Made by a program: the position numbers and the translations under genes | Assembly (NCBI RefSeq): GCF_029525575.1 | Contig: NZ_JAPDIA010000003.1 | Coordinates: 2,348,214 to 2,412,213, forward strand | Reading direction: 5' to 3' | DNA: 64,000 bases | Source: Cohnella rhizosphaerae | Lineage (GTDB): Bacteria; Bacillota; Bacilli; Paenibacillales; Paenibacillaceae | Shown here: positions 1 through 64,000 of the stretch, one piece after another | How the letters are laid out: each line of letters starts with the position of its first letter | Numbering within the stretch: position 1 is the first letter of the stretch | Notes under the pieces: generated by a model | Told to the model about the DNA's origin: nothing | The model's input: the letters and a program-made list of their open reading frames with translations, nothing else | Databases searched by the model: none

Positions 1-870
1 CCAACCCGCGAGCCGGATCGGCTTACGAATCGCGATTATATGCACCGGGCGCTTCCGTTTCGGCTGTACTTGAACGAGCTGACGGGAGACGTCGACGTAC
101 ATTGGCATGAGTTTTTCGAGCTGGGATTCGTTATCTCCGGCACGGGCGAGCACGTGCTGAACGGCCGGTCCGCCCCGCTGCGGCCCGGCACGCTGTTTTT
201 GCTGACGCCGGCCGATTTTCACGCGCTGAACACGCCTTCCGGTCCGCCTTGCGTCCACTACAATCTCATCTTTTCCGACGAGGCGCTGCGGGACGAGCTT
301 CGCGCGTTGCTGTTCGTTGCCCGCACGGACAGCCTCGTCGTTCAATTCGAAGAAGAAGCGGAGATCGCGCGAATACGCGCGGAGTTCGAACGCATCGAAG
401 CCGAGCTCCGCCAGGAGCGGCGTCCCGGCGCGAGCTTGGTCGTCCAAGGGACGATCGAACGGATTCTGATCGAGCTGATCCGGCGCATTCCGGCAGCGCC
501 TGCTGCGCGGCCTGCTTCGGAATCCGCCGTGGACGATGCCGTCAGACAGGCAGCCGCGTACGTGCAGATTCATTTCCGCGAGCCGCTTACGCTCGAGGCG
601 ACCGCCGCGCAAGCCCATCTGTCCCCCAACTATTTCAGCCGCCGCTTCAGGGAGCTGACGGGCATGACCTATCAGCGCTTCCTGCAGGATCTGCGGCTTC
701 AGTTCGCCGGCTCCCTGCTCAAGGTGTCGCGGCTGCCCGTCACCGAGATCTGCTACGCTTCCGGCTTCAACACGCTGCCCCATTTCGAGCGGGCATTCAA
801 GGCCGCCTTCGGCCATTCTCCCAGATCCTATCGAAAAACCGCCGAATACGGATGCGACCGAATCCAATAG
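1..870 (+). CDS. AraC-family transcriptional regulator with N-terminal cupin domain (5' end outside window)
   Basis: The C-terminal ~100 residues carry two helix-turn-helix motifs of the AraC/XylS type, ending in the typical F-HSPRSYRK signature. The N-terminal half contains HWHEFFELGFV and a GTLFLLTPADFH stretch, the usual cupin effector-binding fold of soluble AraC sugar regulators. The frame is open to the window edge and the first ATG (position 40) has no ribosome binding site, so translation probably starts upstream of the window. A role as a local activator of carbohydrate genes is inferred from family and context. The target is unknown. Confidence 0.85.
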   Translation, partial: PTREPDRLTNRDYMHRALPFRLYLNELTGDVDVHWHEFFELGFVISGTGEHVLNGRSAPLRPGTLFLLTPADFHALNTPSGPPCVHYNLIFSDEALRDELRALLFVARTDSLVVQFEEEAEIARIRAEFERIEAELRQERRPGASLVVQGTIERILIELIRRIPAAPAARPASESAVDDAVRQAAAYVQIHFREPLTLEATAAQAHLSPNYFSRRFRELTGMTYQRFLQDLRLQFAGSLLKVSRLPVTEICYASGFNTLPHFERAFKAAFGHSPRSYRKTAEYGCDRIQ

Positions 871-997
871 CGCACAGAAGGCAAAACCATTTTGCGGGCT
901 TAAAACGGCTTCTGCGCAACAGAATCGTGCCAGCCGACTTGTAAGTTTGGCGGAATGCGGCAATAATGGAGTATCGTTAAAAATTAGGAGTGGTCGT

Positions 998-1345
998 TTG
1001 AAAAAGCAAAAGCCGATGTCGATGGAAGAATTGTTGAAGGATCTGCAAGGCCAGCGTACGTTCCAGGAGGATCCGAATCATGTCTCGCTGGATAAACTGT
1101 TCAACGAAGCGTTCATGAGCAAGTACACGAACTTCGATTCGTTCCTCGCATTTCTTGAGAAGGGCAACTTCCAGGTATACTCCCACGAGGATATCAAAAA
1201 TCTTCATGAAGAGCTGTGGGAGCGGCACGTGGCCAGAGAGACCCGATTCGCCGACTGGAAGTCGATGCTCGATACGGCGAACGCCGAGTACGCAGGCAAA
1301 AAAAGCGTAACGCAACCGGCTTGTGGCCCAGCGGAGTTCCCCTGA
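998..1345 (+). CDS. Small conserved-looking protein of unknown function (115 aa)
   Basis: I do not recognise this protein. It is hydrophilic and predicted mostly helical, with many Glu, Lys, Phe and His residues, and has no signal peptide or membrane segment. The start is taken as TTG at 998, because TTAGGAG lies 7 bases upstream. An in-frame start at 947 has no such site. A strong intrinsic terminator follows about 140 bp downstream, so this appears to be a single-gene unit between two regulators. The last ~12 residues (rich in Pro, Ala and Cys) look unlike the rest. Confidence 0.6.
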   Translation: MKKQKPMSMEELLKDLQGQRTFQEDPNHVSLDKLFNEAFMSKYTNFDSFLAFLEKGNFQVYSHEDIKNLHEELWERHVARETRFADWKSMLDTANAEYAGKKSVTQPACGPAEFP

Positions 1346-1481
1346 GCGCTTTCCCGTCAAGCGGGAACTCCTGATCGATTCTATCTCATACTTCGTTCTA
1401 TCTCTTCCATAATTCGAATCTGACGAAAGCGGCGAATACGCTATCGTTTTTCGCATTTTCAAAAGCTTGCGTCCGGCATCG

Positions 1482-1519
1482 AACGCCCCTCGCTCGGAGA
1501 TACGCGAGGGGCGTTTTTT
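1482..1519 (+). terminator. Intrinsic terminator
   Basis: A perfect 12-bp stem (AACGCCCCTCGC pairing with GCGAGGGGCGTT, 10-nt loop) is followed by a T run. It ends the transcript of the small gene upstream. Confidence 0.85.
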
Positions 1520-1748
1520 GCGCTTTCATCACGAAAACGTATAAAGACGCAAAAAAAGATTTGTCTCGAAATAGCTTCGGCTATTATGATGGACATAGGT
1601 CGTTTGCATCAGCTTCAGATGCATATGGTATAAATGTCACCGCTTGGCAGCTGAACTCGTTACGATGGTACTTTAATTATTGGCAGCTCCCGCGGCACGC
1701 CTTCAAGGGACGCCCGGGCGCACCGGCCAAACAGACAGGATGATCATC
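1520..1748 (+). other. Leader region of the membrane AraC regulator
   Basis: No gene is supported in the ~400 bp between 1346 and 1748. Apart from the terminator it holds a small perfect hairpin at 1570-1585 (AATAGC, UUCG loop, GCTATT) without a T run, and a TATAAA box at 1629-1634 that could be a -10 element, although no well-spaced -35 is visible. A 60-codon reading frame from 1561 has no ribosome binding site and I do not call it. Confidence 0.35.
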
Positions 1749-3962
1749 ATGAAGCTTCAGCCGCTGCGTTATTTCCGCAATCTGTCGACGACGCTCTTTT
1801 TGCGCCTCATGGCGGGGTTTTTGTGTATCATTATTCTCCTCGTGTCTTTGACCGCGTATGCGCTTTCCGTATCCAAGAGCAATGTTCGGCACGAGATCGT
1901 GAAGTACAACACGCTCATGCTCGACAGCACGATGGAGAACTACGAAAAGCATTTTAATATCATCCGCCAGCAGATGTACCTCTTTTTGTTCAGCGATCGC
2001 GTGCAGAAGCTGCAGCGGGAACCGAAGTATTCCGACTTCGGCGCCATTATCACGGATATCTTGACCCAGGTGGCCAACTCGAATCTCTATATCGCCGATA
2101 TCGTGTTTTACTCCAAGTCGCATCAGTTCGTCATCGACAAGTCGGCGAGCACGACGCCCGACAATCTGTTCGACGTGTTCATGGCCGGCGAGAAATATCC
2201 GAAGTCGTTCTGGGACAAGCAGTTCGGGGAAAGGTACACGTACCGCAATTTTCCGGCCGACCGCTTTTACTCGCATCTCTTTGCCGGACGCAAGGAGGTC
2301 GTCGGCGACTACATCCCGATGATCTTCAAGCGCGCGGACAACAGCGACTTTTATATGGCCGTGTTTCTCGACGCGAACAAGATGTACGAGGCGTTCCACC
2401 AATCGATCAATGACGACTTCGTCATTTACGGCACGGCGGGGGAGACGCTGTTCGAAAGGTCGCAGACGAGCGCCTTTCCTGCGCTCGATGCGCTGAACGC
2501 ACGGGGCGGAGAGGCGTTCGTGCTGAACAACCGCTATCATTTTTACAAGACCGGGGCCAGCGGCATGACCTACATGCACAGGCTGCCCGTCGCGCAGATG
2601 GCTTCGCAGACTCGCCTGAACTTGACGCTCGTCGTGCTGGTCGTCGCGGTCGTGCTATTCAGCGTCGTCATCTCGCTTCTGATGGCAGCCCGCATCAACA
2701 ATCCGTTCAAGCAGCTCGTCGCTTCGATCAGAGGAACCAGCGAAGCGGGGCCGTATCGCTCGAGCATCAAGGAGTTCGATCTGATCAGCAGCCAGCTCCA
2801 GGATAAAAACAAGCTGATGCGGCAGTGGGCGTTCATTCATCTGCTGAAGGACATTCGGGGAGGCAGCGGCAGGGATGCCGCGAGTCTGGAGTTTGCCGGC
2901 AAGCCTTTCGTGTTCGTCATGTTCCAGGTCGTCGAGAAAAAAGGCGCGAGCTGGGACGACGGAACGTTCAGCAGCTGGCTTTACTATATAAAGGTTTTTA
3001 TCGAGGACAAGCTCAACCGGGTGTTTCCGGATGCGCTGACCAATCAGGTGGAGTACAACCAGATTCTGAGCCTGGTGTTCATCGATCGGCTGGAGACGCT
3101 GCAGGAGCTGCTGCGGGAGATGAAGACGGTGTTCGACCAGGACCACGACAGCGGCACGATCACGATCGCCGTCACCTCGATTTACGATCGCTCCGATCAG
3201 ATTAGCGCCGCCTACAAGGAAGTCCGGGAGCGGATCGACGATCGCGGCCTCGTCGACGAGACCCAGATCGTGACGTCGTCCTCGAGCCGGGAGACGGAGA
3301 TCGCCTTTACCCAGGAAGAAGAGGCCGAATTCAGGGCGAATCTGCGGGAAGGCCACGGCCAAGTGCTGGAGCGGCTCATGGAGCGCTTCTTCGCGAAGCA
3401 GCGCGGCCGTGAACTGACGGCTGCCGCCTGGCTCGGCTTTGCCCAATCCGTGACCGAACGCATCCGAAGCGTCGCCGCCGATCAGTTGGGCGCGCCGGCT
3501 GCGGATGCGATCCTCGAAAATGCGGAGCAGCGGATCGAGGGCTGCGTTACGATCGACGCGCTTGAGCGCCTGCTGCTCGAATGGGTAGGTTCGACGGCGG
3601 AGGAGATCGAAAACAGGAAGGACCGCAAGGATACGGTGACGACGTTCGTCATGAATTACGTCAACGAGCATCTGTCGGAGGAAATTTACTTGGACGCCCT
3701 AGCGGAAAAGCTGAATCTCAGCAGCGGCTACCTGTCGACCTACTTTAAGGAAAAGACCGGCAAAAACTTCGTCGAGTACGTGAACGAGACGCGAATCAAG
3801 GAAGCGGCTTCCCTGCTGGTGAGCGGCCGCTCGAAAATCCAGGAAGTGGCGGAAGCGGTGGGTTATCGCAACATCGCGTCGTTCAACCGGATGTTCAAGA
3901 AGTACACGGGCCTGCGGCCCAGCGATTACCGCAAGAGCATGCAGGGCGCTTCGGAGGAATGA
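1749..3962 (+). CDS. Membrane-bound AraC-family regulator (extracellular sensor, HAMP-like, HTH)
   Basis: Length is 737 aa from ATG 1749, chosen over two earlier in-frame ATGs because ACAGGA lies 8 bases upstream. A membrane segment near residues 15-37 and a second near 290-312 bracket an extracytoplasmic sensor region. A cytoplasmic linker follows, and an AraC DNA-binding domain fills the last ~100 residues (LSSGYLSTYFKEKTGKNF ... YRNIASFNRMFKKYTGLRPSDYRK). One-component regulators of this type in Paenibacillaceae control the adjacent lipoprotein-dependent sugar ABC operon, which here begins 275 bp downstream after a terminator. The inducer is probably a sugar or oligosaccharide sensed outside the cell. 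Its identity cannot be read from the sequence. Confidence 0.88.
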   Translation: MKLQPLRYFRNLSTTLFLRLMAGFLCIIILLVSLTAYALSVSKSNVRHEIVKYNTLMLDSTMENYEKHFNIIRQQMYLFLFSDRVQKLQREPKYSDFGAIITDILTQVANSNLYIADIVFYSKSHQFVIDKSASTTPDNLFDVFMAGEKYPKSFWDKQFGERYTYRNFPADRFYSHLFAGRKEVVGDYIPMIFKRADNSDFYMAVFLDANKMYEAFHQSINDDFVIYGTAGETLFERSQTSAFPALDALNARGGEAFVLNNRYHFYKTGASGMTYMHRLPVAQMASQTRLNLTLVVLVVAVVLFSVVISLLMAARINNPFKQLVASIRGTSEAGPYRSSIKEFDLISSQLQDKNKLMRQWAFIHLLKDIRGGSGRDAASLEFAGKPFVFVMFQVVEKKGASWDDGTFSSWLYYIKVFIEDKLNRVFPDALTNQVEYNQILSLVFIDRLETLQELLREMKTVFDQDHDSGTITIAVTSIYDRSDQISAAYKEVRERIDDRGLVDETQIVTSSSSRETEIAFTQEEEAEFRANLREGHGQVLERLMERFFAKQRGRELTAAAWLGFAQSVTERIRSVAADQLGAPAADAILENAEQRIEGCVTIDALERLLLEWVGSTAEEIENRKDRKDTVTTFVMNYVNEHLSEEIYLDALAEKLNLSSGYLSTYFKEKTGKNFVEYVNETRIKEAASLLVSGRSKIQEVAEAVGYRNIASFNRMFKKYTGLRPSDYRKSMQGASEE

Positions 3963-3968
3963 AGCCGG

Positions 3969-4010
3969 CGGCGGCAGGGAACGGGAAAAGCCCGTCCTGC
4001 CGCCGTTTTT
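3969..4010 (+). terminator. Intrinsic terminator after the regulator
   Basis: The 10-bp stem CGGCGGCAGG / CCTGCCGCCG is extended by ACGGG / CCCGT and followed by five T. It separates regulator transcription from the importer operon. Confidence 0.85.
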
Positions 4011-4237
4011 GCCTGTTTTCCGCCGTTTTTTTGCCTGTTTTACGGAAAGCTAATACTTTTTTTAATGCGCCTCGAAAAAAAGTACCATTTTTAAAGACAA
4101 CCGATTATTTACCGGGCGGGCCCGGACCGCCTACGATGGGAGCAAGCCGAAGGACGGCCGGGGCGGACGCCGCGGCGGAGTCGAACGGCATCGCGAAAGG
4201 CAACTAAGACTATATCCGAAAAGGACGGGGTGTCGGA

Positions 4238-5794
4238 ATGAAATCTTTAAAATGGACATGGGCGGCCGCGGCGGCGGTCGCGCTGACCGTGAGCGGCTGC
4301 AGCGGCAACAATAATAACGAGCCGGCTGCAAGCGCCTCTAGCCCGGCAGATGCAAGCGCATCCGCCGGCGCGACGCAAAGCGGATCGCCGAGCGCGTCGG
4401 CCGCGCTGCCGGAGCCGGCGAAGATTCGTATTTTCACGGAAAACAACACGGCCTGGCCGCCGAAGCCGGACTGGGGCGTATGGAAGTGGGTCAAGGAAGA
4501 GACCAACATCGACGTCGAACAGGTGCTCGCGACCGGTCCGGAATCGCTGGCGCTGGCTGTCTCTTCGGGCGACATGCCCGACGTGCTGTCCGTCTTCCCG
4601 AACGACGTCCAGAAGTTCGGTTCCCAGGGCGCCTTCGAGGACCTGTCCAAGCACATGGACCAGATGCCGAACGTCAAGGCGTTCCTCGACAGCCATCCGG
4701 ACGTCATGTCCCGCGTGGTGTCGCCGAACGGCGAGATTTACAGCATTATTAACGACGGCGCGGGCGAAGGCAGCCAGATGGTCTGGTTCTATCGCGACGA
4801 CATCTTCCAGAAGAACAATCTCGAGGTTCCTAAAACGTGGGACGAGCTGTATACGGTATCCAAGAAGCTCAAGGAGCTTTATCCCGACAGCTATCCGTTC
4901 ATGTTCCGCCACGGCCTGAGCACGCTCGATACGTTCGCGCCTACCTTCGACTTTTATCCGGAGTTCTATCAGGATCCGGCCGACCCGACCAAGATGAAGT
5001 TCGGTCTCGAAGACCCGAACGCCAAGACGATGGTCGAATGGCTGAACAAGTTCGTGAAGGAAAAGCTCATCCCGCCGGACTGGCTGACGATGGATTACAA
5101 AGCCTGGACGCAGTTCATGTCGACCAACAAGTCGTTCGTCACCCTGCAGTTCATCGGCCAGATCGAAATTATGAACAGCCAGTTGACCGAAGGCCATCTG
5201 CAGTTCATGGCGCCTCCGATCGGCGCCGGCGACAAGCCATACCTGCCGAAGGGCGGCCAAGAGGGCTACGGCCTGGCCGTCGCCTCCACGTCCAAGAACA
5301 AGGACGCGGCTTACCGCTACCTGGACTATATCTTCTCCGAGAAGGGCAAGGACATCCAGAGCTGGGGCAAGGAAGGCGAGACGTATACGGTCGTCGACGG
5401 CAAGCGCAAGTTTAACGACAACTACAAGGAAGCGAACGACCTGCGCGTCATCTCCGGCATCCAGACCGCCGCGACCTACGGCTGGTTCGACTTCAACGCA
5501 TGGCTCTCGCTGGTCAAGCCGGAAGAGCAATACGCGTACGTCGAGGCGCCGAAGTACCGGTTCCCCGTCGCCTACAGCCGTCCGAACCTGACCGCCGACG
5601 AAGCGGCCGCGCTCTCGACGTCGAACGACCAGTTGTGGAAGTTCTGGACGGGCGAAGTGACGAAGTTCATCAACGGCGACCGGCCGCTCTCCGAGTGGGA
5701 CGCCTTCATCAAGGATCTCGGCAAGCACGATCTCGAGAAAGTCCGTACGACGTACCAGACGGCGCTCGATCGTCAGCTCGCGAATACGAAGTAA
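4238..5794 (+). CDS. Extracellular sugar-binding lipoprotein of an ABC importer
   Basis: Length is 518 aa. The N-terminus has a signal peptide with lipobox VSGC (Cys near residue 21) and then a low-complexity Ala/Ser/Asn linker typical of Gram-positive binding lipoproteins. The mature part shows the family-1 extracellular solute-binding fold, with YRDDIFQKNNLEVPKTWDEL as the usual hinge-region signature. It delivers a carbohydrate ligand to the two permeases encoded just downstream. No ATPase is encoded nearby; such systems normally share an MsmX-type ATPase encoded elsewhere. The preceding membrane AraC protein is the likely activator. Confidence 0.9.
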   Translation: MKSLKWTWAAAAAVALTVSGCSGNNNNEPAASASSPADASASAGATQSGSPSASAALPEPAKIRIFTENNTAWPPKPDWGVWKWVKEETNIDVEQVLATGPESLALAVSSGDMPDVLSVFPNDVQKFGSQGAFEDLSKHMDQMPNVKAFLDSHPDVMSRVVSPNGEIYSIINDGAGEGSQMVWFYRDDIFQKNNLEVPKTWDELYTVSKKLKELYPDSYPFMFRHGLSTLDTFAPTFDFYPEFYQDPADPTKMKFGLEDPNAKTMVEWLNKFVKEKLIPPDWLTMDYKAWTQFMSTNKSFVTLQFIGQIEIMNSQLTEGHLQFMAPPIGAGDKPYLPKGGQEGYGLAVASTSKNKDAAYRYLDYIFSEKGKDIQSWGKEGETYTVVDGKRKFNDNYKEANDLRVISGIQTAATYGWFDFNAWLSLVKPEEQYAYVEAPKYRFPVAYSRPNLTADEAAALSTSNDQLWKFWTGEVTKFINGDRPLSEWDAFIKDLGKHDLEKVRTTYQTALDRQLANTK

Positions 5795-5812
5795 GCAACG
5801 ATAGCAAGCCGT

Positions 5813-5854
5813 GGGGCCGTGCGTTGACGAGCAGTGCACGGCCCCGTGCTTTTT
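5813..5854 (+). terminator. Intercistronic attenuator between binding protein and permease genes
   Basis: A 10-bp perfect stem (GGGGCCGTGC / GCACGGCCCC, 13-nt loop) is followed shortly by five T. It sits inside the operon, so it probably lowers permease relative to binding-protein expression or protects the upstream mRNA end. Confidence 0.7.
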
Positions 5855-5871
5855 CTGAAAGGAGTAACGCC

Positions 5872-6780
5872 ATGAAGCAGTCCTTACTTCACCGCATGAA
5901 GCGCGACAGAGTTTATTTGCTGCTGCTTATACCCGTGCTGCTCTACTATCTGTTGTTCCACTACGTCCCGATGTTCGGGATCGTCGTCTCCTTCATGGAC
6001 TACAACCTGTTCAAGGGCGTCTGGCACAGCCCATGGGTCGGGCTTAAGCATTACCGGATGTTTTTCAGCAATCCCGACGCCTGGCTTATTGTCCGCAACA
6101 CGCTCTTATTGGGTTTATATAAGTTTATTTTTGCCTTCCCCGCGCCGATCGCGCTGGCGATTTTGTTCTACGAGATGCGCTGGAAGAAGTTCAGGCGATT
6201 CGTGCAATCGGTCAGCTACCTGCCGTTTTTTCTCTCCAGCGTCGTCTTGTCCAGCATCATGATCATGCTGCTGTCCCCGAGCACGGGGTGGATCAACAAG
6301 GCGATCCAGTCGCTCGGCTTCGAGCCGATCAACTTCCTGCAGCGGCCGGAATGGTTCCGGACGATCTATATCGCGTCGGACATCTGGCAGATGACCGGCT
6401 ACGGCACGATCATCTTCCTCGCCGCGCTGGCGGCCATCGATCCCCAGCTGTACGAGGCGGCCAGGATGGACGGCGCGAACCGTTGGAAGCAGACGGTTCA
6501 CGTGACGCTCCCGGGCATTATTCCGGCGATCGTCATCATGTTTATCCTGAGCATCGGCGGTATCCTCAACATTCCCTTCGACAAGGCTTTCCTGCTCGGC
6601 AACGCAGGCAATCTGGACACCGCGGACATCATCTCGACCTACGTCTACCGGATCGGCATTCTCGGCGGCGGCATGAGCTACGCGACGGCGATTAATCTGT
6701 CCCTGGGTCTCGTTACCATGCTGCTCGTCTATTTAACGAATGTCGCAAGCCGCAAAGTGGGGGAGACCAGTCTATGGTAA
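5872..6780 (+). CDS. Sugar ABC transporter permease, LplB/UgpA-like
   Basis: Length is 302 aa with about six membrane segments and N-terminal MKRDRVYLLLLIPVLLYYLL. The cytoplasmic EAA loop reads EAARMDGANRWKQTVHVTLP, the contact site for the ATPase. ATG 5872 follows AAAGGAG by 8 bases, and earlier in-frame starts lie within the attenuator or the preceding gene. It overlaps the next permease by 7 bp, consistent with translational coupling and a heterodimeric channel. Confidence 0.92.
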   Translation: MKQSLLHRMKRDRVYLLLLIPVLLYYLLFHYVPMFGIVVSFMDYNLFKGVWHSPWVGLKHYRMFFSNPDAWLIVRNTLLLGLYKFIFAFPAPIALAILFYEMRWKKFRRFVQSVSYLPFFLSSVVLSSIMIMLLSPSTGWINKAIQSLGFEPINFLQRPEWFRTIYIASDIWQMTGYGTIIFLAALAAIDPQLYEAARMDGANRWKQTVHVTLPGIIPAIVIMFILSIGGILNIPFDKAFLLGNAGNLDTADIISTYVYRIGILGGGMSYATAINLSLGLVTMLLVYLTNVASRKVGETSLW

Positions 6781-7646
6781 GAACAGGAAGAATCGGCGTA
6801 TTCGACGTCGTCAACTTTTTGCTGCTGCTGTTCGTCGCGATCACGATGGTGTTCCCGTTCCTGCATATGGCTTCCGTCGCGATCAGCGCGCCGGAATACG
6901 TCGTCCGCAACGAGATCAGTTTTTTTCCGAAGGGTCTGCAGTTCGACGCCCTGAGAGCCATATTCGAAGACAATCGGCTGTGGATCGGCTACCGCAATTC
7001 AATCGGCTACGTTATCCTGGGTCTTTTCATTTCGATGTCCTTGACGATTATGGGCGCCTACGCGCTTTCGCGCCGGGGTCTCGTCTTCTACAAGCCGGTC
7101 ATGCTGTACATCGTCTTTACGATCATGTTCTTCGGAGGCATGATTCCGTTCTACCTCGTGGCGCGCGCATACGGACTCATGGACTCGATCTGGGCGATGG
7201 TGCTGCCGAACGCGATCAACACGTACAATCTCATCGTCATGCGGACGTTTTTCTCCGGGATGCCCGTCGAGGTCGAGGAATCGGGACGCATCGACGGCTT
7301 GTCGGACTTCACGGTGCTCACGCGCATCGTCATGCCGCTGTCCAAGCCGGTGCTGCTGACGATCGGGATGTTCTATACCGTCGGGATCTGGAACGACTTC
7401 CAGAGCGCGCTGCTGCTCATCCGCGATCCGAACCTGTTCCCGCTGCAGCTCGTCATCCGCAATCTGGTCGTCGTCGGACAAGCGGGCGACGTGCTGGAGG
7501 CAACGACCAGGGACGGCCACAAGGTCATACTCGAATCGCTGAAATACGGGGTCATCCTGCTCGGCTGTCTGCCCGTCCTCATCGTCTATCCGTTTATTCA
7601 GAAGCACTTCGAGCAAGGCGCCATGATCGGCTCCGTCAAGGGCTGA
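6774..7646 (+). CDS. Sugar ABC transporter permease, UgpE/YtcP-like
   Basis: Length is 290 aa with six predicted membrane helices. The EAA-type loop reads EESGRIDGLSDFTVLTRIVMP, with a divergent first half as usual for this second subunit. The C-terminus ends KHFEQGAMIGSVKG, characteristic of the YtcP/LplC branch. The ribosome binding site GGGGGAG lies within the end of the preceding gene. It forms the translocation channel with the product of 5872-6780. Confidence 0.92.
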   Translation: MVRTGRIGVFDVVNFLLLLFVAITMVFPFLHMASVAISAPEYVVRNEISFFPKGLQFDALRAIFEDNRLWIGYRNSIGYVILGLFISMSLTIMGAYALSRRGLVFYKPVMLYIVFTIMFFGGMIPFYLVARAYGLMDSIWAMVLPNAINTYNLIVMRTFFSGMPVEVEESGRIDGLSDFTVLTRIVMPLSKPVLLTIGMFYTVGIWNDFQSALLLIRDPNLFPLQLVIRNLVVVGQAGDVLEATTRDGHKVILESLKYGVILLGCLPVLIVYPFIQKHFEQGAMIGSVKG

Positions 7647-7673
7647 TCGGGGCGTCAAAAGGAGACCGACCTC

Positions 7674-8943
<1,270 letters not shown>

Positions 8944-8964
8944 TCTTAAACGTTAGTATCGATG

Positions 8965-8992
8965 GCGGCTCTCTGCGGAGAGCCGTCCTTTA
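8965..8992 (+). terminator. Intrinsic terminator-like hairpin
   Basis: CGGCTCTC / GAGAGCCG form a perfect 8-bp stem with loop TGCG, followed by TCCTTTA. The U tract is weak, but the hairpin sits 22 bp after the corrected stop codon. Confidence 0.6.
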
Positions 8993-9005
8993 GGCGATGA
9001 AAAAT

Positions 9006-9019
9006 CGTAAACGCTTACA
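9006..9019 (+). promoter_or_regulatory. Candidate CcpA-binding cre site
   Basis: CGTAAACGCTTACA matches the cre consensus TGWAARCGYTWWCA at 13 of 14 positions and is nearly palindromic. It lies 54 bp upstream of the heparinase-like gene start, which would place that gene under carbon catabolite control. Confidence 0.6.
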
Positions 9020-9066
9020 GAAATTGGGGTTAAAAACGGAATGCCAATCCAGATCGAAAGGGATGA

Positions 9067-15232
<6,166 letters not shown>

Positions 15233-15291
15233 TCGGCCGCGCGAATAAAAACCGTTTTTCATTAAACATCCATTCATTAAACATCAGGACC

Positions 15292-15323
15292 ATGCAGACG
15301 GCGCGCCAACGCGCCGTCTGCAT
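15292..15323 (+). promoter_or_regulatory. Long perfect hairpin in the intergenic leader
   Basis: A 14-bp perfect stem (ATGCAGACGGCGCG / CGCGCCGTCTGCAT) with a CCAA loop lies between the lyase gene and the DUF4091 gene. There is no good U run, so it may stabilise or process the transcript rather than terminate it. Just upstream, CATTAAACATC occurs twice (15260-15270 and 15275-15285), a possible operator. Confidence 0.5.
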
Positions 15324-15348
15324 CCTTGTATCGGAGGAATTACTGGAC

Positions 15349-17108
15349 ATGAAGATCACGATGGGGCTCGCCCCCGACAGCTATAAATACGTATTCGGCG
15401 TCTATCACAAGTTCGACGCGCCGTTCGAAGCCGACCGCTCCGTATCCGTCTCCTGCGGACGGCGCGACCGGGCGGCCGCGCAGCTGCTCATTTACGCGGA
15501 CGAGGAGCTGCTGGTCTGCGTAGGCGAGGATGCCGCGTTCGACGAGCGCGGGCCGATCGACGTCCTGCGCGTGAGCGTCCGGGTGCCCGGCCTTGCCGAC
15601 GGGGGGCGTCACCGCCAGCCTGATCGGTCTCGTCGAAGACGACGACCGTCAGCTCAAATCGGACATCGTCCTCCGTCAATCTTCGATCCGCGTGGACAAG
15701 CGGCGGGTGCAGCCGGTCTGGATCGAAGCCGAGATCGGCGCCGGCGCGGGTCCGGGCGTTTACTATCCCGAGATTACCGTTTACCGCCGCCGGATGTTCG
15801 AGGACGAGCGGGTGGAGGCGACGCTGAAGTTCGAAATCGTCGTCCATGACGTGACGCTGGACGAGCCGGCGAACAATACGTTTTATCTCGATCTGTGGCA
15901 GCACAACGCCAACCTCGCGCGCAAATACGATGCGCCGCTGTGGAGCGACCTGCACTTCGAGATTTTGGAGCCGTACGTCGCCTCGCTGGCGGCGCTCGGC
16001 CAGAAGGCCGTCTCGCTCGTCGTCTCCGAGATTCCCTGGTCCGGCCAGGGCTCGTGCTACGACCGGATCGATCCGGCCAACCTGTTCGAGTACAGCATCG
16101 TCGGCGTAACCCGGCGTGCGGACGGCGCTTGGGCCTATGATTTCCGCGCGCTCGACCGATACGTGGAGCTGTGCGAGCGGCACGGCATCGCGGACGAGAT
16201 CGAGGTGTTCGGCCTGCTCAATATCTGGGTGATCGAGGATGCGGGCTACGGCGGCGTCATTGCGGATCATCCGGATGCCGTACGCGTCCGGTACTATGAC
16301 GAGTCCAACGGCACTTACCGCTTCATCCGGCAAAAAAGCGAGTTCGAGGCGTATGTCGTCGCGCTGGAGCGCCATTTCGCCGAGCGGGGCTGGATCGAAC
16401 GCGTCCGGGTGCTGGCCGACGAGCCGTCGGACCTCCCGCTGTTCCGCGAGCGGCTGGGCGCCATGCGCAAGATGGCTCATTCCTTCCAATATAAGGCCGC
16501 GATCGCCCATGCTTCCTTCATGGCGGAAGAGGGCATCGTGGATCACGTCCCGATCCTCGATTGCGCGGGCCAGGAGCACGAGCAAATCATGGAAATGAGG
16601 GGAGGGCAAGACGGGGCGGACGCTTTACTACGTCGCCTGCGACGTCAAGCATCCGAACACCTTCATCTCGTCCAGCCTCCTTGAGGCGCGCGCCATTCCC
16701 TGGATCGCCTGGCAGCTTGAGCTGGACGGCTTTCTGCGCTGGAACTACACGGTATGGCCGACCGATCCGCTCCGCAAGATCTCGTATCACAACCCGTTTT
16801 TTCCGGCGGGCGACACGAACTTCGTCTATCCGGGCAGGGACGGCCGGCCGCTGCTAAGCCTTCGGTACAAGCTGCTGCAGAAGGGAATCCGCGATTACGA
16901 GATCATCGCCCGGTACGTCCGCGAAGGCGGAGATCGGGCGCATCTGGAGACGCGCCTGCAAAGCGTCCTGCGGTGGCGGTCGCCGGCCGACCTGCACCGG
17001 GACGCCAGGCGGCGCGTCGAGGAATTGATCTCGCTCGACGAGCGGGATTACGACGGCGTGATCGCGGAGCTGCTGACCGTGCTGGCGGCCGGATCGGAGG
17101 CCCGATGA
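15349..17108 (+). CDS. DUF4091-family glycoside-hydrolase-like protein (two frameshifts as sequenced)
   Basis: After correction this is a 585-aa cytoplasmic protein. The N-terminal third is a beta-rich domain. From about residue 175 it has a TIM-barrel-like domain with FYLDLWQHNANLARKYD and the acidic RVLADEPSDLPLFRERL motif that marks the presumed active site of DUF4091 proteins. The frame breaks at a G6 run (15601-15606) and a G4 run (16599-16602). Removing one G at each gives continuity to TGA 17106-17108. ATG 15349 follows CGGAGGA. It lies downstream of a secreted lyase, so it may process the imported oligosaccharides; its exact activity is unknown. Confidence 0.75.
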
Positions 17109-19029
17109 TCAGGGCCGCGCCTTCGGCTCAAGCACCGGCGCTCCGCTTCGCGAGATCAGCCACGCGACCGCGCTTCTCGGCGCGAGCGCAGCCTCCCCGG
17201 CGATCGTAGCCGGCACGGCCTCCCCGGTCCAGAATGAGGTCCACGCGAGATCGGATGCCTGGAAGGATTCGGGAATCCGCTGCGTCCGGTAATCGTCGCC
17301 GAGATTGAACAGCGCGAGCAGCCGAATGTCCGGGTCGTCCGTCTCGGCCGCGACGACCGGCAGCTCGTCGCCGTCCGGCGCGAACAGGTTAAGCGGGATG
17401 CCGCGCCGAACCGGAGGCTGCCGCAGCAGGCCGGCGAGCAGCCCGGTGCCGACGCCGTTCAGCTTGTCGAGCGCGTCCCCCAGCAGGAGATCGCCTCCGC
17501 TGGCATAGCAGGCGAGGAGCAGCGTCTTGGCTTCCTCCAGGTTCATCTCCCTGCCCGCCGCCCAGCCGCCGCCGAGTCCCCACGGATTTTTCGCCAGCCG
17601 GCGGTTGAGCCGGCGGTCGTCCGTCGTATCCGGGCAGCGTACGATGGCGGTGTCGGGATCCGTATTGCCGACGGCCCCCTGCATCCACCATCTCGCCAGC
17701 ATCGAGCGGATATTCTGGCGAATATGGCTCCAATAATTGTGGATGTCTCCCGTCGTGCGGTGCGCGTCCGCGATGCCGATGACGGCTTCGTAGGGCGCGC
17801 CGCAGGCGAGCAAGTAGGCATCCGGCCCGATCGCCTCGCGGATGACCTCGAACAGCCGCCGGATCATGCCGGCGTGCGACATGCGGCTGCTGTGGAAGGC
17901 GGAGGCGCCGAGCAGCAGCTGGGCGAAGTCGCATTTAAAATAGGTAAAGCCGGCGGCGCGAAGCCGCTCGAACGTCTTGCGGATATGCGCCTCGACTTGC
18001 GGGTGCGTCACATCCAGCTGAACCATGCTGCCGTAGCCCGCATTTTCGACAAAGGGGTCGCCCTTCTCGTCGCCGACGAACCAGTCCGGGTGCTCGCGGT
18101 AAAGCGGCGTATACACGCCGACCATAAGCGGCGCGGTCCAGATGCCGGGTTCATAGCCTTCGGCGCGGATCTGCGCGCAGAGGGCATCCAGCCCCTGCGG
18201 AAATTTCCAGCCGGCGTCCCAGACGCCCCACTGGCGCTCGTAGCCTTCGTCGATGACGACGTACCGCAAGCCAGCGCCGAAAAGCTTGTTCGCCGCGTTC
18301 GCGTTGGCCAGCACGTCTTCGGCTTGAACGGCGCCCGCATAGTAATCCCAGCTGTTCCAGCCGCCGATGCGGGCCGCGGGCTGACGATATTGCAACGCGG
18401 CGAGCCGCTGCCGCATCCGCTCCGCATATTCGGACAGCAGCGCGATGCCGTCGTCCCCTTGCAGCACGATCAGGTGCGCCAGGACGTCGTGCTCACCCGG
18501 ATCCAGCTCGCGCGTGGCGCGGAGATGGAAGCCGAGTCCGAACGCGCCGTCGCGATGGGGCTGCGCATGCAGAATCGCGATATCGACGAAGCAATCGCCA
18601 AAGGGCGGCAGCGCGCCGAGCAGGATGCAGGCGCCCGTCCGACGGTGGCAGATGACGCTTACCATGCCGGAGGGCTCTGCGCCGGGCGACCAAGCGGCGG
18701 GCCGATGGAGCGGGCGAACCCCGGAATGGCCGGAGAAATCGCGGGCATGATGGAGCTGGACGTAATCCCGCGCATCGAGCCGGTCGCCCAGGCTGGAGGC
18801 GGACCATTCCAGCCGGATCTCGCGCATCGCGAGCGGCTCGGGCCCGTCGTTGACGACGGAGACCGTCTGCGTGCCGTCGGCCGCGGAAGCCAGCGACACG
18901 CTGAGCCGGTCCGCGCGGAACGCCGGATATTCGCCCGCTGCCGGTGCATGGAATCCGCCCTGAAGGTACCAGCCGGAGCCTGAAGCGGCTACGGGCAGCC
19001 GCGCGCAGCGGCGGCAGTTCGAATCGCAT
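17109..19029 (-). CDS. Clan D (GH36/GH27-like) alpha-galactosidase-type glycosidase (frameshifted near N-terminus)
   Basis: The catalytic region carries GGWNSWDYYAG, YVVIDEGYERQWGVW, PGIWTAPLMVG and FTYFKCDFAQLLL. The Asp of KCDF is in the position of the GH36/GH27 nucleophile. The N-terminal beta-sandwich and C-terminal beta domain fit the family. The continuous frame begins only at 18899, but an ATG at 19029 is preceded by a strong AAGGGGGG site, and a one-base correction near 18993-18995 joins it to GWYLQGGFHAPAAGEYPAF for a 639-aa protein. No signal peptide, so it probably acts on imported oligosaccharides. It is the only minus-strand enzyme gene in the cluster. Its stop codon directly abuts that of the convergent DUF4091 gene. 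Confidence 0.78.
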
Positions 19030-19327
19030 CTTAATCCCCCCTTCGCAGATCGCGTCGTTCAGGTTGCTTCGTTCGGATGGCGTCTTTCGAATCGTGCGTG
19101 GAGTCGGATGGCGCATGGAGTCGGGATCGTGCATGAAGTCGGATCGCGCACGGATCCCGGACCTCGATGCCGGGGCTCCCGAAGCAAGCGTACCAGATTG
19201 CTCTCATGGAGGAAGCACGCCAAAATGCACTTTTGTATACGCAATGGGACGGTCGAATTGCTATATTTATAAATAAGTGAACGATCGCAACATACAGTAG
19301 GGGACAAAAGGCATCGAGGAGGAGCGG

Positions 19328-20831
19328 TTGATCTTGGACAGACCGATTGAACGGAGGATTGGCAAACGGCGGGCATGGGCGTTCGTCATCTGCATGTTGT
19401 GCGCGGGAGTCTTGGCGGGCTGCGCGGGAACGGGCGCTTCGTCCGGCGCGGCGGAGGGAACCGCCTCGTCCGGGCTGGTGCCGGTGGACCTGGTATGGTA
19501 TTACCCGCAATACGGGGCGAATCCCGACCAGCAGCTCGTGAATGACGCGGTCAACGAAATTACCCGGAACAAGATCAACGCCACCGTCGACTTGCGGCCG
19601 ATCGACTTTGCCAATTACGAGCAGAAGCTGAATACGATCGTCGCCTCCAGCGAGCCGATGGACATCCTCTGGACCTCCAACTGGCTGTTCCAGTGGTCGA
19701 CCAACGCCAAAAAAAGGCGTGTTCCGGCCGATCGACGATCTGCTCGGCCAATACGGCGGGCAACTGCTCGCGTCGATGGACGAGAAGTACTGGAACGGCG
19801 GCAAGCTTGGCGGCAAAACGTACGCGGTCCCGAACTATCAAATCTCCGCGATGCGTCCGAGCCTGGTGATCCAGAAGCGCTTCCTCGACAAATACAAGCT
19901 GGACGTCGGCAAGCTCAAGCGGATCGAGGACATCGAGCCTTTTCTGAAGCAGATCAAGGAAGGGGAGAAGGGCGTCGTTCCGTTCGGCACGACACGCGGC
20001 TTCTATACGAATCTCCTGTACGGCATCGACTGGAACGTGCCGGTCTACCGCAACGATCCGACGCCGACGGTGCTGCCGGACGTCACCGCGGAGATGCGGG
20101 CCAACTTCGTCCTGATGCACGACTGGTACACGAAGGGCTATATTAATGAAGACGCAGCTACGCTCAAGGATGCCGCGCAAGCCTACAATAATGGAAACAC
20201 GGCGGTGTGGTTCGATATTACGGGCAAGCCGGGCTCGGAAGTCGAGTTCAAAGCCGCGGACGGCGGCTACGACGTGCAGCTCGTGCCGGTCGCCGGATCG
20301 GTCTTCGTCGGCGCCGGCAACTCGATGAACGCGATCAGCCGTACCTCCGCCCATCCCGAGCGGGCCCTCATGCTGCTGGAGCTGGTGAATACGGACAAGC
20401 AGCTGTACAATCTGCTCGTTTACGGCATCGAAGGCAAGCATTATACGAAGACGACCGGCAACTTCATCCGGACGAATCCCGACAGCGGCTACTTTACGAA
20501 TACGGACTGGGTGTTCGGCGACATCCGCAACGAGTACCTGCCCGAAGGTTCGCCGCCCGGCAAGATCGAGGATACGATACGCGCGAACGAAGAAGCGGCC
20601 GTATCCGCCTTCGACGGCTTCGAGTTCGACCCGGACGCCGTCAAGACGGAGATCGCGAACGTGCGCGCCGTCAACGACGAATATTATCCCGCCCTCGCCA
20701 CGGGCACGATCGATCCGGCGCGCTTCCTGGCGGAGTATGAGGACAAGCTCGCGAAGGCGGGCGCCGGCGTGATCGTCCAGGAGAAGCAGAAGCAGCTGGA
20801 CGCTTGGCTGAAGGCGAAGGGGAAGAAGTAG
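19328..20831 (+). CDS. DUF3502-type sugar-binding lipoprotein (frameshifted as sequenced)
   Basis: This is the first of three paralogues in the window. A signal peptide ends in lipobox LAGC, followed by VPVDLVWYYPQYGANPDQQL, which parallels the ELTWYYPQNAANADL segment of the other two. The C-terminal part matches the DUF3502 region. The A7 run at 19709-19715 shifts the frame; with six A the sequence reads NAKKGVFRPIDDLLGQ and gives about 500 aa. The start is TTG at 19328 or 19334, both behind GAGGAGGA; the latter has better spacing. It presumably supplies ligand to the permeases at 21.7-23.5 kb, from which it is separated by a repeat array. Confidence 0.85.
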
Positions 20832-20850
20832 CCGGGCCGGGCCGGCTTAA

Positions 20851-21404
20851 CGATGCGCTGCATCGCTATCCTCGCCAAAGTACCAATCTCCTGCGAAATA
20901 ACGATGCGCCACATCGCTATTGCCGCCAAAGTACCAATCTCCGGCGAAATAACGATGCGCCGCATCGTTATTGCCGCCAAAGTACCAATCTCCTGCGAAA
21001 TAACGATGCGCCGCATCGCTATTCCCGCTAAAGTACCAATCTCCGGCGAAATAACGATGCGCCGCATCGCTATTCCCGCCCAAGTACCAATCTCCGGCGA
21101 AATAACGATGCGCCACATCGCTATTGCCGCCCAAGTACCAATCTCCGGCGAAATAACGATGCGCCGCATCGTTATTGCCGCCAAAGTACCAATCTCCGGC
21201 GAAATAACGATGAGCCACATCGCTATTGCCGCCAAAGTACCAATCTCCGGCGAAATAACGATGCGCCGCATCGCTATTCCCGCCCAAGTACCAATCTCCT
21301 GCGAAATAACGATGCGCCGCATCGCTATTGCCGCCCAAGTACCAATCTCCGGCGAAATAACGATGCGCCGCATCGCTATCCTCGCCCTAGTACCGCCCGC
21401 CGCC
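20851..21404 (+). repeat. Tandem array of 11 x 51-bp units with internal inverted repeat
   Basis: Copies begin every 51 bp from 20851 to 21361. Each contains CGATGCGCCGCATCG (7-bp arms around one base, often extended to AATAACGATGCG / CGCATCGTTATT) and a conserved GTACCAATCTCCGGCGAAAT segment. Copies differ at only a few positions. Because 51 is divisible by three, both strands appear open (for example MRRIAIAAQVPISGEIT repeated), but no ribosome binding site precedes these frames and I treat the array as non-coding. It sits between a binding-protein gene and its permease genes. The remaining ~260 bp to 21666 contain nothing else clear. Confidence 0.9.
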
Positions 21405-21665
21405 GAATTTACCTTTCACGCCATGTTGCTTTAGCCCCGCATACATGCAGCCGCAGCCGCGAACGACGGGATTTTCCCCGTCCGTTCAGCGGCTTTTTTC
21501 GTATGGCCGCCGCATGCGCGGAATCGGGCAGAAAAAAGCAAATCGCGCACTTCTGCGGAGAGTAAAGTACGATTTCTTCACTTTATTTGGTCCCGAAACG
21601 GCGATATCGTCAAGGCATGAGCAAGGGCAAGACGCAAATCCAAGCAGCAAGGAGGACGCCGGCCG

Positions 21666-22584
21666 ATGAAACGCGGCAAGTTTTTAAAGTTTGTGAGCAG
21701 GAACGGCGAATTGTTTATTTTCTCGCTTCCCGCGATCATCTACATTTTCATCATGTCGTATGTCCCGATGTTCGGCGTAATTATCGCTTTCAAAAATTAC
21801 GTGTACGACAAGGGCATTCTGGGAAGCGAATGGGTCGGCTTCAAAAACTTCAAGTTCCTGTTCGAGAGCGAAAACGCCTTTCGGATCACGCGGAACACGG
21901 TGCTGTACAACCTGGGCTACATGTTCATGACGACCGTATTCTCGCTGGCCGTGGCCATCTTGCTCCACGAAGTCGCCAAGAAGTGGCTGAAGATTTACCA
22001 GACCGCGATGATCCTGCCTTTCTTCCTGTCGTGGGTCGTCGTCAGCTACATTACGATGGCGTTCCTCGACCACCAGAACGGCTTCCTGAACGGTTGGCTC
22101 GAGGGGGCTCGGGTTCGACCGGGTCCAATGGTACTTCAAGGCCAACGTCTGGCCCTACATTCTGAACGCGGTCCATCTGTGGAAAGCGATCGGCTTCTCG
22201 GCGCTCGTGTACTTCGCCGGCATTCTCGGCATCGACGCGGAGCTGTACGAGGCGGCCAAGATCGACGGCGCGAAGCGCTGGCAGATGATCACCAACGTCA
22301 CGATTCCCCAGTTGACCCCGCTTATCATCATTCTGCTGATCATGAGCATCGGCAATATGTTCCGCGGCGACTTCGGGCTTCACTACTTCATCCCGAACAA
22401 TAACGGCATGACGTACGCCACGACGGACATTATCGACACCTATATTTATCGGGCGCTCAGCGAGCTAGGGGATGTCAGCATGGCCTCCGCCGTCGGTCTC
22501 TATCAATCGGTCGTCGGCCTCGTGCTCGTCGTCGCCGCGAATTATACGGTCCGCAAAATCAACGAAGAAAATTCCTTGTTTTAA
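21666..22584 (+). CDS. Sugar ABC transporter permease, LplB-like (frameshifted as sequenced)
   Basis: After correction this is a 305-aa protein with six membrane helices and EAA motif EAAKIDGAKRWQMITNVTIP. The G5 run 22103-22107 breaks the frame; with four G the sequence continues GWLEGLGFDRVQWYFKANVW and joins the second half. The last codons overlap the ribosome binding site of the next permease (TTTTAAGGAGG). Together with 22598-23536 it forms the channel for DUF3502-type binding proteins. Confidence 0.88.
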
Positions 22585-22597
22585 GGAGGCCAGTTCC

Positions 22598-23536
22598 ATG
22601 ACCGCCAAGTCTGTACCCGCCAAGGCCGTTGCCGTCCAGCCCGCCAGGGCCAAGTCTTCTTTCAAATGGTCGAACCTAATCATCCATCTCATCTTTATCT
22701 TGATTACGCTCAGCATGGTCGTGCCATTGGCGCTCGTTATCGTGGTGTCGCTGACGGACGAAAATTCGATCTTGCATCACGGATACCGCATGATCCCGGA
22801 TAAGCTCTCCTTTTCGGCTTATGAGTACTTTTTCAAATCGCCCGACGCGATCCTTCGCGCTTACGGCGTAACGATCTTCGTCGCCGTCGTCGGCACGATC
22901 CTAAGCCTGATCCTGACGGCCAGCATGGGCTATACGTTGTCCCGAAGGGATTACGGCCTCGTGCGGCCGACCTCCTTCTACGTTTTCTTCACGATGCTGT
23001 TCGGCGGCGGGCTCGTCCCGTTCTACATTCTGGTCACGCAGTATTTGCACTTGAAGGATACGATCTGGGCGCTGATCGTGCCGGGGATGCTCAGTCCGTT
23101 CTACGTGCTGATCATGAAGGGCTTCATGTCCAAGATTCCGTTCGAAATCGTCGAGTCCGCCAAGGTGGAGGGCGCGCGGGAATGGCGAATCTTCGTGCAG
23201 CTGATCCTGCCGCTGTCCAAACCGTCGCTCGCGACCCTCGGCTTGTTCATCATGTTCAACTATTGGAACGAATGGTTCAACGCGCTGCTGTTCATCGACA
23301 ACGAGCGACTGGTCCCGCTGCAGCTGCTGCTGGTGCGTACGATGAACTCGCTCGACTTTATCACCTCGCGGCCCGAATTCGCGCTCGTCATGTCCAACTT
23401 CAACTTGGCGAACTTCCCGAAGACGGCGGCCAAGTTCGCGATCGCCATCCTGTCCGCGGGTCCGATGCTGATCGTCTTCCCGTTCTTCCAGCGCTTTTTC
23501 GTCAAAGGGTTGACCGTAGGCGCGATCAAGGGTTAA
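22598..23536 (+). CDS. Sugar ABC transporter permease, YtcP/LplC-like
   Basis: Length is 312 aa from ATG 22598 with AAGGAGG 8 bases upstream. The loop ESAKVEGAREWRIFVQLILP is the EAA-type ATPase contact, and the C-terminus RFFVKGLTVGAIKG is typical of this subfamily. It has a longer, Ala/Lys-rich N-terminus than its counterpart at 6774. It is co-transcribed with 21666-22584 and followed by two binding-protein genes. Confidence 0.92.
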   Translation: MTAKSVPAKAVAVQPARAKSSFKWSNLIIHLIFILITLSMVVPLALVIVVSLTDENSILHHGYRMIPDKLSFSAYEYFFKSPDAILRAYGVTIFVAVVGTILSLILTASMGYTLSRRDYGLVRPTSFYVFFTMLFGGGLVPFYILVTQYLHLKDTIWALIVPGMLSPFYVLIMKGFMSKIPFEIVESAKVEGAREWRIFVQLILPLSKPSLATLGLFIMFNYWNEWFNALLFIDNERLVPLQLLLVRTMNSLDFITSRPEFALVMSNFNLANFPKTAAKFAIAILSAGPMLIVFPFFQRFFVKGLTVGAIKG

Positions 23537-23715
23537 GCAAGACCGGCTATCCACGACCGGGATGTCGCAATCAGAACGTCTCAATCAGAATCGTTGCACT
23601 CAGGATGTCGCATTAAAGGCGCTCGGAAAGGCGGTGAAGGCGGTACGGTTGCGCGGCGGCCTTTAATCTATCGATATAGGCAATATCATTCACACATTTC
23701 TCGGGAGGGTTCACG

Positions 23716-25281
23716 TTGCAAAAAACAAACAGCAGCAAATTCAAATTCCGGACTACGCTTCTCACTTCGATCTCGCTGGCGGCTGCGCTTACGGCAGCAG
23801 GCTGCGGCAACTCCAACAACAATTCGAACGCTTCGCCGAGCGCCGCCGCTTCCGGCAGCGCCAGCGCGACCGCGTCGGCGTCGGCCGCGGCTTCGGGCAG
23901 CGCCTCCGCTTCGGCAAGCAGCGAGCTTGAGCCTGTAGAGCTCACCTGGTATTACCCGCAAAACGCGGCGAACGCCGACCTGAAGCTCGTCAACGACGCG
24001 GTCAACAAGATTACGAAGGAAAAAATCAACGCGACGATCAAGCTCATGCCGATCGACTTCGGCACCTACGAGCAGAAGATGAATACGACGACGGCGGCCA
24101 GCGAGAAGATCGACATCATCTGGACCTCCAACTGGCTGTTCAAGTTCGATACGAACCAGAAGAAGGGCGTATTCCTGCCGCTCGACGATCTGCTGAAGTC
24201 CAGCGGACAGAAGCTGTACGATTCGATGCAAAAGAAGTTCTGGGACGACGCGACGCTGGACGGCAAAATCTACGCCGTGCCGAACTTCCAAGTCTCGGCC
24301 AGCCGCCCTTCGCTCGTGCTCCAGAAGCGGTTCGTCGACAAATACAACCTCGATCTCGGCACGATCAAGAAGATCGACGACATCGAGCCTTTCCTGAAGC
24401 AAATCAAGGACGGCGAGCCGGGCATCACGCCTTTCGGCACGACCAAAGGCTTCTACTCGGGCCTCATGTACAACATCGACAACAGGGTCGAAGTCTACAG
24501 GGACGACACGACGCACACCGTCCTGCCGGACGTAACGGACGAACTGAAGCACAGCTACGAGCTCGCGCATTCCTGGTACACGAAGGGCTATATCATGGAA
24601 GACGCGGCGACGCTCAAATCCGCCGCGGATGCCTACAACAAGGGCACGACGGCCGTTTGGTTCGACGTAACCGGCAAGCCGGGCTCCGAGGTCGAGTTCA
24701 AGGTCGCGGACGGCGGCTACGACGTCGTGCTCGCGCCGCTGGCGCAGTCCACGTTCACCGGCGCGGCCAGCACGATGAACGCCATCAGCCGCACATCCAA
24801 AAATCCGGAGCGCGCGATGATGTTCCTCGAGCTCGTCAACACCGACAAGGAGCTCTACAACACGCTCGTTTACGGCATCGAAGGCAAGCACTACGAGAAG
24901 ACGACGGGCAACTACATCAAGATCAACCAGGACGCCGGTTACTTCACGAACACGGACTGGATCTTCGGCAACATCACGAACGAATACCTGCCCGAAGGCG
25001 CTCCGGAAGACAAGATCGAGCAGACGATCAAGGTTAACGACGAGGCGTACGTATCCCCGTACACGGGCTTTGTGTTCAATACGGAGCCGGTCAAGACGGA
25101 GATCGCTAACGTGAACGCGGTCAAGGAAGAGTACGGCGCATCGCTCGGCACCGGCACGCTCGATCCGGCGAAGTATCTGCCGATCTACGAAGAAAAGCTG
25201 AAAAAGGCCGGCGTCGAAACGATCCGCGCCGAGAAGCAGAAGCAGCTGAACGAATGGCTGGCCGCCAACGGCAAGAGCTAA
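23716..25281 (+). CDS. DUF3502-type sugar-binding lipoprotein
   Basis: Length is 521 aa from TTG 23716, preceded by GGGAGGG at 6-bp spacing. Signal peptide with lipobox TAAGC is followed by a long Ser/Ala linker, then ELTWYYPQNAANADLKLVND and the DUF3502 C-terminal region (GTLDPAKYLPIYEEKLKKAG). It is very similar along its whole length to the next gene (25371-26930), indicating a tandem duplication, and more distantly to 19328-20831. It likely binds oligosaccharides for the permeases upstream. Confidence 0.92.
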   Translation: MQKTNSSKFKFRTTLLTSISLAAALTAAGCGNSNNNSNASPSAAASGSASATASASAAASGSASASASSELEPVELTWYYPQNAANADLKLVNDAVNKITKEKINATIKLMPIDFGTYEQKMNTTTAASEKIDIIWTSNWLFKFDTNQKKGVFLPLDDLLKSSGQKLYDSMQKKFWDDATLDGKIYAVPNFQVSASRPSLVLQKRFVDKYNLDLGTIKKIDDIEPFLKQIKDGEPGITPFGTTKGFYSGLMYNIDNRVEVYRDDTTHTVLPDVTDELKHSYELAHSWYTKGYIMEDAATLKSAADAYNKGTTAVWFDVTGKPGSEVEFKVADGGYDVVLAPLAQSTFTGAASTMNAISRTSKNPERAMMFLELVNTDKELYNTLVYGIEGKHYEKTTGNYIKINQDAGYFTNTDWIFGNITNEYLPEGAPEDKIEQTIKVNDEAYVSPYTGFVFNTEPVKTEIANVNAVKEEYGASLGTGTLDPAKYLPIYEEKLKKAGVETIRAEKQKQLNEWLAANGKS

Positions 25282-25370
25282 GCGCGGGGTGAGTCAAAAC
25301 GGGACGAGTGGCGAGGCATGCTGCACGGCATGAAATGGCATCGACATCCAACATATCGGGAGGGTTTATG

Positions 25371-26930
25371 TTGCAAAAAACAATGAACGGCAAATCCGGA
25401 TTCCGAACCACGCTCCTCGCCTCGATCTCGCTTGGCGTTGCGCTTGCCGCGGCAGGCTGCGGCAATTCCTCCAACAACGGCGACGCCTCGCCGAGCGCCT
25501 CCGCTTCCGGCAGCGCCGGCGCGACCGCATCGGCCGCGGCTTCCGGCAGCGCTTCCCCTTCGGCGAGCAGCGAGCTCCCGCCCGTCGAACTGACCTGGTA
25601 CTATCCGCAAAACGCGGCGAACGCCGACCTACAGCTGGTGAACGACGCGGTCAACAAGATCGCCAAGGAAAAGATCAACGCGACGGTCAAGCTGAGTCCG
25701 ATCGACTTCGGCACCTACGAGCAGAAGATGAACACGATGACCGCCTCCGGCGAGAAGATGGACATCGTCTGGACGTCCAGCTGGCTGTTCAAGTTCGATC
25801 AGAATCAGCTGAAGGGCGCGTTCCTGCCGCTCGACGATCTGCTGAAGACGAGCGGGCAGAAGCTGTACGATTCGCTGGAAAAGAAGTTCTGGGACGACGC
25901 CACGCTCCAAGGCAAGATCTATGCGGTGCCGAACTTCCAATTTTCCGCCCAGCGCGCGAGCGTCGTCATTCAGAAGCGGTTCATCGACAAGTACAACCTT
26001 GATGTCAGCACGATCAAGAAGATGGAAGACCTGGAGCCGTTCCTGAAGCAGATCAAGGAAGGCGAGCCGGGCATCACGCCCTTCGGGACGCAGAAGGGCT
26101 TCTACACGGCGCTGCTGTACGGCATCGACACCAAAGTGCCGGTCTACTATACCGATGAGACGAATACCGTCCTTCCCGACGTGACGGACGAGATGAGGGC
26201 GAACTACGCGCTCGCTCACTCCTGGTACACGAAAGGATACATTAACCAAGACGCCGCGACGCTCAAGTCCGCAGCCGATGTTTACAACAAAGGAACGACG
26301 GCCGTCTGGTTCGACTGGACCGGCAAGCCGGGCTCCGAGGTCGAGTACAAGGCGGCCGACGGCGGCAACGACGTCGTGCTCGTGCCACTTGGCGAGCCTG
26401 TCTTTACCGGAGCGGCGAGTACGTTGAACGCCATCAGCCGCACGTCCGAAAATCCGGAGCGCGCGATGATGTTCCTCGAGCTCGTGAACACCGACAAGGA
26501 GCTTTACAACACGCTCGTTTACGGCATCGAAGGCAAGCACTACACGAAGACGACGGGCGACTTCATTAAGATCGACCAAACCGCGGGCTATTTCACCAAC
26601 ACGGACTGGATCTTCGGCAATATCACCAACGAGTATCTGCCCGAAGGTTCTCCGGCCGACAAGATCGAGCAGACGATCAAGATGAACGGCGATGCGCGCG
26701 TATCCAAGTATAACGGCTTCGTCTTCAACGGAGAAGCGGTCAAGACGGAGATTGCCAACGTCAACGCGGTGAACGGCGAATATGCCGCGTCTCTGGGCAC
26801 GGGCACGCTGGACCCGGCGAAGTACCTGCCGATCTACGAGGAGAAGCTGAAGAAGGCAGGAGCGGAGAAGATCCGCGCCGAGAAGCAGAAGCAGCTGAAC
26901 GAATGGCTGGCCGCCAACGGCAAGCAATAA
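25371..26930 (+). CDS. DUF3502-type sugar-binding lipoprotein (tandem paralogue)
   Basis: Length is 519 aa. I prefer the TTG at 25371 to the ATG at 25368, because the leader GGGAGGG-6 nt-TTGCAAAAAACA is the same as in the preceding paralogue. Lipobox AAAGC is followed by a Ser/Ala linker and the same DUF3502 architecture. Differences from 23716-25281 are spread through the protein (for example TWYYPQNAANADLQL against DLKL), so the two copies may have diverged in ligand preference. A terminator follows. Confidence 0.92.
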   Translation: MQKTMNGKSGFRTTLLASISLGVALAAAGCGNSSNNGDASPSASASGSAGATASAAASGSASPSASSELPPVELTWYYPQNAANADLQLVNDAVNKIAKEKINATVKLSPIDFGTYEQKMNTMTASGEKMDIVWTSSWLFKFDQNQLKGAFLPLDDLLKTSGQKLYDSLEKKFWDDATLQGKIYAVPNFQFSAQRASVVIQKRFIDKYNLDVSTIKKMEDLEPFLKQIKEGEPGITPFGTQKGFYTALLYGIDTKVPVYYTDETNTVLPDVTDEMRANYALAHSWYTKGYINQDAATLKSAADVYNKGTTAVWFDWTGKPGSEVEYKAADGGNDVVLVPLGEPVFTGAASTLNAISRTSENPERAMMFLELVNTDKELYNTLVYGIEGKHYTKTTGDFIKIDQTAGYFTNTDWIFGNITNEYLPEGSPADKIEQTIKMNGDARVSKYNGFVFNGEAVKTEIANVNAVNGEYAASLGTGTLDPAKYLPIYEEKLKKAGAEKIRAEKQKQLNEWLAANGKQ

Positions 26931-26963
26931 GTCAGGCGATCAAATGGATCGAATGGCCGACGA

Positions 26964-27003
26964 GGAAAATAGACCGGGGTTCGCCCCCCGTCTATTTTCT
27001 TTC
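26964..27003 (+). terminator. Intrinsic terminator
   Basis: AAAATAGAC / GTCTATTTT frame a GC-rich inner stem (CGGGG / CCCC, TTCG loop), followed by CTTT. It ends the binding-protein transcript. The A-rich 5' arm could also serve the opposite strand. Confidence 0.75.
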
Positions 27004-27024
27004 GCGGTAAGGGAGGTTAAGCAG

Positions 27025-28011
27025 ATGAAAATCGCGCTGCTGCAGGGCAAGGAACAGCGGGAGAAGGTATTCAAACAGCAGCATCTCGACCGGCTGCGGA
27101 AGCTGGGCGACGTCGTCGTGAACGATACCGTCGGCGACCCGTCGGAGGCGCAGCTCGAGACGCTCATCCGGGACGCCGACATCGCGATCACGTCCTGGGG
27201 CTGCGGTCCGCTGACCGCGCGGGTGCTGGACGCGGCGCCGAATTTGCGGCTGGTGCTGCACGCCGCCGGCACCGTGAAGCCGATCGTCACGCAGGAGCTG
27301 TGGGACAGAGGCGTCCGCGTGTCCAATGCGACGGCCGCGCTCGGCAAGGGCGTGGCGGAGACGGCGCTCGGCTTCACCATCGTGTCGCTCAAGGATATGT
27401 GGCGGCTCGTCCGCGAGACGCGCGAAGGCGGCTGGGGCGACGGGACGAACGTGCGGGAGGTGTACAACGTCACGATCGGCGTCGTCGGCGCGGGGAAGGC
27501 CGGCTCGCACTATATCAAGCTGCTGCGCCAGTTCGACGTGGACATCGCGCTGTACGACCCGTTCGTCAGCGAGGCGCGGGCGAAGGAGATGGGCGCGCGC
27601 AAGGCCGGGCTCGAAGAGCTGCTCGCGCAGAGCGACGTCGTCTCGATTCATCTGCCGTCCTTGCCCGAGACCTACCGCATGTTCAACCGGGAGCGGCTGG
27701 CGCTCATGAAGGACGACTGCGTCATCATCAATACGGCCCGCGGCTCGGTCATCGACGAGGAGGCGCTGGCCGAGGAGCTGCGCAAGGGACGGTTTTTCGC
27801 TTGCCTGGACGTGACCGATCCCGAGCCGCCGCTTGCCGACCATCCCTTCCGCGGCCTGCCGAACGTCGTGCTCACGCCGCATATCGCGGGGGCCGTCAAC
27901 AACGGGCTGCAGCGGCTTGCGCAGGCCGTCGTCGAAGACGCGGAGGCGTTCATGGACGGCGAACCGCTCGAAGGCGAAGTGCGGGCGGACCAACTGCACT
28001 TGCTGGCTTGA
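27025..28011 (+). CDS. D-isomer-specific 2-hydroxyacid dehydrogenase
   Basis: Length is 328 aa. The NAD-binding motif GVVGAGKAGSHY is followed by the catalytic residues of the family: Arg in INTARGSVID, Glu in DVTDPEPPL and His in LTPHIAGAV. It reduces a 2-keto acid or oxidises a D-2-hydroxyacid in the cytoplasm; the substrate is not evident. ATG 27025 has GGGAGG upstream. It is the first gene of a tightly packed four-gene cluster (27-31.2 kb) of small-molecule enzymes and probably acts on an acid released from the imported sugar. Confidence 0.9.
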   Translation: MKIALLQGKEQREKVFKQQHLDRLRKLGDVVVNDTVGDPSEAQLETLIRDADIAITSWGCGPLTARVLDAAPNLRLVLHAAGTVKPIVTQELWDRGVRVSNATAALGKGVAETALGFTIVSLKDMWRLVRETREGGWGDGTNVREVYNVTIGVVGAGKAGSHYIKLLRQFDVDIALYDPFVSEARAKEMGARKAGLEELLAQSDVVSIHLPSLPETYRMFNRERLALMKDDCVIINTARGSVIDEEALAEELRKGRFFACLDVTDPEPPLADHPFRGLPNVVLTPHIAGAVNNGLQRLAQAVVEDAEAFMDGEPLEGEVRADQLHLLA

Positions 28012-28032
28012 GAAGAAAGGAGCGCAGGCGCA

Positions 28033-28985
28033 ATGGCGAATTACGTGACCATCAGCTGTCTCGGCCCGCGGCCGCTCGCCGTGCCGGCCGAAGTATCGGA
28101 CGAAGAGGCGATCCTGCGGATGATCGCCCATTGGCAGGCGCAGCTCGACCGGGTGCTGCCGGACCGGCCGGACCTGATCGTCCTGCCGGAGGCCTGCGAC
28201 AGGCCGGATCCGTTAACCTTTCCGCTCGATCGGCGGCTCTCGTATTACCGCGCGCGCAAGGACCGGATACGCGATTTCTTCGCGGGCGTCGCGCGGCGCC
28301 ACGGCTTGCTACGTCGCCTATCCGGCGCATACCGAAGCCGCGGACGGCACCTGGCGCAACGCCATGCAGCTCATCGACCGCGAAGGCAACGTCATGGGGG
28401 GCTTACCGCAAGAACCATTTGACGCCCGACGAGCATACGCGCGCCAACATCCTGTATGGGCGGGAGGCGCCCCTCTTCGAATGCGACTTCGGCCGGGTCG
28501 CGGCCGCGATCTGCTTCGACCTCAACTTCGAGGAGCTGCTGCGGCGCTACGCGGCCGAGAAGCCGGATCTGATCCTGTTCCCTTCGATGTATCACGGCGG
28601 GCTGATGCAGGGCTATTGGGCTTATGCCTGCCGCTCCTACTTCGCGGGCGCGGTGGCCGGAGCGCCGTGCACGATCGTGACGCCGCTCGGGGAAGTCGCG
28701 GCCAGCAGCACGAACTATTATTCCTTTATTACGACCCGCGTCAATCTCGATTACGCCGTTCTGCATATTGACGAGAACGACGCCAAGTTCCCCGATATCA
28801 AGAACAAATACGGCCCTGCGGCCGTCATCCACGATCCGGGCTATCTCGGCTGCGTCCTGCTCTCGAGCGAGTCAGCCGATGTCACGGCGGACGATATCGT
28901 AGCCGAGTTCGGGCTCGAGCGGCTCGACGATTACTTCGCCCGGGCGGACCGGGCCAGGCATCTGCCGGGAAGAATGGAGCCCTGA
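28033..28985 (+). CDS. Carbon-nitrogen hydrolase (nitrilase superfamily; two frameshifts as sequenced)
   Basis: After correction this is 316 aa. The Glu-Lys-Cys triad is visible: LIVLPEACD, AYRKNHLTPDEH and AAICFDLNFEEL. Frame breaks occur at 28306-28307 (an extra T; the expected reading is RRHGCYVAYPAHTEA) and in the G6 run 28396-28401. Removing one base at each gives a full-length enzyme. It hydrolyses an amide or nitrile C-N bond in the cytoplasm. In this cluster an amide or N-carbamoyl derivative of a sugar acid is possible, but that is speculation. Confidence 0.82.
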
Positions 28986-29001
28986 CAAGGAGGGATGCGC
29001 T

Positions 29002-29927
29002 GTGAAAATCGGAATCGTCGATCTGGATACGTCTCACCCGAACGCGTGGGTGCCGATCCTGCGACAACTCGGGCACGAGGTCGTCGCCGTATTCGACGGC
29101 GGCACGGTGCACGACGCGGGCGCGGCCGAAGCGTTCGCCGCGAAGCACGGCATTGCGGTCGTCTGCGACAGGCTGACGGCCATGCCGGCGCTCGTGGACG
29201 CGGCCATCGTCCACAGCGTGAATTGGGATCTGCACGTGGAGCGGGCGCGTCCCTTTGCCGAAGCGGGCAAGGCGATCCTGATCGACAAGCCGATGGCGGG
29301 CAACGCGCGCGACATCCGGCAGCTGCTCGCCTGGGCGCGCGCCGGCGTCCGGATCGCGGGCGGCTCGTCGCTGCGCTTCTGCGCCGAAGCCGAGGCGTGG
29401 CGCCGGTCGCGCGATCCGGCGGACCGGCTCGTCGCCGCTCTGGCCGGCTGCTCGGTCGACGACTTTAATTATGGCATTCATGCTTACGCGCTGATGCTCG
29501 CCATCATGGGTCCTGGAATTGCGAGCGTAAGGTTCGCCGGCGTTCATATCCAGCACCGGATCGAGCTTCTATGGAACGACGGCCGCAGCGGCTATCTTGG
29601 CGTCGGCGCGACCGAAGGCTACTTGCCGTTCTACGCGACGATCGTCTCGGAGCGCGAGGTCCGTCATATCCAGGTGGACCCGGACGGGCTGTACCGATCG
29701 TTCCTCGCCGCTACGCTGCCGTACTTGGCCGGCGAGCCTGCCGCCGTACCCGCGTTAGGGGGAACTGCTGGAAGCGGAGCTGGCGGCGATCGCCGCCAGG
29801 CGCTCCCGGCTCGAAGGGGGGACGCGCCGTCACCCTCGAAGAGGCGGCGGCTGCCTCGGAGCCGGGGTACGACGGAGCGGACTTCGCCATTCGATACCGC
29901 ATGCAAGCCAGGGGGCAAACGCGATGA
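29002..29927 (+). CDS. Gfo/Idh/MocA-like oxidoreductase (two frameshifts as sequenced)
   Basis: After correction this is 307 aa from GTG 29002 (AAGGAGGG upstream). The N-terminus KIGIVDLDTSHPNAWVP is an atypical Rossmann start lacking the usual GxGxxG, and DKPMAG replaces the EKP motif. The C-terminal domain is short. Frame breaks lie in G5 29758-29762 and G6 29816-29821; removing one G at each gives GELLEAELAAIAARRSRLEGG and the end at TGA 29925-29927. The stop overlaps the next start (ATGA). Substrate unknown; the divergent cofactor motif leaves the catalytic role less certain. Confidence 0.75.
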
Positions 29928-31219
29928 TCACGATCCAAAAGACGAGCATGGGCACGATCCGGGAGCCGCTCGCCGCGCCATTCGGCTTCAAGGGCGGATA
30001 CGTCGACGAGCTGTGGCAGTCGGTCGTCTGCCTGGCGGACGAGCGCGGCAACCGGTCTACCGGGCTTGGCGTCCAGAGCGTGCTGTGGTCCGATTCCGAC
30101 GTGCATGCGAGATGGGGCCACGAGCGGGGCAATGCATTCATGCAGGCGATCACCGCGCATGCGCTCAAGGTCGCGGACGGCGCATCCTTCGCGACGCCGC
30201 TGGACCTGTTGGACGACCTGGCCGGCCAGGCCCGCGCTTATGCGGACCGCGAATGGAGCGGAGGTCCGCTCCGCGCGACCTTCGCCTTGAACGCGCTCGT
30301 GCCCGTCGACCATGCGGCCTGGGCGCTGCTCGGGAAGAGACATCCGGACGCCGCCTTCTTCGACCTGATCCCGCAAGCCTACCGTTCGACCCTGACGGCC
30401 CGCCACGACCGGCTGGCCTGCACGCCGGTGGTCTCCTACGGGATGACTGCGGCGGATGTCGAGTCGCTGCTGGACGAGGGGTACTTCGTCCTGAAGATCA
30501 AGCTCGGGTCCGATCCGGACGGCGACGGCGATTCCGCCAAGATGCTGGACTGGGACATCCGCCGTCTGGCGGACATCCACCGGATCGCGCAGAACCGCGA
30601 CTGCCCGCACACCGGCAACGGGAAGATCGCGTACTATCTGGACATCAACGGACGATACGGCGAGAAGGATACGCTGTGCCGGCTGATCGACGCGGCGGAG
30701 CGAATGGGCGCGCTCGACCGCATCCTGGTCGTCGAGGAGCCGTTCCCCGAGCATATCCAAGCGAGCGTCGCGGACCTGCCCGTCCGGGTCGCGGGCGACG
30801 AGAGCGTGCACGACGAGGGTGACGCGCTGGCGCGCATCCAGATGGGCTACGGCGCGTTCGCGCTCAAGCCCGTCGCCAAGACGATGAGCATGAGCCTGAG
30901 AATCGCCCGGACGGCGGCCGCCTACCGCATTCCGTGCTTTTGCGCCGACCTGACGGCCAATCCCCTCATGGTCGACTGGAACAAAAACCTGGCGGCGCGC
31001 CTCGCGCCCCTGCCCGGACTGTCCATGGGACTGATCGAATCCAACGGCGGTCAGAACTACCTGCACTGGGCGGCGATGAAGCGTCGGCATCCGAGACCCG
31101 AGGGCGATTGGATCGAGGCGTCTGCCGGGACGTTCAGGCTGACGCCGGACTTCTATGCGACCAGCGGCGGCGCGCTGGACGGCGGCGAATGCTACGCCGA
31201 CGCGTGCAATCTGCATTAG
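29924..31219 (+). CDS. Enolase-superfamily (mandelate racemase/muconate lactonizing-like) enzyme
   Basis: Length is 431 aa. VLKIKLGSD supplies a KxK catalytic pair, and metal ligands are suggested by AYYLDINGRYG, RILVVEEPFPE and RVAGDESVHD. A further Lys is in AFALKPVAKT on the opposite face of the barrel. The KxK/K arrangement is that of the muconate lactonizing/dipeptide epimerase branch, but the long insertion around RIAQNRDCPHTGNG is unusual. It probably dehydrates or epimerises a carboxylic acid produced by its operon partners. Translational overlap with the upstream gene supports a joint pathway. Confidence 0.82.
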   Translation: MITIQKTSMGTIREPLAAPFGFKGGYVDELWQSVVCLADERGNRSTGLGVQSVLWSDSDVHARWGHERGNAFMQAITAHALKVADGASFATPLDLLDDLAGQARAYADREWSGGPLRATFALNALVPVDHAAWALLGKRHPDAAFFDLIPQAYRSTLTARHDRLACTPVVSYGMTAADVESLLDEGYFVLKIKLGSDPDGDGDSAKMLDWDIRRLADIHRIAQNRDCPHTGNGKIAYYLDINGRYGEKDTLCRLIDAAERMGALDRILVVEEPFPEHIQASVADLPVRVAGDESVHDEGDALARIQMGYGAFALKPVAKTMSMSLRIARTAAAYRIPCFCADLTANPLMVDWNKNLAARLAPLPGLSMGLIESNGGQNYLHWAAMKRRHPRPEGDWIEASAGTFRLTPDFYATSGGALDGGECYADACNLH

Positions 31220-31271
31220 GGAATCATTTCAACGACTGTAAAATGGTAGTTCACATGCTGTCTATAATGGA

Positions 31272-31300
31272 GAAAAGTGCGGATTTTGCACTTTTCTCTT
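31272..31300 (+). terminator. A/T-rich terminator hairpin (shared sequence, copy 1)
   Basis: GAAAAGTGC / GCACTTTTC form a perfect 9-bp stem with loop GGATTTT, followed by TCTTT. It lies 52 bp after the enolase-type gene. A near-identical hairpin occurs at 33796-33825. Confidence 0.65.
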
Positions 31301-31343
31301 TGTTTATTTTCCTGTTAAGGTTAAGGCAGAGGAGGGATCAGCC

Positions 31344-33697
31344 ATGACTCACTACCTGCGAAAATACAGAGAACGCAAATACCTGATGCGCATCATGCTC
31401 TCGATCAATCTGTTGATCGTGGCGTCGATGCTCGCTTCCTTGCTGTCCGCGTACATGTATTCGAAGAAGATCAGCCTCGACGCCCAGCGGGAAGCCAACG
31501 AGAAGGTGCTCTCCCAGATCAACTACAACATTTCTTACATGAACGAGACGGTCAAAAACTTCGCGATCTCGTTATATTACGATAACGACATGGCGCATCT
31601 GCTGTTCAGCCGCGAACCGGACCGGTTCGAGGATACGCTGCGGATCAACAAGCTGAACAAGACGATCGCTTACAATTCGTTCGTCCACTCCATCGTTTTT
31701 TACAACAGCAAGCGGGACACCTACTTTACGAGCGGCGACGATTCGATATCGAACCCCAAGAGCAATCTCATGGACATTACGAAGAGCTATCTGGCCGGCA
31801 CCAAGCCCCTTTACAAAATGCAGCTGATGCCGGTCGCCTATGCGCCCAACACCGAACGTCCGCAAAACATGCAGGAAATTTTCTCGCTCTACATGTACGA
31901 CTCCATCGATGCCTACAACAAAACCGACAGCGCTCTCATTATTAATATCAAACCGGAATGGCTGTTCCAGAAGCTGGAGCTGATGAACCGCACGTCCGAC
32001 AATCCGTCCAACCGCATCTTTATCGTGGACCAGAACAAGGAAATCTACAGCCCGATCGCGCCGGTGGACGCCGGGCTCGCCGAGCTCAAAAACGAGATCT
32101 ACAAGCGGATCGACGCGTCCAAGCAAGAAGTGTCCCAGTTCACCTACGCGTACGGCGGCCAGAAGCAGATCGTGAACTACATGGCGAACGCGTCGACGAA
32201 TTGGGTCATCGTGGACATCGAGCCTTATACCGGCGTGCTGGCCCAGATCGAGCAGTTGAAAAAGGTGTTCATTACCGTAGCCGCCATCTCCTTTTTCCTG
32301 GCGCTTCTCGCTTCTTTGTTCGTATCCAGCAAGTTGTACAATCCGGTCAACGTGCTGCTGAAGCAGACGGCGCGCATGCCCGGCGTGAATCTGCTGGAGC
32401 GTCCGCAGGGCAAGGACGAATTCAGCTACGTATCGGACATTTACGACAGTCTGGCCGAGAAGCTGGCATCGGAGCAGTCGCGGCAGGCCGGCAACGAGAA
32501 CATCATTTACTCCTACAATCTGCGGAAGCTGGTGACCGACAGCACGGCGATTACCGCGGACGAATTGCGTTCCTACCGGGAGCGGGGGTATCTCAAGACC
32601 GACCTGGAGTGGCCGTTCATGCTGGGCGTTCTGAAGGTCGACGACTACAAAAAAACTGAAAGCCGCGCGGGGACTGGACCTCAAGCTGCTGCAATTCGCC
32701 ATTTCCAACATCGTGCAGGAGGTCGTGTCCGAGGTGATCCCCGTCGATGCGGTGGATCTTCGGGAGGAGCACTTCGTGCTGCTGCTGGACATCGGCAAGC
32801 CCGACGAGGAAACGTACGAGCGGATCTCGGCGCTCATGCGCAAGTCGCAGAAGATTATCAACGATCTTTATCACATCACCTTTACCGTAGCGCTCAGCGA
32901 TATCGTGCCTTCGTACAACGAACTGACGTATTCCTACGAACGGACGCTCGATTATTTGCAGTATCGGATGAACGTCGGCGCGAACGCGGTGATCACGCCG
33001 GACACGGTCCGGGTCCGGGAGGACAACCACGATGCGCAGATCCCGCCAGAGCTCGAACGCAAGCTGATCGAAGGGATCAAGTCGGGCCGGCAGGAGCAGG
33101 TTCACCAGGAGCTCGGACGCATCCGCGGCGTCATCTCCGAGATGAGCTCGGACGCCGTGATTCAGTCGGTCGTCCACGTCGGCATCATCATCAAGCAGAC
33201 GATCCGGGAGATCAATCAGAACAAGGTGTCGCCGCTGACGCTCGATCTGCGCTCCATCGACGGCCTCGTGTTCGAGAAGGAGACGCTCGAAGAGATTTTC
33301 GAAGCGTTCGTGCAGATTTTGGATCCGATCTTCGCGGACCACAAAGAGGTCGTCGAAAACAAGGTGCAGGTCATCGTCGATACGATCAAGGACGTCATTC
33401 AGACGAACTACGCCAACGGAAACCTCAGCCTGCAGGAGATCTCAGATTTGCTCAAGATGTCGCCGGCTTACGTGGGACGCATCTTTAAAAAAATACGAAA
33501 CCGTGTCGGTGGCCGATTACATTAATGAGGTTCGGCTGCAAAATGCCGTTTTGCTGCTCGAAACGAACAATTGGCAGGTCAACGAAATCTCCGAGAAGGT
33601 CGGCTTCAGCTCGCAGAGCTACTTTTTCAAGCTGTTCAAGAAGCGCTTCGGGACGACGCCGAAGGATTACCGGATCAAAAAGTCGATGGGAATGTAA
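31344..33697 (+). CDS. Membrane-bound AraC-family regulator (two frameshifts as sequenced)
   Basis: After correction this is 783 aa. Membrane segments near residues 15-40 and 308-330 flank an extracytoplasmic sensor, and the last ~100 residues form an AraC HTH domain (LSLQEISDLLKMSPAYVGRIFKK ... GFSSQSYFFKLFKKRFGTTPKDYR). Both frame breaks are A7 runs (32649-32655 and 33487-33493) where six A restore DDYKKLKAARGLDLKLLQ and FKKYETVSVADYINEV. The second lies inside the HTH domain, so the uncorrected protein could not bind DNA. It probably controls the surface protein and DUF4091 genes downstream or the catabolic cluster upstream. Confidence 0.85.
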
Positions 33698-33795
33698 GGG
33701 AAGTGTGATGGGAATGTAAGGGGATTGTGACAGAAATGCGATAGGGGTGCGGCATGTAATTCACTAAAATCCATATCGAGGAGCGCGGGGAAGGG

Positions 33796-33825
33796 GAAAA
33801 GTGCAGATTTTGCACTTTTTTTCTT
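33796..33825 (+). terminator. A/T-rich terminator hairpin (shared sequence, copy 2)
   Basis: GAAAAGTGC pairs with GCACTTTTT (last pair G-U) around loop AGATTTT, followed by T2-C-T3. It lies ~100 bp after the AraC regulator gene. Stem and loop are the same as at 31272 except for one loop base and the closing pair. Confidence 0.65.
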
Positions 33826-33893
33826 TAACGTCCTGCTAGTCTATGAGTGCGGATGAACGCCGATTCGCCATCAGACAAGAGGAGGTATGGTTC

Positions 33894-36800
33894 TTGTACA
33901 AGAAACAGAGATCAAAGCTTGTGTCCAGCATGGCGGCACTAATGATTGCGTTATTGATTTTCGGATTGATTCCGGTTACGGGCGCTCAGGCGGCCGAGCC
34001 TGGGACGATCGTTCCGGACGCGGGCAACCAGAGCGTAGCATCGATTACGTATAGCGTGACGGGCGCTACGTATTACGTATCGACGACCGGCGACGACAAC
34101 GCGGCCGGCTCCGAACAAGCGCCGTTCCAGACCATCAGCCAGTGCGCCGAGGTGCTGCAGCCGGGCGATCTGTGCCTGATCGGCTCGGGTACTTATCGCG
34201 AGACGGTCAAACCGGCCGTCAGCGGCACGAGCGACAAGCCGATTACTTATGCGGCCGCGCCCGGCGCGACGGTCGTCATCAGCGGCACCGAACAGATCGG
34301 CGGCTGGACGCAGGATGCCGGACATATTTATGTAGCGGACCTTCCGGCGGGGATGGACAGCCTGGGCGACCAGAACCAGCTCTTTATCCGGGACGGCGGA
34401 GACGTCACGAAGCTTTGGGAGGCAAGATGGCCCAATATTGACGACTATACGTTTCCCGAGCTGAAGCAGCATGTCGGGATTGCGAGCGGCGGCTCGGAAA
34501 CGACGCTGTCCAGCGATCAGCTGACGCAGGCCGACGATTACTGGGTCGGCGCGACGATGTGGATGCGGGGCGGCGACGCTTACGATCCGGTGTCGACCAA
34601 GATCACCGGTTTTGACGCAGCGACGCATACGCTAAGCTACCCGCTCATCATTCAGAATTTCGACTACATGTGGCCGGAGCTCGGATCAACCTTCTACCTG
34701 TCCGGCCTGCGCAGCGAGCTGGATGCGCCGCACGAATGGTACGTCGACTCGGCAGCGCGCAAGGTCTATCTGTGGGCGCCGGACGGCGGCGTGCCCGAGA
34801 ACGTCGAGATCAAGCAGCGCATGAAAACGTTCGACCTGAGCGGACGCTCTTACATCCATGTCGAAGGGCTGCAGACGTTCGCCGGCAGCATTCCGATGGA
34901 CGGCGGCGCAAGCTACAACGTGCTCGACGGCATCACGGCCGAGTATTTGTACTTCTCGACCGAATCGCACGGCACGTCCGTCGCCCACCAGCTAAACGGC
35001 GGCATCAACATCGGCGGCAGCAACAACGAGATTAAAAACAGCGAAATTTCCTATTCTACCGGTACGCTGGTCAATATCGACGGCAGCAACAACCGGCTCG
35101 TGAACAATTCCATTCACGACGGCAGCTACTTTGCGGCCTACGATCCGGTGGTCAAGCTGACAAGCGGCGCGCAGAACCTGATCAGCCACAACGACTTGTA
35201 TAATTCCGGGCGCTACCTTCTTTACTGGAACCGGGGCAGCGCGGAAATTCAATACAACGATTTTCACGACGGCATGTGGCTGTCCCGCGACGGCGCGCTG
35301 ATCTACAGCTGGGGCGCCGATATGGGCAACAGCGAGATCCACCACAACCTGATTCACGACAGCCAGGGCACGGACATGAGCGTCGGTCTTTACTTCGACA
35401 ATTATGCCAACAACGCGGTCGTGCACCACAACGTTATTTACAACAATAACGTCGGCATTCAGCTGAACACGCCGGGCAACTACCGGCTCATCTACAACAA
35501 CACCGTCGCCAACAACGACGTGAGCAGCATCGGATACTGGGGATCCGCTCCGTATGCGCAAGAGCTGTACGGCTCGCGCGTCTACAACAACATCTTCACG
35601 AACAAGGCGGATCTGACGCCGGATACGGCCAGCGGGTTCAACGTCGTATCGGCGAGCGGCGTGAACTTCGTCGATGCGGCGCAAGGAAACTTCCGTCTCG
35701 GCGCCGGGTCCACGGCGATCAACACGGGGGCCGTCATCGAGGGGATCACGGACGGCTATGTCGGCGCAGCGCCGGATGCGGGCGCATACGAGTATGGCGG
35801 CACGGACTGGACGGTCGGACCGGACTTTGACCATCCGCCGACGCCGACGTATACGCAGATCAATATCCCATATATGAACCTGGTCAAAAACAGCGGTTTC
35901 GGAACGCTGGACAATTGGCTCTCCTGGGACTCGACCCTGGCCAAAAACTTCCTTGAGCAAGTGCCGCGCGCAACCGGTACTGAAGTGTGGAAGAACAGAG
36001 GCTATCAAACCAGGCTGAAGCTCGCAAAGGGCGGCGGCGAAGAGCAGAGGATCAACAACCTCAAGCCGAACACCGATTATAAACTGGTCGCTTGGGTTTA
36101 CAACGAACCCGGAGAAAAGGTTATCGTCGGCGTGACGAAGTTCGGCGAACCCGATAGAGACGTTTCGACGGCGGAAGAAAAGTATACGCGTTTGGAAGTG
36201 CCGTTCCGGACGGGCGCCACGAACACGTTTGCCATTATCCGTGTGTACAAGAGCGGCAATGTCCAAACGAACGGTTATTCCTATGCGGACGATTTCGGCG
36301 TGTTCGAGACTACGCCGTTTGAATCCGGCGTCAGCGATTCGCTGCTCAAGGAAGTAAGCATCAACCTGTCGAATACGAACCTTACGGTAGGCGGCACTGG
36401 CACGATCCCGCTGGTCGGCAAGCAGCAGAACGACCAGGCAGCCGATCTGTCCGACGCCGATGTCACGTTCACGTCGAGCGACAGCAGCGTGCTGCGCATC
36501 GACGGCGCGACCGGCGGCGCAGCATCCTATACGGCGCTGGCGCCGGGACAGGTGACGATCGAGGCGATCGCCGTCAAGGACGGCATTACGAAGGCCGCTA
36601 CCAAGGTCGTCACGGTATTCCCGGACGGGCAGCAGTCCCCGATCGGCGACTGGTCCGTGCGGACTTACGGCACGAACAGCCGCGGCTTCGCCACGGTGGC
36701 GAACGCGACCTATACGTTGATCGGCCAAGGCGACAACGTCTGGAACGTGTCCGACGACTTCGTGTATTTCAGCAAGCCCGTGCACGTGAACGACACGAAT

Positions 36801-37983
36801 GCGAAGGTTACGCTGACCGCAACCATCGACTCGCTCGGCGCCGGCGATCCGGCTTCGGTCGGCCTGATGCTGCGCGCCGAGGATACGGCGGATTCCAAGC
36901 ACGTGCATTTCCGCACGGACGGTACCGGCAAGGTGCTTCGCTACGTATTCCGCAACGAGGAGAGCATTCTGGACGCGCAGAAGCCCGTGGCTCAGCAGAA
37001 GTATTGGGGTTCGCAGACCGGTCTGCTGCTCGACTACCAAGGCAAGAGCATCGATGCGCCGTTCCAGATGAAGCTGGTCAAGCAAGGCGATGCCGTCGAA
37101 GGATTTTATTTTAAAGAAAACGCATGGGTATCGATCGGCAGCACGACCGTCGAATTCGAAGACGGCGACTTCCTGGCAGGCATCGGCATGTTCTCCGGCG
37201 CGAACAAAATGCCGGTGAAGGCCGTCATCTCCAAGCTCGAAGTCACGGTCGAGGGCGATACGCCGGATCCTGAGCCGTCGACCTCTCCGACGCCAACGCC
37301 GACGACTACACCTACGCCGACTCCGACACCTACGTCGACGCCGACGCCATCTCCGGTATCGTCGCCGTCGCCTACGCCAACGCCGACCGCGTCGCCGACA
37401 CCTGCGCCGGCACCGACATCGGGCGCCGCGATCTTCAAGGATGTAGACGCGAAGTACGGCTGGGCGGACGAAGCGATCGGCACGCTCGCCGCCGCGGGCA
37501 TCATCCAGGGCACGAACGAATCGACGTTCGATCCGGCCAAGCCGATCACGCGCGCCGACTTCATGACGCTGCTCGTGCGGATGCTCGATATTAAAGCGGA
37601 CGTAGACCGCGCCGGCAATTTTATGGACGTCTCGGAGAACGATTATTTCTACGACACGCTCGCCGTCGTGAAGAAGCTCGGCATCACCAACGGCGTGGAC
37701 GGCGTCAACTTTAATCCGCGGGCTGAGATCTCGCGCCAGGATATGATGGTGCTGATCGCAAGAGCGCTGGAGCTGACCGGCAAGCTCGATCTGACCGGCG
37801 GGCCGGCGGATCTGACCACGTTCAAGGACGGAGACGACGTCTCGGGCTATGCGAGGGAAGCCGTAGGCGCGATGGTCGGCGCCGGCATCGTCCAGGGGGA
37901 GCGGCGGACAGTTGAAGCCGGATGCCTCTGCGACGAGAGCCGAGACCGCGACGATGCTGTACCGCATCTTCAAGCGGCTATAA
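33894..37983 (+). CDS. SLH-anchored surface protein with right-handed beta-helix (pectate-lyase-like) domain (frameshifted near C-terminus)
   Basis: After correction this is 1362 aa from TTG 33894 (GAGGAGGT upstream), with a signal peptide ending VTGAQAA. Residues ~50-640 form a parallel beta-helix with repeated N/H-rich turns (NNEIKNSEISY, NRLVNNSIHDG, EIHHNLIHDS, AVVHHNVIYNNN). A CBM-like domain (~665-815), a bacterial Ig-like domain (~830-910) and a jelly-roll/DUF1349-like domain (~915-1115) follow. Next comes a Pro/Thr/Ser linker (~1120-1175) and three SLH repeats. The G5 run 37895-37899 disrupts the third SLH; four G restore VQGSGGQLKPDASATRAETA and end at TAA 37983. It is probably a cell-wall-bound polysaccharide-degrading enzyme. 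Confidence 0.85.
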
Positions 37984-38049
37984 TCCGCTTTTGCGACTGG
38001 AACGCCTAATTCAATTGATGCATTAGAACTTAACAGAAGGAGAATTGTC

Positions 38050-39712
38050 ATGACCCACCCCGACGCGCCGTTCGAAACCCGGTGCCTGCATTCCCTGGAG
38101 AAGGTATTCGCGGACGAACCGCTGAGCGCGGTCCCGCGCGCGCGCGGCTCGGCGCTCAAGGGCGAGACCTACGCCTTTCAGGTCGCTTACCGCGCGCCGA
38201 GGTTGACCAAGCAGATCGCCGTGAGCGCGCATTCCGCGCTCGGAGACCGCGTCTCCCTCAGATCCGTGGGATTGTCGCCGGCGGAGCTGGCCAGCCAGTA
38301 CGACCACGATGACTACATCCTTCGGTCGACGCCGGGGCTGTACCCCGATCCGCTGTTCCCGATCCAGGAGGAAAAGGGAGTGACCGGTTTTCGCCATCAG
38401 TGGCGGTCGGTGTGGATTACGGTAACGACCGATGCCGATACCCCGGCGGGCATTCATCCCGTCTTCGTCCGGTTCGCGGGCGAGGACGGCGAACCGCTCG
38501 GGGGAGGCGCGCTTCGAGCTGGAGGTGATCGGCGCGGAGCTGCCTCCGCAGACGCTTCTTCATACCGAATGGTTTCATGGCGATTGCCTGGCTAATTATT
38601 ACGGCGTCGAAGTGTTCGGAGAAGCGCACTGGTCGCTCGTCGAGCGCTATCTGGACACGGCCGCGCGGCACGGCATGAACATGGTGCTGACCCCGTTGTT
38701 TACGCCGCCGCTCGACACCGCGGTCGGCGGCGAGCGGCCGACGGTTCAACTGGTGGACGTGACGAAGGACGGGGACTGTTACGTTTTCGGGTTCGAACGG
38801 TTGGAGCGCTGGGTCGCGATGTGCGACCGGGTCGGCATTCAGTATTTTGAATTCTCGCATCTGTTCACGCAATGGGGCGCGAAGCACGCGCCTAAGATTA
38901 TGGCGGACGACAACGGGACGTATCGGCGGATTTTCGGTTGGGACACGGACTCCGCAGGCGAGGAATACAGAGCGTTCCTCGGCGCGTTCCTGCCGTGCCT
39001 GGTCGCCTTTCTTCGCCGGCGCGGGCTCATGGACCGCAGCTATTTCCACATTTCCGACGAACCGCTTGCAGAGCATATGCCCTGGTACCGCGGCGCGAGC
39101 GAGCTGATGCAGGCGCATCTTGGCGAGCTGCCGATCATCGACGCGCTCACCGACTACGCTTATTACGAGCAGGGTCTCGTGCGGCGGCCGATACCGTCCA
39201 ACGATCATATCGGCCCTTTCCTGGAGCGGGGCGTGCCGGAGCTGTGGACCTACTACTGCTGCGCGCAATACAAGCAGGTGTCCAACCGGTTTTTCAACAT
39301 GCCGTCTGCCCGCAACCGCGTGATCGGCATTCAGCTCTACAAGTTTCAAATCGCCGGATTCCTGCACTGGGGCTACAACTTCTGGAATACGCAGTATTCG
39401 CTCGAGGCGATCGACCCTTATCGCGTGACCGATGCGGGCAATGCGTTTCCTTCGGGCGACGCGTTCCTCGTCTACCCGGGGGCGGACGGGACGCCCGTCG
39501 AATCGATCCGCTTGGAGGTGTTCTACGAAGCCCTTCAGGACCTGCGCGCGCTGCAGCTGCTAGAAGGCTTCGTCGGCCGCGAGCGCGTGCTCGCGCTGAT
39601 CGAGGAAGGACTGGAGGAGCCGCTGACGTTCAGCGCGTATCCGCGGGACGCCGAGTGGCTGCTCGGCTTGAGAGAATCGGTGAACGCGGCGATCAAGGCG
39701 CATATCGGTTAA
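38050..39712 (+). CDS. DUF4091-family glycoside-hydrolase-like protein (frameshifted as sequenced)
   Basis: After correction this is 553 aa. An N-terminal beta domain is followed by a TIM-barrel-like domain with YFEFSHLFTQWGAKHAPK, and FHISDEPLAEHMPWYR contains the acidic DEP motif presumed catalytic in the family. The G5 run 38500-38504 breaks the frame; four G give EPLGEARFELEVIGAELPP. No signal peptide. It is the second DUF4091 gene in the window and again adjoins a secreted polysaccharide-active protein, suggesting a cytoplasmic step on the released oligosaccharide. Confidence 0.8.
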
Positions 39713-39720
39713 TACGAACG

Positions 39721-39755
39721 CGGCGCAGGACGACACGTCCTGCGCCGTCATTTTG
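39721..39755 (+). terminator. Intercistronic hairpin/terminator
   Basis: CGGCGCAGGAC / GTCCTGCGCCG form an 11-bp perfect stem (loop GACAC), followed by TCATTTT. It lies between the DUF4091 gene and the next oxidoreductase gene and may be a partial terminator. Confidence 0.7.
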
Positions 39756-39772
39756 CCAAGGAGTGAATCCCA

Positions 39773-41098
39773 GTGAACGGAACTTCCGACAAGGCTGGCG
39801 CGTTGGGCGAGCCTGTCAACGTCGTCATCGTGGGCGCGGGCAGCCGCGCGATGAATTATGCCTCTTATTCGTTGAAGCATCCGAAGGCCATGCGGGTCGT
39901 CGGCGTCGTCGAGCCCGATCCGAAGCGACGGGCGCATACGGCGAGACTGTACGGTCTGCCGGCGGACAGGTGCTTTGAGAGCGTCGAAGCGCTCGTCGCC
40001 CGGCCGCAGCTGGCGGACGCCGTCATCAACGGGACGCTGGACGCGCTGCACGTACGGACGACGCTGCCGCTGCTCCGCAAGGGCTACGACGTACTGCTGG
40101 AAAAGCCGATCGGCATCTCGGAGGAAGAGGTCCTCGAGCTCTATCGCGTCGCCGAGGCGCACGAACGTAAGGTGATGATCTGCCACGTGCTGCGCTACGC
40201 ACCCTTTTACCAGGCTTTGAACCAGGTCATCCGTAGCGGCGAGATCGGCGACGTCGTCCATGTCCAGACGGAGGAGAACGTCGACTATCACCATATGGCG
40301 ACCGCCTTCGTACGGGGCAAGTTCGCGAGCCTGGAGCGGGACGGCTCCTCTTTTCTCATGGCCAAATGCTGTCACGATCTCGACTTGATCTCCTGGTTCA
40401 AGACCGGCGTCAAGCCGGTCCGCGTCGGCAGCTTCGGCCGGCGCTCGCAGTTCCGCGAGGACCGTGCGCCCGAAGGAGCGGGTACAAGATGCGTGACGGA
40501 TTGTCCGATCGAAGCGACATGTCCTTACTCCGCCAAGACGCTCTATGTCGAGCGGGGGACTGTGGCCGGTGTACGTGTGGCCGGGTTACCTGGACGGCGT
40601 GCGGCTGAGCGACGAGGAGAAGCTGGCCAGCCTGGCTGTCGACAATCGGTTCGGCCGCTGCGTATGGCGCTGCGACAACGATATCGTGGATCATCAGGTC
40701 GTGCAGTTCGCGTTCGAGGACGGGAGCACGGCCGCTCACAGCCTTGTGGGCGGCGCCGCCAAGGCATGCAGGACCGTGCATATCACGGGGACCAAGGGAG
40801 AGATTTACGGCGAGCTGGAGGAAGGCGCGTTCGTCGTCCGGCATCCCGATCCGTGGACGGAAGGCGGCGTTTATTCGGAGCGAAAAGTCGACATCGGGGT
40901 GTCCGGGGGAAATGCACGGGGGGAGGCGATCATCGTCTCGTCGAGGATTTCCTGCGGGTCGTCCGGGGCGATCCCGACGCGGGCTATTCGACCGCTCTGG
41001 CGCACTCGATCGTCGGGCATGTGTCGGGCTTCCGCGCGGACGTATCGATGGCGACGGGGCGGACGGTCGAGATTGATTGGGACGACGTATTCGTTTGA
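39773..41098 (+). CDS. Gfo/Idh/MocA-family oxidoreductase (three frameshifts as sequenced)
   Basis: After correction this is 440 aa from GTG 39773 (AAGGAG upstream). Motifs are VVIVGAGSRAMNYA (Rossmann), LLEKPIGISEEE, AKCCHDLDLISW and paired Cys in RCVTDCPIEATCPYSA. The last is shared with the oxidoreductase at 7674, so both belong to the same subgroup. Frame breaks are at G5 40554-40558, G5 40905-40909 and G6 40918-40923. Removing one G at each restores GLWPVYVWPGY and GEMHGGGDHRLVEDFL, a motif equivalent to NHGGGDLGIMRDF of the first paralogue. It likely oxidises a sugar derivative from the adjacent degradation system. Confidence 0.8.
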   Translation: MNGTSDKAGALGEPVNVVIVGAGSRAMNYASYSLKHPKAMRVVGVVEPDPKRRAHTARLYGLPADRCFESVEALVARPQLADAVINGTLDALHVRTTLPLLRKGYDVLLEKPIGISEEEVLELYRVAEAHERKVMICHVLRYAPFYQALNQVIRSGEIGDVVHVQTEENVDYHHMATAFVRGKFASLERDGSSFLMAKCCHDLDLISWFKTGVKPVRVGSFGRRSQFREDRAPEGAGTRCVTDCPIEATCPYSAKTLYVERGTVAGVRVAGLPGRRAAERRGEAGQPGCRQSVRPLRMALRQRYRGSSGRAVRVRGREHGRSQPCGRRRQGMQDRAYHGDQGRDLRRAGGRRVRRPASRSVDGRRRLFGAKSRHRGVRGKCTGGGDHRLVEDFLRVVRGDPDAGYSTALAHSIVGHVSGFRADVSMATGRTVEIDWDDVFV

Positions 41099-41179
41099 AG
41101 CGGGGCCGAGAAGGTTATATAGAAAGGAGCTTGAGCCTATCAGTTAAAAACGCGAAGCGCTTAATGGAGGGATGATCCG

Positions 41180-42076
41180 ATGGCCGACCAATATACGATG
41201 CAGGATCCGACGCAGCAGTATCCGAAGGCGGGACCCGAATATATGCAGGAGCAGGAGCCGCCGGGACTCCAGGTCGAGATGACCCCGATCCCCGACTGCG
41301 GCGAACGGACGTACCGCGGCACGGGACGGCTCGCCGGGCGCAAGGCGATCGTGACCGGGGCGGACAGCGGCATCGGCCGCGCCGTGGCGATCGCCTTCGC
41401 GCGCGAGGGCGCCGACGTCGTGCTGTCGTATTTGCCGGAGGAGGAAGCGGACGCCCGGCAGGTCGTCAAGCTGGTGGAGGAGGCGGGGAGCAGGGCCGTC
41501 GCGGTGCCGGGCGACCAGAAGGACGAGGCCTACTGCGAGCAACTGGTCGAGACCGCGGTCCGCGAGCTCGGCGGCCTCGACATCCTCGCGAACGTGGCGG
41601 GCATGCAGCAGTTCGTGACGGACATCGCGGAGCTCACGACCGAGCAGTTCGACGCGACGTTCAAGACGAACGTGTACGGCCTGTTCTGGATCTGCAAGGC
41701 GGCGATCAAGCACATGAAGCCGGGCGGCACGATCATCAATACGTCGTCCATCCAGGCATACAAGCCTGCGCCGATTCTGCTCGATTACGCCACGACGAAG
41801 GGCGCGATCAACGTGTTCAGCAAGGCGCTTGCCCAGCAGGTGGCGAGCAAGGGCATCCGCGTCAACGTCGTCGCGCCGGGACCGGTCTGGACGCCGCTCC
41901 AGGTCGCCGGCGGCCAGCCGACGGAGAAGCTGGCGAAGTTCGGCGAGACGACGCCGCTCGGCCGTCCGGGCCAGCCGGCGGAGATGGCGCCGGCGTACGT
42001 GTACCTGGCGAGCCAGGAATCCAGCTACGTCAGCGGCGAGACGCTGAACGCGAACGGCGGCACGCCGACGCCTTGA
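41180..42076 (+). CDS. SDR-family oxidoreductase, YdaD/YghA (general stress protein 39)-like
   Basis: Length is 298 aa. [16 protein letters not shown] is the NAD(P) motif, NVAG the structural motif and YATTK the catalytic Tyr-x-x-x-Lys. The N-terminal ~50-residue extension ([19 protein letters not shown]) is characteristic of the stress-induced YdaD/YhxC branch. ATG 41180 has GGAGGGATG upstream. A perfect terminator follows, so it is a single-gene unit. Substrate unknown. Confidence 0.9.
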
Positions 42077-42115
42077 ATCGCATGAGGCGGAGCGGTTAAC
42101 GGCCGGCGGGATGAT

Positions 42116-42149
42116 ACGGGACGAAGCGATTTCGGCTTCGTCCCGTTTT
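42116..42149 (+). terminator. Intrinsic terminator
   Basis: A 12-bp perfect stem (ACGGGACGAAGC / GCTTCGTCCCGT, loop GATTTCG) is followed by TTT. Confidence 0.85.
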
Positions 42150-42324
42150 GTCGTTTTGCGTTCTTTTTCACACCTTTATCGCGCCCTTCCGATAGCCCGT
42201 TTTCCGCCTCGCTACTCATCGATCGCAGTGCTGACTCTCGCGGCCTCTCTTTTCCGTTGCGCGATCATTTCGAATATACTAAATAGAGTCATCTCCAATT
42301 CGATCTATAAAGGAGCGCCTTGCC

Positions 42325-42771
42325 ATGGATGAAAACCGCCACGCGTTCGCATCGACGGAAGCCTACATCGCGACCTTCCCGCCCGAGATTCAGCGTCTGC
42401 TGCAGGACGTCCGGGCTACGATCCGCTCGGCCGCGCCGGAAGCGAAGGAGAAGATCAGTTATCAAATGCCGACTTTCGATCTGCACGGCAACCTGGTCCA
42501 CTTCGCGGCGTTCAAAAACCATATCGGATTTTATCCGGGCGCCGACGGCATCGCGGCGTTTAAGGACGAGCTGTCGGCGTACAAGGGGGCGAAGGGCTCG
42601 GTGCAGTTCCCGCTCGACAGGCCGCTGCCGCTCGAGCTGATCGGCCGAATCACGGTTTACAGGGCGATTCAGAACAAATCGCGAGCCGAAGCGAAGCGCG
42701 GCAAAAAAAGCTTGAAGCTCGGGCGGTCCTTGGAGCGGCGGTCGGGCAGCCTACCGGCCCAGCGGCTCTAG
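42325..42771 (+). CDS. DUF1801 / YdhG-like protein
   Basis: Length is 148 aa. The core with ATIRSAAPEAKEKISYQMPTF and NHIGFYPGADGI matches the DUF1801 (YdhG/YjhG-like, sometimes called iron chaperone) fold. It is a small cytoplasmic protein. The C-terminal ~30 residues are basic (KRGKKSLKLGRSLERR) and look like an extension. ATG 42325 follows AAAGGAG at about 12 bases. Its molecular role is not well established in the family. Confidence 0.8.
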   Translation: MDENRHAFASTEAYIATFPPEIQRLLQDVRATIRSAAPEAKEKISYQMPTFDLHGNLVHFAAFKNHIGFYPGADGIAAFKDELSAYKGAKGSVQFPLDRPLPLELIGRITVYRAIQNKSRAEAKRGKKSLKLGRSLERRSGSLPAQRL

Positions 42772-42847
42772 CAGAGCGGGGGATTCGCCGATGGGCCATC
42801 GTCTGGCCTAGTTCCCATGCTCAGAAGTATGCCGCTGCTCGAGATTA

Positions 42848-43602
42848 GCGTGGCGCAGCGACGTCCGGACCGAGCGGGTTTGCTCCTGCTTGGGGCTACC
42901 GTGGCGCAGCGACGCCCGGACCGAGCGGATTTGTTTCTACCTGGGACTACCGTGGCGCTGCGACGCCCGGACCGAGCGGGTTTGTTTCTACCTGGGACTA
43001 CCGTGGCGCAGCGACGCCCGGACCGAGCGGATTTGTTTCTGCCTGGGACTACCGTGGCGCAGCGATGCCCGGACCGAGCGGGTTTGTTTCTACCTGGGAC
43101 TACCGAGCTGCAGCGACGTTTGGACTGAGCGGGTTTGTTTCTACTTGGGACTACCGTGACGCAGGCGCCTGGACCGAGCGGGTTTGTTTCTACCTGAGAC
43201 TACCGTGGCGCTGCGACGCCCGGACCGAGCGGGTTTGTTTCTACCTGGGACTACCGAGCTGCAGCGACGCCTGGACCGAGCGGGTTTTTTTCTACCTGGG
43301 ACTACCGTGGCGCTGCGACGCCCGGACCGGGCGGGTTTGTTTCTACCTGGGACTACCGAGCTGCAGCGATGCCCGGACCGAGCGGATTTGTTTCTACCTG
43401 GGACTACCGAGCTGCAGCGACGCCTGGACCGAGCGGGTTTGTTTCTACCTGGGACTACCGTGGCGCAGCGACGCCCGGACCGAGCGGATTTGTTTCTGCC
43501 TGGGACTACCGTGGCGCAGCGATGCCCGGACCGAGCGGGTTTGTTTCTACCTGAGACTACCGTGGCGCAGCGATGCCCGGACCGAGCGGGTTTGTTTCTA
43601 AA
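42848..43602 (+). repeat. Tandem array of 15 x 51-bp units
   Basis: GGACCGAGCGG-type cores recur at 42867, 42918, 42969, 43020, 43071, 43122, 43171 and then every 51 bp to 43579 (one interval is 49 bp). Each unit also has TTTGTTTCTACCTGGGACTACC and either GTGGCGCAGCG or GAGCTGCAGCG. The core CGCCCGGACCGAGCG is an inverted repeat of 7-bp arms with one mismatch. Long reading frames on both strands reflect the multiple-of-three length only. The array fills the gap between the DUF1801 and DinB genes. Confidence 0.9.
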
Positions 43603-43712
43603 GAAGACTAAACGACTCACGCTAATACCCGCAACCCGATTCGAGCTAGCGTCCAGCCGTCAAGCTAACGACCCCCGCTCCATCCATTCTGCAATCCAAA
43701 GGAGGACTTTGC

Positions 43713-44235
43713 GTGAATTTTAAACTGGAAGAAGCGATCGCCATCCTTAGCCGCACGCCGCAGACGCTCGATTCTCTCCTGTCCGGACTGCCCGAAGGCT
43801 GGCTGGACTGCGACGAAGGAGAAGGCACCTGGAGCCCGGACGAAGTCGTCGGCCACCTGATCGAGGGGGGAGAAGACGAACTGGATTCCGCGTCTGGCAT
43901 TTATTTTGCAAGAGGGCGAGAGCAAGCCGTTTCCCGCGTTCGACCGGCATGCGCACCTGAGCGCCGAGCCACGGACGACGAACCGGAAGCTTGAAGAGTT
44001 CTCCGAGCTCAGAACCCGCAGCATCGAGCGCCTGCGGGCGCTCGTCGATACCGACGATGTCCTGGAGCGGACCGGCGCGCATCCGGCGTTCGGCACGGTC
44101 AAAGCCAGGGAGCTCGTCTCCGCATGGGTCGTGCACGATCTGACGCATCTTGCGCAGATCGTCAGGACGATGGCGCAGCGCTACAAGACGGATGTCGGCC
44201 CATGGGTTCAGTACTTGGGCATTCTTAACCGTTGA
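43713..44235 (+). CDS. DinB/YfiT-like metal-dependent protein (frameshifted as sequenced)
   Basis: After correction this is 173 aa from GTG 43713 (AAAGGAGG upstream). The four-helix DinB fold is suggested by [15 protein letters not shown] and by [13 protein letters not shown], which carry the His ligands of the presumed divalent metal. The G6 run 43865-43870 breaks the frame; with five G the sequence continues [20 protein letters not shown]. DinB proteins are often thiol-dependent transferases or damage-induced; a specific role cannot be assigned. Confidence 0.8.
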
Positions 44236-44274
44236 GCGAGTCTCTTGGCACGCGCCGAACCGTCTCGTTTTTCA

Positions 44275-44303
44275 TTGACGCTCCCCTGCCCGCATAATAA
44301 ACT
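44275..44303 (+). promoter_or_regulatory. Candidate SigA promoter
   Basis: TTGACG (44275-44280), 17-bp spacer and TAAACT (44298-44303) lie in an AT-rich island about 200 bp upstream of the cNMP-PrsW gene. Confidence 0.4.
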
Positions 44304-44506
44304 GGAAATAACGGATTTATTTTGTAAGGGGCTTTGCGTTTGCGTTCGAACCGGCTCCTCGGATCGTTCGGCGGCCACGCCAAAGCGGATACGCCGGTGC
44401 CGTCGAACGCGTCGATCTTCATTCAAAAAATGCAGGATTCCCGCAGCGCAATCGTCGGCAATATGAGATAAGCGGGCAGGTCCCGCGCGGAAACGGAAGA
44501 GCGGCC

Positions 44507-46315
44507 ATGACCAGAGAAGACATCATCGCGTTTCTGGGCGACCATGCCCTGCTGCGCGGCATACCCGAACCAGAGCTCCGCATCGCGGCCGCTTCGATCG
44601 AGCCCGTCTCGTTCGAGGACGGCCGTTCGCTGCTTGTGGAGGGCGATACGGGAACGGATTGTTACTTTATCAAGCGCGGTTCGGTACAAGTGTCCTCGCG
44701 CAATCTGGTAGGCAAGACGCTCTTGCTCGCCGAGCTTGGACCCGGTGCGCTCGTCGGCGAGATCGGGCTGCTGCGCCGCGAGCGCCGGACCGCGACGGTG
44801 ACGGCCATCGGCGAAGTCGAGGCGCTGCGGCTGGACCGGCGTTCGTTCGAGCTGCTCGCCGAGCGCAGTCCGCTATTCCACGAGAGCCTCCTGCTCACGG
44901 TCCGGATCCGCATGATCCACCGTTTGCTGCGCAAGGCCTCGATCTGGTCCGATATCCCCGACGCCGAGCTCCGCGGCCTGGCGGAGATTACGACGGTCCT
45001 TCCCATAAAGAAAGGCGACGTCCTCGTTCGGGAGGGCGATGCGGCCGACCGCTTTTATATGATCGGCGCGGGACGCGTCGACGTTCGCGCGGCAGGAAGG
45101 CGAAAAACGCAGCTTCGGGAAGGCGACTTTTTCGGCGAGATCGGTCTGCTGTCCGGTACGCCGGCCGAGGCGACGGCGACGGCCGCCGAAGACGGCGAGC
45201 TGCTCGTGATGGGCAAAAGCGAATTTCAGTACATATTGGACTATTACGCGCCCGTGCGCCGGCAGTTCATGGAGATGCTCCGCATTCGGGCGCCGCATCT
45301 GACGCCGCGGTCCGTGGGCGCCGCAACGCCTGCCGTCGTGACCGATCCCGCGCTGCCCAGGGCCAAGGAGCGGTGGGTCGACGCGCTGCTGTGGCTGGGC
45401 GGCGCCTTTGTCCTGCTGACCGTTCTCGCCGTGATCGCGCGCAGCGACTGGCTGAGCTTCGTCACGCTGATCGTCGGCGGCTTCGTAGGTCCCGTGACAT
45501 TCGTCGCTTATATTCGGGGACATCAACTGCTGGGGTTCAGCACCATTCGTCTCGGCCTGATCTTCCTTTCTTCCGCGGTCGTCGCCGTCCCGTTGGCCTG
45601 GTATTTGGAGCATGTGTCGCTCTTCGGCGCGGATCAGGGCGACTTCACGCGCTTCAGGGCGCCCTTGACGGTATCCGTCATCGAAGAAGGAGCCAAGCTG
45701 CTCGTCTGCCTGGCGCTGCTTCGAACGAAGCAGATGCGCTTCCTGATGGACGCCGTCGTCTTCGGCGCGGCGGCGGGCATGGGGTTCGCGGCGATCGAGA
45801 GCGTGATCTACGGCTGGTCCCATCTTGGCGAAGCATCGTCCGCGGGCATGCTGTCCGTGCTCTGGATCCGCGCGCTGCTGTCGCCCTTCGGCCACGGCAC
45901 CTGGACGGCGATCGCCGCGGCCGGCATCTGGATCGCCGCGGCGCGCGCTTCCGGCGCGGGGCCGGGGACGAGGCTGCGCATTCGGCCGTGGAGCGCGCTC
46001 ATTCTCCTCGCGGCCGTCGTCGCGCTGCATGCGCTCTGGGATCTGCGGTTCGCAGGCGGCCTCGCGAAGGTAGGACTGATGGCCGCGGTCGGAGGCGCAG
46101 GCATCGGTCTTCTCTACTTGCTGGTCCGCGCGGGCAGCAGGGAAGAACACCAAGCCTTCGCGGCGCTGAATCCGTACGTCCAAGAGCCGGTGCGGCACGT
46201 CGACGCCGTTCCGCAAGCGTCCGGCGAGCTTCGCTGCGACGGCTGCGGCACCGTCTCCCCGCGGGAGACGCGCTACTGCGCCCGCTGCGGCCGCGCGCTG
46301 AGGGCCAAAGGGTGA
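44507..46315 (+). CDS. Tandem cyclic-nucleotide-binding domains fused to a PrsW-type intramembrane protease and zinc ribbon
   Basis: Length is 602 aa. Residues ~14-120 and ~145-250 are two CRP-like cNMP-binding domains with phosphate-cassette stretches GEIGLLRRERRTATV (Arg kept) and GEIGLLSGTPAEATATA (Arg lost). About seven to eight membrane helices follow (~292-540). They carry PrsW hallmarks: E393-E394 in VIEEGAKLLV, E431 in AAIESVIYG, H463 in SPFGHGTWTAI and H508 in LHALWD. The C-terminus has a Cys-x2-Cys ... Cys-x2-Cys zinc ribbon (C577, C580, C591, C594). PrsW proteases cleave membrane anti-sigma factors. Here activity may be gated by a nucleotide or by a ligand of degenerate sensor domains (inference). 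It stands alone, without an obvious partner gene. Confidence 0.85.
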   Translation: MTREDIIAFLGDHALLRGIPEPELRIAAASIEPVSFEDGRSLLVEGDTGTDCYFIKRGSVQVSSRNLVGKTLLLAELGPGALVGEIGLLRRERRTATVTAIGEVEALRLDRRSFELLAERSPLFHESLLLTVRIRMIHRLLRKASIWSDIPDAELRGLAEITTVLPIKKGDVLVREGDAADRFYMIGAGRVDVRAAGRRKTQLREGDFFGEIGLLSGTPAEATATAAEDGELLVMGKSEFQYILDYYAPVRRQFMEMLRIRAPHLTPRSVGAATPAVVTDPALPRAKERWVDALLWLGGAFVLLTVLAVIARSDWLSFVTLIVGGFVGPVTFVAYIRGHQLLGFSTIRLGLIFLSSAVVAVPLAWYLEHVSLFGADQGDFTRFRAPLTVSVIEEGAKLLVCLALLRTKQMRFLMDAVVFGAAAGMGFAAIESVIYGWSHLGEASSAGMLSVLWIRALLSPFGHGTWTAIAAAGIWIAAARASGAGPGTRLRIRPWSALILLAAVVALHALWDLRFAGGLAKVGLMAAVGGAGIGLLYLLVRAGSREEHQAFAALNPYVQEPVRHVDAVPQASGELRCDGCGTVSPRETRYCARCGRALRAKG

Positions 46316-46592
46316 ACGCCACGCGCGGCAAATAGAGCCCGGCGTACGACTCTTAAAAAATAGAGTAACGTCTTACGCCGCTGTTACGTATTCACCATAT
46401 AAGGCGGCGACGCCGCCGCGCTGTCGAAGGCAATCGCGCAAAGGGATATTTTGTTTGCGGCCCTCGAATCCTAGCGTTATATGGTACTATTTAAGTATAT
46501 GAACTGAGCGCCCGATCGATCGCATATTCATAGCATAGCAGGCATAGCGAGCGGACCGGACATCCATACACAGAGGGAAGGGGCTACGAGCG

Positions 46593-47333
46593 TTGGTCGC
46601 CAAGAACTATTTGAAAATGCTGGGGGTCGTGGTCGGCGCGGCCCTCGTGAATATTATCGCGCTGTCGCCCGCCTTCGCCGGCCTGACGATCGGCGGCGGC
46701 GCGTTCGAGACGGCGCTGGGCGTGACGCTGCTGGCCGCGAGCGCCATCGCGATCATTTACGGCAGCTACAACTGGCTCTACAGATCGTCGATCGTGCTGG
46801 CTGCCTCCAAGCCGATCAAGACCCGCGAGGACTATGCGAGCGCGCTTGCGCAGTACGGCAAGGTCCGCGCGCTAGCGGAGGATATCGCGCTGGCGCTGGA
46901 GCAGATGGACCGCATGGACAAGAAAAAAGCGACGCTGCTTAAAGTGCTCCACCAGCGCTTCGATCCCGCGGAGATGAGCTTCTCCAAGTTTTCCGGGGTG
47001 GCCGAAGAAGTGGAGAATCTATTCTATTTGAACATTAAGAGCGTGCTCAACCGGCTCGGCGTGTTCGACGAAGCCGAGTACGAGCGGGTGATGACGCGCA
47101 AGTCGGCGCGCTACTCGCCGAAGCTGCTCCAGGAGAAAACCGATTTTTACAACGAATACATGTCCTACATCAAGCACGCGATCGGCACCAACGAGGAGAT
47201 GCTCCTGCAGCTCGACAAGCTGCTGCTGGAGATCTCGCGCCTGGACAGCATCGAGCCGGGCGACATCGAGCGGATGCCGGCCATGGTGGAGATCGACTCG
47301 CTGATCAAGCAAACCAAGTACTATAAACAGTAA
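46593..47333 (+). CDS. XpaC-like two-helix membrane protein with cytoplasmic coiled-coil-type region
   Basis: Length is 246 aa from TTG 46593. Two membrane segments (~8-30 and ~38-58) are followed by a helical, charged cytoplasmic domain. Size, topology and position before a TelA-family gene match XpaC (misnamed 5-bromo-4-chloroindolyl phosphate hydrolysis protein) in the xpaC-yaaN pair of Bacillus. Direct sequence recognition is weaker than the context. It begins a three-gene operon with the VWA and TelA genes (14- and 29-bp gaps). The 277 bp upstream contain small hairpins but no clear promoter. Confidence 0.65.
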   Translation: MVAKNYLKMLGVVVGAALVNIIALSPAFAGLTIGGGAFETALGVTLLAASAIAIIYGSYNWLYRSSIVLAASKPIKTREDYASALAQYGKVRALAEDIALALEQMDRMDKKKATLLKVLHQRFDPAEMSFSKFSGVAEEVENLFYLNIKSVLNRLGVFDEAEYERVMTRKSARYSPKLLQEKTDFYNEYMSYIKHAIGTNEEMLLQLDKLLLEISRLDSIEPGDIERMPAMVEIDSLIKQTKYYKQ

Positions 47334-47347
47334 GGGGTGCAAGCGCA

Positions 47348-49036
47348 TTGAGGAGCGGCAAAAAGTTTTTATGGGTAACCGGCATCATTCTGATCGTCGT
47401 GTTCGCGATCGTCTACATCGGGGTCAACGTGTCCACGAACTGGGGCAAGTCCGACAAGCAGGTGGCGACGGAGGACGCGGGCAAGCGGCTGAACAAGCTC
47501 TACAACAATATCGACGTCACGACGGAGACGCCGGTCAAGGGCCAGATCGACCTCGATCCGGTCGACGTCGCCGCTTCGCTGCCCGATATCGCCAAGTTCC
47601 CGATCACGGTCGACAGCACGACTTCGGACTTCGCGGAGATTTTCTCCTCGACGGAGAAGTCCGGCACGGGCAACGACGGATGGCTGACGGACGTGGCGAA
47701 CGACTTTAACAAAGCCAATATCAGCGTAGGCGGCAAGACGGTCTCGGTCAAGCTGCGCAACATCGCTTCGGGCACGGCGGCGGACTATATCCGCTCCGGC
47801 AAGTACGTGCCGGACGCCTACACGCCGTCCAACGAGCTGTGGGGCGAGATGGTCAAGGCTTCTGGCGTCAAGACGCAGCTCGTGACCAAGCGTCTCGTCG
47901 GCAACGTTCCGGGCATCGTCATCTCCAAGGCGAAAAACGACGCGCTCGTCCAGAAATACGGCTCGGTGAGCGTGAAGACCGTCACCGATGCGATCGCGGC
48001 CGGCGAGTTCGCCATGGGATACACGGACCCTTTCGCCAGCTCGACCGGACTTAACTTTCTCGTCGCCGCGCTGAAGACGTTCGACAGCTCGAACCTGCTC
48101 AGCGACAAGGCGGTCCAGGGTTTCGAGAATTTCCAGGCAAACGTGCCGTTCATCGCGTCGACGACGCTGCAGATGCGCGACGCCGCCAAGTCGGGCGCGC
48201 TAGACGGCTTCGTGCTGGAGTATCAGACCTACGTCAACGCGGCGGATCTGAAAGGCGGCTACGTGTTCACGCCGTTCGGCGCCCGGCACGACAGCCCGTT
48301 GTACGCGCTCGGCAACATCTCCGCCGCGAAGCTTGAGATCGTCAAGAAGTTCGCCGAGTTCGCGGCGCAGACCAAGTATCAGGATGCGGCCAAGAGCAAG
48401 GGCTTCAACGGGCTGGAAGATTACAAGCCGACGGTCGGCGCGGTCGACGGCAGCACGCTGATCGCGGCGCAAAAGGTGTGGAAGGAAAAGAAAAACGGCG
48501 CCAAGCCGATCGCCGCGGTATTCGTCTCCGACGTCTCCGGCAGCATGGACGGCGAGCCGCTGAACCGGCTGAAGGAGTCGCTGCTCAAGGGGCAGAAGTA
48601 CCTTGGCCGCGACAACAGCATCGGACTCGTCTCGTACTCCAGCGCCGTCACGATCAACCTGCCGATCGCCAAGTACGATACGAACCAGCAGTCGATGTTC
48701 GTCGGCGCGGTCGACGGCCTGCAGGCGGGCGGCAGTACGGCGACGTTCGACGGCGTCGTCGTCGCGCTCAAGATGCTGCAGGACTACATGGCGGCCACGC
48801 CGAACGTCAAGCCGCTGATTTTCGTTCTGAGCGACGGCGAGACGAACGTCGGCCTCAAGCTCAAGGAAGTCCAGGGCCTCATCGAGAGCTACAAGATTCC
48901 GATCTACACGGTCGGCTACAACGCGGACATCAAGGCGCTGCAAAATATTTCGAGCATCAACGAGGCAGCCAGCATCAACGCGGACACGGACGACGTCGTC
49001 TACAAGCTCGGCAATCTGTTTAACGTGCAAATGTAA
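47348..49036 (+). CDS. Membrane-anchored protein with substrate-binding-like domain and C-terminal VWA domain
   Basis: Length is 562 aa from TTG 47348. One membrane anchor (~9-27) precedes a region (~85-355) that resembles a periplasmic binding fold of the phosphate/molybdate type (VKLRNIASGTAADYIRSGK, FAMGYTDPFASSTGLNF). A von Willebrand A domain (~387-560) has a complete MIDAS start, DVSGSMDG at residues 395-402, and SDGETN later. The topology puts both domains outside the cell. It may be a metal-ion-dependent adhesion or sensing partner of the membrane proteins encoded beside it. Confidence 0.85.
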   Translation: MRSGKKFLWVTGIILIVVFAIVYIGVNVSTNWGKSDKQVATEDAGKRLNKLYNNIDVTTETPVKGQIDLDPVDVAASLPDIAKFPITVDSTTSDFAEIFSSTEKSGTGNDGWLTDVANDFNKANISVGGKTVSVKLRNIASGTAADYIRSGKYVPDAYTPSNELWGEMVKASGVKTQLVTKRLVGNVPGIVISKAKNDALVQKYGSVSVKTVTDAIAAGEFAMGYTDPFASSTGLNFLVAALKTFDSSNLLSDKAVQGFENFQANVPFIASTTLQMRDAAKSGALDGFVLEYQTYVNAADLKGGYVFTPFGARHDSPLYALGNISAAKLEIVKKFAEFAAQTKYQDAAKSKGFNGLEDYKPTVGAVDGSTLIAAQKVWKEKKNGAKPIAAVFVSDVSGSMDGEPLNRLKESLLKGQKYLGRDNSIGLVSYSSAVTINLPIAKYDTNQQSMFVGAVDGLQAGGSTATFDGVVVALKMLQDYMAATPNVKPLIFVLSDGETNVGLKLKEVQGLIESYKIPIYTVGYNADIKALQNISSINEAASINADTDDVVYKLGNLFNVQM

Positions 49037-49065
49037 CTTTAAGCCATAGGAGAGGTGGACCCGAG

Positions 49066-50205
49066 ATGTCATTTTCGATGGAAGTCCCAAGCCAGGAACA
49101 AATTAAGGTCGCGATCGAAGAAGAGGTCAAGCCCGTACCCGAGGAAGTCGCCAAGCTCAAGGAGCTGGCGGACAACAACGTGAACGCGATCATGTCGCTC
49201 GACCTCGAATCGCTCGACAATCGCAAGGGCATCCTCCAGTCGATCGATACGTTCGGCATGAACACGATGCGGTCTTCGTCCGAGAAAAACCAGCTGCTTC
49301 AAATCACGGTCGGCAACCTGTCGAAGACGGGCGACGACGGCGGCCAGGTCGCGAAGGGGCTCTCCGAGCTGAACATCCAGCTCAAGGATCTCGACCCCAG
49401 CGCCGTCGACTTCGCCAAGCACGGACTGCTCGGCAAGCTGTTCAATCCGCTGCGCGCTTACTTCGCGCGGTACGAAAAGGCGGACACCGTCATCGCGGAC
49501 ATCATCGTCTCCCTCGACAAGGGCAAGACGACGCTCAAAAACGACAATACGACGCTCGAAATCGAGCAGCAGACGCTGCGCGACCTGACCAAGAAGCTGC
49601 AAAAGGAAATCGAGCTCGGCACGCTCATGGATGCGTCGATCGAGCAGCAAGTCGAAGCGGCGAAGGTAAGGGGAGAAGACCCCGAGAAAATCCGCTTTAT
49701 CACCGAAGAGGTCATGTTCCCGCTGCGCCAGCGCCTGATGGATCTGCAGCAGATGCAGGTCGTCAACCAGCAGGGCATCATGGCGATCGAAGTCGTCGTG
49801 CGGAACAACAAGGAGCTCATTCGCGGCGTCGACCGCGCCAAGAACGTCACGGTGTCCGCGCTCAAGATCGCCGTCACCGTCGCAAGCGCGCTTTACAATC
49901 AGAAGATCGTGCTGAAGAAGATCGAGCTGCTCAACCAGACGACGAACGAGCTGATCGCCGGTACATCCCGGATGCTCAAAGACCAGGGCGCCGCGATTCA
50001 CAAGCAAGCGCTCGAGGCGAACATCTCGGTCGATACGATGAAGCAAGCGTTCACCGACGTGCTGTCCGCGCTCGATTCGATCAGCGCGTTCAAGCAGGAG
50101 GCGCTGCCGAAGATGCGCGAGACGATCAACCAGTTCCGCGAGCTGGCGGACACCGGAGAAAAGCAAATCCAGCGTCTCGAGCGGGGCAACAAGCTGGGCT
50201 TGTAA
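49066..50205 (+). CDS. telA: TelA/YaaN-family (toxic anion resistance) protein
   Basis: Length is 379 aa, almost entirely helical and cytoplasmic. It shows the TelA signature (FNPLRAYFARYEKADTVIADI, a long helical core, TVASALYNQKIVLKKIELLNQTTN). Family members are linked to tellurite and other envelope-stress resistances, with unclear biochemistry. The ribosome binding site AGGAGAGGTGG lies upstream of ATG 49066. The last nine codons (LERGNKLGL) are the first copy of a 42-43-bp repeat that continues beyond the stop. Confidence 0.9.
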   Translation: MSFSMEVPSQEQIKVAIEEEVKPVPEEVAKLKELADNNVNAIMSLDLESLDNRKGILQSIDTFGMNTMRSSSEKNQLLQITVGNLSKTGDDGGQVAKGLSELNIQLKDLDPSAVDFAKHGLLGKLFNPLRAYFARYEKADTVIADIIVSLDKGKTTLKNDNTTLEIEQQTLRDLTKKLQKEIELGTLMDASIEQQVEAAKVRGEDPEKIRFITEEVMFPLRQRLMDLQQMQVVNQQGIMAIEVVVRNNKELIRGVDRAKNVTVSALKIAVTVASALYNQKIVLKKIELLNQTTNELIAGTSRMLKDQGAAIHKQALEANISVDTMKQAFTDVLSALDSISAFKQEALPKMRETINQFRELADTGEKQIQRLERGNKLGL

Positions 50206-50335
50206 GCAAGTCAGTAATTCAAGCGGGGCAACAAGCTGGGTTTGTAAACCAATCCCGCATCTCCAGCGTGGCAACAAGCTTGGGTTGTAAGCAAGTCCAG
50301 CATTTCAAGCGGGTCAACAACAGGCTGGTCTTTTT
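50166..50335 (+). repeat. Four iterations of the telA 3' end (42-43 bp)
   Basis: The gene-terminal sequence containing GCGGGGCAACAAGCTGGG and TTGTAA recurs with TAA codons at 50203-50205, 50245-50247 and 50288-50290, and a fourth partial copy begins near 50309. Units have diverged by several substitutions and small indels. This looks like old slippage or tandem duplication that copied the stop codon. Confidence 0.8.
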
Positions 50336-50395
50336 TAAGCCAACGCCTAGTGAAGAACGTCTTGCCCAGCCTCATGCGCCATTCTTCGTAAGCCT

Positions 50396-50432
50396 GCCCG
50401 GCACGTCTGGTTCTCAGACGGCCGGGCTTTTC
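50396..50432 (+). terminator. Intrinsic terminator
   Basis: Nested stems GCCCGGC / GCCGGGC and CGTCTG / CAGACG (loop GTTCT, one unpaired A) are followed by TTTTCTTTT. It probably ends the telA operon. Confidence 0.85.
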
Positions 50433-50454
50433 TTTTAGGCGAGGCTCGGGTCGG

Positions 50455-51215
50455 CGCGACGGTGCGTGAGGCGAGCGGCGGCAGGCTTGCAGCGGCGAGC
50501 GCGGGGGTGGCGAGAACCGCACAATAATTGTGCGGTTCCGGGGCGGCGCGAGAAGCGCGAAGGGCGAGAGGAAGCCGGCGTGCAGCGGCGAGCGCGGGAT
50601 GGGCGAGAACGCACAATAATTGTGCGGTTCCGGGGCGGCGCGAGAAGCGCGAAGGGCGAGAGGAAGCCGGCGTGCAGCGGCGAGCGCGGGGTTGGCGAGA
50701 ACCGCACAATATTTGTGCGGTTCCGGGGCGGCGCGAGAAGCGCGAAGGGCGAGAGGAAGCCGGCGTGCAGTGGCGAGCGCGGGATGGGCGAGAACCGCAC
50801 AATAATTGTGCGGTTCCGGGGCGGCGCGAGAAGCGCGAAGGGCGAGAGGAAGCCGGCTTGCAGCGGCGAGCGCGAGGTTGGCGAGAACCGCACAATAATT
50901 GTGCGGTTCCGGGGCGGCGCGAGAAGCGCGAAGGGCGAGAGGAAGCCGGCGGGCAGCGGCGAGCGCGGGGGTGGCGAGAACCGCACAATAATTGTGCGGT
51001 TCCGGGGCGGCGCGAGAAGCGCGAAGGGCGAGAGGAAGCCGGCGTGCAGCGGCGAGCGCGGGGTTGGCGAGAACCGCACAATATTTGTGCGGTTCCGGGG
51101 CGGCGCGAGAAGCGCGAAGGGCGAGAGGAAGCCGGCGTGCAACGGCGAGCGCGGGGGTGGCGAGAACCGCACAATAATTGTGCGGTCCCGGGGCGGCGCG
51201 AGAGGCCCGCGAGAA
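50455..51215 (+). repeat. Tandem array of 8 x 93-bp units with perfect dyad
   Basis: Dyads recur at 92-93-bp steps (first one centred near 50527, last near 51177). The arms GAACCGCACAAT and ATTGTGCGGTTC flank a single A, giving a 12-bp perfect inverted repeat in most copies. Two copies carry ATATTTG in the centre (11-bp arms, 3-nt loop) and one lacks a C. The rest of the unit is GC-rich (GCGCGAGAAGCGCGAAGGGC) and almost invariant. Long frames in several phases arise because 93 is a multiple of three; no start signals support them. Confidence 0.9.
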
Positions 51216-51248
51216 TAGGCCGCGCCCGGCTGCTCGGCATCTTCGCGC

Positions 51249-51276
51249 TTGATCTTCCGTTCGCCTCTGCTATGAT
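51249..51276 (+). promoter_or_regulatory. SigA-type promoter of the XylFII-LytS-YesN operon
   Basis: TTGATC (51249-51254), 16-bp spacer and TATGAT (51271-51276) lie directly after the 93-bp array and 34 bp before the TTG start at 51310. Confidence 0.6.
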
Positions 51277-51309
51277 GTAGCTATTCCAATTGGAAACGGA
51301 GTCATTCGC

Positions 51310-52287
51310 TTGCGCAAATCGTTGTTGATCCTGATCGGCGTCCTATGCGCGGTCCTCTTATATTTTACGGTCCGTTCGGCGGACCGGGTATTCCGTTCCG
51401 ACGGGGAGCTTCCGCAGACGCGGGCGGAGCGGGAGCCCCGCTACCGCCTCGTCCTTATCACGCAGGAGCTGGATACGCCGTTCTGGAACGAGGTCGCCGC
51501 CGGCGCGAAGGCCGAGGCGAAGGCGAGCGGCGCCGGCATCGAGATATGGGGCAGCTACAACAAAGACCAGGACGATTTCCTGAAGAAGCTTGAGATCGCC
51601 ATCGCCTCCAAGGTGGACGGAATCATTCTTCAGGGGCTCGATACGGAGGCTTTTAAAAATTTGACGAAGGTCAAAGCGGCCTTCTACGGCATCCCCGTCA
51701 TTACGGTCGGGAGCGATGTGCCGATGGCCGAGAGTCTCCGGCGAACGTATGTCGGCTCCGATCAGTTCGCGGCCGGACGGATGATCGCCAGGCAGCTCAT
51801 CTCGGACATGGGCACGTCGGGCACCGTTATCCTGATGGGCGACGACCGGCAGGAATATTATCAACGGCAGCGCATTCAGGGCATCGACGACGTGCTCAAA
51901 AGCTATCCCGGCGTAAAGACGGCCTACGCGAAGACCGGGGAAACGCGCGAGCAGGTCATCGCCGCGACGCAGGACATGATGAACAAGCTGCCCGACGTCG
52001 ACGCCTTCGTCGCCGTGAACGCCAGCATCGCGGACGCGATGATCCAGGAGATCGGCAGGCGCTCGCAGGTAGGGCCGTACGATATTTACACGTTCGACGA
52101 CGGCTCGGACAGTCTCGACCTGCTCAAAGCGGGCAAGCTCGACGGCGTACTCGAGCAGTCCCCGGACAAGATGGGAAGGATGAGCGTGAACCTGATGGTC
52201 AAATGGCTGAGCGGAGAGATCATGCCGCTCAATACCGACGGCTACCTGACCGACATCCGGATGCTCAAGCTGAAGGAGGCGCCATGA
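51310..52287 (+). CDS. Membrane-anchored sugar-binding sensor protein (XylFII-like)
   Basis: Length is 325 aa from TTG 51310. A single N-terminal membrane anchor without lipobox precedes a ribose/xylose-type periplasmic binding fold (LVLITQELDTPFWNEVAAGAK, DGIILQGLDTEAF, DIYTFDDGSDSLDLLKAG). It overlaps the histidine kinase gene by 4 bp (ATGA). An anchored binding protein followed by a LytS-type kinase and a YesN-type regulator is the arrangement of the clostridial XylFII-LytS-YesN D-xylose sensor, so it likely presents the ligand to the kinase. Confidence 0.82.
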   Translation: MRKSLLILIGVLCAVLLYFTVRSADRVFRSDGELPQTRAEREPRYRLVLITQELDTPFWNEVAAGAKAEAKASGAGIEIWGSYNKDQDDFLKKLEIAIASKVDGIILQGLDTEAFKNLTKVKAAFYGIPVITVGSDVPMAESLRRTYVGSDQFAAGRMIARQLISDMGTSGTVILMGDDRQEYYQRQRIQGIDDVLKSYPGVKTAYAKTGETREQVIAATQDMMNKLPDVDAFVAVNASIADAMIQEIGRRSQVGPYDIYTFDDGSDSLDLLKAGKLDGVLEQSPDKMGRMSVNLMVKWLSGEIMPLNTDGYLTDIRMLKLKEAP

Positions 52288-53729
52288 CGAGCATTCAGCG
52301 CAAGATCTGGACGCTCGCCGCCATCGTTCTGTTCATCATGGTCGCGATCTGGATGACGCTGACCTACTACAACCAGAAGACGCAGGAGCAGTACAACGAC
52401 ATTTTGCAGCGATATCTGCGCATGAACGAAGTGACGACCGCGAGTCAGCAGACGATCGCCGCGCTCAACAACTACCGGCTCGAGCCGACGACGGCCCGCC
52501 TCGGACTGCTCGACAGAAGCAAGGAAGAGCTGCGCAGAGCCCGGCTCGGGGTCATCAACCTCCGGAACGCGGACAACGACTTCGCGATTACCAACTACAT
52601 GAATCTGATCGACACGCTGCTCGAGACGGTGGACCGCTCGCTGCTCTTCCAATCCGAAAAGGAGTCCGAGGATTCGGCGAACGCTTTTCTCGAAGCGACG
52701 CGCATCTCCAAGTACATCTCGGAAATGACGCTCACCTTGATCGACACCGAGCTGAAGACGTACGACCGGTTCTACCGCGGCATCATCGAGCAATCGGCCG
52801 AGCTCAAGAAGCTGGGCGTCTGGCTGCTGCTGACGATCACGCTGCTCATGCTGCTGTTCACATACGGATTTTCCCTTAGCATCACGCGTCCGATCCAGAA
52901 GCTCACGCAGGCGGCCCGGGAGCTGTCGCGCGGGCGGTTCGACCTGAAGGTCGAAGTCAAGTCCAACGACGAGATCTCCTTCCTGGCCAAGATGTTCGAT
53001 CGCATGCGCGTCAATATCAACAATCTGATCTCCGAAATTCAGCAAAAGGCCCAGCTCGAGCGGGAGCTTCAGCAGAACAAGCTGCTCTTGCAGGAGAGCC
53101 AGCTGCGGAGCCTGCAGAGCCAGATCAATCCGCATTTCTTGTTCAACACGCTCGACACGCTGTCCAAGAAGGCTTACCTTGAAGGCTCCGAGGAGACCAG
53201 CGACCTGCTCGCGAGCGTCGCGGGCCTGCTGCGATACAACTTGAAGCGGCTCGACCGGTCCGTCACGCTGTACGACGAGGTAAAGGTGCTGAGCCAATAC
53301 ATGGAGATTCAGAAAGCCCGTTTTACCGACAGGCTCCGCTTCGAGACGGACATCGACGCGTCGTGCCTGCACGTTCAGATCCCCGGTCTTACGCTGCAGC
53401 CGATCGTCGAGAACGCTGTCATCCATGCCGTCGAGCCGAGCGAGGAGGGCGGCACGCTCCGCTTCAGGGTAACGGACGGGGAGGAGCGGGTGAGGATCGA
53501 GATCGCCGACGACGGACCGGGCATGTCGGAGGACAAAGTCAGACAGATTCTCGAGGAGCGCCCCATGGAGGCGGAAGGGCATTCGACCGGCATCGGCTTC
53601 AGCAACGTCGTCAGACGGCTCCGCCTGTTTTACGGCATCGACGACGTCATGGACATCGCGAGCGGGCCCGAGGGCACGACGGTCGTCCTGCAAATACCGA
53701 AGATAAGGAGATTCGATAGCGATGACTAG
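52284..53729 (+). CDS. Sensor histidine kinase, LytS/YesM family
   Basis: Length is 481 aa. Membrane segments near 8-28 and 177-199 flank an all-helical extracellular region. HAMP lies at ~200-252 (ITRPIQKLTQAARELSRGRF), then the His_kinase domain with H284 in QINPHFLFNTLDTLS and an HATPase domain with PIVENAVIHAVEP (N box) and IADDGPGMS (G1). ATG 52284 overlaps the stop of the binding-protein sensor gene and has AAGGAGG upstream. It presumably phosphorylates the regulator encoded next, which overlaps its end by 8 bp. Confidence 0.92.
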   Translation: MTSIQRKIWTLAAIVLFIMVAIWMTLTYYNQKTQEQYNDILQRYLRMNEVTTASQQTIAALNNYRLEPTTARLGLLDRSKEELRRARLGVINLRNADNDFAITNYMNLIDTLLETVDRSLLFQSEKESEDSANAFLEATRISKYISEMTLTLIDTELKTYDRFYRGIIEQSAELKKLGVWLLLTITLLMLLFTYGFSLSITRPIQKLTQAARELSRGRFDLKVEVKSNDEISFLAKMFDRMRVNINNLISEIQQKAQLERELQQNKLLLQESQLRSLQSQINPHFLFNTLDTLSKKAYLEGSEETSDLLASVAGLLRYNLKRLDRSVTLYDEVKVLSQYMEIQKARFTDRLRFETDIDASCLHVQIPGLTLQPIVENAVIHAVEPSEEGGTLRFRVTDGEERVRIEIADDGPGMSEDKVRQILEERPMEAEGHSTGIGFSNVVRRLRLFYGIDDVMDIASGPEGTTVVLQIPKIRRFDSDD

Positions 53730-55332
53730 GCTTTTGATCGTGGACGACGAGCAGATCGAACGGGACGGGTTGCAGGCGATTCTGCGAAAAGGCTTCCCCG
53801 AGCTTGACATCGCGCAGGCGAAAAACGGAAAAGTCGCCGTTGAAATGGCCGCGTCGTTGCAGCCCGACCTTATCCTGATGGACATTAAAATGCCGGGCAT
53901 GAACGGCCTTGAGGCGATCGAGGTCATCTCGCAGGCGCAGCCGGGCATCAAATTCATCATGGTCACGGCGTACGACACGTTCGAATATGCGCGATCGGCC
54001 ATCAAACTCGGAGTGAAGGACTACCTGCTCAAGCCGAGCAAGGCGAGCGAGATCGTGGCGACGGTAGGCAAGGCGATAAGCCAGATCGAGGAGGAGCGGC
54101 GGACGGCGGAGACGAGCAAGCGGCAAGAGGATACCCTGCGCAGGGTGCTGCCCGTCATCGAGGCCGATATCGTCACGCAGCTGCTGTTCGACCATGTGCA
54201 CGAGGTTCACCTCGACGAGCTGGTCGGGCTGCTGGGCGAAGGCGCAAGGAGCGGGCCGTTCGCGATGTGCGTGCTGCTGCCGCAGGGCGCTGAAGGGCTG
54301 CATGGCTCCATACGGGAAAAAGCGAGACAGGCCGGCGGCGGTTGGGTCGGCGCTATGTACGGGCGGCATATTCCGGTCATCGCGTTCCGGGATCCGGCGC
54401 GCTCGTACCGCTCGCAGGCGCTGGCCCTGGCGCGCGATCTGCTGTCGGTCGCGGACGCCGGGATGCGCGGCGTTGCACCGTCCGGTGCGGACCTGCCGGA
54501 CTCGGGCTTGTCGGGTGCGGGCCTGCCGGGATCCGGCGGTTCTTTCGTCGGCATCGGCGGCGTCTGCGATTCGCTGGACCAGATCCGGCAATCCTACCAG
54601 GAAGCGCTTATCGCGTCCTCCGACCCGACGCTGCCGGTCAGATACCGGTTTTACGCGGATACGCCGGCACTCGGCATGGCCCGGGATGGAATATCGGCGA
54701 AGCAGTGGGAGCGCCAGTTTTTCGACCGCATCCGGCTTGGGCAATGGGAACAGATCGAGGCGGACGTCCAGGAGCTGTTGAGGCGGAGCGAGAGCGAGGG
54801 CGCAGACCTGCTGCTCGGGCAGCAGCGGGCGCTGGAGCTGCTCTGGCTCGCTTCGCGCGTGCTGCTCGAGATGGGCGTGGAGACGGAGTCGCCGCTGTTT
54901 GCGGTGCAGGCCCGGGATTATCGGCAGCTGCGCGCCGAGACCGCGCTGCTGCTCGCGCGGATGCGGCAGGCGTTCGAGACGCATCAGGAGCAGGTCAGGC
55001 CGGATGCGATCCAGCAGATCAAGCAGTACGTCTACGAGCATTCCCACGAGGATATCTCGCTGGAGGCGATCGGCAAGCGGGTGGGACTCAGTCCTTTTTA
55101 CGTCAGCAAGCTGTTCAAGGAGCAGCTCGGCGTCAATTACATCGATTTCCTCACCGAGTGCCGCATCGACAAGGCCAAGAAGCTGATGGGCGATCCCGGA
55201 CGCAGCTTGAAGGAGATCACGTTCGAGGTCGGGTATCACGATCCGAACTATTTCAGCAAGGTGTTTAAAAAAATGTGCGACGTCTCGCCGACGGAATACC
55301 GCAAAACGCTGTTGGGCAAAAGGGGACCGTGA
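53722..55332 (+). CDS. Response regulator with AraC-type DNA-binding domain (YesN-like)
   Basis: Length is 536 aa. The receiver domain (~1-120) has acidic residues in LIVDDEQIERDG, phospho-acceptor D54 in ILMDIKMPGMNG and Lys in DYLLKPSKAS. A long linker includes a Gly/Ser/Pro-rich stretch (~252-275). The C-terminal AraC HTH domain (~435-532) has ISLEAIGKRVGLSPFYVSKLF and PNYFSKVFKKMCDVSPTEYRK. The A7 run near 55266 is in frame here, showing that not every long run is erroneous. Expected targets are xylF and the ChvE-Mms importer downstream. Confidence 0.92.
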   Translation: MTRLLIVDDEQIERDGLQAILRKGFPELDIAQAKNGKVAVEMAASLQPDLILMDIKMPGMNGLEAIEVISQAQPGIKFIMVTAYDTFEYARSAIKLGVKDYLLKPSKASEIVATVGKAISQIEEERRTAETSKRQEDTLRRVLPVIEADIVTQLLFDHVHEVHLDELVGLLGEGARSGPFAMCVLLPQGAEGLHGSIREKARQAGGGWVGAMYGRHIPVIAFRDPARSYRSQALALARDLLSVADAGMRGVAPSGADLPDSGLSGAGLPGSGGSFVGIGGVCDSLDQIRQSYQEALIASSDPTLPVRYRFYADTPALGMARDGISAKQWERQFFDRIRLGQWEQIEADVQELLRRSESEGADLLLGQQRALELLWLASRVLLEMGVETESPLFAVQARDYRQLRAETALLLARMRQAFETHQEQVRPDAIQQIKQYVYEHSHEDISLEAIGKRVGLSPFYVSKLFKEQLGVNYIDFLTECRIDKAKKLMGDPGRSLKEITFEVGYHDPNYFSKVFKKMCDVSPTEYRKTLLGKRGP

Positions 55333-55334
55333 AC

Positions 55335-56472
55335 ATGATGCAATCGTGGAAACGCGCCAAGCGAGTGATGAATCCGCTGCTTATGCTGGCTCTCGGGCTT
55401 ATGCTGGCAGGCTTGGCGGCAGGCTGCGACGGCGGCGGCAGCGGCGGGCAACCGGGCAATGCGCCTGAAGCATCGGCTACGCAGGGCGGAGGAGGAGGAC
55501 TGGCGTCTCCGCGCCATAGCGGGCCGATCAAGATCGGCTTCGCGATGGACACGCTGCTCGAGGAGCGCTGGCTGCGCGACCGCGATCTGTTCAAGGCGGC
55601 CGCGGAGGCGCTCGGCGCGGAGGTCGTCATCGCGGCGGCGAACGGGGACGACGCCAAGCAGATCTCGCAGGCCGAGACGATGATCGGCGAAGGCGTCGAT
55701 ATTCTCGTCATCGTGCCCCACAACGCAGCGGCGACGGCGGCGATCGTCAAGCGCGCCCACTCCTCGGGCATCAAGGTGCTTGCCTACGACCGGCTGGTCA
55801 ACAACGCCGATATCGACCTGTACGTCTCGTTCGACAACGAGAAGGTCGGCGAGCTTCAGGCGCAGGCCATTCTGAAGCAGGTGCCGCGGGGCAAGTACGT
55901 CTATATCGGCGGAGCGGATACGGACAACAACGCGCATATGTTCAAGCAGGGCGTGTTCAACGTCATCCAGCCGAAAATCGACGGCGGCGACATTCGCGTC
56001 GTATACGACCAGTGGAGCAAGGACTGGCTGCCGGCGAACGCGCTGGCCAACATGCGGGCGGCGCTCGACGCGAACGCAGGCCGCATCGACGCGGTCATCG
56101 CGGCCAACGACGCGACGGCCGGCGGCGTCGTTCAGGCGCTGGCCGAGCGCGGGCTGGCGGGCCGCATTCCGATCGCGGGCCAGGACGCGGATCTCGCGGC
56201 GGCGCAGCGGATCGTCGAAGGGACGCAGACGATGACCGTCTACAAGCCGATCAAGCTGCTCGCCGAGAAGGCCGCCGAGCTCGCCTTCAAGCTTGCCCGC
56301 GGAGAAGACCCGCGCGCCGACCGCAAGGTCAACAACGGCAAGATCGAGGTGCCGTCCGTGCTGCTCTCGCCGATCGCCGTCGACAAGTCCAACATCGACG
56401 AGACGATCATCGCGGAGGGCTTCCACACGCGGGAGGAAGTGTACAAGAACGTGAAGCAGGGGGGAACATTAA
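55335..56472 (+). CDS. xylF: D-xylose-binding (XylF-like) lipoprotein (3' end frameshifted as sequenced)
   Basis: The lipobox LAAGC ends a signal peptide, then a Gly-rich linker and a xylose/ribose-type binding domain (KIGFAMDTLLEERWLRDRDL, GVDILVIVPHNAAATAAIVK, VIAANDATAGGVVQAL, PIAGQDADLAAAQRI). As written, the frame runs through a perfect terminator and into a repeat unit. Removing one G from the G6 run 56459-56464 instead ends the protein as KQGEH at TAA 56470-56472 (378 aa), which I adopt. It is the last gene of the sensing operon and lacks its own permease and ATPase nearby. Confidence 0.85.
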
Positions 56473-56485
56473 GTCCAAAACCGCA

Positions 56486-56516
56486 AGAGGCTGGCCCAAA
56501 CGCCAGCCTCTTTTTT
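56486..56516 (+). terminator. Intrinsic terminator
   Basis: AAGAGGCTGG / CCAGCCTCTT form a perfect stem with an 8-nt loop, followed by a T run. It ends the sensing operon. Confidence 0.9.
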
Positions 56517-56535
56517 GAGCAAGCGCGACGCCGTG

Positions 56536-56965
56536 CGATTTATGCCGCGCCAAGATGCACAAAAAATGTGCATCTTTAGGGCAAATATAACGCATCGCGG
56601 CCACTGCCGCGCCAAGATGCACAAAAAATGTGCATCTTTAGGGCGAACACGACGCCTCGCGGCCACTGCCGCGCCAAGATGCACAAAAAATGTGCATCTT
56701 TAGGCCAAACACAACGCCTCGCGGCTACTGCCGCGCCAAGATGCACAAAAAATGTGCATCTTTAGGGCAAACACAACGCCTCGCGGCTACTGCCGCGCCA
56801 AGATGCACAAAAAATGTGCATCTTTAGGCCAAACACAACGCCTCGCGGCCACTGCCGCGCCAAGATGCACAAAAAATGTGCATCTTTAGGGCAAACACAA
56901 CGCCTCGCGGTAGCGTCAAGATGCACAAAAAATGTGCATCTTTAACGCAAGCGCGACACCTGCGG
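56536..56965 (+). repeat. Tandem array of 7 x 62-bp units with perfect A-loop hairpin
   Basis: Hairpins start at 56554, 56616, 56678, 56740, 56802, 56864 and 56920 (the last unit is 6 bp short). Each has arms AAGATGCACA and TGTGCATCTT around five A, plus a second small stem CGCGG ... CCGCG. The A-loop hairpin is identical in all seven copies, while the rest varies slightly. It lies between the convergent xylF and tetR genes. At 62 bp it is not a multiple of three, so a coding role is excluded. Confidence 0.9.
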
Positions 56966-57013
56966 CACCGTTTTGTAATGCAGCTATTCCTGATTCTCAC
57001 GTGCACCATTTCG

Positions 57014-57694
57014 CTACTTTTCCTGCGCCAGGATCACCTGCTCGACCCCCAGCAGAATCAGGTTCAAGCCGAATTCGAACGACCGGTCGGTCCCCATCAG
57101 CTCGAACATGCCGCTTTTGAACAGCCTCCGGAACAGTCCCGCATCCTCCTCGCTCATGTCGTCCAACAGGCGAATCATCCCGCCTTTTTGAAAGTCTCCC
57201 TGGTCGTTCATCATCGCGGCCACGTTGCGCTGATGCTGGTAGTCGTCCAGCACGAAGTTATGAACGTAATTCACGAGCGCAAGCACCGTCTGTATTTTCT
57301 GCTCCTGCGCAAGCGGCGTCGCTTCCAGGCAGCGCAGCATGCGGTTGGTAAGCCGAATGATGTCCGGCTCGTGCGGGAGCGTCAGCATCATTAGCTGCGT
57401 GGAGCAAGGGTATCGGCGGTGCACGTTACGTATCGTCGTCGCAATTCCAGCGAGCTGAGCCTTCCAGTCCCCTTCCGAACGATACTCCTCCAGGACGATT
57501 CGCGATACTTGGCTGGCCAAGCGCTGATAGAGATCCAGCTTGCTCTTGAAGTACCAGTACAGCGAGGGCGCCTGGATTCCCAGCCGGTCGGCCAAGCGTC
57601 TCATGCTGAACTTTTCGATGCCTTCCTCTTCCAGAAGCGCCCACGAGGCTTCCAAAATCTTGTCCTCCGATATTTGCGGCTGCTGCTTTTTCAT
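57014..57694 (-). CDS. TetR-family transcriptional repressor
   Basis: Length is 226 aa. The N-terminal HTH (ILEASWALLEEEGIEKFSMR ... APSLYWYFKSKLDLYQ) is of the TetR type and the helical C-terminal domain resembles the TetR_C branch. It is divergent from the MATE efflux gene, with a shared 216-bp region carrying three palindromes TCTAAC-N3-GTTAGA-like. It very likely represses both genes and is released by an efflux substrate. Confidence 0.9.
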   Translation of the reverse strand: MKKQQPQISEDKILEASWALLEEEGIEKFSMRRLADRLGIQAPSLYWYFKSKLDLYQRLASQVSRIVLEEYRSEGDWKAQLAGIATTIRNVHRRYPCSTQLMMLTLPHEPDIIRLTNRMLRCLEATPLAQEQKIQTVLALVNYVHNFVLDDYQHQRNVAAMMNDQGDFQKGGMIRLLDDMSEEDAGLFRRLFKSGMFELMGTDRSFEFGLNLILLGVEQVILAQEK

Positions 57695-57711
57695 CGGTAT
57701 CCGCCCTTTTG

Positions 57712-57795
57712 TCTAACAGTGTAAGATTGTTCTTTACAGGTTCATAAACCCATGATATCATCTAACACTGTAAGGTTCAATCTAACGGTGTTAGA
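57712..57795. promoter_or_regulatory. Three candidate TetR operators
   Basis: TCTAACAGTGTAAGA (57712-57726), TCTAACACTGTAAGG (57761-57775) and TCTAACGGTGTTAGA (57781-57795, perfect palindrome). The second overlaps the -10/start region of the MATE promoter. The first overlaps a TACACT box that could be the tetR -10 on the other strand. Confidence 0.75.
57733..57761 (+). promoter_or_regulatory. Promoter of the MATE gene
   Basis: TTTACA (57733-57738), 17-bp spacer and TATCAT (57756-57761) are flanked by the TetR operators. Confidence 0.6.
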
Positions 57796-57874
57796 CTGGT
57801 GCTTGCTGAGTTAGACGGTTGCCCAAAAAGTTAGACGAGCGCCTGCAAACTTAGACGGCTGTCTACGTTTAGAC
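57791..57874 (+). repeat. Phased 20-bp repeats of TTAGAC half-sites
   Basis: TTAGAC occurs at 57791, 57811, 57831 and 57851, exactly 20 bp apart, and again at 57869. The right half of the last operator is the first copy. The common form is (G/C)TTAGACGG followed by variable sequence. Spacing of about two helical turns puts all copies on one face of the DNA. Confidence 0.7.
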
Positions 57875-57910
57875 CGAAGCCTGATCAAACCCAAGAAAGC
57901 GGTGACTCCC

Positions 57911-59266
57911 ATGGAATCTGCAAACCTCCACTATTTTGAAAAAGCGCCGATCGCCAAAGCCGTAGCCCATTTCGCCGTGCCGATGATGCTGGGTACTTCA
58001 ATGAGCGTGATCTACTCGATCTTAAACGCCTTTTTCCTTGGCACGCTTGACAGTACCGCCATGCTGTCCGCGCTCGCGCTCACGCTGCCGTTGTTCGCGA
58101 TCATTATGGCGCTCGGCAATCTGATCGGCATCGGCAGCGGCGCGTTCATCTCCCGATTGCTCGGAGAGAAAAAATACGACGACGTGAAGCATCTGTCTTC
58201 ATTCGCTTTTTACAGCAGCTTAGCTCTCGGCCTTATCGTGATGGCCGTCGGTCTGCCTTTGATCGACCCGATCGTGCACGGGCTTGGGGCGACGCCGGAT
58301 TCGTTCGGATTCACGAAGGATTATGTCACGATTATGCTGATCGGTTCGCCGTTCGTCGTGCTTTTTTTCACCCTGGAAAATATCGTGCGGTCGGAAGGCT
58401 CGGCCATCACGTCGATGGTCGGCATGATGCTCAGCGTCGTCGTGAACATCGCGCTCGATGCGCTCGCGGTCTTCGTCCTCCACTGGGGCGTGATCGGCGT
58501 CGCGTCCGCCACCGTCGTATCGAACCTCGTCGCGTGCGTATTTTTCGCCTTCCATATCGGCTATAAAAGTTCGTTTCTAACCATCTCGGCTAAATGGTTC
58601 AAGGTAACCAAGGACATCCTGAGCAATGTATTCAAGATCGGCGTACCCGTCTTCGTCATGAGCGTATTCCTGGGGGCCATGTCGCTGATCTTTAACCATT
58701 ACCTCGTCGAATACGGCGAACAAGCCATCGCGGGCTACGGCATTTCGTCTCGCTTGCTGCAATTTCCCGAGTTTATTCTGATGGGCTTGTGCGAGGGCGT
58801 CGTGCCGCTGATCGCCTTCTCTTTTACGGCCGACAAGCTGCGCATGAAGCATACGATCTCCTTCACGATCAAGACGATCCTGGCGCTCGCCGTCGTCTTC
58901 GGCATCGTCGTCTACCTCGTATCCGACCACCTGATCGGCTGGTTTACGAACGACCCGCAGTTGATCGAAATGGGCAGCTACATTTTGCACGTGACGTTCC
59001 TATCCTTGTTCATTACGGGCATGACCTCGCTGTTCACGGGGGATTTTCCAAGCGACCGCGCAGGGTACCGCCGCTCTTGTCATGTCCGTCATTCAAGGGA
59101 TCACGCTCATTCCCGTCCTTTATATCGCCAACCAAATGAACGGCTTCCACGGCGTCGTCTGGTCGCTCGTCATCGCGGATGCCGTAGCGTTCCTGGTCGG
59201 GGGGGGATCATGCTGTACGCGCTGCGCAACAGATTGCAGCCGGATCTTGCGCAATTGGCACAGTAA
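57911..59266 (+). CDS. MATE-family multidrug efflux transporter (two frameshift sites as sequenced)
   Basis: After correction this is 450 aa with about twelve membrane helices. LHYFEKAPIAKAVAHFAVPMMLG and GIGSGAFISRLLGEKKYDDVK are typical of the MepA-like branch, which exports cationic drugs using an ion gradient. Frame breaks are at G5 59038-59042 (four G restore TGIFQATAQGTAALVMSVIQG) and G8 59199-59206, where two extra bases must be removed to reach GIMLYALRNRLQPDLAQ. ATG 57911 is chosen over GTG 57902. Regulated by the divergent TetR. Confidence 0.85.
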   Translation: MESANLHYFEKAPIAKAVAHFAVPMMLGTSMSVIYSILNAFFLGTLDSTAMLSALALTLPLFAIIMALGNLIGIGSGAFISRLLGEKKYDDVKHLSSFAFYSSLALGLIVMAVGLPLIDPIVHGLGATPDSFGFTKDYVTIMLIGSPFVVLFFTLENIVRSEGSAITSMVGMMLSVVVNIALDALAVFVLHWGVIGVASATVVSNLVACVFFAFHIGYKSSFLTISAKWFKVTKDILSNVFKIGVPVFVMSVFLGAMSLIFNHYLVEYGEQAIAGYGISSRLLQFPEFILMGLCEGVVPLIAFSFTADKLRMKHTISFTIKTILALAVVFGIVVYLVSDHLIGWFTNDPQLIEMGSYILHVTFLSLFITGMTSLFTGDFPSDRAGYRRSCHVRHSRDHAHSRPLYRQPNERLPRRRLVARHRGCRSVPGRGGIMLYALRNRLQPDLAQLAQ

Positions 59267-59295
59267 AACCACGGACCAAGCCGTCAAGCAACGCA

Positions 59296-59323
59296 AACCG
59301 TACCGTTCAGGTGCGGTTTTTTT
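59296..59323 (+). terminator. Intrinsic terminator
   Basis: AACCGTACC / GGTGCGGTT pair over 9 bp (one G-U) with loop GTTCA, followed by TTTTT. Confidence 0.8.
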
Positions 59324-59375
59324 GCCGTTCCCGACCAGGTTAAATTTTTGCAGAAGGTCGCAAAAGAGTGCTATC

Positions 59376-59389
59376 GATAAGCGCTTTCA
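59376..59389 (+). promoter_or_regulatory. Candidate CcpA-binding cre site
   Basis: GATAAGCGCTTTCA is close to the cre palindrome TGAAAGCGCTTTCA (right half perfect). It lies 68 bp upstream of the ChvE-like gene start, fitting glucose repression of an alternative-sugar importer. Confidence 0.55.
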
Positions 59390-59457
59390 CGCATCTTGTC
59401 CGGTGCTATATTTGTCTTGTCAGAAAAACCGACGAGTTCGAAAGGGGATACAACGAA

Positions 59458-60564
59458 ATGAAAAAAGGATTTAAAACGATCGCGCTGCTGATGGTCGTCA
59501 TGCTGTTCGCGGCGGTCGCCGCAGCTTGCGGCAAGGATGGCGGCAGCAGCAAGGTGAGCGTGGGCATCGTGCTTCCGACGAAGGACGAACCGAGATGGGT
59601 ACAGGACGAGCAACGCTTTAAGGATGCGCTGTCCGGCACGAAATATACGACCGATATCCTGTTCAGCCAAGGCTCCTCCGCCAAGGAAAAGGAAAACGTC
59701 GAGACGCTGATCAACAAAGGCATTCAAGTCCTCATCATCTGTCCGCAAGACGGCGACGCGGCGGCGGCGGCGGTAGAAGCGGCCAAGAAGGAAGGCATCA
59801 AGGTCATCTCCTACGACCGTCTGATCACCAACACGGACGCGGTCGACTACTACGTCACCTTCGACAGCGTCGCTGTCGGCGCTGCGCAAGCGCAATACCT
59901 GGTCGACCACGCCAAGGGCAGCGGCGAGCCGCTCTACCTGTACGCCGGCGCCGCCACCGACAACAACGCGTTCCTGTTCTTCCAGGGCGCATGGCAGACG
60001 CTTCAGCCGAAGATCGCGGACGGCACGTTCAAGATCGCGAACTCCAGCGAAGCGGTCGCATTGAAGGATACGAAGGACCTGACCCGCGAGCAAATGAGCA
60101 AGATCATCGGCCAAGTCACGACGAACTGGGACGCCAACGAAGCCAAGAACAAGGCGCAAACGCACCTGACCTCCGCGGCCGCCGACATGAAGGGCGACGT
60201 CGCCATCCTGGCGCCGAACGACGGCACGGCCCGCTCCATCGCCGACGTATTCGCCTCCGACAAGGCGATCACGAGCTACGTCGTTACCGGCCAGGACGCC
60301 GAGAAGGCCTCCATCCAGTACGTCATCGACGGCAAGCAATCCATGACGGTATTCAAGGACGTCCGCACGCTGGTCAAGGACGCGATGGGCATGGCGGTCG
60401 CCATCCTCGACGGCAAGACGCCCGAGACGACCGGCTCCTACAATAACGGCAAGGTGGACGTGAAGGCAAAGCAAACGGACGTCATCGTCGTCGACAAGGG
60501 CAACGTGAAGAAGGAACTCATCGATTCGGACTATTACAAAGCGGGCGACTTCACGGGACTGTAA
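59458..60564 (+). CDS. chvE: Sugar-binding lipoprotein of a multiple-monosaccharide importer, ChvE-like
   Basis: Length is 368 aa. Signal peptide with lipobox AAAC is followed by a ribose/xylose-type binding fold (VGIVLPTKDEPRWVQDEQRF, QVLIICPQDGDAAAAAVEAAK, ISYDRLITNTDAVDYYVTFD, AILAPNDGTARSIADVFAS). ATG 59458 follows AAAGGGG. It leads the operon with the double-domain ATPase and single permease type below. Ligand is probably xylose, arabinose, galactose or glucose. Confidence 0.88.
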   Translation: MKKGFKTIALLMVVMLFAAVAAACGKDGGSSKVSVGIVLPTKDEPRWVQDEQRFKDALSGTKYTTDILFSQGSSAKEKENVETLINKGIQVLIICPQDGDAAAAAVEAAKKEGIKVISYDRLITNTDAVDYYVTFDSVAVGAAQAQYLVDHAKGSGEPLYLYAGAATDNNAFLFFQGAWQTLQPKIADGTFKIANSSEAVALKDTKDLTREQMSKIIGQVTTNWDANEAKNKAQTHLTSAAADMKGDVAILAPNDGTARSIADVFASDKAITSYVVTGQDAEKASIQYVIDGKQSMTVFKDVRTLVKDAMGMAVAILDGKTPETTGSYNNGKVDVKAKQTDVIVVDKGNVKKELIDSDYYKAGDFTGL

Positions 60565-60589
60565 TTCCGGCCGGCCTATAGCTTAAAGC

Positions 60590-60626
60590 GCGGGATCGTG
60601 ATAGATGCGTCTATCGCGATTCCCGC
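60590..60626 (+). promoter_or_regulatory. Intercistronic hairpin
   Basis: GCGGGATCGTGATAGA pairs with TCTATCGCGATTCCCGC (one bulged base, TGCG loop) between the binding-protein and ATPase genes. There is no U tract, so it likely protects the upstream mRNA and raises binding-protein yield. Confidence 0.6.
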
Positions 60627-60663
60627 CGTTACCGAACGTCGCTGCGCCTAAGGAGTGAAGAGA

Positions 60664-62188
60664 ATGAGCGACTATATTTTAGAAATGAACAACATCACGA
60701 AGGAATTCCCGGGCGTCAAGGCGCTCACCGACGTCAGCTTCAAGGTCGAACGGGGCGAGATCCACTGCCTGATCGGGGAAAACGGCGCGGGCAAGTCCAC
60801 GCTGATGAAGGTGCTGAGCGGCGTGTATCCGCATGGCACGTATTCGGGCGACATCGTGTTCGACGGTCGGGTACAGGCGTTCTCCAAGATCAGCGACAGC
60901 GTCAAGACCGGCATCGCCATCATTTATCAGGAGCTTGCGCTATTCCCGGATCTTACCGTTTACGAGAACATTTTTGCCGGCAACGAAGTGAAGCGAGGCG
61001 CAGTCGTCGACTGGAACCGCACGATCGTCGAAGCCAAGCGCATGCTCAAAAAAAGTAAAGCTAAATGTCAATCCCGAGACTCCGATCAAGGACCTGGGCG
61101 TCGGCAAGCAGCAGCTCGTCGAGATCGCCAAGGCGCTCAGCAAAGAAGTGAAGCTGCTCATCCTGGACGAGCCGACGGCCGCGCTCAACGAGAACGACAG
61201 CGAGAACCTGCTCGAACTGCTTCGCGAACTGAAGGATCAGGGCATTACCTGCATTATGATTTCCCACAAGCTCAAGGAAGTCATCTCGATCGCCGACAAG
61301 GCGACGGTACTGCGCGACGGGCGCACGATCTGCACGCTCGACGGCGCCAAGGGCGAGATTACGGAAGGCGTCATCATTAAAAACATGGTCGGAAGGGAGA
61401 TCGAGGATATCTATCCGAAGCGCGCGAACAAGAAGTTCGGCGACACGATCCTCGAGGTCCGCGATTGGACCGCCTACGACGCGCCTTCGGGCAGAAACGT
61501 CGTCAAGAACGCCAATGTGCACGTTAAAAAAAGGAGAAATCGTCGGTATCGCCGGCTTGATGGGCTCGGGGCGGACGGAGCTGGCGCTCAGCATCTTCGG
61601 CAATCCGAAGTCCTATAAACTGCAAGGCGAGCTGCTCGTGGAGGGCAAGCGCCGTTCGTTCAAGCATACGAGCGACGCGATCGAAGCGGGCATCGCCTAT
61701 GTCACGGAAGACCGCAAGGGAGACGGCCTGTTTCTCCTCCAGGACATCAAGAGCAACGTCACGGCCGCCAATCTGCACGGCATCGCCAGAGGCGGCATCA
61801 TCAATCAGAACGAAGAGGTCAAGGTCGCGAGCGAATACAAAAAAATCGATGAACGTGAAGGCGCCGTCCGTCGAGCAGATCGTCGGCAACTTAAGCGGAG
61901 GCAACCAGCAGAAGGTATCGCTCGGCAAATGGCTGTTCGTCGGTCCGAAGCTGCTCATTCTCGACGAGCCGACCCGCGGCATCGACGTCGGCGCGAAGTT
62001 CGAAATCTACACGATCATGAACAAGCTGATCGCCGAAGGGATGAGCATCATCATGATCTCGTCGGAGCTCGGGGGAGGTGCTCGGCATGAGCGACCGCGT
62101 CTACGTCATGGCCGAAGGCAAGATCAAGGGCGAACTGCCGATCGAACAGGCCAGCCAGGAAAAAATCATGGAGCTCGCCACGCAATAG
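60664..62188 (+). CDS. mmsA: Double-domain sugar ABC ATPase, MmsA/XylG-like (four frameshifts as sequenced)
   Basis: After correction this is 506 aa from ATG 60664 (AAGGAG 8 bases upstream). The first ABC domain has Walker [11 protein letters not shown]-loop [12 protein letters not shown], signature [15 protein letters not shown] and Walker [12 protein letters not shown]. The second has a degenerate Walker A ([11 protein letters not shown]), signature [15 protein letters not shown] and [14 protein letters not shown]. Frame breaks are A7 61048-61054, A7 61526-61532, A7 61839-61845 and G5 62071-62075. One fewer base at each gives [34 protein letters not shown] and [14 protein letters not shown]. 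It energises uptake through the next gene's permease. Confidence 0.88.
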
Positions 62189-62200
62189 GAGGTATCGTCG

Positions 62201-63376
62201 ATGAATTTTTATAATGAAGCCAAATCGCTGCTCAAGGTGAACATTCGCGAGTACGGCATGTACATCGCCCTGTTCGTCATCATGCTGACCTTTTCGATCA
62301 TGACCGACGGCCTGTTCATGTCGTCGCGCAACATCAGCAATCTGCTCGACATGACCGGCTACACCGCCGTGCTGGCCGTCGGCATGACGCTCGTCATCGT
62401 GATCCGGCACATCGACTTGTCGGTCGGCTTCGCCGCCGGCTTCATGGGCGCGATCGCCGCGATCATGCTGTCGGACTGGGGCGTGCCGGTCTACATCACG
62501 ATTCCCGTCATCCTCGTGCTGGGCATCGTCATCGGCATGTTCAACGGCGTGCTGGTCGCATCGATCGGCATACCGGCGTTCGTCTCGTCGCTCGCGGCGA
62601 TGCTCATCTTCCGCGGCGCGCTGCTCCTAGTCACGGAAAAGACGGGGACGATCATCGTCAAAAACGAGCATTTCAACGCGCTTGGCAACGGATTTATCCC
62701 GTCCCTGGGCGAAGTCGGCGGCCTCAGCGTGCTCTCGCTCATTCTCGGACTCGTAGTCATCGCGCTGTATATTTACTTTGAATTCGCGAACCGCCGCAAC
62801 AAGCTGAAGTACGAATTCGAGGTCGTCTCGGGCGGCATCTTCGCGGTCAAGCTCGTATTCGTATCGGCCATCATCGCTTATATCACCTGGATCATCGCCG
62901 GCTACAACGGCTTCTCCTGGACCGTCGTCATCATGCTGGCCGTCGTCGTGATCTATCACTTCCTGACGACCAAGACGGTGCTCGGCCGACATATCTACGC
63001 GGTCGGCAGCAATCCCGAGGCTGCGCACCTGAGCGGCATCAGCGTCAAAAAAATCACCTACATTGTCTTCGGTTCGATGGGCATGCTGTCCGCGCTGTCC
63101 GGCATCTTGTACACGGCCCGTCTCCAATCGGCGACGACGACGGCGGGCACGCTGTTCGAACTCGACGCGATCGCGGCCGCATACGTCGGCGGCGTATCCG
63201 CAGCGGGCGGCGTCGGCAAAGTAACCGGCTCCATCATCGGCGCCATCGTCATGGCCTCGCTCACCAGCGGCATGAACCTGCTCGGCGTCGGCATCTCGTA
63301 CCAGTACATGATTCGCGGCGGCGTCCTGGCCGCGGCCGTCATCTTCGACGTCATGACGCGCAAGAAGAGAGCGTAA
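62201..63376 (+). CDS. mmsB: Sugar ABC transporter permease, MmsB/XylH-like
   Basis: Length is 391 aa with about ten membrane helices. The cytoplasmic signature [21 protein letters not shown] and [21 protein letters not shown] are typical of the ribose/xylose permease family. AGGAGGT lies 7 bases before ATG 62201, 12 bp after the ATPase stop. The A7 run near 63047 is in frame, unlike those in the ATPase gene. Confidence 0.92.
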
Positions 63377-63390
63377 GGGCAAGCTGCCAG

Positions 63391-63441
63391 AGCCGTTCCG
63401 GTCCGCCGCGAGATTCACGGGGGGATGGGGCGGCTTTTTTT
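63391..63441 (+). terminator. Probable terminator of the ChvE-Mms operon
   Basis: AGCCGTTCC / GGGGCGGCT pair over 9 bp (two G-U) across a 27-nt loop, followed by T7. Confidence 0.55.
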
Positions 63442-64000
63442 GAGGATCACCATAGGGCGGCCATTGGCGTACAATGAAGCGCGCTATGACGGATAGTCGA
63501 AACTGGTATCGCGCGGAACGCCTGTCGATCCTTTTGCCGCAATGCCTGCAAATATACATCTATTTCCGCCGGTATCTGCCCTTTTGTAAAGAATAGATGC
63601 GAAAACGCAGTAATTTTACGCCGTCAGCCGAATTTCCGGCTTGCGCTTTAATTTTGCCTGCATATTTGCAGGTATTGCATCAAGTATCGCGCGTCGACAG
63701 AAAATACATGTAAAGTTGCAGGTTTTTATACCCGTCAATCTTCGAAACCGCCGGTACGAGGTGGCTCATCCGACAGCCGTTACAATTGGCCAGCGTATCG
63801 TCGCCATCATTGGGCCGCCCGGGCGATCTAATCGGACGGTTTTTTATTGTTGGGTCGGCGCGAGGTGCGGGATCGTCTGCACGACGACGGAAGATCGGGC
63901 GCGAATTCGCAGGGGCTATCTCAAACGGCTACATGGCCTCGGCTATCGATAGGGTATACAAAGAGGGCCGTATAAAATCTGTTAGCCTCAGCTGGATCCG
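63442..64000. other. Intergenic region with degenerate inverted repeats; no supported gene
   Basis: A perfect inverted repeat CCTGCATATTTGCAGG (6-bp arms, 4-nt loop) is at 63657-63672. CTGCAAATATACATCTATT (from 63546) has a diverged inverted partner AATAGATGCGAAAACGCAG about 30 bp downstream, and TTGCAGGT recurs near 63716. A 103-codon frame from 63641 lacks a ribosome binding site and passes through these repeats, so I do not call it. Confidence 0.5.

Follow-up and report, generated by a model that had tools for sequence, protein, structure and literature searches.

Tandem 51-bp arrays beside gene 3' ends in Cohnella rhizosphaerae: one period, exchangeable sequence families

Introduction

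A stretch of 64,000 nucleotides of the Cohnella rhizosphaerae genome (the window, contig NZ_JAPDIA010000003.1) carries a tandem array of 51-bp palindromic units between a binding-protein gene and the permease genes that follow it. What is such an array doing at this position? The first-pass annotation, made from the letters of the window, placed it inside one transport operon and proposed that it could set the ratio of binding protein to permease or serve as a multi-site binding platform. The array, its locus and its class were analysed in 1.2 Mb, the window and individual loci of the same genome, and in 0.1-0.6 Mb of three other array-bearing genomes.

Results

The array in the window

Tandem Repeats Finder placed the array at 20848-21379, with a period of 51, 10.4 copies, 93% matches, 0% indels and a score of 917, confirming that a 51-bp array lies where it had been reported. 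Each unit (array at about 20848-21380, no strand assigned) was found to consist of a 25-bp palindromic core, AATAACGATGCGCCGCATCGYTATT, and a spacer of approximately 26 bp. When written from 20848 the array forms 11 rows of 51; the final row diverges past approximately 21386, and in the row-by-row alignment of units the decayed end of the last unit occupies 21381-21404 (no strand). The core AATANNGATGNNNNNCATCNNTATT occurred 11 times in the window with up to 3 mismatches, compared to a chance mean of 0.12. The eleven units first described are thus present, but by-eye counts found the 7-bp dyad CGATGCG-C-CGCATCG perfect in 7 of 11 and the 12-bp arms, said to be frequent, perfect in just two, those at 20950 and 21154. 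Spacers were near-identical across the units, so that whole units are conserved within this array as had been claimed; compared to related arrays elsewhere, the core and the 51-bp spacing are common and the approximately 26-bp spacer is not. A T run, which every hairpin of an array of intrinsic terminators would carry, followed the core in none of the 11 units, and curated Rfam models gave no match at the gathering threshold anywhere in the window.

The transporter locus

Upstream of the array lies a binding-protein gene of lipoprotein type (19328-20831, plus strand), read in two frames (19328-20146 and 19719-20831), with a DUF3502 domain (PF12010) found on 19719-20828 at an E value of 6e-22. 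The array begins 17 bp past its stop codon. Downstream, an intrinsic terminator with a long stem followed by TTTTTT (21455-21499, plus strand) was present in five of the five closest relatives; it was not picked up by a simple terminator scan, and the hairpin and T run in the gap between array and permease folded at -30.8 kcal/mol over a 66-nt stretch. The alignment of relatives also revealed a conserved stretch 5' of the permease gene (21536-21600, plus strand), presumed from its place to be a promoter or leader, although a scan upstream of the permease gene for sigma-70-like sites found none. The first permease gene (21666-22584, plus strand) is frame-shifted in the assembly (frames 21666-22403 and 22207-22584), and its 5' frame taken alone had no match in Pfam. 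It is followed by a second permease gene with a BPD_transp_1 domain (22598-23536, plus strand, from its open reading frame and Pfam) and by two more tandem DUF3502 binding-protein genes (23716-25281 and 25308-26930, from Pfam). A Melibiase-like gene of the alpha-galactosidase type (17109-18899, minus strand) lies beside the transporter and hints at its sugar.

The genome assembly comprises 8,497,463 bases in 9 contigs, and Table 1 of PMC10308117 gives the assembly of C. rhizosphaerae DSM 28161 as Nanopore-only. Coding sequence was predicted for a fraction of 0.75 of the genome stretch, compared to 0.86-0.90 in relatives, as is expected for such an assembly. Because of this, and because all five relatives have the first permease as an uninterrupted reading frame of the expected length, assembly errors (indels) most likely account for the frameshifts in both the binding-protein gene and the first permease gene.

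These findings show that the array does lie between a binding-protein gene and permease genes, as first noted, with DUF3502 upstream and BPD_transp_1 downstream. They do not agree with its placement inside one transport operon, because a terminator kept in the five closest relatives separates it from the permease; the array lies in the tail of the binding-protein gene. Since it begins 17 bp after the stop codon and precedes the terminator, it probably forms part of the transcript's 3' UTR. Nothing was found in favour of a role in setting the ratio of binding protein to permease: the arrays had neither a sense/antisense preference nor, at other loci, a constant position relative to terminators.

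A class of noncoding arrays with a common period

The window array is one of very many such arrays in the C. rhizosphaerae genome. In the 1.2 Mb, 73 noncoding tandem arrays were found, and the fundamental period was 50-52 in 49 of them (51 in 38, 52 in seven and 50 in four); pieces of two CRISPR loci made up 11 of the remaining 24 noncoding rows. Coding arrays in the same scan had other periods, none of them 51. Array length reached approximately 30 units in the class. Noncoding 51-bp arrays were also found in C. hashimotonis (G013; nine), strain JJ-181 (G018; one) and a further Cohnella genome, G033 (four), and none in 100 kb each of genomes G020 and G042. Among 64 non-Cohnella loci fetched for another purpose there were five arrays of 51 or 52 bp, and the class also occurs in some Paenibacillus. 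At approximately 8.1-8.8 kb of loci L234, L242, L243 and L244, arrays of 51 or 101 bp were observed in what appears to be another orthologous transporter locus, in four Cohnella species.

When 81 arrays were clustered with a threshold set above all 600 shuffled pairs, 15 clusters were obtained, comprising two large chained ones (36 and 27 arrays) and eleven singletons. A palindrome beat the shuffles at p<=0.05 in 17 of the 81 consensus units, and the idea of a palindrome universal to the class was rejected on this count.

The A-type core, that of the window array, was found at 75 sites in the genome with up to 2 mismatches, compared to 0 for the reversed pattern; a genome-wide search for the unit, proposed as a check, thus uncovered related arrays elsewhere. 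Ten further core loci were nearly all 51-bp core arrays whose spacers vary from array to array; two of them (L025 and L028) are three-unit remnants and one (L027) has a variant core. The two remnants, on different contigs (approximately 4985-5110 and 5042-5167 of their loci), are alike in core and spacers, as if an entire array had been duplicated into another site. Tandem A-type pairs at 51 +/- 2 bp occurred in 7 of 37 Cohnella genomes and in none of 258 other Paenibacillaceae genomes, and plasmids gave no match. The core ATARSG-N11-CSYTAT was present at 55 distinct sites with a gap of 11 and at no more than 2 with every other gap from 9 to 19; inner core positions that had not been used for selection paired in 45, 47 and 41 of the 55 sites, respectively. 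The stems were of three main types, ATG/CAT, GAA/TTC and GCA/TGC. Among 45 distinct cores, 30 two-sided cells were counted compared to 17.2 in shuffled sets, a value reached in 0 of 500 shuffles, and the covariation score behaved likewise, relatedness among the cores being uncontrolled in both. For the same 45 cores, pairs with two-sided changes numbered 4 compared to a shuffled mean of 4.7, and further pair types 9 compared to 9.5.

Exchange of families at orthologous sites

Orthologous sites were located one by one in the relatives because there was almost no synteny between the stretches of C. rhizosphaerae and C. hashimotonis. At site 1, that of the window array, C. rhizosphaerae has 11 A units; C. 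ginsengisoli (G012) has one A unit, six B units of 52 bp, three A units and one decayed unit; OV330 (G036) has 2.4 B units, C. hashimotonis one B and a decayed A, and GbtcB17 (G005) one A unit. No array was found at this site in JJ-181 or in the more distant G007 and G015. At the switch from B to A in C. ginsengisoli, the final B core leads into an A-type spacer, the core spacing is 51 throughout, and the phase of the approximately 10.3-bp G+C oscillation drifts with no jump. Site 2 is the second 51-bp array of the window (42849-43600, no strand), which lies 3' of a gene; it is of type E in C. rhizosphaerae and GbtcB17. Type H takes its place in OV330, C. hashimotonis and JJ-181, and the units measure 51 bp in every case; C. 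ginsengisoli was excluded from this comparison since its anchor was not found and the locus could not be read. Site 3 carries type D in C. rhizosphaerae, C. hashimotonis and JJ-181, and the array is absent in three of five relatives. At site 4, C. rhizosphaerae has type D, and GbtcB17, OV330 and C. hashimotonis have type H; JJ-181 has six H units followed by two D units in a single register, and C. ginsengisoli has one H-like copy.

As to conservation in sister strains, repeat units were therefore present at the site of the window array in four of five close relatives. Two of the three circumstances under which the first-pass annotation would have taken the array for a neutral expansion do not hold, given these same-site units and the core sites elsewhere. 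Arrays are dispensable at a given site, because site 3 is empty in three of five relatives and site 1 is empty in JJ-181. No binding sequence was conserved at the orthologous sites, since at sites 1, 2 and 4 several relatives have another type or a mixture of two, and the proposal of a sequence-specific multi-site platform is weakened by the finding that other families occupy the orthologous sites of a given family.

A helical rhythm of G+C content

In 77 units of 50-53 bp, the power of AT-AT (WW) steps at k=5, the fifth harmonic, was 0.139 compared to 0.059. In 31 units without mutual similarity it was 0.147 compared to 0.057 in shuffled units, and k=5 was the top harmonic in 18 of the 31. 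Controls gave 0.067 compared to 0.060 for non-array intergenic DNA and 0.056 compared to 0.056 for coding DNA. Against dinucleotide-preserving shuffles, the z values for WW and GC were 4.4 and 6.0 in C. rhizosphaerae (n=21), 7.2 and 7.1 in other Cohnella (n=10) and 4.3 and 3.9 in Paenibacillus (n=5), respectively, and WW and SS steps were in antiphase within array units (mean cosine -0.85). These findings show that a G+C rhythm of approximately 10.2 bp, the fifth harmonic of 51, is a majority feature of unrelated units and is not universal. Phased G/C at approximately 10 bp was found for the class in all three groups, and in the window array k=5 ties with k=6: power was 35.3 at 10.2 bp compared to 36.4 at 8.5 bp, which speaks against a reading by shape. 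Types D and E had a WW k=5 power of approximately 0.005 and are thus without the rhythm, k=5 was the top harmonic in just 9 of 21 unrelated units of C. rhizosphaerae, and a weak excess at 10.0-10.6 bp was also present in the genome's bulk DNA outside arrays.

In all 10 palindromic units tested, the dyad fell where the rhythm is on its AT side; this is modest evidence, because a palindrome, being symmetric, can by itself contribute a phase of 0 or 180 degrees only. Spacer G+C was not mirror-symmetric about the dyad (mean r -0.05, n=10), and palindrome arms were less variable than spacers as a trend only, in 7 of 11 arrays (p 0.067). E. coli BIME-2, taken as a positive control in one region (sucB-sucC), had its peak at 9.0 bp and not at 10-10.5.

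Among non-51 arrays, the periods of 62 (window, 56543-56944, palindromic, no strand; a 10.35-bp G+C rhythm, 62/6), 114 and 115 bp fit a multiple of 10.35, and those of 47, 49, 61, another 62 and 93 bp do not. The 93-bp palindromic array of the window (50470-51203, no strand) lacks the 10.2-10.35-bp rhythm and peaks at 9.3. It follows directly on a 43-bp repeat at 50161-50320, has the palindrome GAACCGCACAAT-A-ATTGTGCGGTTC and extends to 51203. A ladder of helical periods (31, 41, 62, 72, 93 and 114 as n x 10.35) was considered and dropped, the non-51 arrays being few and mixed and including 47 bp three times and 49; the survey of these periods used a crude coding filter that dropped some 51-bp arrays. 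The clearest exceptions to the 51-bp rule are 47-bp arrays with related motifs on contig C5 of the same assembly (909683-910183 and 948943-949065).

Placement beside gene 3' ends

Gene calls for this comparison were made with our own script and not with a standard program. Of 52 arrays placed in the genome, 24 were in convergent, 25 in co-directional and 3 in divergent gaps, compared to 119, 441 and 123 background gaps of at least 60 bp, respectively. With arrays treated as independent, this is an enrichment in convergent gaps (p 1.6e-6) and a depletion in divergent ones (p 0.018). The window array is not among the 52; the caller read it as convergent, the permease being frame-shifted. Co-directional arrays were closer to the 3' end of the upstream gene in 23 of 25 cases. 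Twelve arrays of C. hashimotonis were distributed as 5 convergent, 7 co-directional and 0 divergent (p 0.04 and 0.14). At least one gene 3' end lay beside 49 of the 52 arrays, indicating that arrays lie downstream of transcription units. Of 73 gene-end sides, 25 had a terminator separating the gene from the array and 18 had one beyond the array, compared to 88 of 220 background gene ends; many arrays may therefore escape transcription.

Discussion

Repeats in bacteria are usually identified by their sequence. In these arrays, unrelated sequences were found at the same sites, on one 51-bp register and with a helical G+C rhythm in common. This suggests either that selection acts on DNA shape or that duplications arise by a mechanism with a five-turn ruler, and each of these would be new. 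The explanation we favour, tentatively and at somewhat less than even confidence, is that the class conserves DNA geometry and not sequence, as five-turn, G+C-phased units 3' of genes that act as DNA. Shape seems to matter over message because the letters swap at the same site while the five-turn length stays. A unit would be five helical turns (51 bp, at times 50 or 52) with G+C oscillating every approximately 10.2 bp and often a palindromic core; the array would act as a multi-turn bendable stretch of DNA, on which a wrapping protein may sit at places where positive supercoils accumulate through transcription. By analogy, the strongest candidate is DNA gyrase, with HU-type proteins or intrinsic curvature as alternatives. 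In the window, any action of the array would fall on the end of the binding-protein transcript and reach the permease genes indirectly. Absence of the A-type tandem core from most Cohnella and Paenibacillaceae genomes counts against a reading by shape.

Gyrase is named because length, rhythm and place match the extended E. coli motif from Topo-Seq, described in PMC6379681 (a further source is PMC12393610). According to PMC6379681, the motif spans 130 bp, its G/C content varies in 10-bp phase, its flanks are periodic at 47 bp, wraps measure 35-52 bp, and sites are enriched 3' of transcribed operons and in BIME-2, which binds gyrase in vivo. The Cohnella arrays resemble it in phased G/C, wrap length and position; they differ in being tandem arrays, whereas the E. 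coli motif is degenerate and occurs at single sites. Two statements in the same paper count against the comparison: the attraction of gyrase downstream of genes is seemingly not hard-wired in the E. coli sequence, and the BIME-2 gyrase signal goes up when transcription is blocked. A broader proposal, on the doubtful side although conceivable, is that Cohnella and some Paenibacillus possess very many sequence-agnostic geometry loci, at which letters are exchanged but site, register and helical phase stay the same. These would be docking tracks for gyrase or a nucleoid protein that absorb transcription-driven supercoiling and together form a genome-wide, shape-only topological system. These arrays make it possible to test if bacterial genomes reserve positions at gene ends for gyrase or nucleoid proteins, a point that PMC6379681 does not settle for E. 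coli.

The main rival, and a quite possible one, is that the arrays are minisatellites, neutral or selfish: tandem duplications of approximately 51 bp would be created and extended by some mechanism of replication or repair and survive only in promoter-free gaps, and turnover would swap the families. Copy number from 0 to 11, the change of types at orthologous sites, the tolerance of gene 3' ends and convergent gaps for any harmless insertion, and the approximately four fifths of consensus units without a palindrome that beats shuffles (17 of 81 have one) all agree with it. Taken alone, however, it leaves unexplained the exact 51 and the 10.2-bp G+C rhythm in unrelated units, as well as one core with differing spacers and the core swap that keeps register. 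An RNA element appears unlikely. Hairpins repeated along the 3' UTR would either make the binding-protein mRNA more stable or attenuate transcription, as the REP between malE and malF of E. coli has been described to do at the RNA level. The window array sits between stop codon and terminator, two of its units fold well (101 nt, z -6.2), and the core stems covary (30 two-sided cells compared to 17.2). Yet 34 co-directional arrays folded better in the sense direction in 15 cases and in the antisense direction in 19 (p 0.61), sense mismatches of co-directional palindromes were 20 G.U and 20 A.C (hand count, 23 arrays), wobble in the window array falls on the antisense strand, and the best local hairpins barely beat shuffled units (median -11.2 compared to -10.2 kcal/mol). 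Hairpins of sense-strand RNA were rejected for this lack of strand bias.

Less probable still, and in our view quite improbable, is that every palindromic family serves as operator for a separate dimeric DNA-binding protein. The ATARSG...CSYTAT core is kept at a single spacing, as a dimer site would have, and is common to several arrays, but common descent also gives a fixed spacing, at least six families would each need a separate protein, families are exchanged at the same sites, and many 51-bp arrays lack a clear palindrome. Coding repeats, that is 17-codon units in MIRU-like small ORFs, can practically be dismissed: although 51 equals 3 x 17 and the array can be read through in several frames, periods of 50 and 52 and single-unit indels break the frame, 48 and 54 are not favoured, and both strands have open frames, as palindromic stop-poor DNA would give. 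This explanation was rejected because the frame is not kept.

The arrays were compared with several known repeat systems. MIRU/VNTR minisatellites of mycobacteria are intergenic tandem repeats of approximately 50-80 bp with variable copy number, and MIRUs are defined by small ORFs in frame with flanking genes. The Cohnella arrays, by contrast, form many unrelated families on one period that are exchanged at orthologous sites, and their 50- and 52-bp arrays and frame-breaking units do not fit the MIRU definition. The centromere-like sopC of plasmid F is built of tandem units, each four to five helical turns long and with its own palindrome; unlike it, the Cohnella arrays come in several sequence families and are scattered across the chromosome, next to a great many gene ends. 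REP/BIME elements of enterobacteria are likewise intergenic palindromic repeats clustered near gene 3' ends, and many short extragenic palindromes were indeed found here (75 core sites compared to 0 in the control). However, REPs are spread by RAYT transposases, whereas the Cohnella arrays have exchangeable sequence and a fixed period, and the single BIME-2 region was without a 10.2-bp rhythm. In a six-frame search that read through stops (the C. rhizosphaerae assembly carries indels), the Y1 transposase PF01797 was not found in C. rhizosphaerae (G000), GbtcB17, C. ginsengisoli, JJ-181, G033 or OV330, and once in C. hashimotonis; RAYT-driven REPs were therefore rejected, six of seven array-bearing genomes being without it. 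The GTAG/CGTC tag was absent, by eye, from the A-type core AATARSGATG...CATCSYTATT and its junctions. As described in the available part of PMC3733652, the superfamilies of REPs so tagged are palindromes of 20-40 bp, some tandemly reiterated with flanking DNA; the length of that DNA is variable there and fixed at 51 bp in the Cohnella arrays, and this part of the text does not mention Paenibacillus, Cohnella or Firmicutes. In the literature searched, with subscription journals and preprint servers outside its scope, no description of such arrays was found, and a keyword search of two Cohnella genome papers, PMC10308117 among them, turned up no mention of them.

CRISPR arrays share a regular repeat and spacer of fixed total length. 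They differ in that spacers are identical within most 51-bp arrays, and the window array has no unrelated spacers. True CRISPR arrays elsewhere in the C. rhizosphaerae genome had periods of 65-69 bp. The two CRISPR loci are on contig C5 at approximately 1,026,633-1,028,759 and 1,039,285-1,041,492 (L147 and L148), with repeats containing GTGGATTGAAAT or its reverse complement.
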